Below are positions 1 to 33,010 of a DNA stretch of 33,010 bases, in pieces. The notes under the pieces are model-generated. The model ran no database searches. It was not told where the DNA came from and saw only the letters and a list, made by a program, of their open reading frames with translations. Position 1 is the first letter of the stretch, and each line of letters starts with the position of its first letter. Origin of the DNA: a virus; IMG/VR virus record IMGVR_UViG_3300025141_000421, positions 1-33,010 of that record; one strand, 5' to 3'. The position numbers and the translations under genes were made by a program.

Positions 1-36
1 CCGCCGCACCAGACGGGGCTGACTGGTGGACGGCGG
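1..36 (-). terminator. Strong hairpin downstream of the capsid gene (possible terminator, cut by window edge)
   Basis: CCGCCG (1-6) pairs with CGGCGG (31-36), and CACCAG (7-12) with CTGGTG (23-28), leaving a 2-nt bulge at 29-30 and a 10-nt loop. This 12-bp GC-rich stem lies 33-68 nt after the capsid stop codon in the transcribed direction. Whether a T-run follows cannot be seen, because it would lie left of position 1. It could be a terminator or an mRNA-stabilising hairpin after a highly expressed gene. Confidence 0.4.
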
Positions 37-68
37 ATTGCTGCCGTGCAACGGCAAAGCAAGGAGAC

Positions 69-1700
69 TTACGCCGGGAGAGTTGTCGAGACTGCGGCGA
101 CCGCACCTCGCTCAAGCTGCCCACCGTATCGCATCATTGCGACCATCAGCATCTCATTGTTGCGGATAAGCGTATCACCCTCAGTGCTGGTTCGCATGTA
201 AAGGCCACGGCGGCGATACATGCGGTAGCGACCCAAGATCGCATAGAAAGCCTGGGTGTTAGCCATGCTCTCATTGACGGCGAAGTGGGCATTGCTGATC
301 GCATATCCACCAGCTCCCGGACCCAGGTGATCGAGGCCGAAGAGGCGTCGAGCATCCGCAGCGCCGACGGGCAAAGCTCGCCATCGCTGATAGGTCGTTT
401 CATTTCCGCAGAAACAAGCTGAAGCTGCAACGGTCGAGCGATGCTCAGCCTTGGCAACTCCATATCGCAGCGATTCGATATTCGAGATCGAGTTCGCTCC
501 GCCGAAAGCGACCGAAGTCGTTCCCGTCTTGTTCATAACGCCTTCCGGTTGGGTCGTGCCGTTTCCGACAGAAACCACATCGTCAAGATCTTCCAGCATT
601 CGCTCACCGTATTGCTCGGTGATGTGAGAGCCGAAATCAATCGGAGAATCCGAAAGGAAATCCAGACCGATTCGGATTGCGCCTTCCCATCGATAGATGG
701 TCGTGTCGAAAGCCGAAACATACGCGGCCGTGTTGAAGAGCGAAATCGCGGAATCATCCACGCCGCCCCAAGATCCAGTGACCGTTCCAGTCACAACGCC
801 CTCAATCCGGCGACCGCGATCAAGCGGAACGATCCGAACTTTCGGGAACAATTCGCCGTGAAGAAGCGGAGTTTGGATGACCATGTCATCGAAGACAATC
901 GGAGCCGCTTCGAGACCGCCAGAAACGGCGTCATCGATAAGGGCCTTCGATTCAAAGTCCGAGAGCTTGCGGTTCTTGATGTCAGCGAAGTCGCCGCCAT
1001 CGGTAGCACCGCCCCAGTTCATCTCCTTCATCGCATAGACCAAAAGCTCTTTGTCTTCCTGAGGCAATGCCTGGAAGCCGAAGGACTTCGATCCGCCGCG
1101 CTGCTTGGTCGAGCAGAGGAACTTGGCGAAGGATCCACAAACGGCCTTATCAAGGTCGCTGGCAGAATCCATAGCCTTGCCTGCCTCCGCAAAGTCCATG
1201 ACCCTCTGACCGGCACGAGGATGAGCTTCGCCCTTCTTCGTGGTCTCGGGATAATGAAGAGCCGACTTCGTGGTCGAGTACTTCTCCCAAGCGCCTTTGA
1301 CTCGCGGCTGGCCGGTGCTCTCATCAACCGGCACACTCATACCAGCGATTCGCTTCATCGACTTATGCCAGTCAGGCTCTTGGAACTTCTCGCCTTCAGG
1401 CTTCTTTTCCTTCTCGCCTTCGGGCTTCTTTTCACCCTCAAGCTTCTCCGTCATCGCATTCGTCAGGGCCTCGATGCCGCCAACGACAGCGTCGAGCTTC
1501 TGACCGAAGCCTTTAACTTCGTCATCGCCCTCAGGCTCTTTGTTCAGCTCAGCAAGCTTATCCAAAGAGAGAGAACCTTTTTCTTCTGCGGACTTGGCTA
1601 ATGCCTCGCCCAACGCCTTACGGAACTCCTCATCGGAAGCGTCCGCCTTGACATCTGCGTTCTCGCAGAGCCAAGCTTTTACTAGCATGGAAAGTTTCAT
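69..1700 (-). CDS. HK97-fold major capsid protein
   Basis: This 543-residue protein forms the icosahedral shell. The part from about residue 250 to the end has the character of the phage_capsid (PF05065) family: an E-loop/P-domain region containing GGLEAAPIVFDDMV, a central stretch with FDTTIYRWEGAIRIGLDF, an A-domain with NGTTQPEGVMN, and a C-terminal MRYGGQLERGAV segment. The first ~115 residues are charged and helical, with KKPEGEK occurring twice (residues 91-97 and 99-105). This looks like a scaffolding (delta) domain of the kind the neighbouring protease removes, though the cleavage site cannot be placed. It follows the protease gene by 62 nt, the HK97 arrangement. The ATG is preceded by an AAGGAAAA ribosome site. 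The family is clear; the extent of the delta domain is inferred. Confidence 0.93.
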   Translation of the reverse strand: MKLSMLVKAWLCENADVKADASDEEFRKALGEALAKSAEEKGSLSLDKLAELNKEPEGDDEVKGFGQKLDAVVGGIEALTNAMTEKLEGEKKPEGEKEKKPEGEKFQEPDWHKSMKRIAGMSVPVDESTGQPRVKGAWEKYSTTKSALHYPETTKKGEAHPRAGQRVMDFAEAGKAMDSASDLDKAVCGSFAKFLCSTKQRGGSKSFGFQALPQEDKELLVYAMKEMNWGGATDGGDFADIKNRKLSDFESKALIDDAVSGGLEAAPIVFDDMVIQTPLLHGELFPKVRIVPLDRGRRIEGVVTGTVTGSWGGVDDSAISLFNTAAYVSAFDTTIYRWEGAIRIGLDFLSDSPIDFGSHITEQYGERMLEDLDDVVSVGNGTTQPEGVMNKTGTTSVAFGGANSISNIESLRYGVAKAEHRSTVAASACFCGNETTYQRWRALPVGAADARRLFGLDHLGPGAGGYAISNAHFAVNESMANTQAFYAILGRYRMYRRRGLYMRTSTEGDTLIRNNEMLMVAMMRYGGQLERGAVAAVSTTLPA

Positions 1701-1762
1701 AATTTTCCTTTTTTCTTCCCACTTAACAAAGCACGGCGGACGCCCGCACGTGTCTCGTTGTT

Positions 1763-2947
1763 TCAGCTTCTCAGGAACTTGCGAAAGCGTTCCCGAGTTT
1801 GTTTCTTTTCGTCAGCACTCTTTTGGTCCTGGATGATTCGAGCCATCTTCTCCAGGTCGCTTCTGTCTGCGTTAGCCATGACAAAGGCAATGGCATCCTT
1901 GACGGTCAATTCTACTTTTGCGTCTTCGGACTTTTCCTCACTGCTGCCCTCTCCTTTGTCATTTCCATCTTCTTGCTCTGATGCGCCGGGTTTGTCTCTG
2001 CCACAGCCGCATCCTTTTCCGCAGCCCGCTTCTTGTCCAGTTCTTTGTTTTTCATCATCAAGGGCCTTTACTGCTTCGGCCAAACTTTCCGGTGTGTCGG
2101 CCTCGACTGTTCGTTTGTAATCGCCCATCTGATCCGTCACTGCAATCCGCGTAGGTCGCTTCTGCCGGATCTGGGCCCCGTACTCTTTCATCAATCCAGA
2201 AGTCAACCGCTCTCCCTCAACCAAGCCGAGGATGACTTCCTCAACATCTGCGTCCGCGTTGGATGGGACAGAGACTACGGATTCTTCCATAATCTCAAAG
2301 CTCTTCACATCCCAGCCCGGGAAAGCGTTTTTGTCGTCATCGTCTGACTTAAGCTCTTCGAACTCAAGAGCCCGAAATCCGTGAGAGAATCTCGCCATGT
2401 CATTGTCGACCATGACAGCCGCGTCATGGCTCAGATCGTTCATATCAACAATTGCCGATACGAGCGAAAGCTTCTGGGCGTCATGTCCCGCGATCATAAG
2501 CATCTTCCCAATTGGAAGAGTATGGATGTGCTGCCAAAGCATGAGCATCTTGGGATCAGGAATCGCTCCCTCAGTCCGCAGGATGTCGCCGTCGCGGTCC
2601 TTTCGGGGAGTAGTCAAGCAATGCTTGAAAGCCATCAGCGTATTCTTAGGCATCTCCAATTCTTCTGGTCCGTCGCCGATGAGTGATTTGAAGTCGGAAG
2701 CTTGAGTAAATGGATCTGACTCAAGCTTCATGTCCTCATTTCGATGAACCAGAGTTTTGGCCGCCCTCTTCAGGACGTCATCAAAACTGGTCTGCTTGTT
2801 AGTAGCGTAACGGTAGCAGATGTCGGATCCAACGCAATCAAGAACAGTCTTGACATAACGATCTGCTGTGATGATGCCTTCCCCAAACAAGGTTTGGGCT
2901 TGCTTCCGGGCTTTGATCTCAGCTAGAAGTTGCTCATGGACTGTCAT
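1763..2947 (-). CDS. Prohead maturation protease (S78/HK97 family)
   Basis: This 394-residue serine protease should cleave the scaffold part of the capsid protein during head maturation. The core spans about residues 100-240. It contains FKHCLTTPRKDRDGDIL, then LWQHIHTLPIGK with the likely catalytic His140, then ESVVSVPSNADAD with the likely nucleophile Ser223 (compare HK97 ESLVSVPANP-type motifs). About 95 N-terminal residues precede the core. The C-terminal tail (residues ~290-394) is acidic and low-complexity and has a Cys-Gly cluster, CGKGCGCG, near residue 312, which is unusual for the family. The tail may act as an internal scaffold or be self-cleaved; this is inference. The ATG has a GGAAGAG ribosome site. 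The next gene transcribed is the major capsid protein. Confidence 0.9.
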   Translation of the reverse strand: MTVHEQLLAEIKARKQAQTLFGEGIITADRYVKTVLDCVGSDICYRYATNKQTSFDDVLKRAAKTLVHRNEDMKLESDPFTQASDFKSLIGDGPEELEMPKNTLMAFKHCLTTPRKDRDGDILRTEGAIPDPKMLMLWQHIHTLPIGKMLMIAGHDAQKLSLVSAIVDMNDLSHDAAVMVDNDMARFSHGFRALEFEELKSDDDDKNAFPGWDVKSFEIMEESVVSVPSNADADVEEVILGLVEGERLTSGLMKEYGAQIRQKRPTRIAVTDQMGDYKRTVEADTPESLAEAVKALDDEKQRTGQEAGCGKGCGCGRDKPGASEQEDGNDKGEGSSEEKSEDAKVELTVKDAIAFVMANADRSDLEKMARIIQDQKSADEKKQTRERFRKFLRS

Positions 2948-2992
2948 TTTGCTCTTCCTGCTTGGTCGTTTTTATCCAATGACGTAGGCATG

Positions 2993-3289
2993 CTAAACGT
3001 CGCGGCCTCCGCCATAATGTACGTTGAGTTTTCCATCTGCTGCTGCCGCCCGAATCAGTTTGATCCGGTTAAAGTCATCAATCGTGAACAGCTTGGGAGC
3101 GTTTCCAACTACCAACCGCATTCCCTCTCCTGTGGTCCCGGCTGTGGGAGTAGAGGAGTTATCCATCGTGTAGTTGATGTTGTTCTCTGTAGCCTGAAGC
3201 TCAACAAACTGAGCCTTGGCAGGAACCGTGAACGAGGTCACGGTCAGAACAGAGTTCGAGATTGTTATGTGATCGTATCCTAAGTACAT
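2993..3289 (-). CDS. Small beta-rich virion-type protein, unknown
   Basis: This 98-residue protein has no trans-membrane segment. The pattern is alternating hydrophobic strands (ISNSVLTVTSFTVPAKAQFV), followed by YTMDNSSTPTAGTTGEGMRL and LFTIDDFNRIKLIRA. Small proteins with this layout (an AQ-F-ELQA strand, then a disordered TPTA loop, then a gating phrase and -IRAAA-) are common in phage head gene clusters and are generally annotated as structural proteins of unknown role. It lies between a small basic unknown gene and the protease, which agrees with a head accessory or decoration role. That role is inferred from position and composition only. Confidence 0.6.
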   Translation of the reverse strand: MYLGYDHITISNSVLTVTSFTVPAKAQFVELQATENNINYTMDNSSTPTAGTTGEGMRLVVGNAPKLFTIDDFNRIKLIRAAAADGKLNVHYGGGRDV

Positions 3290-3301
3290 TAGGCTACTTT
3301 C

Positions 3302-3703
3302 TTATATGCGGGATTTGGCCGTAGCCCACGCGCTGACAGCAAAGCTGATCGCCCTCTTGCCGCTAAGGGATTCGAGCCATCGTTTGGCATCGTGGAGATT
3401 CGGATAGTTGTCGACGCCCTTGAAGGGGCTGAGCTTGGGAACATCTGCGTACAAGAACTCCCCCTTTTTGTTCTTCGGAAGAGCGTCCCCAATCACTTCC
3501 TCACAAAGAGCAACAAAGGGGCCTGGATTTCCCCGCAAAGCAAGGCCCTTCAGAGCTTCTTTGTTGATGCTGACGCCCGCCGTCCCCGACAAGTCCCGTT
3601 GATGGGCCTTGTCAGAAACAATCTTCGATTTGTTCTTCTTCGCCAGGGGAGTCGAACTGGCATCAAAGATCGCGGAAGTTTCTGGCTTTTTTCTGTTAGC
3701 CAT
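3302..3703 (-). CDS. Basic hypothetical protein, 133 aa
   Basis: I do not recognise a family. The first ~35 residues are lysine-rich and probably disordered (MANRKKPETS, KKNKSKIVSDKAHQRD). The rest looks globular, with one likely helix around HDAKRWLESL and a C-terminal AVSAWATAKSRI. The ATG is preceded by AAGGAACATAGCAA, a good ribosome site. It sits between the Ser-tailed protein and the small beta-rich gene in the head cluster, so a virion or assembly role is plausible but unproved. Confidence 0.7.
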   Translation of the reverse strand: MANRKKPETSAIFDASSTPLAKKNKSKIVSDKAHQRDLSGTAGVSINKEALKGLALRGNPGPFVALCEEVIGDALPKNKKGEFLYADVPKLSPFKGVDNYPNLHDAKRWLESLSGKRAISFAVSAWATAKSRI

Positions 3704-3721
3704 TTGCTATGTTCCTTGAGA

Positions 3722-4156
3722 TTAGCTAGAAGAGGAGCTGCTGGATTGACTAGAGCTAGAAGAGGAGCTGCTGGATTGACTAGAGCTAGAAGAACTAGAA
3801 GACGAACTCTGGCTGGAGCTGGATGAGCTGGAGCTGAGATCTTCCATCGCAAGCACAGCGAAGAGCGAAGAGTTCCCACCCTGATTGGATTTGCCTGGGA
3901 ATTGCAATTCCCCAGTATTGAAATGAATCAACTGAGGCTCACTGGCTTCGCCGGATGATCGTGTATCAACGAGCTTTGCCTGCCAAATCGTATTGTCAGG
4001 AAGCACGACAGTCACGTTATCAACAGCGCCAGCATCCGCGTTGTGCTGAGCAGAAGGAGCCGAATCGTCGCCCGCTCGGTACATGCGGGTGATCGTCAAT
4101 TGACGGGCAGAAAGGCCAGCGGTTGAGCCAAGATAGAATGTGACGTTCTTAGTCAT
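3722..4156 (-). CDS. Virion-type protein with Ser/Gln-rich C-terminal tail
   Basis: The protein has 144 residues in two parts. Residues 1-~107 form a beta-rich globular domain (VTFYLGSTAGLSARQLTITR, VTVVLPDNTIWQAKLVD, PQLIHFNTGELQFPG). The remaining ~37 residues are almost only Ser with a Gln every 10-11 residues. The tail resembles the repeat of the 486-residue protein encoded at 9341-10801, so two structural-region genes share one kind of low-complexity module. The globular part is not recognised. The ATG follows AGGAACCTAGGCA. The 123 nt between this gene and the next one transcribed before it (4157-4279) hold no ORF and no convincing promoter. Likely a surface or fibre-associated virion protein; this is inference from the tail and location. 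Confidence 0.72.
   Translation of the reverse strand: MTKNVTFYLGSTAGLSARQLTITRMYRAGDDSAPSAQHNADAGAVDNVTVVLPDNTIWQAKLVDTRSSGEASEPQLIHFNTGELQFPGKSNQGGNSSLFAVLAMEDLSSSSSSSSQSSSSSSSSSSQSSSSSSSSSQSSSSSSS
3724..3793 (-). repeat. 30-bp tandem repeat encoding Ser/Gln tail
   Basis: Two exact 30-bp copies (3724-3753 and 3754-3783), each starting agctagaagaggagctgctg on the plus strand, are followed by a 10-bp partial copy at 3784-3793. They encode 10-residue Ser/Gln units at the C-terminus of the 3722-4156 protein, right up to its stop codon. The exactness of the copies suggests recent duplication. Confidence 0.9.
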
Positions 4157-4279
4157 TGCCTAGGTTCCTATTGAGAGACTGTGGGTTTGCTCAAATGAAA
4201 CCGCCGCAGCTCTATCGCCTAGACAGTTAAGGTATGGATCAATATGCCAAACTAAGAAAAAGAAATCAAGAGGAGATCA

Positions 4280-4534
4280 CTATTTTTTTGACAGCCTTTT
4301 CTCTGCCCCATCAGGACGTCGAAAAGTATCACAAATGCAACGAGCATGGAGCATCTCGCCTTTGTTCCCATGAACTTCCAATTTCAAAGTAAAATCATGC
4401 CCCTTAAACATAGCTTCACAGAACTCTCGATCAAATTTCTGCAAAGCCTCAAGAAAGTCAGCAAGGGACTCAGATCCTGCCCCCAGAACCTTTATGTACT
4501 CATTTGGGGATGATGATCCCTTTTCCTTGTTCAA
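4280..4534 (-). CDS. Hypothetical protein, 84 aa, TTG start
   Basis: No family recognised. A likely amphipathic helix (SLADFLEALQKFDREFCEAM) is followed by a short beta segment (DFTLKLEVHG) and a basic C-terminus. No ATG or GTG lies near the N-terminus. The TTG at 4534 has GGAG seven bases upstream (GGAGATAACTGTTG), which decides the start. It overlaps the end of the preceding gene by 35 nt, consistent with coupled translation. Position between portal and Ser-tailed gene gives no specific function. Confidence 0.6.
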   Translation of the reverse strand: MNKEKGSSSPNEYIKVLGAGSESLADFLEALQKFDREFCEAMFKGHDFTLKLEVHGNKGEMLHARCICDTFRRPDGAEKRLSKK

Positions 4535-4730
4535 CAGTTATCTCCATCTCTGTTGCATCATAAATCAAAACTTCCACACAATCCCCAGCCCACTTCTCAA
4601 TACTCTTTCTGAGTTTCTTCCTCTGAGATAGCTCCAACCTTCGATAAACCTTAACTAAGATTCTATCCCCATGCTGAAAACGAAGAGGCGAGCAACTGAC
4701 TTCCGCGATCTTTGGTTTTGCTTTCCCCAT
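4500..4730 (-). CDS. Hypothetical protein, 76 aa
   Basis: No family recognised. It is small and basic, with a phrase (RFQHGDRILVKVYRRL) resembling a small beta-barrel and ending in a beta-hairpin-like EMEITVEQGKGIIIPK. The reading frame is open to 4781, but the ATG at 4730 starts one base after the stop of the upstream gene (TAG at 4732-4734) and has GGAGTGGCGGTAGG before it. I therefore prefer the 76-residue form. Confidence 0.62.
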   Translation of the reverse strand: MGKAKPKIAEVSCSPLRFQHGDRILVKVYRRLELSQRKKLRKSIEKWAGDCVEVLIYDATEMEITVEQGKGIIIPK

Positions 4731-4731
4731 C

Positions 4732-5070
4732 CTACCGCCACTCCACTTTTGGAACTTCTGCTTGGCCCCGAAGCTTAGCATTCATCTCCAAAGTCCATTC
4801 CGCCACTTCTCGGGTAGCCTTCATCTCATCTTCTGAATGGCGGAAATCACTTTGCTTGTGACGAATCCTTGCTTGCCGCCAGAGAAACAATGCGGGCATC
4901 AAATCCCTCGGAGGATCGAGCTTGTTCCCCGTTCTCTGCAGACTCGTTTCGCAAACGGTGAGAAACTTATCCTCAACCGCCCTCACAAGACCCACCTCAT
5001 CTGGTTCACTAAAAACCAGGGTAGAAGAACTACTCCCGCTCTTCCTGTTCTTCATCTTCTTCTTCCGCAT
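4732..5070 (-). CDS. Hypothetical protein, 112 aa, overlapping portal 3' end
   Basis: No family recognised. A basic, Ser-rich start (MRKKKMKNRKSGSSSS) is followed by a helical body with many charged residues (HSEDEMKATREVAEWTLEMN). The start lies inside the portal reading frame, in the stretch encoding the portal's Glu-rich tail. ATG codons at 5070 and 5055 are both possible; the 5055 one has GGAAGAAGAAG just ahead. The overlap of up to 41 nt suggests coupled translation with portal. Confidence 0.6.
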   Translation of the reverse strand: MRKKKMKNRKSGSSSSTLVFSEPDEVGLVRAVEDKFLTVCETSLQRTGNKLDPPRDLMPALFLWRQARIRHKQSDFRHSEDEMKATREVAEWTLEMNAKLRGQAEVPKVEWR

Positions 5071-6619
5071 CTTCTTCGCCTTCCGATGCTACGGGGTCTG
5101 GTTTCTGCAACTCTAGTTGATGGGCAGTGAAATCCAAAGCTGAATCCACTATGTCCGAAGCATCCGATTCTTCGATCTCAAGGAACAGCGACAGAAGCTT
5201 TCCGCCAGCCTCTGGTCCGATCTGTCCATTGCCAACGCTCTGAAGAATCTGAATCGCTGCTTGGAGGCCGCCAACGCTGTCGAGCAGTTTGTTTCTTTGC
5301 TCCAGATCATCGGGATCAATGTCCGAGAAGCCAGCCTCTGCTCGAATCTCACCGCGAGTGATGTCACCGTTCGCTCGCATCGCAAGCAAATTTCTCCACT
5401 TCAATGCGGGATCATTGGGGGCACAAGCCTCCCACCAGATAACAAGAGGCTCGGAACTTCCTATCATCCCTGTCATCACGCCGCCAAGCATCCGCAGGAA
5501 GAGGTTCACTCTTTTGCAGAATCTCTCCTCAATCTTGGCTGCTTGAGCATAGCCGCCGATGTTGACGGGCTCACCGATAATGTACGGATGGACTCCAAAC
5601 GCTGAGAGGATCCTGGTTCTGGCTTTGTCTTCCGACTTATCCCAACCCATCTCCCTTTGAGTCATTGAGAGGGGTCGGATGTTTTCGATAAGCCCATCAA
5701 CAATCGCTGGAGATCCGTAGTTGGCGACCCCGCCCATGACCTTTCTAATTGCGCCCATAACTTGTCGTCGCTGACCAGGGGAAAGTCTGGGTCGGATTCC
5801 TGCGGGGACATCTGGGTGAGGGTCTTTTCCCATCTCAACGATGACAGAAGGGAAGACCCCATTCTCAAAGAAGTTTTCTTGACTAGTTTGGATATGGTCA
5901 TCGATTCGGATCGCTTGTATTTGGGCAATAGCGGGGGCCGTTGCCGATTTCATGTCCGCAGGGTTCGGCAGATGTGCGAAGCCCACAACCTCCCGCTCAA
6001 GAGGCTCAGGCTTGCTGGTGGGGTTACTAGGATCCTTGATCCAAAATTTGGAGAAAGGCCCGTTAGTGTGATCGGGAGTAATCCAAGTAGTCGGAACTGA
6101 ATAGAATTCATACGGCTGTTCTGGATTCCCAGTCTCGCCACCGATCACATAGCCCCAACCAGTAAGACACAGATTCGCAATGAACGAGTAAACAAAACTG
6201 AGCCCATCCTGCAGAGGATTGGGCTTAACCATGCACGAATGCAAAGGATGATCCGGCTGGATCTCAAGATTACCTAGAGATGCGGAGTATTTGTACTGGA
6301 GAGGAATAGTATCAAGCGACTTGATTCCCGGGATCTGCCGATCCTTCTCAGAGGGCGACACGTTCTTTCGAGCAACGTTGATGTCCTGCAAAGACCCTTC
6401 GCTCGAAATAGCATGAATCGCAGCATAGACCCAACCCCGAAACAGAGAATAGCTAGTACGAGCACGACTATTCTCAGAATCAGTCTGCCAGTTCCCGAAA
6501 GAATTTGAGCCCAGGATCTTATCCATCCTCTCCGGGGCCATTGCTTTCGACCGGGCCTGATCAATGATCGTAGAGGTAAGATTCTGCTCTTCCTCCATTG
6601 CCTGCTGAAGCGCTCTCAC
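5030..6619 (-). CDS. Portal protein (HK97-like family)
   Basis: This ~529-residue protein should form the dodecameric ring at the capsid vertex through which DNA is packaged and to which the tail joins. Recognisable portal features (phage_portal, PF04860) are an N-terminal GWVYAAIHAIS segment, HPLHSCMVKPNP, a wing region with FYSVPTTWITPDH, the stem/crown stretch FFENGVFPSVIVEM, then SEDKARTRILSAFGVHPYIIG and a C-terminal NKLLDSVGG. It ends in a Glu-rich tail (about 17 residues). The frame is open to 6688, but the GTG at 6619, two bases after the upstream stop and preceded by AAGGAGAGTAGCC, is the likely start. Gene order is unusual: connector genes lie between TerL and portal rather than after the capsid gene. 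Confidence 0.9.
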   Translation of the reverse strand: MRALQQAMEEEQNLTSTIIDQARSKAMAPERMDKILGSNSFGNWQTDSENSRARTSYSLFRGWVYAAIHAISSEGSLQDINVARKNVSPSEKDRQIPGIKSLDTIPLQYKYSASLGNLEIQPDHPLHSCMVKPNPLQDGLSFVYSFIANLCLTGWGYVIGGETGNPEQPYEFYSVPTTWITPDHTNGPFSKFWIKDPSNPTSKPEPLEREVVGFAHLPNPADMKSATAPAIAQIQAIRIDDHIQTSQENFFENGVFPSVIVEMGKDPHPDVPAGIRPRLSPGQRRQVMGAIRKVMGGVANYGSPAIVDGLIENIRPLSMTQREMGWDKSEDKARTRILSAFGVHPYIIGEPVNIGGYAQAAKIEERFCKRVNLFLRMLGGVMTGMIGSSEPLVIWWEACAPNDPALKWRNLLAMRANGDITRGEIRAEAGFSDIDPDDLEQRNKLLDSVGGLQAAIQILQSVGNGQIGPEAGGKLLSLFLEIEESDASDIVDSALDFTAHQLELQKPDPVASEGEEDAEEEDEEQEERE

Positions 6620-6621
6620 GG

Positions 6622-6996
6622 CTACTCTCCTTGAGCCCCTTGTTGTAAAGTCCTGGTAATGGAGTGCACAGCAGCTTCTGCTCTCCATCTCTCAGTCATT
6701 GCGGTATGGCTCGCTTGCATCGTCTTTATGGTATTAGCAAGGACATCCCGCTCATCAGTCAGCGTATCGCACTGTTTGCGGTACTGCCGGAGGAGTGCTT
6801 CGACCTGTTCAATCTCATACTGAACCGAGTCTCGCTGCTCCTTGATTTCCTTCTGAGCCTCCTGAATACTGTTTACGTGAGAATCCACTATCCTCTCGAA
6901 CTCTCTCTCCGCTCTCTTCAGACTAGCAACTCTCCTCAAATACAGCCTCTGAGACATAGAGTCTTCTGACTTAGAGGCGAATGGCCACCAAATCAT
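6622..6996 (-). CDS. Coiled-coil protein, 124 aa
   Basis: After a short hydrophobic start (MIWWPFASK), residues ~20-115 are an almost continuous heptad-rich helix (REFERIVDSHVNSIQEAQKE, EIEQVEALLRQYRKQCDTL). No enzyme motif is visible. The ATG overlaps the preceding stop as ATGA, with GAGGAG as ribosome site, and the portal gene follows after two bases. A portal- or head-associated assembly factor is possible, but the evidence is only the coiled coil and the position. Confidence 0.72.
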   Translation of the reverse strand: MIWWPFASKSEDSMSQRLYLRRVASLKRAEREFERIVDSHVNSIQEAQKEIKEQRDSVQYEIEQVEALLRQYRKQCDTLTDERDVLANTIKTMQASHTAMTERWRAEAAVHSITRTLQQGAQGE

Positions 6997-7355
6997 TTCT
7001 TCTCCTCATTTATCTCAGACACCTCTGCCACTTCTTCCGTCTGATCCGGCCCCTTCAAGTTCTCCAAAAAAGGAGCAGGCGGCAGAGGAGCAGGAGCAGA
7101 ATTCATCTCTTCAAGGGTACTCTGCATGTCTCCAGTCAGCATAGCGACCGCTGTCAGGAAATCCGCGTTGGGAAATTGCCAGCAGAACTTGCCTACATAC
7201 TCCACCATGTTTTCGTCCGTCACCCTCCAAGCCGCGATCATGAACTTTGGAGAATCGATGGTCTTGTTGATTCTGTCCTGAAGATCCGGCAGCATCTCTT
7301 CCTTCTTTGAGTACTGCTTATCTTTCCGTTCCCCGAGATTGATCCCATTGAGCAT
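6993..7355 (-). CDS. Hypothetical protein, 120 aa
   Basis: No family recognised. The N-terminal ~85 residues look globular and alpha-helical (LPDLQDRINKTIDSPKFMIA, ADFLTAVAMLTGDMQSTLEE). They are followed by a Pro-rich linker (APAPLPPAPF) and an acidic tail. It overlaps the coiled-coil gene by ATGA, so the two are probably translated together. Its place in the portal/connector group suggests a role in head assembly; this is inference. Confidence 0.65.
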   Translation of the reverse strand: MLNGINLGERKDKQYSKKEEMLPDLQDRINKTIDSPKFMIAAWRVTDENMVEYVGKFCWQFPNADFLTAVAMLTGDMQSTLEEMNSAPAPLPPAPFLENLKGPDQTEEVAEVSEINEEKK

Positions 7356-7372
7356 AGCACGGCATCCTCTGA

Positions 7373-7735
7373 TTAAGTTGCTGACGCAGTTCCAGGGACA
7401 ACAGCAATTCCCCGTTCCTCTGTAAACTGCTCGATAATTAACAAAAGCTCGTTCTTCCTCTTCGTTCCATCATAAGCCCCATCGGCAGTCTCCCGATCAA
7501 TTCCACAAGATTCGCCGCCGACGATCAGAACCTCAGTATCGTCCCCATTTATGAATACGCAACTAGCCTGGAGGATAATCTCAAAGCTAGTGGCTGATCG
7601 GGGACTATTTCCGTTCACTGGATTCTTGGTTTGGCTGACATACAGAATATTGTACAGCAGCTTCCCACAGGTAGATTTCTCATGCCCCTTAATACTATCC
7701 ACAAAATCCTGAATTGTCTCGCACTCAACTCGCAC
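7373..7735 (-). CDS. Head-tail region hypothetical protein, 120 aa
   Basis: No confident family. It starts at a GTG with AAGGAG seven bases upstream (AAGGAGAATGCTGTG), which decides the start. The body has the alpha/beta look of small neck or tail-completion proteins (TIQDFVDSIKGHEKS, SFEIILQASCVFINGDDTEV, ELLLIIEQFTEERGIAVV). In many siphoviruses such a gene follows the head-closure protein, and here too it comes directly after the candidate stopper gene. A neck/tail-completion function is therefore possible but not shown. Confidence 0.62.
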   Translation of the reverse strand: MRVECETIQDFVDSIKGHEKSTCGKLLYNILYVSQTKNPVNGNSPRSATSFEIILQASCVFINGDDTEVLIVGGESCGIDRETADGAYDGTKRKNELLLIIEQFTEERGIAVVPGTASAT

Positions 7736-7745
7736 AGCATTCTCC

Positions 7746-8126
7746 TTACGTACTTCCTGTTGTTGTCTTCTCAGCCATCACCCTATAAACTACGCCAAGC
7801 CCCGCAGAAGCATCCGGCTCGGCTCGGCTCCTCACTTCCCAATCCCCATCCCCCGTTCCTGCCGTCGTTCCTTTGTTTCTGACATCCGTCAGAACATCTT
7901 CTTCAGATAGGCCCGGATCAGTAGTAAAGTAAAACCGATCCGTAACAGCCATACCCTTCTTAGAGAACTCCGTAATATCCTCATCCTTTGCGTTTTGTCG
8001 CCAACAGGTCCTAGCGGAGAAAACTGTCGTCGGAAAAGTAGGAGCTGTTCCTCCAAGAGATCCCGCACGGCCAATGGTTCGACGCTTGGCCGTACAGACA
8101 TGAGGAAGATCGTTTAGGATGCTCAT
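7746..8126 (-). CDS. Putative head-closure (stopper) protein
   Basis: The 126-residue protein has features of small head-tail joining proteins: an N-terminal CTAKRRTIGRAGSLGG, a beta strand ARTCWRQNAKDEDITEF, and MAVTDRFYFTTDPGLSEEDV, which resembles the 'DRxYFxxDPxLxxGD' phrase of phage head-closure proteins. It overlaps the gp6-like adaptor by ATGA (8123-8126), the usual adaptor-stopper order. The assignment rests on this phrase and context. Confidence 0.55.
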   Translation of the reverse strand: MSILNDLPHVCTAKRRTIGRAGSLGGTAPTFPTTVFSARTCWRQNAKDEDITEFSKKGMAVTDRFYFTTDPGLSEEDVLTDVRNKGTTAGTGDGDWEVRSRAEPDASAGLGVVYRVMAEKTTTGST

Positions 8127-8938
8127 AGATAGACCCCGTAATTGACAAATTCCTGCAACTTGTTTTTTGTCTCAGGCTGCAGATCGTATTTGCCACCGAA
8201 AAACATCCTAGCAGATACCACATCCACTTGATAGGAATAATCCCCAAGCCGCTCTCCGGCCAACGGGCCTGCAATAAATCCGGCTGCCCCATTCTTCGAG
8301 TTGATCAAAAGAGCCTTTTTCGCTCGCAGGACTGCCTCTTGAACTACGGCGTCGACGATGGGCGAAGCATCCAAAATTGCATCTACTCCAGCCAACTCAT
8401 CGTCAGTATATCCTCCGACATATGTAATCTTCACAGACCCAGGCTCTAAGGGCCAGAGGCCGATGCTGCGGAGAACACCGTCAGAGCAGAACTGAATCGA
8501 ATCAGAATCATTGCCATCATAGTTAGGCCAGAAATCTGTTCCTTCTGTTTTCTGCGTAGCTGCCGCAAAAGATCCAGACCTCGCACCATTCCGCCCGTCA
8601 TAATCAATCCTGAGATCGATAGTGTTATTTCCATCGGCATCTGAGTATCTGACTGGAGTATGTTTGACTTGAAGCTCACTAGAAGAAGCCTCTGTTTCTC
8701 TTCGCACATACGCTTCCGATGAATTGGCCTCCCAAATCTGCTGGCCCCCTCCCCCACGAATAGATTCCAAGGGGTAGTATTCAGTTCTCACGCGCTGAGC
8801 GGGATCATAGCGGAGGAATCTCTTGATAGCACCCGAGGCTCTCGTTACAGCTTCCTGAACGATGACCTCCTCCTCTGCTGTAGCAGAAGAAGAAAGACCA
8901 AGCTCAAGCAAAACGGCCGATGGATCTACAATTGACAT
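8123..8938 (-). CDS. Head-tail adaptor protein (gp6/connector-like)
   Basis: This 271-residue protein likely forms the first ring below the portal. The opening matches the phage gp6-like head-tail connector pattern: helices ATAEEEVIVQEAVTRASGAI, then KRFLRYDPAQRVRTEYYPLE, then a central insertion. The typical second half follows: PGSVKITYVGGYTDDELAGV, SPIVDAVVQEAVLRAKKALL and GDYSYQVDVVSARMFFGG. The central insertion (about residues 65-160, beta-rich) makes it longer than the ~100-200 residues common for the family. Its ATG overlaps the upstream stop as TAATG. Confidence 0.75.
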   Translation of the reverse strand: MSIVDPSAVLLELGLSSSATAEEEVIVQEAVTRASGAIKRFLRYDPAQRVRTEYYPLESIRGGGGQQIWEANSSEAYVRRETEASSSELQVKHTPVRYSDADGNNTIDLRIDYDGRNGARSGSFAAATQKTEGTDFWPNYDGNDSDSIQFCSDGVLRSIGLWPLEPGSVKITYVGGYTDDELAGVDAILDASPIVDAVVQEAVLRAKKALLINSKNGAAGFIAGPLAGERLGDYSYQVDVVSARMFFGGKYDLQPETKNKLQEFVNYGVYL

Positions 8939-9312
8939 TAGGTAGTTCCTACATCACCAGTCATGGTCTTCTGAACAGCAAACACTTGATGATCGACGTG
9001 CTTAATTTCCTGGCTGTCCGCGTTGTCGACAAAAGATAATTCCAGAGTATAGATTGTTGGTTGAAACAAATCCATATCAGCTCTAGTTATTTCCAGGCGA
9101 TTGACACCAGCAGAGGGAGTATTCTTAGTAACTTTGCTGCCATTATCCGAATTAGCAGCACTATCCAGATCCAAAATAGGGGCTTGACCGCGCCGCCCGA
9201 TCTTGACCCTCACCACATCATTAGTACCTGGAGAGATAGTATCGCCATCCGCGTCCAAAATGGTCAGATCGCGGATCAGTTTTCTATTTTTATGTGCTTG
9301 TATAAGAGTCAT
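8938..9312 (-). CDS. Small structural-region protein, 124 aa
   Basis: The protein looks wholly beta-stranded: KLIRDLTILDADGDTISPG, DVVRVKIGRRGQAPILDLD, VNRLEITRADMDLFQP, YTLELSFVDNADSQEI and VDHQVFAVQK. This resembles an immunoglobulin-like or baseplate/fibre-attachment domain as found in phage adsorption proteins, but no named family is certain. The ATG is preceded by GGAGAAATT. It lies between the Ser/Gln repeat protein and the connector and overlaps the connector's start by TAATG. Confidence 0.65.
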   Translation of the reverse strand: MTLIQAHKNRKLIRDLTILDADGDTISPGTNDVVRVKIGRRGQAPILDLDSAANSDNGSKVTKNTPSAGVNRLEITRADMDLFQPTIYTLELSFVDNADSQEIKHVDHQVFAVQKTMTGDVGTT

Positions 9313-9340
9313 AATTTCTCCATGCTCACTATATCAAAGA

Positions 9341-10801
9341 TCATGTGGGAGAGCCAACCTCTTTAGACGAGGGGCCAACTTCATCAACTGAGGAACTGCT
9401 GGGGCCCTGAGATTCTGTAGAAGCCCCAGAAGGCCCTATAACAATAACGGATTTACTCGAAGCCCCTGTATTTTCTACTGCCGCCTGATCCGGTCCCACG
9501 AAAGAAACAGACTTAGCCCAAGGGAATTTGACTAGACCCGTTGAGCTAGAACTGGAGCTGCTGCTTTGACTAGAAACTGAGGATGAGGAAGACGCACTCT
9601 GGCTTGATGATGAAGAAAAAGAAGAACTCGAACTCGAACTCGACGACGAAGATGAAGAGCTGCTCTGGCTAGAGCTAGACGAAGATGATACAGAGCTAGA
9701 GCTAGAACTACTTTGACTGGAGCTACTATGACTAGAACTACTTTGACTGGAGCTACTATGACTAGAACTAAGCGATGATGAGGAGCTACTCTGAGAACTT
9801 ACAGACGAAGATGAGGAGCTGCTCTGGCTAGAACTAAGCGATGATGAAGAACTGCTCTGGCTAGAAACAGACGAAGATGAGGAGCTGCTCTGACTAGAAA
9901 CAGAAGAGGAAGAAGAACTGCTCTGGCTAGAAACAGACGAAGATGAGGAGCTGCTCTGACTAGAAACAGAAGAGGAAGAAGAGCTAGAACTACTCTGACT
10001 AGAAACAGAACTAGAGCTTACTGAGGATAAAGAAGAACTACTCTGAGAACTTACAGATGAAGATGAAGAGCTGCTCTGACTAGAAACTGAAGATGAAGAA
10101 GAACTACTCTGACTGCTTATGGATGACGACGAAAAGCTACTCTGGCTGGAACTGGAGCTAAAACTAGAGCTACTATGGCTAGAAACAGACGAAGATGAGG
10201 AGCTACTCTGAGAACTTACAGACGAAGATGAGGAGCTACTTTGGCTTGAAACTGAGGAAGATGAGGAGCTACTTTGGCTTGAAACTGAGGAAGATGAAGA
10301 GCTGCTCTGACTGCTTATGGATGATGAACTAGAGCTGCTCTGACTAGAAACAGAAGAGGAAGAAACAGACGAACTACTCTGACTAGAAGAATCACTCTGA
10401 CTAGAAGCCGATGAAACAGACGACAAAGAAGAGCTGCTCTGACTGCTTATGGATGATGAACTAGAGCTGCTCTGACTGCTTATGGATGATGAACTAGAGC
10501 TGCTCTGACTGCTTATGGATGATGAACTAGAGCTGCTCTGAGAACTTACAGATGAAGATGAAGAGCTGCTCTGACTAGAAACAGAAGAGGAAGAAGAACT
10601 GCTTTGAGAACTTACAGATGAACTGCTTTGACTAGAAACAGATGAAGATAAAGAACTGCTCTGGCTTGAGACTGAAGAGGAACTAGAACTGCTTATGGAC
10701 GAAGAAGACGAAGAACTACTCTGACTAGACAAAGACGAAGATGATGAAAAAACCTCTACCAACACATACTGAAGAAAAGGCTGCCAAAGATGGAGCGCCA
10801 T
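9341..10801 (-). CDS. Ser/Gln repeat protein, 486 aa, probable virion fibre or spacer
   Basis: Residues 1-18 are hydrophobic (MALHLWQPFLQYVLVEVF). About 400 residues of Ser-rich repeat follow, mostly the 11-residue unit VSSQSSSSSSS, with Ile or Leu sometimes replacing Val and occasional His or Phe. A ~66-residue C-terminal part carries a second repeat of about 20 residues: KSVSFVGPDQAAVENTGASS, KSVIVIGPSGASTESQGPSS, then SSVDEVGPSS. No known fold is recognised. Serine codons are mixed (TCN and AGY), so the amino-acid pattern seems kept rather than being just a DNA repeat. The ATG overlaps the upstream stop (TAATG) with GGAG nine bases before. A long flexible or extended spacer in the adsorption apparatus is a reasonable guess; cell wall or glycan-coated functions are alternatives. 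Confidence 0.72.
   Translation of the reverse strand: MALHLWQPFLQYVLVEVFSSSSSLSSQSSSSSSSSISSSSSSSVSSQSSSLSSSVSSQSSSSVSSQSSSSSSSVSSQSSSSSSSVSSQSSSSSSSISSQSSSSSSSISSQSSSSSSSISSQSSSSLSSVSSASSQSDSSSQSSSSVSSSSVSSQSSSSSSSISSQSSSSSSSVSSQSSSSSSSVSSQSSSSSSSVSSQSSSSSSSVSSHSSSSFSSSSSQSSFSSSSISSQSSSSSSSVSSQSSSSSSSVSSQSSSSLSSVSSSSVSSQSSSSSSSSSVSSQSSSSSSSVSSQSSSSSSSVSSQSSSSSSSVSSQSSSSSSLSSSQSSSSSSSVSSQSSSSSSLSSSHSSSSQSSSSHSSSSQSSSSSSSVSSSSSSSQSSSSSSSSSSSSSSSFSSSSSQSASSSSSVSSQSSSSSSSSTGLVKFPWAKSVSFVGPDQAAVENTGASSKSVIVIGPSGASTESQGPSSSSVDEVGPSSKEVGSPT
9541..10747 (-). repeat. Degenerate 33-bp coding repeat array
   Basis: About 1.2 kb made of 33-bp units encoding 11-residue Ser/Gln blocks. Most copies differ at the DNA level. 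A block of three identical units stands at 10441-10473, 10474-10506 and 10507-10539 (plus-strand unit begins gactgcttatggatgatgaa). Such arrays readily gain or lose units, so length probably varies between relatives. Confidence 0.9.
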
Positions 10802-11562
10802 TAGGACAGCTCCGTGATTCGACCAATCAGAATAAACTCGTCATCACCCGCAACAGTTGCATCAAATGCTTCTTCAACTGTAATAAAATCTGTCGTCGTA
10901 TTGAAGTCAATCACTCGCCGCGTTTGCCACTCATTAGTTGCCCCATCCACAAAAGCAAGCACCATGCCGCCACTATCATTGCCAAAGTAATCAGCAGCCT
11001 TGGCTCCGAGTGTTGTATCAATCTTAAATGTCGTAGCCGTATTCGATCCATCCGCCACAACCGTTCCTGTAGCCAAAGCAAGGCTGCTCTGCTTCAGATT
11101 TGTAGCCGCCTGAGTAGAAGTAGCAACTGCTGTCACGTCACTCGACATCAAACCACCAACAAGAGCAGCAGGCAGTTTCGTGTTGACAGTGGCTAAATTA
11201 GCTGCGGTAGCGCGCTCCACACCGTCAGGATAAATCTCAGGCGTTGCCAAGTCTTCGTTCAGGATTTCAATCGTGCCAAATCCAACAATCGAATCACCTT
11301 CAGCGGGCGAGCCTCCAGCGCGATCAAATGCATTGAAGTGGTATAGTCCTGGCGGAATCCAGCTAGGCAACGTCGCAGCATAATATCCCGACGCAATGCC
11401 TTGTTCAGTAGCCGCAATATCATAGTCACCAAGGTCTGCCGTATCATATGCCTCAAAGGCGGAATCGACAGCAACATCCGCAACGTTCCCTTCCCGATCT
11501 CGAATCAAGAAGTAGACATCGTTGCCCGTCAGGTACTGTACGCCAAATACATCATTTGCCAT
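10801..11562 (-). CDS. Phage structural protein, BppU/adsorption-like N-terminus
   Basis: Of 253 residues, the first ~105 look like an Ig-like beta-sandwich domain that often precedes fibre modules (VYFLIRDREGNVADVAVDS, GYYAATLPSWIPPGLYHFNA, IVGFGTIEIL). A helical linker with Ala/Thr-rich heptads follows (about residues 115-165, including NLATVNTKLPAALVGGLMSS). The C-terminal domain (TTFKIDTTLGAKAADYFGND, TRRVIDFNTTTDFITVEEAF) is of a kind I know from many environmental phage structural proteins. The ATG follows GAGGTAGTC. Likely part of the adsorption or neck apparatus; the exact place in the virion is not known. Confidence 0.65.
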   Translation of the reverse strand: MANDVFGVQYLTGNDVYFLIRDREGNVADVAVDSAFEAYDTADLGDYDIAATEQGIASGYYAATLPSWIPPGLYHFNAFDRAGGSPAEGDSIVGFGTIEILNEDLATPEIYPDGVERATAANLATVNTKLPAALVGGLMSSDVTAVATSTQAATNLKQSSLALATGTVVADGSNTATTFKIDTTLGAKAADYFGNDSGGMVLAFVDGATNEWQTRRVIDFNTTTDFITVEEAFDATVAGDDEFILIGRITELS

Positions 11563-11569
11563 GACTACC

Positions 11570-11890
11570 TCACTGCATTATGTCTCGGATCGCGGCACGG
11601 TTCTCGGTGACGCCAGTCTTGATGTCGGAAAGCGAGGACTTGATCGGATCAATGTACAGCCGAATGAACTCTTTCATTTCCGCACGCTCCAGCGCTTTCG
11701 CATCAGCCGCATCCTTCACTGTATATAGGTTGGCTTCCATCGTGATCAACCTAGTTTCATGGTTGCTTATTGCTTGCAACGCCTGCTGTCCTTGGTAGGT
11801 CAACAGTCCGACAAACAACGTCAAAAGCCAAAATGCAATTTTCACTGAATTCTCTAGTAACGAAGCCATGTTCAGAGTCTTTGAAACCAT
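11570..11890 (-). CDS. Small membrane-anchored coiled-coil protein
   Basis: The 106-residue protein has one trans-membrane helix near residues 16-34 (VKIAFWLLTLFVGLLTYQG), followed by a charged helical region likely to form a coiled coil (HETRLITMEANLYTVKDAAD, DIKTGVTENRAAIRDIM). The ATG at 11890 has AAGGA upstream; an internal ATG at 11869 is a second choice. One-helix proteins of this shape occur among phage lysis or envelope genes, and a holin-related role is possible, but there is no endolysin next to it in this window. Confidence 0.65.
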   Translation of the reverse strand: MVSKTLNMASLLENSVKIAFWLLTLFVGLLTYQGQQALQAISNHETRLITMEANLYTVKDAADAKALERAEMKEFIRLYIDPIKSSLSDIKTGVTENRAAIRDIMQ

Positions 11891-11908
11891 CGGCCTGATC
11901 CTTCTTTC

Positions 11909-12157
11909 TTATTCAGACCACTGCACTTGCATGTTTGGGTGCGTAGCCAAGATAGTAACAACGTATCCCTTGCCCTCAAGCCACGACTGGATGTCCGCGA
12001 CGAAACGATCTTCAATGTCCAAATTGGTCATCGTGGTTTCGACTTGCTTTTCAGCCTCTTTGACCAACCGCTGCACAATGGCTTCCTTCAAGCGGCCCGT
12101 CAGCGCAGCCTGCGCCCCTCGCCTGCTCCGCAATTCTTCCGGTGTCGGTAAATCCAT
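11909..12157 (-). CDS. Hypothetical protein, 82 aa
   Basis: Not recognised. Mainly helical (EELRSRRGAQAALTGRLKEA, VQRLVKEAEKQVETTMTNL) with a C-terminal strand-helix (GKGYVVTILATHPNMQVQW). The ATG has AGGAGATACAGGG before it. It lies just after the fibre-like gene in the direction of transcription; a small assembly factor for fibres is only a guess. Confidence 0.65.
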   Translation of the reverse strand: MDLPTPEELRSRRGAQAALTGRLKEAIVQRLVKEAEKQVETTMTNLDIEDRFVADIQSWLEGKGYVVTILATHPNMQVQWSE

Positions 12158-12168
12158 CCCTGTATCTC

Positions 12169-13188
12169 CTATGTGTATTCGCCAAGTGCGTGCATGACGA
12201 AGCGGTCAAGGTTTTTGATATATCGCACCAAGATCATTCGATAGCTCGACGGCGTGTCAAAATCCCACGACGGTTCGCCGGTCATGTTTTCGTCTACCCA
12301 GTGAAACGTCGCCGAGCCTGACGAAGCCCAGGTTATACCGCGCGCCATCATCCCCGAATCTTGTTTGACATCGATAAACCCGATCATATCGCCGTTAGGT
12401 TCGGTGAGCGTGATCGTAACGTCGCCAGTTGCTGCCGCGAGGTCAAGGGCATAGGTGTTAGACGCTCCCAGGTCGAGCGTAACGGCGTTGCTGCTAATGG
12501 AGGCTGCATTCGATCCGTGTTGCAGGCCGACTTTGACTTCAATCTCGTCGTTCGTTTCGTCTAGCGTGAATGCGGTGGTGCCATCCACCGTAAAATGGAC
12601 ATCGTCAGATGTGTCGCAATAGATCGTGCCGCCCGTCCCAGATGCCGCGTTCAACATCGTGAATGTTTCATCGTTGTCGATCTGCAATCTGCCGCCAGCA
12701 ACGTAAACCCTGGCTGTCGATCCACCAGCAGCGCCGAATACAACATTTCCCGTGCCGTGATCCCATGTTTGGATGTCACTTTCGCCTGCTCCTCCGGCGT
12801 CAGTCAGGGAGTCGAGAGTTAATTTCCCGGCATCCATGTTGAAGTTCATCCACTTGTCATTACTTGCGCCACTAAGGTCAACAAGGGAGATGTTTGCCCC
12901 ACCGGCTGCGCCTTGAACTGATAGGTAGGCACCATACGTGCCTTCATACAGATTCAAGTACGAGTGTGCCGTAGCTGATGTCCAACTGGCAATCGTCTTC
13001 GGGTTCTGCGACTCAGAACCAACCGTCGCGTTCTGGCCGACATACAGCGTGGCTCCTTCGTCCACGATCACAGACGCTGCCGTTGCTGTCAGACCTGTGT
13101 CTTCCAGCTTCTTCGTCGTGCTGTTGTACTTCGGGACCGTTTCGTTTGTTAAACCTGCGGCCACGTCGATGACAGAATTGAGCACCAT
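12169..13188 (-). CDS. Tail-fibre-like structural protein
   Basis: About 339 residues, Ser/Thr/Gly/Ala-rich with few charged residues and repetitive short beta segments. These include SVIDVAAGLTNETVPKYNS, KTIASWTSATAHSYLNLYEG, GNVVFGAAGGSTARVYVAGG, TIYCDTSDDVHFTVDG and AFTLDETNDEIEVKVG. Its last ~100 residues (VTLDLGASNTYALDLAAATG, VTITLTEPNGDMIGFIDVK) resemble a compact domain found at the ends of many environmental phage fibre and structural proteins. The reading frame extends to a GTG at 13215 with no SD; the ATG at 13188 has GGAG very close (3 nt), so the start is uncertain. Position directly after TerL is unusual for a fibre gene. Confidence 0.7.
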   Translation of the reverse strand: MVLNSVIDVAAGLTNETVPKYNSTTKKLEDTGLTATAASVIVDEGATLYVGQNATVGSESQNPKTIASWTSATAHSYLNLYEGTYGAYLSVQGAAGGANISLVDLSGASNDKWMNFNMDAGKLTLDSLTDAGGAGESDIQTWDHGTGNVVFGAAGGSTARVYVAGGRLQIDNDETFTMLNAASGTGGTIYCDTSDDVHFTVDGTTAFTLDETNDEIEVKVGLQHGSNAASISSNAVTLDLGASNTYALDLAAATGDVTITLTEPNGDMIGFIDVKQDSGMMARGITWASSGSATFHWVDENMTGEPSWDFDTPSSYRMILVRYIKNLDRFVMHALGEYT

Positions 13189-13248
13189 ATTCTCCAATAT
13201 TCCAAACTGCCACACTGAGAATAGAACACCAAGCAGAAGAAAGCAAGA

Positions 13249-14853
13249 TCAAACCAACCCAAACCCCCTGCTTTCATGCTCTTCCTCAATTTCCCCGTAT
13301 AATCCATACAATTCAGCAAACTCAGGGGGCAGTTCTAATATCTCAGCATCGGTAAGATCATCCTCATCCCCGAAACTGCATGCAATAGAATCTTCCGGCT
13401 GCAAAGCCGCAAATCCTCCCAGCATCTCAATAGCCCGAGGAAGACAAATCACAAGAGAAGTCCCCACATCCGCGTGACCGAATTCATCTGATACAGCCTC
13501 AAGCTTATAGTCTGATGGGGGCCTGTGGGAGATTGAGAACTTCCCGAAATCTCTCCTAAGATGCCCATGCTCGTCCTCAAAGCATTCGAGTCTCCGGCCT
13601 TTCATCAAGACAACAAAAGCCTTCGCCATCAAAGTAAGATTCCCAGGAGAGAAAGTCTGCTGAACCATCCGAACATTCTTTGAGCGAAGTCTTTGGGCCG
13701 TGAAACTGCCGCCCGCTGCCGGATCATATCCAAAATATTCAATGCGGAACCTATCCGCCATCTTCAAACAATAATCCTCCACAGCCTGAATATTCACTTC
13801 CAGGTTCTTTCCTCCGCCCTGGATCGAAGGCGCGAAGTCCTGAATCTGGGCAATCCTAACTTTTTGCTCCTCCCGATTCACACCGCACACAACCACCCCT
13901 GCATGATCATGAGAAATTCCTAGATCCAAGCCAGCAATATAACTCCACTTGCGCTCAGGCCCAAGCAGAGGCCCCGTGAGGCAGAATGAAGCATCAATGG
14001 ACGCCTCATCTACTGCATCTCCTTTTCCAGAAACCCAAAGCCCTAACCAAAGCCTCGCAAACTCTAATCCGATAGGATCTCTCTTCTTGGCGTCCTCCAT
14101 ATCCCCATCAGAAAGCCAAGGGCTTTTGTGCTGCCAGAGGCAGACTTTCCATCGCTTGCCTTTTCCCTCAAGTGCCGTCTTCCTCCAAACCTCCGCCTTG
14201 GTTCCCTTAATCCCCGCATTTGTAGATACAATAACAACGCCTCGGGGGACCCCGTCAGCGTTGTTCATGTGGGCTTCCATGACTGACCACTTATCAACGT
14301 GAGTCAGCTCATTCAGGATCAAGATATCCGGGGTCGGGCCTTGTGCTGATCCGGCTGTTCCTGTACTTTCAATCTGGCATCGGACGATGCTAGGCCGCTC
14401 TCTTTGGCGGATCAGCTTCTGGACGACTTCGATCTTCTCGCCCAGCCATTCGTTATAAAATAGGATCTCTCGCGCGCGATCCTCAACGATGGCGGCTTGA
14501 TCTGAGTTAGCAGCACAGACCTGTGCCAGAAAGGGCCGCTCTGAGTATGCAATGAGCCATACCAGGCAGACAGCGATGTCTGTATCTTTGGATGCTTTCT
14601 TGGTTCTCTCGATCCACCATCTCCGCCAATCAGGCATCTCGGCAGATCGCAGAGCCTCTAAGCAGGGAGCAAGATCCTCGAAGCACTCCCTCTGAAACGA
14701 AGCCATGATGTCATCGAACTTCGCTGGGCCATGAGCACCCTTGAGCTGAAGATTCCTGACAAACGTCATGAAGTCCGTTTCACCACGCTTGCGAAGCTCC
14801 GCCTCTATTGCGGCTTCTTCCTCATTCAGCTTTTTGGCAAACTCTTCGCTCAC
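13249..14853 (-). CDS. terL: Terminase large subunit
   Basis: This 534-residue protein is the ATP-driven packaging motor and headful/cos nuclease. The N-terminal ATPase has WWIERTKKASKDTDIAVCLV (about residues 79-98), which stands where a Walker A should be but lacks its glycines. It also has a Walker B-like DILILNELTHVD (176-187; Asn in place of the Asp, catalytic Glu182 kept) and a coupling motif VVIVSTNAG (206-214). The RNase H-fold nuclease has AGLDLGISHDHAG (Asp310), FGYDPAA (Asp377) and HADVGTS (Asp462). I recall this variant P-loop from terminases in planctomycete and environmental phages, so it is probably functional. The GTG start lies downstream of a hairpin that holds its ribosome site (see 14861-14884). 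Confidence 0.9.
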   Translation of the reverse strand: MSEEFAKKLNEEEAAIEAELRKRGETDFMTFVRNLQLKGAHGPAKFDDIMASFQRECFEDLAPCLEALRSAEMPDWRRWWIERTKKASKDTDIAVCLVWLIAYSERPFLAQVCAANSDQAAIVEDRAREILFYNEWLGEKIEVVQKLIRQRERPSIVRCQIESTGTAGSAQGPTPDILILNELTHVDKWSVMEAHMNNADGVPRGVVIVSTNAGIKGTKAEVWRKTALEGKGKRWKVCLWQHKSPWLSDGDMEDAKKRDPIGLEFARLWLGLWVSGKGDAVDEASIDASFCLTGPLLGPERKWSYIAGLDLGISHDHAGVVVCGVNREEQKVRIAQIQDFAPSIQGGGKNLEVNIQAVEDYCLKMADRFRIEYFGYDPAAGGSFTAQRLRSKNVRMVQQTFSPGNLTLMAKAFVVLMKGRRLECFEDEHGHLRRDFGKFSISHRPPSDYKLEAVSDEFGHADVGTSLVICLPRAIEMLGGFAALQPEDSIACSFGDEDDLTDAEILELPPEFAELYGLYGEIEEEHESRGFGLV

Positions 14854-14860
14854 GAAAATA

Positions 14861-14884
14861 GCCCTAACCTAAATAGTTTAGGGC
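14861..14884 (-). promoter_or_regulatory. Stem-loop covering the terL ribosome site
   Basis: In the transcript, GCCCTAA (14884-14878) pairs perfectly with TTAGGGC (14867-14861) around a 10-nt loop. It is followed by TATTTTC and then the GTG start of terL at 14853. The only SD-like sequence, AGGG, is inside the right arm, eight bases from the GTG. The hairpin could thus limit terL translation. With its short U-rich tail it could also act as a weak terminator. Confidence 0.5.
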
Positions 14885-14926
14885 CATTATCAGCCAGATA
14901 AGTCCAAAAATCAAGACCCGCAAATT

Positions 14927-15181
14927 TCAGAGCCTGAAACCATAAATGGGATCATCCAAGGTGCTGTCAATATGATTCCGAATATCCGCAGCATCCGAAG
15001 GAGAAAGTCCGTGCGTATATACAAACTCTGTGACAGCTTTCTGCGCCTCTTCTCGTTTGCTGTTATCCCACGCCAGGATGTATGTATGCACAGAATCAGC
15101 AACGGCAACGGCAACAGCAACAGCATTCTCTGCGCCTGTTTTATCTAGAATCGCAACGCATAGATCGGCTTCACTCATCAT
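14927..15181 (-). CDS. Hypothetical protein, ~84 aa, between small and large terminase genes
   Basis: Frame is open to 15253, but a double ATG at 15181/15178 with AGGACAA ahead overlaps the stop of the TerS-like gene and is the likely start. The protein begins MMSEADLCVAILDKTGAENA, then has (VA)4 encoded by a hexamer repeat. It continues with SVHTYILAWDNSKREEAQKA and TEFVYTHGLSPSDAADIRN. No family recognised. Helical, acidic; its place within the terminase pair suggests a packaging accessory, which is inference. Confidence 0.6.
   Translation of the reverse strand: MMSEADLCVAILDKTGAENAVAVAVAVADSVHTYILAWDNSKREEAQKAVTEFVYTHGLSPSDAADIRNHIDSTLDDPIYGFRL
15098..15125 (-). repeat. Hexanucleotide tandem repeat in coding sequence
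   Basis: About 4.7 copies of RGCAAC (plus strand; agcaac, ggcaac, ggcaac, agcaac, agca) encode Ala-Val-Ala-Val. The unit is a multiple of three, so copy-number slips change only the length of the dipeptide run. Confidence 0.85.
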
Positions 15182-15857
15182 TTGTCCTGAATTCAGTATC
15201 AATCGGAGCATCCTGCGTTTCAATCCTGGGAACTTTCGCTTTGGCTTCCTCAATCCTACTCTTCAGATCCATCAACTCTTCTGTATTCATCCTTGACCAA
15301 TCACCGCTGGAGATCGTCGTTTTGTGATCGTGATCAATCTTCCCCTTCACCTCCACCTTCTTCGCTGCCTGGATCCCTGAGATCTTATCGAGATCCGCGA
15401 GAAGTTGCCGAGCTACAGAAAGAAGAGACGAATCTCCTGCTTTCCCTTTGACTTTCTTAGTGGTAATCTCCGCAAGTTGAGTTCCTTTCCCATCGCAGAC
15501 TGTGCAAGAGCTGCTCTCCTCTTTCTCTGGATCAAAAGTCTTCCCCACCCCTTCACAGTTTGCACACTTCTCTTGTTTGTACTGAGTGCTAATCTCTTCT
15601 TCGGGCTGTTGCGAGAGATGAAATGCGTTGATCGTTTCCCTAAGAAGAGATTCCTTCCGAGCAGTAGCTTTTGCTCGCTTATCCTCCAAGGTCTCATCCT
15701 GCTCCGCCACAAGACGCTCCGACATCGCCCTCAGCCCTGAACTAACCTGGGATGTCGTAACACCCAAAGTAAGAGCAATATCTTTCTGACTATGCCCCTC
15801 AAGCCAAAGCTCCTCGATCCGGGCTCGCCTTCTAATCAATGCGATGTCTTTAGGCAT
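15171..15857 (-). CDS. Small-terminase-like DNA-binding protein with DnaJ-type zinc finger
   Basis: The 228-residue protein has an N-terminal helix-turn-helix (residues ~10-48, ARIEELWLEGHSQKDIALTL then GVTTSQVSSGLRAM), the kind that small terminases use to bind the packaging site. A charged helix follows. It then has a zinc-binding module with CANCEGVG (Cys98, Cys101) and CTVCDGKG (Cys118, Cys121), like the CxxCxGxG repeats of DnaJ. The C-terminal part holds SLLSVARQLLADLDKISG, a helix often seen near the end of such proteins. Its gene precedes terL with one small gene between. Small-terminase function is inferred from the helix-turn-helix and location; a transcription factor is the main alternative. 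Confidence 0.68.
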   Translation of the reverse strand: MPKDIALIRRRARIEELWLEGHSQKDIALTLGVTTSQVSSGLRAMSERLVAEQDETLEDKRAKATARKESLLRETINAFHLSQQPEEEISTQYKQEKCANCEGVGKTFDPEKEESSSCTVCDGKGTQLAEITTKKVKGKAGDSSLLSVARQLLADLDKISGIQAAKKVEVKGKIDHDHKTTISSGDWSRMNTEELMDLKSRIEEAKAKVPRIETQDAPIDTEFRTNDE

Positions 15858-16428
15858 GTTTACCTATCCTAATGATTTTCCCAATTTCATACTCAGGATC
15901 ATGGGTAACAATAATAAACTGAATCCCCAACTCCTCCGCGAGGTCTTCTATCATCTGTCGGGCGTAGGGTCTGTATTCCTTTGAGAGAAACTTGAAGGGC
16001 TCATCCAACACAAGCAACTGCCGCAGTGATTTTCTCCTGAATCTCAGAGACGCAACACGAAGAGCAAACGCCACAACATCTACCACCCCGCCGCCAACTG
16101 CGTCTAGGGGAGAAATCTCAACGTCTCCTCGGCAAAGCCGAAACTTGACCTCTGTCTTGTTTCTCTTCTTTTCGAACTGACATTGAAATTCATACGCATC
16201 CGGGCCGAAGATAGCCTGAAGGCATCTAGATACTATAGCAGCAATTTGCTTGTGGGCTCTCTCCTGAATGTCCTTCGCAAGTTGAGAGACAATCTCTACC
16301 GCTTCTTCCGCTGCTTCTTTGTCGGCACTAGCTTCTTCCCAGACCTTTTGGGATACCTCCAAAGATCCGACAGCAAAGTGCTTCGCATCAAGAAGCTTCT
16401 CGCGACGATCCTTCCATTCTCTCATCAT
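15850..16428 (-). CDS. SbcC/Rad50-like ATPase, C-terminal lobe as separate protein
   Basis: 192 residues: a helical part (1-~65), then the C-lobe of an ABC/SMC-type ATPase. It has a signature-like segment DAVGGGVVDVVAFALRVASL (from residue 109), Walker B LLVLDEPF (138-145) followed by a D-loop, and the switch histidine in IIVTHDPE (His176). It has no Walker A. The matching N-lobe is encoded at 17558-18571, with the nuclease gene and a coiled-coil gene between, so the two chains must pair to make an ATP site. The ATG overlaps the coiled-coil gene's stop as ATGATGA. The 3' end overlaps the small-terminase-like gene by 8 nt. Confidence 0.82.
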   Translation of the reverse strand: MMREWKDRREKLLDAKHFAVGSLEVSQKVWEEASADKEAAEEAVEIVSQLAKDIQERAHKQIAAIVSRCLQAIFGPDAYEFQCQFEKKRNKTEVKFRLCRGDVEISPLDAVGGGVVDVVAFALRVASLRFRRKSLRQLLVLDEPFKFLSKEYRPYARQMIEDLAEELGIQFIIVTHDPEYEIGKIIRIGKHA

Positions 16429-16673
16429 CCAACTCTCTCGTCATTTTTCCATTTTTCTTCGAACTCATCCAGAGCTTTCTGAAATAATTCCTCAGACTTC
16501 GCCTCCTTGTCTCTAAGCGAAGCGAGCGCCACTTCTGCCTCTTCCATTGAATCGACATCCCAAAGCTCCTTGAGTTTTTTGAGAAGCTCGTCCCGAGCCC
16601 CCTCGGCTTTCGCCTGCTCGATCTTCTCTTGATCCAGCTTCCTCTTCAGCCGATTATACCGATCAATCTCCAC
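16425..16673 (-). CDS. Short coiled-coil protein between SbcD and SbcC C-lobe
   Basis: About 82 residues, nearly all coiled coil (EIDRYNRLKRKLDQEKIEQA, RDELLKKLKELWDVDSMEEA, EEVALASLRDKEAKSEEL-type heptads). The frame is open to 16742, but the first part would then be translated across the SbcD 3' end. The GTG at 16673, nine bases after GGGGG, is my preferred start and overlaps SbcD by 11 nt. It probably supplies the returning half of the Rad50-like coiled coil, linked physically with the C-lobe protein; this is inference from order and composition. The start is uncertain. Confidence 0.58.
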   Translation of the reverse strand: MEIDRYNRLKRKLDQEKIEQAKAEGARDELLKKLKELWDVDSMEEAEVALASLRDKEAKSEELFQKALDEFEEKWKNDERVG

Positions 16674-17565
16674 TATCAATGGCCCCCAAAAGCAGTTTCT
16701 TTGTCTTGGGTTTAATCTCTTCCCTCGATGCCCATCGCTCAACAGATGAGCGAAAGTCCTCTGACCCCGTCTCCGCCCCCTTCAGCCCATCCAAGAATTC
16801 CGCCATGTCCGGAATTGCTCTTTCCTGCTGAATCAAAGCATCGCTGAAGAGATCCCCAGAGCAGTCCAGGAAATGGCGGGCAATCTTCCCATCCTCATAA
16901 AAAATCCCCACACTGGGGCTGTGGGCTCTCTCCGGCTGGGTCCTGCGGATCAAAGCCCCGCAATTGAAAATCGTGCATCCATTTTTAGAATTCGACTCAA
17001 ACGGTTTATGGTTATCTCCGAAAGCCGCTGCATCAAATCCTCGAAACTTCTTTCGCACCTGAGGATAAAACGCATCTTCTGGGGCTCCGGGATATGCCGT
17101 ATCCTTTGAGCAAACGAACATATGAACAACAGCCAGGTGATTCCCAAGAGCCATTGGTTTTTCGATTTCTGTGCCCCAAGGAAATCCCCAGACATTCCAA
17201 TCAAAACCAAAAGACAGAGGCTTTCCTGGTTTTGTGTAAGTCAGTTTTCCCGCTTCCACTAAAGTCCAGAATCCAGTAAACTTAATATCCGAAAGAGAGT
17301 GGTATCTCAGATCGTGCTGCCCGGGAACAGCAAAGCAAAAAGGCATGTGCTCAATCGCAAAGTTAATCAGCCTCGGAGAAGGATTCCATTTGTGAAAAAT
17401 ATCCCCCGCCACAATCACAGGAACCGCCAAGTCCTTTTTCAAAGCGGCAAGCTCCAGAAGAGGCCGCTTCATTGCCTCGTACCAGTCGGGCTCCGCCGAA
17501 CGGGCGGCAGGAGGAGAATCCGAAAGATGGATGTCTGAGCAAATAATCGCAACTGGGCTAGACAT
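16663..17565 (-). CDS. sbcD: SbcD/Mre11-like metallophosphoesterase nuclease
   Basis: The ~300-residue protein is the nuclease partner of the SbcC-like ATPase and should trim DNA ends and hairpins during recombination-dependent replication. Calcineurin-type motifs occur in order: IICSDIHLSD (motif I, DxH), VIVAGDIFHKW (motif II), PGQHDLRYH (in place of GNHD), LAVVHMFV, and AAFGDNHKPF (in place of GHxH). The frame is open to 17601. The ATG at 17565 has GGAGGAGAGTTGC just ahead and fits the family, giving an 8-nt overlap with the upstream ATPase gene. The C-terminal ~70 residues are helical and probably bind the coiled coil. Same operon as both ATPase halves. Confidence 0.86.
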   Translation of the reverse strand: MSSPVAIICSDIHLSDSPPAARSAEPDWYEAMKRPLLELAALKKDLAVPVIVAGDIFHKWNPSPRLINFAIEHMPFCFAVPGQHDLRYHSLSDIKFTGFWTLVEAGKLTYTKPGKPLSFGFDWNVWGFPWGTEIEKPMALGNHLAVVHMFVCSKDTAYPGAPEDAFYPQVRKKFRGFDAAAFGDNHKPFESNSKNGCTIFNCGALIRRTQPERAHSPSVGIFYEDGKIARHFLDCSGDLFSDALIQQERAIPDMAEFLDGLKGAETGSEDFRSSVERWASREEIKPKTKKLLLGAIDSGD

Positions 17566-18571
17566 GCAACTCTCCTCCACAAAGGGGACACTGGCCTTCA
17601 CATTCCTCTTTTATTTTCGCAGCAAGCTTCTCCAGATCCTTCTTTGACTCAGCCGCTTGGGCAATCGCTACTCCAGTTTTGTTAATCAATTGCTCAAGAT
17701 CCTGCCTAAGAATCCGAACCGCTTCAAAGTTCTTTTTCTCTTTCTCAGGAAGCTCCGGCAGATCTCCGATCAAACTATCTTGATTCTCGACGATCTGAGC
17801 AGTATGGCTTTCGAGTCTGTCTGCTTGCTTCTTTGATTGACCCCAGAGCTTGGCCGCTTCGCATACTTTCTCCCTGTCCGCCACAAGCTCCTTGAGCCTA
17901 AATGACTCATTCCAAGTTTTCTTCATAGCATGATAGTCAGACTCAAAATCCTGAGCATCATCTCTATGTTCCTCCCGCTCCTTGTCCAGCTCCAGAACTT
18001 TGTCCAGCTCTATGACGAACTGATCAACAAACTCCAAAGCCTCGACATTCTCCTTGCATTTTTTCAGACTCTCCTGAGCCGCTTCTTCCTTCGGCCCCGC
18101 TTTTCGGAGATAAGAAGCCACATACGCCATCGCATCATCAATTGCCCCAAGATCAGCGACGTTGTTTAGCTCCTTTGCTGCTTCCCCAGGAGTCAAAGAA
18201 AGCCAGAAAGGCGGATCCATCTGAAGCTGAAAATTCACATCGTCTGTTTGAAAGAGATCCTCTACTTGCTGGGGAGCATCTGAGCCAAACGCTTTTAGCT
18301 CCTTCCCGTCTACTTTGTAGAGATTCTTTGACGCCCCCCTCCGGATTCTAGTAACGACATGATCATCTACCTTGACTCTAGCTCTTCCTTCCTTGGCCCC
18401 CTCTCGAACAAAACCATCTCCCCGGGGCTTATTGTGAGCCACCCACCGCAAAGCCCTCACAAGAGAAGTCTTCCCCGCATCGCTAGGGCCGACTATTGTC
18501 GTGACTTGATCGAATTCTATTGTTTCGTCTTCATGTGCCTGGAAGGCAAAGACTTGCATGCGTTCTATCAA
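17558..18571 (-). CDS. SbcC/Rad50-like ATPase, N-terminal lobe ending at zinc hook
   Basis: 337 residues. The opening MIERMQVFAFQAHEDETIEF is typical for Rad50/SbcC/RecF-type N-lobes, and a Walker A, IVGPSDAGKTSL, stands at residues ~26-37 (Lys34). The lobe's Q-loop region lies near MDPPFWLSLTPGEAAKEL. From ~155 to 325 the chain is coiled coil. It ends with CPLCGGELHV, where Cys328 and Cys331 form a zinc-hook motif just six residues before the stop. No C-lobe follows in this gene; it is at 15850-16428. The start is TTG at 18571 (matching the family N-terminus) overlapping the resolvase stop; ATG at 18559 is the alternative. Probably acts with the SbcD-like protein. Confidence 0.85.
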   Translation of the reverse strand: MIERMQVFAFQAHEDETIEFDQVTTIVGPSDAGKTSLVRALRWVAHNKPRGDGFVREGAKEGRARVKVDDHVVTRIRRGASKNLYKVDGKELKAFGSDAPQQVEDLFQTDDVNFQLQMDPPFWLSLTPGEAAKELNNVADLGAIDDAMAYVASYLRKAGPKEEAAQESLKKCKENVEALEFVDQFVIELDKVLELDKEREEHRDDAQDFESDYHAMKKTWNESFRLKELVADREKVCEAAKLWGQSKKQADRLESHTAQIVENQDSLIGDLPELPEKEKKNFEAVRILRQDLEQLINKTGVAIAQAAESKKDLEKLAAKIKEECEGQCPLCGGELHV

Positions 18572-19041
18572 AATTCATACTTCTGTCTTAGAAACTCTGC
18601 GATTAGTAAAGCATCCGCTGTTGTTTGAGTAACCTTTCCAACTTCCTTAGGAATCTCGGGAAACAAGTCCCTTGCCAATTTTGTCAGCCTTCGCTTCCGA
18701 TCAGGATACTCCTCGTTTTTGATTCTGGGAATTCCCAACTCTCTCTGCCACATAACGGGCCTGACATCCTCCCAGTTCATCCCAGAAGCGACCAAGCATC
18801 CCCTCAGGAACCCGTAATTCCGCCCAAAGGAAAACATTCCCACGTGGCCTGCTCCCGGGCGGGAATGAACTATCTCAATGCATCCCCTCACGGGATTCGC
18901 CCCGACGCCGGGACAGATCAACTCCCAGACCTTCTCTTCCTCCTCGGGCATTTTATCTAAGAGAAGTACTTCTCCCGTCTTCGTCATCCGACAGATGCCG
19001 CCCTTCTTCCCCGGGTCCAGCCCCAGATATTCCATCATCAC
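18568..19041 (-). CDS. RuvC-like Holliday junction resolvase
   Basis: 157 residues with the RNase H-like fold of phage RuvC-type proteins: YLGLDPGKKGGICRM with Asp9, CIEIVHS with Glu56, and a C-terminal TADALLIAEFL with Asp143. A basic stretch (RKRRLTKLARDLFPEI) precedes the last helix. It should cut branched DNA before packaging or in recombination. Starts at GTG 19041 with GGAGGAACCTG ahead, followed by two in-frame ATGs. The gene shares 89 nt with the 3' end of the upstream gene in another frame. Confidence 0.82.
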   Translation of the reverse strand: MMMEYLGLDPGKKGGICRMTKTGEVLLLDKMPEEEEKVWELICPGVGANPVRGCIEIVHSRPGAGHVGMFSFGRNYGFLRGCLVASGMNWEDVRPVMWQRELGIPRIKNEEYPDRKRRLTKLARDLFPEIPKEVGKVTQTTADALLIAEFLRQKYEF

Positions 19042-19309
19042 CAGGTTCCTCCAAAAATCCAGAAGGCCAAACCCATTGAATCACAGTCTTCCCAGTCTCT
19101 GGATAATACGAAGCAGAGATCTTGGGGTCTGCGAAAGGGATAATCACCCCCGGCTTTAGATCCTTAAATTTATCGGACCTAACCAAAAACTCAATAGAAC
19201 CTACTGCTGTTCGTTTATCCACTTGGGCATCCCAGATCTCCACATCTTCTGGGAATCCTAATAGACTGCCCAAAAGTGCCTTATCAACCATAATCCGTAA
19301 CGCTCTCAC
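18953..19309 (-). CDS. Hypothetical protein, 118 aa, overlapping resolvase
   Basis: Not recognised. A globular first part (MRALRIMVDKALLGSLLGFP, VGSIEFLVRSDKFKDLKPGV, SASYYPETGKTVIQWVWPSG) is followed by a Gly/Asp/Glu-rich tail encoded where the resolvase gene overlaps. The GTG start at 19309 has AAGGAGAAGCC upstream. It overlaps the FEN gene end by 26 nt. Part of a recombination operon, so a DNA-metabolism accessory is likely. Confidence 0.6.
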   Translation of the reverse strand: MRALRIMVDKALLGSLLGFPEDVEIWDAQVDKRTAVGSIEFLVRSDKFKDLKPGVIIPFADPKISASYYPETGKTVIQWVWPSGFLEEPGDDGISGAGPGEEGRHLSDDEDGRSTSLR

Positions 19310-20156
19310 GGCTTCTCCTTTTAGATGAAAACTTTTCCCGAATCGAAGTCATCCCAAGCAAGTCGTGGATCTCTTTCCACTTCTCCTTAGTCATCTCATC
19401 AGGCCGGATCTCAGGAACGATAGTCCCATCAAAGGGGATGCTGACCAGCCTCTTGTTAAACTTCCACAAATCGGAACTCATCACAATCTTGTCATACACC
19501 TTCACGGAAGGTTTGAGATCCCCCCGCAAGTACTTTGCAGCAGTCTTCTCCCCCACTCTCGGAACACCCTCGATGCTATCCGAAGAGCAGCCCGCCAGAG
19601 ACTTCACATCAGACCACTGCAAAGGCTCCAGACCCCATTCTTCGCGGAAGCCATCAGCAGTCAGAAACGCCTTCTTGCTAGGATTCCAAATCCGAACTGA
19701 AGAGCTGAGAAGCTGCCAAAGGTCCTGATCCGCAGCCACAATAGTAGCACGGTCTCCCTTTGGCTTCGATAGACAAACACCCGCAATCAGATCGTCAGCC
19801 TCGTATCCCTTCTGGAACAAAACATTCCTGAATCCAGCTTTGGGGAGCAGCTCCACAGCAAGCCGTTTTATCTGCTCCCTGAGGCTCTTTCGGGATTCTT
19901 TCTCGTCCTCATCCGCTTCTTCTCTCTTCTTCCTTCTAGCCCCCTTGTAGCCGCTTGAAATCTCATTCCGGAGGGGCTTGCCCTTATCGAAGCAGAAGAC
20001 AAAAGTTCCTCCCGGGAATCGGTCGTTCAGCCTCTCAATCTCAGAGAATACTCCGAACGGAACCGATGTGGGAACATCCTGATAGGAGAGATCCGGGATG
20101 GCATGGAAAGCCCGGTGGCACAAGTAATTCGTATCGCAGACTATCAGATGAGTCAT
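19284..20156 (-). CDS. FEN-type 5'-3' exonuclease / flap endonuclease
   Basis: 290 residues, related to the 5' nuclease domain of DNA polymerase I and to T4 RNase H. Conserved acids are visible: LIVCDTN (Asp8), VFCFDKGKPLR (Asp57), GYEADDLIAGV (Glu119, Asp121, Asp122), VAADQDLWQLL (Asp143, Asp145) and CSSDSIEGVPRVGEKTAAKY (Asp193, with the helix-three-turn-helix). YKGARR follows the second motif as usual. Between them a charged insert (residues ~75-95) forms the helical arch. It would remove RNA primers, a job the family A polymerase here cannot do, as it lacks this domain. ATG overlaps the RecA stop as ATGA. Confidence 0.9.
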   Translation of the reverse strand: MTHLIVCDTNYLCHRAFHAIPDLSYQDVPTSVPFGVFSEIERLNDRFPGGTFVFCFDKGKPLRNEISSGYKGARRKKREEADEDEKESRKSLREQIKRLAVELLPKAGFRNVLFQKGYEADDLIAGVCLSKPKGDRATIVAADQDLWQLLSSSVRIWNPSKKAFLTADGFREEWGLEPLQWSDVKSLAGCSSDSIEGVPRVGEKTAAKYLRGDLKPSVKVYDKIVMSSDLWKFNKRLVSIPFDGTIVPEIRPDEMTKEKWKEIHDLLGMTSIREKFSSKRRSRESVTDYG

Positions 20157-21277
20157 TGGTACCTGGGTTTTCTATCTATCTCTGTTTCCTTCTCCACCTC
20201 ATTCCAAATCTTTTGAACGAGCAGAAGCACTTCTTCTTCTGCTTCCTGATCCTCGATTTCCCCGATCAATTCTTCCCGGCTGTCCTCTATCCCGAAGTCA
20301 ACCCCCGTATCTATCTTAGAAGTATTGGGGACTTTCTTCCAATGCTTATAAGTAATTAGGAAATCCACGCAAGATCCCAGATCATCGATCCCATAGTCAT
20401 AGAAGATCGGGAAAGAGATTCTCCGATCTTTGCCTGTGAGTCGATTCTTCGTCACCCGAACTTTTGAGGTAACTCCGATGGGCAGTTTCTGGCCCCGGAC
20501 TGACTTCTTTATAGTAGTTCCCAGATCCGCCCAGATTTGCACAGTTGCATAGAATTTAAGGGATCTGCCGCCGCTATGAGTCTTCGAGGACTCAAACAAC
20601 CCCGCCCCAATATTATCCCGCTCCTGGTTGATGATGATCAGGATCGAGCCAGTTTCTCGAAGCCCAGCCAAAACTCTCCGGATGTAGCGGCTGTTTATCT
20701 TAGCTTTCCCATCCCCGTAATCTCCCGTAACTTTCGCAGCATCTCCTTTTTTATGGCGAGTGCCGCGATGCTGCCCGATCTTCTTCCCTTCCGCCTTGGA
20801 GCTGAGGGCATCAAGGGAATCAAGCACATAGATGAACGGCCGCCCCTTGGGCTTCTTTGCCGCATCAATGGCATCGAAGATCGAGAAATAGAAGTCTTCA
20901 ATTTCCTCAGAGTATGACGGCTCGCCCTCATAGATGTGAGGAGGCTCAACCCTATCCGCGACTTTAGAGCCAAAGAACTTGCGGAAATCCATCAAAGCCC
21001 CCTGCTCGGCATCATCAAAAATCAAACGATAGAAATCGAAATTGGGGTTGATGACAGCTTCCGCGAAGCAGGTCCCAGCCAGGAAAGTCTTGCCGCTACC
21101 GCTTGCCCCGATCAAGAGGGCATAGGTTCCTTTGACAAATCCGCCCAGCCGATTGTCAGAAAGGGCTAGGTTCAGCAAAGTAGAGCCAGTAGAGAGCAAA
21201 TCATCCGGCCCAAATGCCGGTTTATCATGAGACGCCATCAAGGCTTTTTTGATGTCTTCTGTTTTCTTCTTAGCCAT
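20153..21277 (-). CDS. RecA/UvsX-like recombinase
   Basis: About 374 residues. The RecA-type ATPase core has TYALLIGASGSGKTFLAG (Walker A), YRLIFDDAEQGALMDF (the catalytic acidic region), FIYVLDSLDALSSK (Walker B), and LIIINQERDNIG with a Q-motif-like loop 2 region after it. It should promote strand exchange together with the ssDNA-binding protein. The C-terminal ~60 residues are acidic and may regulate binding. The frame runs to 21298, but that ATG lies inside the terminator hairpin at 21281-21313. The ATG at 21277 (MAKKKTEDIKK) is the likely start, with only a weak ribosome site. It shares an ATGA overlap with the FEN gene. Confidence 0.88.
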   Translation of the reverse strand: MAKKKTEDIKKALMASHDKPAFGPDDLLSTGSTLLNLALSDNRLGGFVKGTYALLIGASGSGKTFLAGTCFAEAVINPNFDFYRLIFDDAEQGALMDFRKFFGSKVADRVEPPHIYEGEPSYSEEIEDFYFSIFDAIDAAKKPKGRPFIYVLDSLDALSSKAEGKKIGQHRGTRHKKGDAAKVTGDYGDGKAKINSRYIRRVLAGLRETGSILIIINQERDNIGAGLFESSKTHSGGRSLKFYATVQIWADLGTTIKKSVRGQKLPIGVTSKVRVTKNRLTGKDRRISFPIFYDYGIDDLGSCVDFLITYKHWKKVPNTSKIDTGVDFGIEDSREELIGEIEDQEAEEEVLLLVQKIWNEVEKETEIDRKPRYQ

Positions 21278-21280
21278 AGA

Positions 21281-21313
21281 CAAAAACCTGGGCCCCATTT
21301 CTAGGGCCCAGGT
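21281..21313 (-). terminator. Intrinsic terminator between ssb-like and recA-like genes
   Basis: In the transcript, ACCTGGGCCC (21313-21304) pairs perfectly with GGGCCCAGGT (21295-21286) across an 8-nt loop, and TTTTTG follows immediately (21286-21281). This is a textbook 10-bp GC-rich stem plus U-run. It begins 20 nt after the ssDNA-binding protein stop and ends 4 nt before the recombinase ATG, so it would lower expression of recA and everything after it unless read through. Confidence 0.85.
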
Positions 21314-21332
21314 ATCTCCATTTCATTGTTGT

Positions 21333-22313
21333 TTACCAGTCGTCGTCCCACTCATCCTCGTTAGCCGCCTTCTCAGGCTCTTCAGCCTTCTCGGGCTCGG
21401 GCTCGGGCTCAGGTTCCTCTTTCTCCGCTTTCTGCTTCTTCGGTTTCTCTTTCTTCGGAGGAGGGCTGTCATCTTCATCATCGCCCCAGCCGTCGTCATC
21501 GTCCTTAGGCTCGGGGGCTTTCTCTTCCTTCTTCCGCCCGCGCGATCGAGGTTTCTTTTCGGGCTTCTCTTCCTCTTCCTCCTCCGGCTCTTCCTGCATG
21601 TAGAGCCCTCTCAGTTGCTCATAAGTAGGAATAACAAGCATGTCATCCAGGCAGGGCATCGAATCCGCGATGTCCTCAGGAAGATCTTTCCGCCGTTTGA
21701 ATTTGATCGAGCGTGCCTCGTAATAAGCAGCCCCGTTGAAAGTTTTCTCATCAAACCCAACCCGGAGAGAACTGCCGCCCTCAGCCGATGCGAAGAACTC
21801 CGCCTCTTCCTCTTCCTCAGAGTCCTTGACCGCCGCTTCCAGAAGCTTGCCGAACATATGGTAGCTGAAATCCCAGACACGAATCTTATCCGGGTCATCC
21901 GATTTCTTGTCCTGAAGGACATAGAGCTGCCGCTCTTTGGGCCGCATGTTCTTGATGACGGTTTGGCCCTCTTCATCATCCTTGTCCGTCTCCGCCCGCA
22001 GCCGATCAACATCTTCGCAAACAGGGCATTTCTTGTTCGCCGTCTTCTTGGGGCAAATCACCCAATTGTTATTCGGACCGATCCCCTTGTGGATGTAAAA
22101 AGTCCGCTCATAGTGATCTTCGCCCGCATCTTTGTATGGATTACCTTCTTTGGTAACAAAACAAAGGAAATCGATAGTATAGGGCCCCTCCCCATCCACC
22201 TCAAAGGGAACAACCCCCTCAGGGTACTTCAAGTAACTATTCCCCGACCTCTCCGTATCCCTCTTCTCCGCACGGACGCGGGCGGATGACCGGCCCCTCT
22301 TTCGTTTCGACAT
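21333..22313 (-). CDS. gp32-like single-stranded DNA-binding protein
   Basis: 326 residues arranged as in T4 gp32: a basic N-terminus (MSKRKRGRSSARVRAEKR) for cooperativity, then an OB-fold core with zinc ligands His75, Cys87, Cys96 and Cys99 (CPKKTANKKCPVC). The spacing is nearly that of T4 gp32 His64-Cys77-Cys87-Cys90. A strongly acidic C-terminal tail ends in DEWDDDW. The tail is unusually long (from about residue 240) and has alternating Lys/Glu/Pro blocks. It protects ssDNA and should recruit recombinase and replisome. Good SD (AAAGGTGG). An intrinsic terminator follows the gene. Confidence 0.87.
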   Translation of the reverse strand: MSKRKRGRSSARVRAEKRDTERSGNSYLKYPEGVVPFEVDGEGPYTIDFLCFVTKEGNPYKDAGEDHYERTFYIHKGIGPNNNWVICPKKTANKKCPVCEDVDRLRAETDKDDEEGQTVIKNMRPKERQLYVLQDKKSDDPDKIRVWDFSYHMFGKLLEAAVKDSEEEEEAEFFASAEGGSSLRVGFDEKTFNGAAYYEARSIKFKRRKDLPEDIADSMPCLDDMLVIPTYEQLRGLYMQEEPEEEEEEKPEKKPRSRGRKKEEKAPEPKDDDDGWGDDEDDSPPPKKEKPKKQKAEKEEPEPEPEPEKAEEPEKAANEDEWDDDW

Positions 22314-22329
22314 TCTCTATCCACCTTTC

Positions 22330-22821
22330 TTAAGTGTTTTCCGATTTTCTTCGTCTGTTTCGGCTTGACCTGCTTCTGAGATCCTTCTTCCGCATCTCAT
22401 CTACTGCTTCTTTATCATCGCCCTCAAAGCGTGGCTCAGCGTAGTACCCAGCCAGAAAAAGGCTGACGGCTTTTTCTAGGCCCCTCTTTTTATGTTCGAT
22501 TGCATTGCAAGCAGCCTTCGCTATGTCAAGAGCGTGGCGGGCAGTGATGTTTGCGTCCTGAGCCGATTGAACTTCATGGTGCTTCAGAACAGCAGCCAAA
22601 ACTACCTTCTCCGTAAGCTTGCCGATTCCGAAGCGCCCGGGCTCTCCGCGAATCTGCATCTCCGCTTCCGCCTTGGCAAGCTCGACTGCATTCTTGGATC
22701 TGTCATAATCAGACTGGCAATCTGCTTGATGCTCCCCATAGGAGAATGCCAAGTTTGCCTGTCTGTTGCACTCCCAATCAAGCCGCAGGGAATCAATGCT
22801 AAAGTCTGTTTTGTCAGTCAT
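22330..22821 (-). CDS. Conserved phage protein beside ssb/recA, possible recombination mediator
   Basis: 163 residues, mainly helical. The pattern is SLRLDWECNRQANLAFSYGE, then a long helix KNAVELAKAEAEMQIR, then RFGIGKLTEKVVLAAVLKHH, helices, and CNAIEHKKRGLEKAVSLFLA followed by GYYAEP. I recognise this layout from a protein that often sits next to ssDNA-binding protein and RecA-like genes in phages. Its overall helical layout is reminiscent of T4 UvsY, hence a recombination-mediator guess, but I cannot show homology. A basic C-terminus (LRSRSSRNRRRKSENT) could bind DNA. Confidence 0.65.
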   Translation of the reverse strand: MTDKTDFSIDSLRLDWECNRQANLAFSYGEHQADCQSDYDRSKNAVELAKAEAEMQIRGEPGRFGIGKLTEKVVLAAVLKHHEVQSAQDANITARHALDIAKAACNAIEHKKRGLEKAVSLFLAGYYAEPRFEGDDKEAVDEMRKKDLRSRSSRNRRRKSENT

Positions 22822-23167
22822 CGACGGCTAGGTATCCTTCGCTGCAAAGAGTACATAAATCCTGAAAGCCTCTTTCATATTGTATTATCGAATCTTCCGG
22901 GCACCCCCACCAAGTATCATTCAAAATTCTCCAAGCCTGCTGCCCATCCCCCGCCGCCGAAGCATCTCTCAGAGCAGAAGGCGGATCAAACAAAGGCCCG
23001 CCCTGACTCTTAATTTTACTCCTGACAACGTTAGCGATAACAACGGCAGCCAAATCGTCATCTCTCGGATCCTCACGAGCACATTTGGGATGGTATTTGA
23101 CAACCAGGCGACACATCTCGTCAAGATGATCCTTCAAAAACTGCAGCCAATCTTCTCTAGTTTCCAT
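22814..23167 (-). CDS. Hypothetical protein, 117 aa
   Basis: Not recognised. Helical start (EDWLQFLKDHLDEMCRLVVK), acidic patch (REDPRDDDLAAVVIANVVRS), and conserved-looking aromatic phrases (ILNDTWWGCPEDSIIQYERG). The ATG follows directly after the stop of the clamp-loader gene (TAGATG), and the 3' end overlaps the next gene by 8 nt. It may be a second subunit working with the clamp loader (compare T4 gp62), but only position supports this. Confidence 0.65.
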   Translation of the reverse strand: METREDWLQFLKDHLDEMCRLVVKYHPKCAREDPRDDDLAAVVIANVVRSKIKSQGGPLFDPPSALRDASAAGDGQQAWRILNDTWWGCPEDSIIQYERGFQDLCTLCSEGYLAVDD

Positions 23168-24106
23168 CTAATTCTCAGAATGAAATACTTCATAGGCTGC
23201 CGCCACCAGGCCAGCTTTCCCCGAATCAAAAAGATTATCGCGAAAGCTGTCAATAACAATAAACGCTTTCGCAGACTGAGGCCCGCCGCGCAAAAGAACA
23301 GAAGAAGCGTAGCCCAGAATCAATCTCCGGGCTCCTTCTGCGTCATCATCAAACTTCTTCAAGAGGGCAGCTATCTTCGACCAATTGCCTTTGCGATCAA
23401 TCAAAGCCCTAGCTAGATCAATCGCCTCAGAGCGTCCGTCAGCCTTCGCTACAGCCGCCAACTGATCCTCTTCGCTCCGGCATGCTGCGGCTTGCTGAAG
23501 AATCACAAGGGCCTTCCTGCCCGATCCCTCCGCATATTCCGCCACCTTCTCCTGGACCTCCTCAGAAACCTTCAGGCCCTCCAGATCAACGACCCTCCCA
23601 ACCAGCTTCTTCAGATCGGCCTTTGAGATAAGATCGAACTTGATCTCCGTCGCTCGCGTCCGGATTGTCGGGAGAAGTTTCTCAGGATGCGTTGTTGCCA
23701 TAAAGAAGTAGACATGAGAAGGAGTATCCTCTGTCATCTTCAGAATGCAGCTCATGGCATTCTTCGACATTGCGTGGCACTCATCAAGCATCCAAATCCG
23801 GCAAGGTCCCGCCATCGGCTTGAGCATCATCCGTCTCTCGATGCTGCGGATGCCGTCAATTCCCGTTTCCTTCGCCATGTTGACTTCATCAAAGTCCCTG
23901 TCATGGCATTTCAGCTTCTGGCGAAGGATGCGGCAGACAGTCGTTTTGCCACATCCGCTGGGGCCCGTGAAGAGAAGGAAGTGGGGGATCTGCTGTGCTT
24001 TGCCCATCCCAGAGAGGGAGCTTAATGCCGCCTTCTGCCCAACGACTTCTGATAGCTTCTGTGGTCGATATTTACGATAATACTCAATGGCTTCCGCTTC
24101 GTTCAT
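23168..24106 (-). CDS. Clamp loader AAA+ ATPase (RFC small-subunit/DnaX-like)
   Basis: About 312 residues. Opens with EAIEYYRKYRPQKLSEVVGQ, the usual clamp-loader start, then LLFTGPSGCGKTTVCRIL (Walker A), CRIWMLDECHAMSKNAM (Walker B with DECH), FFMATTHPEKLLPTIRTRA (sensor 1 and the arginine-finger region RTRA in place of SRC), and helical C-terminal collar domain. It loads the DnaN-like clamp encoded at 30320-31318. Frame open to a GTG at 24124; ATG 24106 has AGGAGCCAAGA ahead and overlaps the upstream stop as ATGA, so it is preferred. T4 gp44 is the closest functional analogue. Confidence 0.88.
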   Translation of the reverse strand: MNEAEAIEYYRKYRPQKLSEVVGQKAALSSLSGMGKAQQIPHFLLFTGPSGCGKTTVCRILRQKLKCHDRDFDEVNMAKETGIDGIRSIERRMMLKPMAGPCRIWMLDECHAMSKNAMSCILKMTEDTPSHVYFFMATTHPEKLLPTIRTRATEIKFDLISKADLKKLVGRVVDLEGLKVSEEVQEKVAEYAEGSGRKALVILQQAAACRSEEDQLAAVAKADGRSEAIDLARALIDRKGNWSKIAALLKKFDDDAEGARRLILGYASSVLLRGGPQSAKAFIVIDSFRDNLFDSGKAGLVAAAYEVFHSEN

Positions 24107-24345
24107 TCTTGGCTCCTGATCCACTTATTGTCTTCAAAAGTCACAACAACAGCACCTCTTTTTGTTATCCTTTTTACTGAACGACCGTCTATTTCCAAAA
24201 CATAATCGCCGGTTTCATCTCGCTCAAGATACGTTACAAAACCATCCGGCCCGGGTTCGGCTTCAATGACTCTTTCTACCTTCACCCCACCCACTGTTAT
24301 CGATGATCTGATCCATCTTCCAGTAGTATCCCAGTTTATGATCAT
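24103..24345 (-). CDS. Hypothetical protein, 80 aa
   Basis: Not recognised. Short, beta-rich (RSSITVGGVKVERVIEAE, DGFVTYLERDETGDYVLEID, AVVVTFEDNKWIRS). It is linked by ATGA overlaps to both neighbours, so it is probably translated as part of the clamp-loader operon. No motif suggests a function. Confidence 0.62.
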   Translation of the reverse strand: MIINWDTTGRWIRSSITVGGVKVERVIEAEPGPDGFVTYLERDETGDYVLEIDGRSVKRITKRGAVVVTFEDNKWIRSQE

Positions 24346-24566
24346 CTTATCTCGCTTTCGTTTTCTCCCTCAAGGCGGGCGCGGCATTCCCGCCAGCATG
24401 CCCAGTCCTCAAGAGCCGCATCCAAGAAATCTCGGTTGCTGGTATTATCGGAATGGAATTCCCACGAAGCGAAGACCTTAATCAGCTTGCGGACCGCAAG
24501 AGTCTCTTCTCTCCGACATTCTTCTATCGAATGCTGTGCTGCCCTATATCTCCTGAAATACCCCAC
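24342..24566 (-). CDS. Hypothetical protein, 74 aa
   Basis: Not recognised. Highly charged and helical (RRYRAAQHSIEECRREETLA, RKLIKVFASWEFHSD, EDWACWRECRARLEGE). GTG start at 24566 with AGGGATA ahead. It ends in an ATGA overlap with the next gene. It is the first gene transcribed after the methylase gene, which ends 48 nt earlier. Confidence 0.6.
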   Translation of the reverse strand: MGYFRRYRAAQHSIEECRREETLAVRKLIKVFASWEFHSDNTSNRDFLDAALEDWACWRECRARLEGENESEIR

Positions 24567-24614
24567 TATCCCTGATCCCCCATGACAAAAATCACATGAA
24601 CATACGGATTTCCT

Positions 24615-26483
24615 TTACCAGCTGAACCGCAACCCACCATCATGTAATCCTTGGTAGAGAGTGGCCTCAATCAGCCGTTTTTCATAGTACTCCGTTCGCC
24701 ACTCAACGTACGACGCGATCTCTTTGCTTTTTGCGAGCATTGGAATTTTTGCTTCAGTAATAACACTCTTGGGAACCCGCTGACGGCTCGACGATGTCCC
24801 TTTGGCCATTGACCGAATCGCATCAACCACAATGGGGTGGTGCATTGCCAGTCCAATTCGCCATGCATCATGAGAATCCTTCGCTCGTAGCACTGCGAAC
24901 TCTGGGCTACAGGACCATTTTCCAGGCAAATCTGGAACGACAGCAACTCGCCATATCTTCGGATTTAAACAAGAGACTAAGATGTCAAACGGCTGGCACT
25001 CTAAGCCCTTTGAGACTGGCTCGTTTTGACTGGCGGCTATCACGTCAATGAGTCCCGTTTCGTCGACATCCAAGATGGATATGTGATAGCTGTCTTCTTT
25101 TTTCTGTGGCACATCTACCGACACGCGCACCGCATCTACGACGGTGCTTAATATCACGGTTTTCGTTTTTTTGCTCTGGCCATTTTGAAGGTGCAGCAAT
25201 CGCGTGGGCATGAACGAGGTTGTCGAACGCCAGCTGCCTACCTCCTTCCCGCAGGAAAAGGAGCTAGACGCGAATTCGTTAGATATTTCGATCAAGTCAT
25301 TGCCGTTCGGATCGTCGGCCCGTTTCTTTCCTCGTTTCAGAAACCCGACATGATTTGCGATGGCAACATAGAGACGCTCGGCCTTTGGCGATTTGTCGGA
25401 TTTCTTTATGATCACGAATGATGTCTTTGCAACTGTACCGCCGAGAGCAAACGTGGCCGAAGGCAGCGAGACAATTGCACGTATGTCCAGATGTGTTTTG
25501 CGAACCTGCTCATAGGTCGTCAACGCGTTTCTGAAACTGGCAGAGTGTATGACACCATCTGGTAACACTATGGCTACCGCTCCACCAGACTTGAGCAGGT
25601 CAAGATTGCGAAACAAGAATAGCCCTGCGGGATCGGTCAACTCTTCCGGACCCGTAAAACGCAAATCACCTAGGACTTCAGGTGGAAGAAGTGAAGCGAC
25701 GCCTTCATTCCATTGGTACTTGGAAGACCCAAATGGCGGATTAGTAGCCAACAGAAGGAATTTGCCGGCTAGTCTAGACACTTGGATTGAGGTAAGCGAG
25801 TCATCCACTTGGTGGAAATGGGGTGTTATTCCCTCGCAAAGAAAATTTAGACGCCCCAAATCAACGGCCATAGCGGATTGGTCAAACAAACGAGCTGACC
25901 TACTGATTTGCGATTTCGATGCACCAGCTTTTTCAAGCCGATTTGCGATGGCGTAAACAAAGCGTCCTGTACCTCCGCAAATATCTCCAAACAACACACT
26001 CTTCTTCTGCTTCATGATGGTCGGCAGTGAAACCGTCTCGAAGAGCATATCAACCATCGGAGAAACAACTTCTTCCGGAGTAAGGAATGTTCCCAATCCC
26101 TCCCCGCCCTCAAACTTCCCACGGAGCAGAGTGTTGAACACCAGCCCTAGGCTGTCGCTCTTCTTCGTAAGCCGACAGACTTCGTTGACCGCCTTAAGTA
26201 CTTTCGAAACATGGGCTTGGCATTCTGTTGCAACCGACTCGAAATCGTAGTCATCAGAAAGGGCCTCTCCGTTCAATGAGGCCCGCAATTCCTTATACCG
26301 ACTCAACAACTGCTGTTCGCTCGAAATATCGCCGTAAGCCTTTGCGACCGTCAACACCCGCGAGATGTAAAAAAGCGTCTTCGAGATAGGCTTAAGCGAT
26401 GTGTGAGCGTAGATGTAGTCCGCGAGATCCAAGAGCACGTGTTCGGCTCTAACCAACGAAGACTGATCTTCATGGTCTTCCAT
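24615..26483 (-). CDS. HsdM-like N6-adenine DNA methylase, stand-alone
   Basis: 622 residues from ATG 26483, four bases after the upstream stop; the frame is open further to 26591, but that part lies inside the winged-helix gene. The N-terminal helical domain is followed by LGTFLTPEEVVSPMVDMLF (the family's TP-x-x-V phrase), FGDICGGTGRF (SAM motif I, about residues 165-175) and TNPPFGSSKYQW (motif IV NPPF, about 248-251). LLKSGGAVAIVLPDGVIHSA and FALGGTVAKTSFVII come next. The last ~200 residues, with FDILVSCLNPKIWRVAVV and PKSVITEAKIPML, look like a target-recognition domain as in type I HsdS or type IIG enzymes. No restriction nuclease gene is beside it. It likely protects phage DNA. Its base composition is less GA-rich than its neighbours. 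Confidence 0.85.
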   Translation of the reverse strand: MEDHEDQSSLVRAEHVLLDLADYIYAHTSLKPISKTLFYISRVLTVAKAYGDISSEQQLLSRYKELRASLNGEALSDDYDFESVATECQAHVSKVLKAVNEVCRLTKKSDSLGLVFNTLLRGKFEGGEGLGTFLTPEEVVSPMVDMLFETVSLPTIMKQKKSVLFGDICGGTGRFVYAIANRLEKAGASKSQISRSARLFDQSAMAVDLGRLNFLCEGITPHFHQVDDSLTSIQVSRLAGKFLLLATNPPFGSSKYQWNEGVASLLPPEVLGDLRFTGPEELTDPAGLFLFRNLDLLKSGGAVAIVLPDGVIHSASFRNALTTYEQVRKTHLDIRAIVSLPSATFALGGTVAKTSFVIIKKSDKSPKAERLYVAIANHVGFLKRGKKRADDPNGNDLIEISNEFASSSFSCGKEVGSWRSTTSFMPTRLLHLQNGQSKKTKTVILSTVVDAVRVSVDVPQKKEDSYHISILDVDETGLIDVIAASQNEPVSKGLECQPFDILVSCLNPKIWRVAVVPDLPGKWSCSPEFAVLRAKDSHDAWRIGLAMHHPIVVDAIRSMAKGTSSSRQRVPKSVITEAKIPMLAKSKEIASYVEWRTEYYEKRLIEATLYQGLHDGGLRFSW

Positions 26484-26487
26484 GTTG

Positions 26488-26817
26488 TCAAAGAGTGTCG
26501 GTGAAATCGAATTCCGTTCCATCGAATAGCTCCAATTCGTATGTCTGGCACTTAGATCCTTTGACTTCGCACTTCCGGACTCCTGAGACACAGATCAGCC
26601 CAGAACGACAAAGAGCCTTCAGCCGCTTGCGGATCTTCCCGTCCTTGCATCCTAGCCTGCTCTCCATCTCAGCGCTTGTGCTATCCGGGAAGCGGATTAC
26701 GGCATCTAAAGCATATGCGGAATCGCCTTTTAGATCCACGGCCTTAGCCGCCTCCTTAGAGGTTTCTGGATCGGATGCCCTGGAAGGAGCCGAGTCGAAT
26801 TGATCGAAAAATCCCAC
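26488..26817 (-). CDS. Winged-helix-like DNA-binding protein, 109 aa
   Basis: Central part SYALDAVIRFPDSTSAEMES with RLGCKDGKIRKRLKALCRSG then LICVSGVRKCEVKGSKCQTY reads as a winged-helix fold: helix, recognition helix with K/R, and a wing ending in TYEL. The N-terminal DPETSKEAAKAV phrase commonly precedes such helix-turn-helix domains in phage proteins. GTG start at 26817 directly after the membrane-protein stop. It could regulate the operon or act in replication; no operator has been identified. Confidence 0.62.
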   Translation of the reverse strand: MGFFDQFDSAPSRASDPETSKEAAKAVDLKGDSAYALDAVIRFPDSTSAEMESRLGCKDGKIRKRLKALCRSGLICVSGVRKCEVKGSKCQTYELELFDGTEFDFTDTL

Positions 26818-27027
26818 CTATTTCCCCGTTCTCTTTTCTAAACAATAAACAACCGAAGCACCGAGGACAATCAAAAAAACCACCGGCCAAAACAAAGCAA
26901 AAACAACAGACCCGTAAAATCTCTTGTTCTCCGATAGTTCTCCGTCCTCCAGCAGCGCATAAAGAAACCCAAATGCGACCACAATGGAAAATCCATAAAG
27001 AATGGAAAAGATCATCTCGTTTGTCAT
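26818..27027 (-). CDS. Small two-helix membrane protein
   Basis: 69 residues with hydrophobic segments at about 6-25 (IFSILYGFSIVVAFGFLYAL) and 42-62 (VFALFWPVVFLIVLGASVVY), joined by a charged loop (EDGELSENKR) and ending in basic residues. No holin family is recognised, though size and topology would permit it. The ATG overlaps the stop of a 30-codon ORF as ATGA. Confidence 0.65.
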   Translation of the reverse strand: MTNEMIFSILYGFSIVVAFGFLYALLEDGELSENKRFYGSVVFALFWPVVFLIVLGASVVYCLEKRTGK

Positions 27028-27116
27028 CTAATCTCTCCCCAATCTGGATGTCTTTGGGATATTAAGATGACTTCGTTTGTTACTAAAGTCATTGCCCGTA
27101 GTTTTTCTTCACTCAT
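27024..27116 (-). CDS. 30-codon ORF, first in operon after the structured non-coding region
   Basis: ATG at 27116 preceded by AAAGGGGAAGTAA, a good ribosome site; TGA at 27024-27026 overlaps the next ATG (ATGA). It starts MSEEKLRAMTLVTNEVILIS and ends HPDWGEIR. It could be a real small protein or a leader that couples translation to the membrane-protein gene. Length is too small for family recognition. Confidence 0.45.
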   Translation of the reverse strand: MSEEKLRAMTLVTNEVILISQRHPDWGEIR

Positions 27117-27300
27117 TTACTTCCCCTTTCTTTGAATAGTCCTACTGTAGTGTAGTAAGTAGTGTCTTTCAGGGGTGGTGAGGGACAAGCCCTCCCATGC
27201 GCAATTATGACATAAGTCTATAAATGCAGGGGAAAACTTGACCGGAGGTCCATCAGCGTATGGAGCCGGGCGCAAGCTGCGGGTCCCATGAGTTCCCGCA

Positions 27301-27350
27301 AACCAAGCTATAGATTATCACATCTATACAGCCGATGAAGCGGCTTGGTT
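27301..27350. repeat. Inverted-repeat element with three-way-junction potential
   Basis: AACCAAGC (27301-27308) and GCTTGGTT (27343-27350) can form an outer stem. Inside are TATAGAT/ATCTATA flanking six bases, and CCG/CGG (or GCCG/CGGC, competing for the outer stem's GC) flanking six. The result is a compact 50-nt element with two internal arms. Too short and lacking conserved bases for a tRNA. Confidence 0.6.
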
Positions 27351-27400
27351 CCCAAAGCAGGGTGCGCATAAAAAAGCCGCCCTGTTGTAGCCACATCTTT

Positions 27401-27461
27401 GGGGAGATGAAACGACAAGGACGACTTTTCATGGTCGTTTATTTTGTCGTTTTATCTCCCC
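27401..27461. repeat. Long near-perfect inverted repeat (hairpin or cruciform)
   Basis: The 18-base arm at 27401-27418 (ggggagatgaaacgacaa) matches the reverse complement of 27444-27461 at 17 of 18 positions; the odd pair can be G-U in one strand's RNA. An inner stem ACGAC (27421-27425) / GTCGT (27434-27438) extends it, leaving an 8-nt loop. It starts 43 nt after the stop of the 55-residue gene in the transcribed direction. There is no long U-run directly after, so it is not a classic terminator. Confidence 0.8.
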
Positions 27462-27503
27462 AGATACACATATGATCGCACAGACTCCCCGAAGAATCAA
27501 GAT

Positions 27504-27671
27504 CTATTTTGAATCTTTTTTGGGAGGATCTGGGATAAAGCTGTACTTCTTCCTCAACTCGAACATCAGCTCGACAAATTCTTTGGGATTCAGATTCGCC
27601 AACGTTTTCTGAAGACGTTCCTTGTCTTTTTTCTCTAGCCGATGAACCCATTCTTGGAGTTTAAGATTCAT
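27504..27671 (-). CDS. Small protein, 55 aa, coupled to polymerase gene
   Basis: ATG at 27671 overlaps the polymerase stop as ATGA, and TAG lies at 27504-27506. The sequence begins MNLKLQEWVHRLEKKDKERL, continues with PKEFVELMFELRKKYSF and ends PDPPKKDSK. It is helical and highly charged. The overlap and coding-like composition support a real gene. No family recognised; a polymerase accessory is possible from position. Confidence 0.65.
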   Translation of the reverse strand: MNLKLQEWVHRLEKKDKERLQKTLANLNPKEFVELMFELRKKYSFIPDPPKKDSK

Positions 27672-29116
27672 TCCGGGATTTCTAATTCTTGTTTCTCGTG
27701 CCAGTTCTCTCGGCTTCCCTCGGCCTCAATCTCCATAGGAGTTATGATCCAATGCCATTCTTCTCGAAGCCTCATGCACATAATATCGCGAACAAGAGCC
27801 AATACCTTTTCAAGCTCCGCTTCAGGAATATCCAAGATAACGGAGTCATGAATCTGCCCCACAACCAGGGCCTTGAATCCCCGCTGCTTCAGCTCTTTCA
27901 CTATCTGGGTTAGGCTCCAAAGCAGACAATGAAAAGCAGCCCCCTGGACTGCGTAATTGATTACTTCGTTCCGCCGATAGATTCCCTGGCAGACGAAGCC
28001 AGTTTTCATCTGAAACCAGCCCCGCTTCTTGTACTTATCCCACCAATAATCCCGCCATTGGTCATAGCGAGAGAATCTCTCTTTCCAGAAGCGGTTCTCC
28101 ACCTTCTCGATATGCTTCTCGTAGGCCCCCAGAGAGCTGATGCCCTTGGATGCTAGATGAGCATAGATAGAGCTGCTCCCAGCTCCTACACAGGGCACAC
28201 AGCCCCCGCCATTAGATGATTCCCCCGATCCCTCGCACGCGATGCAAGGGATCTCTGGGAGGTCAGCGATTCTATCCCAGAGGCACTTGGCAACGCTCTT
28301 CCACCAATCGCCGTAAAATTCGGCAAAAACAAAGTTCGATTTGGCTTCGAACCGTGCTTGCTTGCTGACTTGATCAGGTTTGAGAGAGAAGCACTCGACA
28401 GCCATGTCCTTGTGCAGATCATGTCCCGTGCGGATGTAATCCAGCATCGTCGGATCTTTGTGATAGCACGCCGCGATCCTGACTTCGAGAGATGAGTAAT
28501 CAACTTCAACGAAGACGTTCCCTTCTCGGGGAACGAATGCCCTGCGGATCATCTTTCCCAAGCGGGGATCTCGAACAGGGATGTTCTGGAAGTTCGGATT
28601 GGAAGAGTTGGAGCGATAGGTAATCGCTCGATTCAATCCGAAGGATGGGTGCAGGAATCCATTCTGGTCAGCTTCTCTGATCAGGCCCTGAAGATAGGTG
28701 CTTTCCATCTTCCTGAGCTTCTTCAGATTCAAGAACGGCTTGACGAAAGGATCTCCGCAAGCCATCAGTGCGTCTTCGCTGGTATCCGGCTTTCCTGTGG
28801 CTGTTTTCTTCTTGGCTTCGTACATTCCTCTTTTGCCGAAGAGGATCTCCCCTAGCTGGTCCCCAGAAGCGATATTTGCTTTCTCTCGGAACCGCTTCTT
28901 CCATGCCGCCCAGATCTCGGTTTCTTTCAGCTCCGCTTCGATCTCTTCCGCTTTTTGGCAAGCCCGTTTGGTAGTTCGATCTAGGTAATCCATGTCTAGG
29001 CGAATGCCCGCCGCCTCAACCAATGAAAGGGCCTCTTGGCCCTCATGGAAGATCTTGTACGCTTCTTTGGTTGGGGAAATCAAAATTGGCTCCTCTGCTT
29101 CATTGCCAACTCCCAC
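27668..29116 (-). CDS. Family A DNA polymerase (polymerase domain only) with zinc-finger-like insertion
   Basis: 482 residues. Signature elements of the Pol I palm, fingers and thumb are present: SLVEAAGIRLD, YRSNSSNPNFQNIP, motif A VEVDYSSLEVRIA (Asp206), a divergent motif B RFEAKSNFVFAEFYG (Arg255, Lys259, Tyr268), and motif C GQIHDSVILDI (His423, Asp424; Ser replaces the usual Glu). Between motifs B and C stands CIAC (291-294) and CVPC (306-309), a likely zinc-binding insertion. There is no exonuclease domain; that is encoded by the upstream gene, overlapping by 37 nt in another frame. The start is a GTG at 29116 with a poor ribosome site, so coupled re-initiation is likely. Confidence 0.9.
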   Translation of the reverse strand: MGVGNEAEEPILISPTKEAYKIFHEGQEALSLVEAAGIRLDMDYLDRTTKRACQKAEEIEAELKETEIWAAWKKRFREKANIASGDQLGEILFGKRGMYEAKKKTATGKPDTSEDALMACGDPFVKPFLNLKKLRKMESTYLQGLIREADQNGFLHPSFGLNRAITYRSNSSNPNFQNIPVRDPRLGKMIRRAFVPREGNVFVEVDYSSLEVRIAACYHKDPTMLDYIRTGHDLHKDMAVECFSLKPDQVSKQARFEAKSNFVFAEFYGDWWKSVAKCLWDRIADLPEIPCIACEGSGESSNGGGCVPCVGAGSSSIYAHLASKGISSLGAYEKHIEKVENRFWKERFSRYDQWRDYWWDKYKKRGWFQMKTGFVCQGIYRRNEVINYAVQGAAFHCLLWSLTQIVKELKQRGFKALVVGQIHDSVILDIPEAELEKVLALVRDIMCMRLREEWHWIITPMEIEAEGSRENWHEKQELEIPE

Positions 29117-30303
29117 TCCAAGAGAGCATCCAGGCCCCCATAGTGCAGCAATTGCGTCATATCCATCTCATAAATCCGATTCCCGCCATTTCCGCCTTCT
29201 GCTTGGAAGTAGCTCTTTGCCACCTCATCGTATCTTCGCTGCTTAGCGGATCCGGAGTAGCCGAGCAGAGCGAATGCCTGGAATTTGACGCTTGTAATCG
29301 AACGCCTGTTATCCAAGATATGAGCAGCAAGAACTGTATCCCACATTATCTTCTTCATCGGCTTCCCGAATTCCGCGATGCACCATCTCTGCTCGAACTT
29401 TGCGTTGGCTGCGATCTTCGGTACATCAGAGAAAAACAACTCCCCCGCCGCTTCCCGGATCTCATCAGTCCAAAGAAAAGAAACTGTTCTCTCCCCATTG
29501 GAGACGGCACAGGAAACGATCTTGCTATCAGAATTATCGGGCTTGAGCCGATCTGTCTCGAAGTCAATCGCGCAGGGATTCCGCTGCCGAATGAACCAAG
29601 AGAGAGCCTTTTTGACTGTTTCTGTTTTCCAGAGAACTCGAATCTCTGAGTCATAATCTCTGGGCTGATCCCAGGGCCTATCTTGCAGAGAGAACGCGGC
29701 CCGAAGATGCCTCTCCCACCAAACTGCTACGACTGGATTGGCCGATTTCTCATTCTCGTCTGAATTGCGGGCTACGAAGTAGGGATCAAAGACGGGGCAG
29801 ATCCAGGCATTCAGCTTCTGGCTAGGCACCTGGAAGCCTGCCCATTGCTCAATTCCCCCAGGAGCCGGGTTCCAGATTCCTCCGATTACGGAGCGAATGG
29901 CGAGGCCGCCCAGAAGGATGATGACTTTGGGTTTCTTCTCTTCGATTGCTTGGAATACATTGGGGCGGCAGAAATCGACTTGCTCATTCCAAGAAGACAT
30001 CTCCTTCGGGGGACGGCAGATCAAAGCATTCGAGAGCCAGCAATCCCGGTTCAGAGAAATCCCTAGCTGATCGGCTTTCCTGCGGAGCAATTGGCTGGAA
30101 GATCCACAGAAGAACCTTCCTTGCTTGTCCTCTTCTGATCTAGGGAAATCCCCTAGAACTAGAATTCCCTTCTCCCCTTTTCCCTGCAACGGGATCTTGG
30201 GAGAAGAGCAGGTCTTGGAGCAGCCGCAGGCCCCGCACTGGGGGAGCTTAGAATTCGCTGGCTTCGATTGCTGGAGAGTAGATGGAGTGAAGAATCCTGA
30301 CAT
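29080..30303 (-). CDS. Uracil-DNA glycosylase-like / 3'-5' exonuclease fusion
   Basis: 407 residues. The N-terminal half has family 4-type UDG layout: Cys23-x2-Cys26, then ILVLGDFPRSEEDKQGRFFC (standing for the GxxPGxxEDxxGxPF motif), ICRPP (Cys96) and FCRP (Cys112). These four cysteines fit the Fe-S cluster ligands. The motif usually containing HP reads FDPYFVAR (Asp173), so activity is uncertain. The C-terminal half is a DnaQ-like proofreading domain: CAIDFETD (Asp247, Glu249), IAANAKFEQRW (Glu304 where Asp is usual) and YGGLDALLEWEL (Asp392). In some phages such as SPO1, UDG, exonuclease and polymerase form one chain; here the polymerase is a separate gene directly after. Confidence 0.85.
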   Translation of the reverse strand: MSGFFTPSTLQQSKPANSKLPQCGACGCSKTCSSPKIPLQGKGEKGILVLGDFPRSEEDKQGRFFCGSSSQLLRRKADQLGISLNRDCWLSNALICRPPKEMSSWNEQVDFCRPNVFQAIEEKKPKVIILLGGLAIRSVIGGIWNPAPGGIEQWAGFQVPSQKLNAWICPVFDPYFVARNSDENEKSANPVVAVWWERHLRAAFSLQDRPWDQPRDYDSEIRVLWKTETVKKALSWFIRQRNPCAIDFETDRLKPDNSDSKIVSCAVSNGERTVSFLWTDEIREAAGELFFSDVPKIAANAKFEQRWCIAEFGKPMKKIMWDTVLAAHILDNRRSITSVKFQAFALLGYSGSAKQRRYDEVAKSYFQAEGGNGGNRIYEMDMTQLLHYGGLDALLEWELAMKQRSQF

Positions 30304-30319
30304 ACTTCTTGCCCCTATC

Positions 30320-31318
30320 TTATCCCAAACACGCGACGTATTTGAATGACCCGCTGTCGATAATCATCTTCCCTTCGCCAATCTCGCATTCTGATGTTCT
30401 CTTGACCAGCTCCGTCAGAAGCTTCGGATCAATCAAGAACTTGAGAGCAGGTCCCTGGTATGTTACTTTGCTTCGCTCTTCATACCATCCATGAGCCCCT
30501 TGGCCCCGAAGCTTCAAGTTCCCATCCTTGAGGGAAACCTCCACTTGATTATCATCGGGAGTACCTGCCGAGAAGACTGATGCTTTATCGCAAGCCTCAG
30601 CTAAGCCCCCGGGGAGCACAGTCTTCGTCCCGGATTGATTGAGAATCTCAGTCAGATCCGGGAAGTCTTCTGCGTATCGGCGGCAAGATAGTCGCAAGCC
30701 TTGAGCATTGCGAAGATGGAGCCAGTTGACTCCTTCTGAGAACTCGCTGACGCCTAGCTGAGCGACGTGCTTGATCGAATCTCTCCGAATCAGGCAAGGG
30801 CTTTCCAGCTCAATGCTGAGCGGATACCGGGTGACCTGGGCATTGTCGCATGCTTCGACGAAATCCTTCGTGATGTGAACGCAAGTCAGAACGAAATGAC
30901 TCTCATCTTTCCCGGCGCAATTCTGAACGACTTGGATTCCTTCGCAGAAATCCTCAGGCAGGGCTTTCCATTCTCCAGGCTCTTCGATGGAATCGACGGC
31001 GAGAACTACTTCAGCTTCCATCGCGATTCCAGATCTCTTTTTCGTTTTGGTCTTGAGCAGCAGTTCCCCTTCCCGAGTCTCGATTGAGACTTGATCGTCA
31101 GTCAATTTTCGGAGGATCTGAACAAGCTCGTCCGCCTTGACGGCCCCGGAGATTTCGCCCAGAGGAGACTCGCAGGATGCCGAGATTTCATCGTTGAATG
31201 CGATGATTCTCCCGCCCTGGAAGATGAAGCAGTCGCTTTGCTCGATTGTTGCCTTCTTGTCAACTGCAGGGACACAGGATTCCAGTTTCTGCAGCAATTC
31301 TTCTCGATTGATCTTCAT
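30320..31318 (-). CDS. DnaN-like sliding clamp
   Basis: 332 residues. The start MKINREELLQKLESCVPAVD with the following FQGGRIIAFNDEISASCESP matches the first domain of phage DnaN-like beta clamps. Three repeated domains are discernible: domain 2 from about residue 115 (PEDFCEGIQVVQNCAGKDES, FVLTCVHITKDFVEACDN), and domain 3 from about 240 (ACDKASVFSAGTP then VEVSLKDGNLKLRGQGAHGW). It would tether the polymerase to DNA and be loaded by the AAA+ protein at 23168. ATG has AGGAAACAC ahead. Confidence 0.83.
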   Translation of the reverse strand: MKINREELLQKLESCVPAVDKKATIEQSDCFIFQGGRIIAFNDEISASCESPLGEISGAVKADELVQILRKLTDDQVSIETREGELLLKTKTKKRSGIAMEAEVVLAVDSIEEPGEWKALPEDFCEGIQVVQNCAGKDESHFVLTCVHITKDFVEACDNAQVTRYPLSIELESPCLIRRDSIKHVAQLGVSEFSEGVNWLHLRNAQGLRLSCRRYAEDFPDLTEILNQSGTKTVLPGGLAEACDKASVFSAGTPDDNQVEVSLKDGNLKLRGQGAHGWYEERSKVTYQGPALKFLIDPKLLTELVKRTSECEIGEGKMIIDSGSFKYVACLG

Positions 31319-31336
31319 GTGTTTCCTAAAACAAGG

Positions 31337-32497
31337 TTAGAGCATAAATCCAGCATTCGATTGTGCCTTCTTTATTTTCGCTTTTGCGATCTCAACATAC
31401 GATGGGTTTATTTCACAGAGGACCGCCGAGCGACCCTTCTTCAGCGCGGCGGCGGCGACTGTTCCTGATCCGCCGAATGGATCTAAAACTATGCTAGGGA
31501 CATAGCCCGCAGAGCATTCGCAGGTAGCGTCCCATCCCGTTGTTCTAACTTCTGTTACATGCCTTTTTGGGTCTCGGTTATTCTGATTTGCCCGCCGTCT
31601 TCTGACTTCTTCCGGGGAGAAGGGAACTTGCTTCGTCTCAAGGATTCTTCTGGGCTGGGCCCCGCATTCCTTGCAGCACCCCTTCTCCGATGTGCTGGCA
31701 AGGATGCACGGAAGAATGAGCTTCTCAGGAAAGACGGCGAAATGGGATTCTTTTTCAGATGCTACCGATAACGTCCAGACAGAACGTTTTGTTCTAAATT
31801 TTCCTGTTTGAAAATCTTCTCCTGAGTGATTATACCCACTTATTTTTCCTGTACTTTCTTTTTGTCCTTTTTTCAAAGTCCCGTTTAAACTTCCTGCGGT
31901 TTTTGACTTCTCTTTGATCGCTTCCAGATCGAAGTAGTATTTCTCTCGCTTAGCCAAAAGAAACATATACTCGTGCGCGCACGTAGGACGATCCTTTTGG
32001 CTCCCCATCATGGCGTTCGTTTTATGCCAGATGACATCAGAACGAAGAACCCATCCCTCAGCCTGAAGGGCAAGAGCTGTTCGCCAAGGAGTTCCCAGAA
32101 GCTGTTTGCCAGATAGGTTCCCAGCATACCTCCGAACACTTGTATGACTACCCGCATTGCTAACTTGTTTGGGACTACCGGGCGGCCCATGAGACTTTCT
32201 TCCTCCGCTGCTGTACTTATCGCCCAGATTTAGCCACAAAGTACCATCATCCCGCAGCACTCGTTTCACTTCGCGGAAGACCTTTATCAGCGAACAGACA
32301 AAACATTCTCCGCACCACTTTCCCGTAACCCATCCCGCACAATCCGCGTTCTTCTCAAGCCCAGTCTGCCCATCGACTCCGTAGTCTCTTTGATTGAAAT
32401 ACGGTGGAGAAGTAATGCAGCAATGGATGCTTTTCTCAGGAAGCTTTTTCATAGATTCACGGCAGTCCCCTACTAGAATCTCAAAGCTTGGTTTCAT
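31337..32497 (-). CDS. SPPY-type DNA methyltransferase (N4-cytosine or N6-adenine), orphan
   Basis: 386 residues of the beta-class N6_N4_Mtase fold (PF01555): motif IV CITSPPYFNQRDYG (Ser30-Tyr33) comes first, and SAM motif I VLDPFGGSGTVAAAAL is near the C-terminus, followed by CEINPSYVEIAKAKI. SPPY is commonest in N4-cytosine enzymes but also occurs in N6-adenine ones. Several cysteine pairs (Cys62/65/68; CCKECG; CEC before motif I) suggest zinc binding. The target-recognition part is in the middle (~190-240). No restriction nuclease accompanies it, so it probably protects or marks phage DNA. ATG overlaps the upstream hydroxylase stop as ATGA. Confidence 0.87.
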   Translation of the reverse strand: MKPSFEILVGDCRESMKKLPEKSIHCCITSPPYFNQRDYGVDGQTGLEKNADCAGWVTGKWCGECFVCSLIKVFREVKRVLRDDGTLWLNLGDKYSSGGRKSHGPPGSPKQVSNAGSHTSVRRYAGNLSGKQLLGTPWRTALALQAEGWVLRSDVIWHKTNAMMGSQKDRPTCAHEYMFLLAKREKYYFDLEAIKEKSKTAGSLNGTLKKGQKESTGKISGYNHSGEDFQTGKFRTKRSVWTLSVASEKESHFAVFPEKLILPCILASTSEKGCCKECGAQPRRILETKQVPFSPEEVRRRRANQNNRDPKRHVTEVRTTGWDATCECSAGYVPSIVLDPFGGSGTVAAAALKKGRSAVLCEINPSYVEIAKAKIKKAQSNAGFML

Positions 32498-33010
32498 TTC
32501 GCGGTTTCCTTGATGGGGCTTGCTGCAACGATCATTGCCCGAAGCTCTGGATTCGTTGCTATGTCAGATACTAAGTGAATCCTCTCCTCTGAGGATTCCA
32601 TTTTGGCGGCGTGGGGCTTCCTCTGATCCAAGTAGCAGAGATGCCCAAGGGGCATGTGCCCTTTATGCTCTTCGCCACCCAAGGTCCAGCTCTGGAAGGT
32701 GCATCCTGCATCTGTCCTTATCGGGATGTGCAGCCGCGCCAGCTTGCCGTCAGCTACTCCTGCATCCCGATCTGTAATATCAGCATGCCTCGTCAGCTCC
32801 CCATGAGGAGCCAACCGCATGAAGCGAACCCGATCAGGCTCCCCGCCCGGGAGGCTTCGAACAACCTTCATCGTCTCCGGCATCATCTCCGCCAGAACTG
32901 TCCAATCGCACTTAGCGTCCATTCTCTCCGGGTGCTCGCCCTTCCACTTCCGCGCCATCTCCTCCGGCTTAATGATGAACGTGGGGTCGAGAGTGTCGAA
33001 TCCCTTCAGA
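32494..33010 (-). CDS. Aspartyl/asparaginyl beta-hydroxylase-like 2-oxoglutarate oxygenase, 5'-truncated by window edge
   Basis: The fold's iron ligands are visible: RHADITD (His, with Asp in HxD) and QRKPHAAKM (distal His). They frame the typical ARLHIPIRTDAGCTFQSW and the terminal ERIHLVSDIAT, where an Arg-x-His-Leu-x-x-Asp phrase is diagnostic of the family. Translation is open from the ATG at 32958 up to the window edge (LKGFDTLDPTFIIKPEEM precedes it), so the gene probably begins beyond 33010. Family enzymes hydroxylate Asp or Asn in proteins; the substrate here is unknown. It is overlapped (ATGA) by a DNA methyltransferase gene, so a link with DNA modification is conceivable but not shown. 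Confidence 0.72.
   Translation of the reverse strand, partial: LKGFDTLDPTFIIKPEEMARKWKGEHPERMDAKCDWTVLAEMMPETMKVVRSLPGGEPDRVRFMRLAPHGELTRHADITDRDAGVADGKLARLHIPIRTDAGCTFQSWTLGGEEHKGHMPLGHLCYLDQRKPHAAKMESSEERIHLVSDIATNPELRAMIVAASPIKETAK

Follow-up and report, generated by a model that had tools for sequence, protein, structure and literature searches.

Rad50 is usually regarded as a single chain folded into a continuous hairpin that carries the zinc hook at its tip. E. coli SbcC, P. furiosus Rad50 and T4 gp46 all have two ABC lobes, arms, a CxxC motif and an SbcD/Mre11 partner, and the same parts are encoded in the window (the whole 33,010-nucleotide stretch of viral DNA analysed here). However, canonical SbcC/Rad50 is made as one chain, whereas the system in the window would consist of three, with a hook at a chain end and an ABC signature of the SGGG type. 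We consider it very probable that the four genes described below encode a phage Mre11-Rad50 (SbcCD) system in which Rad50/SbcC is naturally produced in three pieces.

The four genes and their products

The genes lie on the minus strand in the order N-lobe, SbcD-like, coil, C-lobe, and their coordinates (Table 1) agree with those of the first-pass annotation. Walker A, Q-loop, signature, Walker B and switch histidine, the ABC motifs of Rad50/SbcC, are all present, distributed over two chains.

Table 1. Features of the split Rad50 locus and its neighbours
Feature	Coordinates	Strand	Details
Rad50/SbcC C-lobe with descending arm helix	15850..16428	-	ATG 16428, 192 aa
Switch histidine H176 of C-lobe	15901..15903	-	sequence
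Walker B LLVLDE (in LLVLDEP), C-lobe residues 138-143	16000..16017	-	sequence
Variant ABC signature VGGG, C-lobe residues 111-114	16087..16098	-	sequence
Short coiled-coil protein, proposed return arm	16425..16673	-	GTG 16673, 82 aa
SbcD/Mre11-like metallophosphoesterase	16663..17565	-	300 aa from ATG 17565; stop at 16663
Rad50/SbcC N-lobe, ascending arm and terminal zinc hook	17558..18571	-	337 aa, TTG start
Zinc-hook CPLC, N-lobe residues 328-331	17579..17590	-	sequence
Walker A GPSDAGKT, N-lobe residues 28-35 (G28-T35)	18467..18490	-	sequence
Holliday junction resolvase	18568..19041	-	phrog_1770 8.5e-23; same operon
5'-3' exonuclease	19284..20156	-	PF02739 1.2e-23; same operon
UvsX/RecA-like recombinase	20153..21298	-	RecA 6e-18; phrog_97 UvsX-like 3e-37; same operon

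The N-lobe protein matches the profiles AAA_15 (4.6e-12), AAA_23 (2e-9) and phrog_16465 (1e-29), and its aligned relatives start at the same residue as the TTG at 18571. Foldseek placed its AlphaFold model (pLDDT 88) with SMC/Rad50 N-terminal heads (3e-6; chains 1f2u_A/C and 1ii8_A). Walker A residues G28 and K34 are invariant in 64 N-lobe sequences, the Walker A pattern is found in 144 of 145 relatives, and the glutamine of the Q-loop, Q117, follows in the sequence. It had been noticed earlier that this chain carries Walker A and an arm and then ends just past CPLC; only the six residues GGELHV indeed separate the hook from the stop codon.

The C-lobe protein matches phrog_15167 (5e-21), and its profile finds the C-terminal chains of P. 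furiosus Rad50, 3qkr_B (4e-14) and 1ii8_B (7e-14). Its AlphaFold model has a pLDDT of 93.5 and gives Foldseek matches to 1ii8_B (9e-7) and 1f2u_B (1.4e-6). The first-pass annotation had assigned signature, Walker B and switch histidine to this separate protein; the location stands, but the signature has to be corrected to a non-canonical VGGG. The signature of this family is one residue longer than SGG(E/Q), with SGGG as the consensus among 145 C-lobes (SGGG 75, AGGG 19, SGVG 13, VGGG 9). Walker B residues D142 and P144 are invariant in the C-lobe alignment, with DEP in 132/145, and H176 is almost invariant, with [TS]H in 131/145. Profiles, structural models and phylogeny thus uphold lobe assignments originally read from motifs.

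The SbcD-like product matches Metallophos (2.2e-5) and carries the metallophosphoesterase motifs DIH, GDIFH, GQHD and GDNH. Among 145 relatives, DxH is found in 143, GQHD in 99 or GNHD in 44, and GDxH in 138; the last is a departure from the classical SbcD/Mre11 set, which has GHxH. We regard ATG 17565 as a more likely start than GTG 17601, which is also open, and from this ATG the gene overlaps the N-lobe stop by 8 nt. At its start, the N-lobe gene shares 4 nt with the resolvase gene. A gp32-like protein is also encoded in the operon.

Forty sequences of the coil protein align nearly free of gaps, with a conserved G25 and the motif C-x-[ST]-x-x-E-A, and a PHROG search with the protein gave only scattered single matches. 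Bacteria also encode it, for example at 5597-5839 of L101. A 287-aa C-lobe ORF in L025 was considered as a coil-C fusion and rejected, as its N-terminal part is not coil-like; the coil model located the coil ORF of this locus in a different frame (5550-5792).

Distribution in viruses and bacteria

Viral relatives were recovered by alignment-based scans of viral contigs; single-protein scans with the C-lobe or N-lobe of the window gave no relative. In the sample of 150 distinct viral C-lobes with sufficient upstream sequence, a separate N-lobe was found at 145 loci and the order N-SbcD-coil-C, with the nuclease gene between N-lobe and coil, at 142, and no ORF in the viral loci searched matched both lobe models. 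In 142 of 145 viral relatives, a long helical arm leads to a CxxC and the N-lobe chain ends at most 30 residues after it, with a median tail of 6 aa. Phage arm lengths (median 199 up, 168 down) are roughly matched and uncorrelated. The three-piece Rad50 recurs across well over 100 environmental phages and is a conserved architecture. In Magritte the lobes lie 93 kb apart and the N-lobe has no CxxC. A homing-endonuclease-like sequence is fused after the hook in L148, and in BboS-125 an AP2 protein, also homing-endonuclease-like, lies between N-lobe and coil.

Bacterial chromosomes carry the same pieces, often as recA-sbcD-N-coil-C-rny, and the coil is retained with the module at almost all bacterial loci. 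Most bacterial N-lobes are longer, at 476-484 aa, and the return pieces are no longer than in phages. Many Clostridia-type bacteria carry the split form, mostly instead of the single-chain version. Of 196 genomes of one class, N- and C-lobes occur in the identical 15; in the phylum, both are present in 56 of 348 genomes, and in three genomes (G087, G113, G181) they are unlinked yet co-present. Canonical SbcC (E<1e-20) was found in 0/15 split genomes vs 84/181 others (p=1.8e-4, computed, like all our co-occurrence P values, ignoring shared ancestry); among 53 further split genomes, two had it at E<=1e-15. In the loci L351 and L352, SbcD, N-lobe and C-lobe are fused in one chain without arms, and no coil-like segment was seen in these fusions. 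That the split is both widespread and chromosomal goes beyond what the first-pass annotation knew. All split lobes form a group distinct from canonical SbcC/Rad50, with support of 0.96-0.99 in the N-lobe, C-lobe and joint trees, which are unrooted and include only 18 canonical sequences.

Evidence for a joint head, and alternative explanations

The strongest covariation of all residue pairs in the lobes is between chains (N:F20-C:I172, z 11.6), where shuffling within clades gave maxima of 5.0-7.1. Inter-lobe covariation spans the Walker A and switch strands, covarying pairs at the arm root (N135-151/C47-51) run antiparallel, and the distance matrices of the two lobes correlate (r=0.90). Together with gene order, co-occurrence of lobes even where unlinked, and the SbcD-N-C fusions, covariation lends indirect support to the earlier proposal that the pieces work together.

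The lobes could instead be independent, each with partners of its own: a fragment of an RloC/RecF-like ATPase (N-lobe) and an unrelated regulator of ABC-like type (C-lobe). The distance between the lobes in Magritte and their separation in the three bacterial genomes would fit such a reading, but the exact co-occurrence of the lobes, the one-chain fusions and the covariation linking the Walker A and switch strands speak against it. Moreover, the ATP site is incomplete in either lobe by itself, and the AlphaFold model of the N-lobe alone lacks a formed Walker A strand; we consider independence very improbable. An artefact or the decay of one sbcC gene, through frameshift, assembly error, a split intein or trans-splicing, has a negligible probability. 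Homing endonucleases are a known route to gene splitting, and the sequences resembling them at the gap in L148 and BboS-125 could be taken in its favour. However, the gap holds a 0.9-kb sbcD gene, the reading frames overlap by a few bases, and the 145 loci of 150 that agree on the split refute a frameshift and exclude the sequencing error already thought unlikely. Because only six residues follow the hook, there is no room for an intein; a split intein or trans-spliced gene was also rejected since intein halves are absent at the chain ends and there is no extra domain.

A closer alternative, rather unlikely in our judgement, retains a head made of N- and C-lobe with SbcD but treats the 82-aa coil as an accessory, the N-lobe arm folding back or standing alone. 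The AlphaFold model of the N-lobe has a break at residues 268-275 that could be a hairpin, bacterial N-lobe arms exceed coil and C-lobe helix combined, and no coil was detected in two distinct viral loci (L069, L083) that have N-lobe, SbcD and C-lobe. For the coil and the hook-proximal N-lobe helix, covariation reached 4.5 in antiparallel and parallel pairing alike, favouring neither, against a null of up to 3.6. Against an accessory role, the coil is kept at 142/150 viral and almost all bacterial loci, its length is constrained, and the armless SbcD-N-C fusions have no coil-like segment. The distance from its middle break to its start also appears to be about that from the N-lobe break to the hook.

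Proposed machine and comparison with known systems

In the three-chain Rad50 that we favour, the N-lobe chain would supply Walker A, Q-loop, ascending arm and, at its extreme C-terminus, the zinc hook, and the C-lobe chain a descending helix of about 75 residues, signature, Walker B and switch histidine. The coil is likely to be the hook-proximal half of the second, descending arm. One ABC head would form from N- and C-lobe, with the Walker A strand inserted into the C-lobe sheet; ATP would bring two such heads into a dimer, two CxxC hooks would share one zinc, and SbcD would be the nuclease bound at the head. Complex formation, stoichiometry, zinc binding and the nuclease role are all predicted in this scheme. 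The machine may act with UvsX, the gp32-like protein, the 5' exonuclease and the resolvase in recombination-dependent replication and end processing.

More tentatively, and with considerable doubt, we suggest an old, separate Mre11-Rad50 branch common to phages and many Bacillota. Its Rad50 would be a hetero-oligomer with an apex that is not covalently closed, so that arms could come apart, be swapped or disappear, as they have in the armless SbcD-N-C fusions. If true, open-apex arms would offer a route for DNA loading or release that is absent from single-chain Rad50. A three-chain Rad50 would allow a direct test of whether continuity through the hook, a return arm, or any arms are needed, and its parts can be expressed, omitted or swapped singly without engineering. 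Most genomes with the split Rad50 have it in place of canonical SbcC, and in many it adjoins recA.

Rad50/SbcC proteins hold both lobes and the arms in one polypeptide, and the split system does not. We found no published description of a split SbcC/Rad50 in the open-licence literature, which we covered incompletely. Mimivirus R555 and others are viral Mre11/Rad50 fusion proteins (PMC3175470), and the nuclease of R555 has the same His-to-Asp change, plus His for Asp in GDxxD, as the split module. In Bacillus phage 0305phi8-36 the fusion has one P-loop NTPase segment unseen (PMC3175470). These systems are fusions; a C-lobe or coil protein standing by itself is not described in PMC3175470, where the word "split" does not occur. 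All 65 N-lobes scanned match PHROGs 16465 and 1499, and all 70 C-lobes match 15167; PHROGs lists these as distinct families with the annotations exonuclease, unknown and ATPase and does not link them as halves of one protein; the present reading unites several such families into one machine. Some of the matched Rad50/SMC crystals (1ii8, 1f2u, 3qkr) are themselves two separate chains, and in the P. furiosus structures 1f2t/1f2u and 1ii8 the separate lobes also make one ATPase head. That split was engineered for crystallography, whereas the phage split is natural and runs through the arms and the hook.

The split-Rad50 genes of the window

On the minus strand of this 33,010-base virus record from IMG/VR, genes for a gp32-like protein, a UvsX/RecA-like recombinase, a 5'-3' exonuclease and a Holliday junction resolvase are followed, in transcription order, by four split-Rad50 genes (table). 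Adjacent frames share a few bases (TTGA, ATGTCTAG, ATGA), an arrangement typical of operons with translational coupling. Since the N-lobe ends in CEGQCPLCGGELHV, the zinc hook lies six residues before the stop, as the first-pass annotation had stated; its placing of an SbcD-like gene between the two lobe genes also holds.

The lobe assignments, originally read from motifs, are borne out by profile and structure comparisons. The N-lobe matches AAA_15/AAA_23 (Pfam) and phrog_16465 (PHROGs), the nuclease Metallophos (Pfam), and the C-lobe phrog_15167 (PHROGs). The best matches of a profile built from four C-lobes were P. furiosus Rad50 C-terminal chains (3qkr_B, 3.7e-14; 1ii8_B, 7e-14), and the N-lobe matched 1ii8_A only weakly (0.045). 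AlphaFold predicted both lobes confidently (N-lobe, pLDDT 88, alignment of 64 sequences; C-lobe, 93.5, 68 sequences), and Foldseek matched the N-lobe model to N-terminal SMC/Rad50 chains (1f2u_C, 3e-6; 1ii8_A, 9e-5) and the C-lobe model to C-terminal chains (1ii8_B, 9e-7; 1f2u_B, 1.4e-6). In those crystals the two lobes are likewise present as separate chains. In the N-lobe modelled alone, the Walker A strand (22-27) was not called strand and confidence fell to 75 there, which is expected if, as the ABC fold suggests, this strand needs the C-lobe sheet.

Across the split family the ABC signature is SGGG-like, one residue longer than SGG(E/Q), and many members, the window included, have V, A or T in place of its Ser. 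The SbcD-like relatives mostly carry GQHD and GDxH where GNHD and GHxH are usual; GDIFH and GDNH in the window match changes described in Mimivirus R555 (PMC3175470). Elsewhere in the window a family A DNA polymerase also appears split into two genes, and one gene region carries long tandem repeats.

Features of the window and of loci discussed in the text
Feature	Location	Strand	Remark
N-lobe	window 17558-18571	minus	
SbcD-like	window 16663-17565	minus	
Coiled coil	window 16425-16673	minus	
C-lobe	window 15850-16428	minus	
ABC signature	window 16087-16098	minus	
Family A polymerase, apparently split	window 27668-30303	minus	
Uracil-DNA-glycosylase domain + 3'-5' exonuclease	window 29080-30303		phrog_17 columns 479-827
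Polymerase domain	window 27668-29116		phrog_17 columns 833-1237
Repeat-bearing gene region	window 9341-10801	minus	33/66-base repeats, about 9702-10646
Microcystis phage Mvi-JY20			N-SbcD-coil-C, as in window
Bacillus phage vB_BboS-125			N-AP2 protein-coil-C, SbcD after C-lobe
Microbacterium phage Magritte, lobes	L002:5001-6050, L003:284-931		93 kb apart; N-lobe without CxxC; SbcD not found in stretches read
Tunturiibacter phage Tunturi_5			C-lobe alone seen
Uncultured phage LR745208			N-lobe + SbcD
N-lobe running into apparent HNH protein	L148:426-2015		
C-lobe, no partner gene detected within 11.6 kb	L154:4968-5570		
Fusion ORFs, genomes G241 and G489	L351:2655-4754, L352:2086-4170		

Distribution in phages and bacterial chromosomes

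Few cultured phages have the split: Mvi-JY20, BboS-125 and Magritte (table). Pattern scans of IMG/VR gave 161, 328 and at least 406 relatives in three overlapping sets, and 178 distinct C-lobes were retained from fetched loci. The first-pass annotation had proposed looking for the same split in related phages, and among 150 distinct viral C-lobes from IMG/VR with 4.5 kb upstream (the window among them) a separate N-lobe was present in 145, in the order N-SbcD-coil-C in 142. No ORF carrying both lobes was found among these 150 loci. In 142/145 N-lobes a CxxC was placed no more than 30 residues from the C-terminus, and the median tail was 6 residues long. In an earlier set, the coil-to-C-lobe gap exceeded 200 bp in 31 of 104 complete loci, and the coil was still kept.

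At one locus (L148) the N-lobe reads on in frame, directly past a CVLC hook, into an apparent HNH homing endonuclease. BboS-125 has an AP2 protein encoded between its N-lobe and its coil. Insertions seem to occur at the hook end of the N-lobe. Around another C-lobe (L154), N-lobe, SbcD and coil were not detected within the 11.6-kb stretch.

The split also occurs in bacteria. One scan of genome contigs found a Tissierellia contig reading pgsA-cinA-recA-sbcD-N-coil-C-rny-xerC (pgsA and xerC assigned by reading or domain only). In its class, a strong C-lobe (E<1e-44) was present in 15/196 genomes and the N-lobe in exactly the same 15, most of them with cinA-recA-sbcD-N-coil-C and usually rny next. 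In three of them (G087, G113 and G181; loci L210, L211 and L212 with L238, L239 and L237), sbcD-N-coil lies elsewhere in the genome than the C-lobe, a solitary gene between folD and rny; therefore, co-occurrence is not mere linkage. Across 348 genomes of the phylum, 56 had the C-lobe, 57 the N-lobe and 56 both (hypergeometric P = 9e-23 for the class and 2e-64 for the phylum, both ignoring ancestry). Canonical SbcC (TIGR00618, E<1e-20) was found in none of the 15 split genomes versus 84 of the 181 others (Fisher p=1.8e-4, possibly a clade effect). At E<=1e-15, another 53 split genomes included 2 with canonical SbcC, one of these a marginal match (3.5e-16).

Covariation and phylogeny of the lobes

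Mean-field DCA on 160 paired lobes ranked N:F20-C:I172 first among all pairs, intra- or inter-chain (z 11.6), and N:E134-C:S127 second. Inter-lobe maxima were 4.7-5.8 after random re-pairing and 5.0-7.1 after re-pairing within clades, when F20-I172 dropped to -1.9 to 4.6; the top-10 mean was 6.5 versus 4.1-4.4 (random) and 4.2-5.5 (within clades). In the AlphaFold models F20 is just past the second N-lobe strand and I172 within the switch-His strand. At the arm root, N135-151 couples with C47-51 in antiparallel register. Close to the hook, covariation of the coil with the N-lobe helix scored 4.5 for antiparallel and likewise 4.5 for parallel pairing (null up to 3.6). Distances among N-lobes track those among C-lobes (matrix correlation r=0.90; highest value in permutations, 0.25).

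Unrooted trees were built for the N-heads, for the C-heads and for the two concatenated, from 55 split and 18 canonical sequences (15 clostridial SbcC, 2 Rad50/SbcC-type from archaeal assemblies and T4 gp46). All 55 split sequences stood apart from the canonical ones (support 0.96, 0.99 and 0.99, respectively), and BboS-125 grouped with the bacterial split sequences.

A proposed divided Mre11-Rad50 machine

We suggest that the N-lobe and C-lobe chains would form one ABC head of a Mre11-Rad50 machine. The zinc hook would be made where the N-lobe arm ends freely, and the coil would probably complete the return arm; assembly, zinc binding and activity are what we infer for this machine. In two bacterial genomes a single ORF of about 700 aa joins SbcD (1-264), the N-lobe head (335-489) and the C-lobe head (485-680), with neither coiled-coil arms nor zinc hook. 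These ORFs encode an armless Mre11-Rad50 and provide a Rosetta-stone link joining SbcD, N-lobe and C-lobe.

Our literature search found no paper that describes separate Rad50/SbcC lobes, and PHROGs files the split-Rad50 pieces as separate families. In T4, gp46 and gp47 act in recombination, and the position of the split module amid phage recombination genes fits such a role. Fused Mre11/Rad50 proteins are on record, as is a Bacillus phage Mre11/Rad50 fusion without one P-loop segment (PMC3175470).
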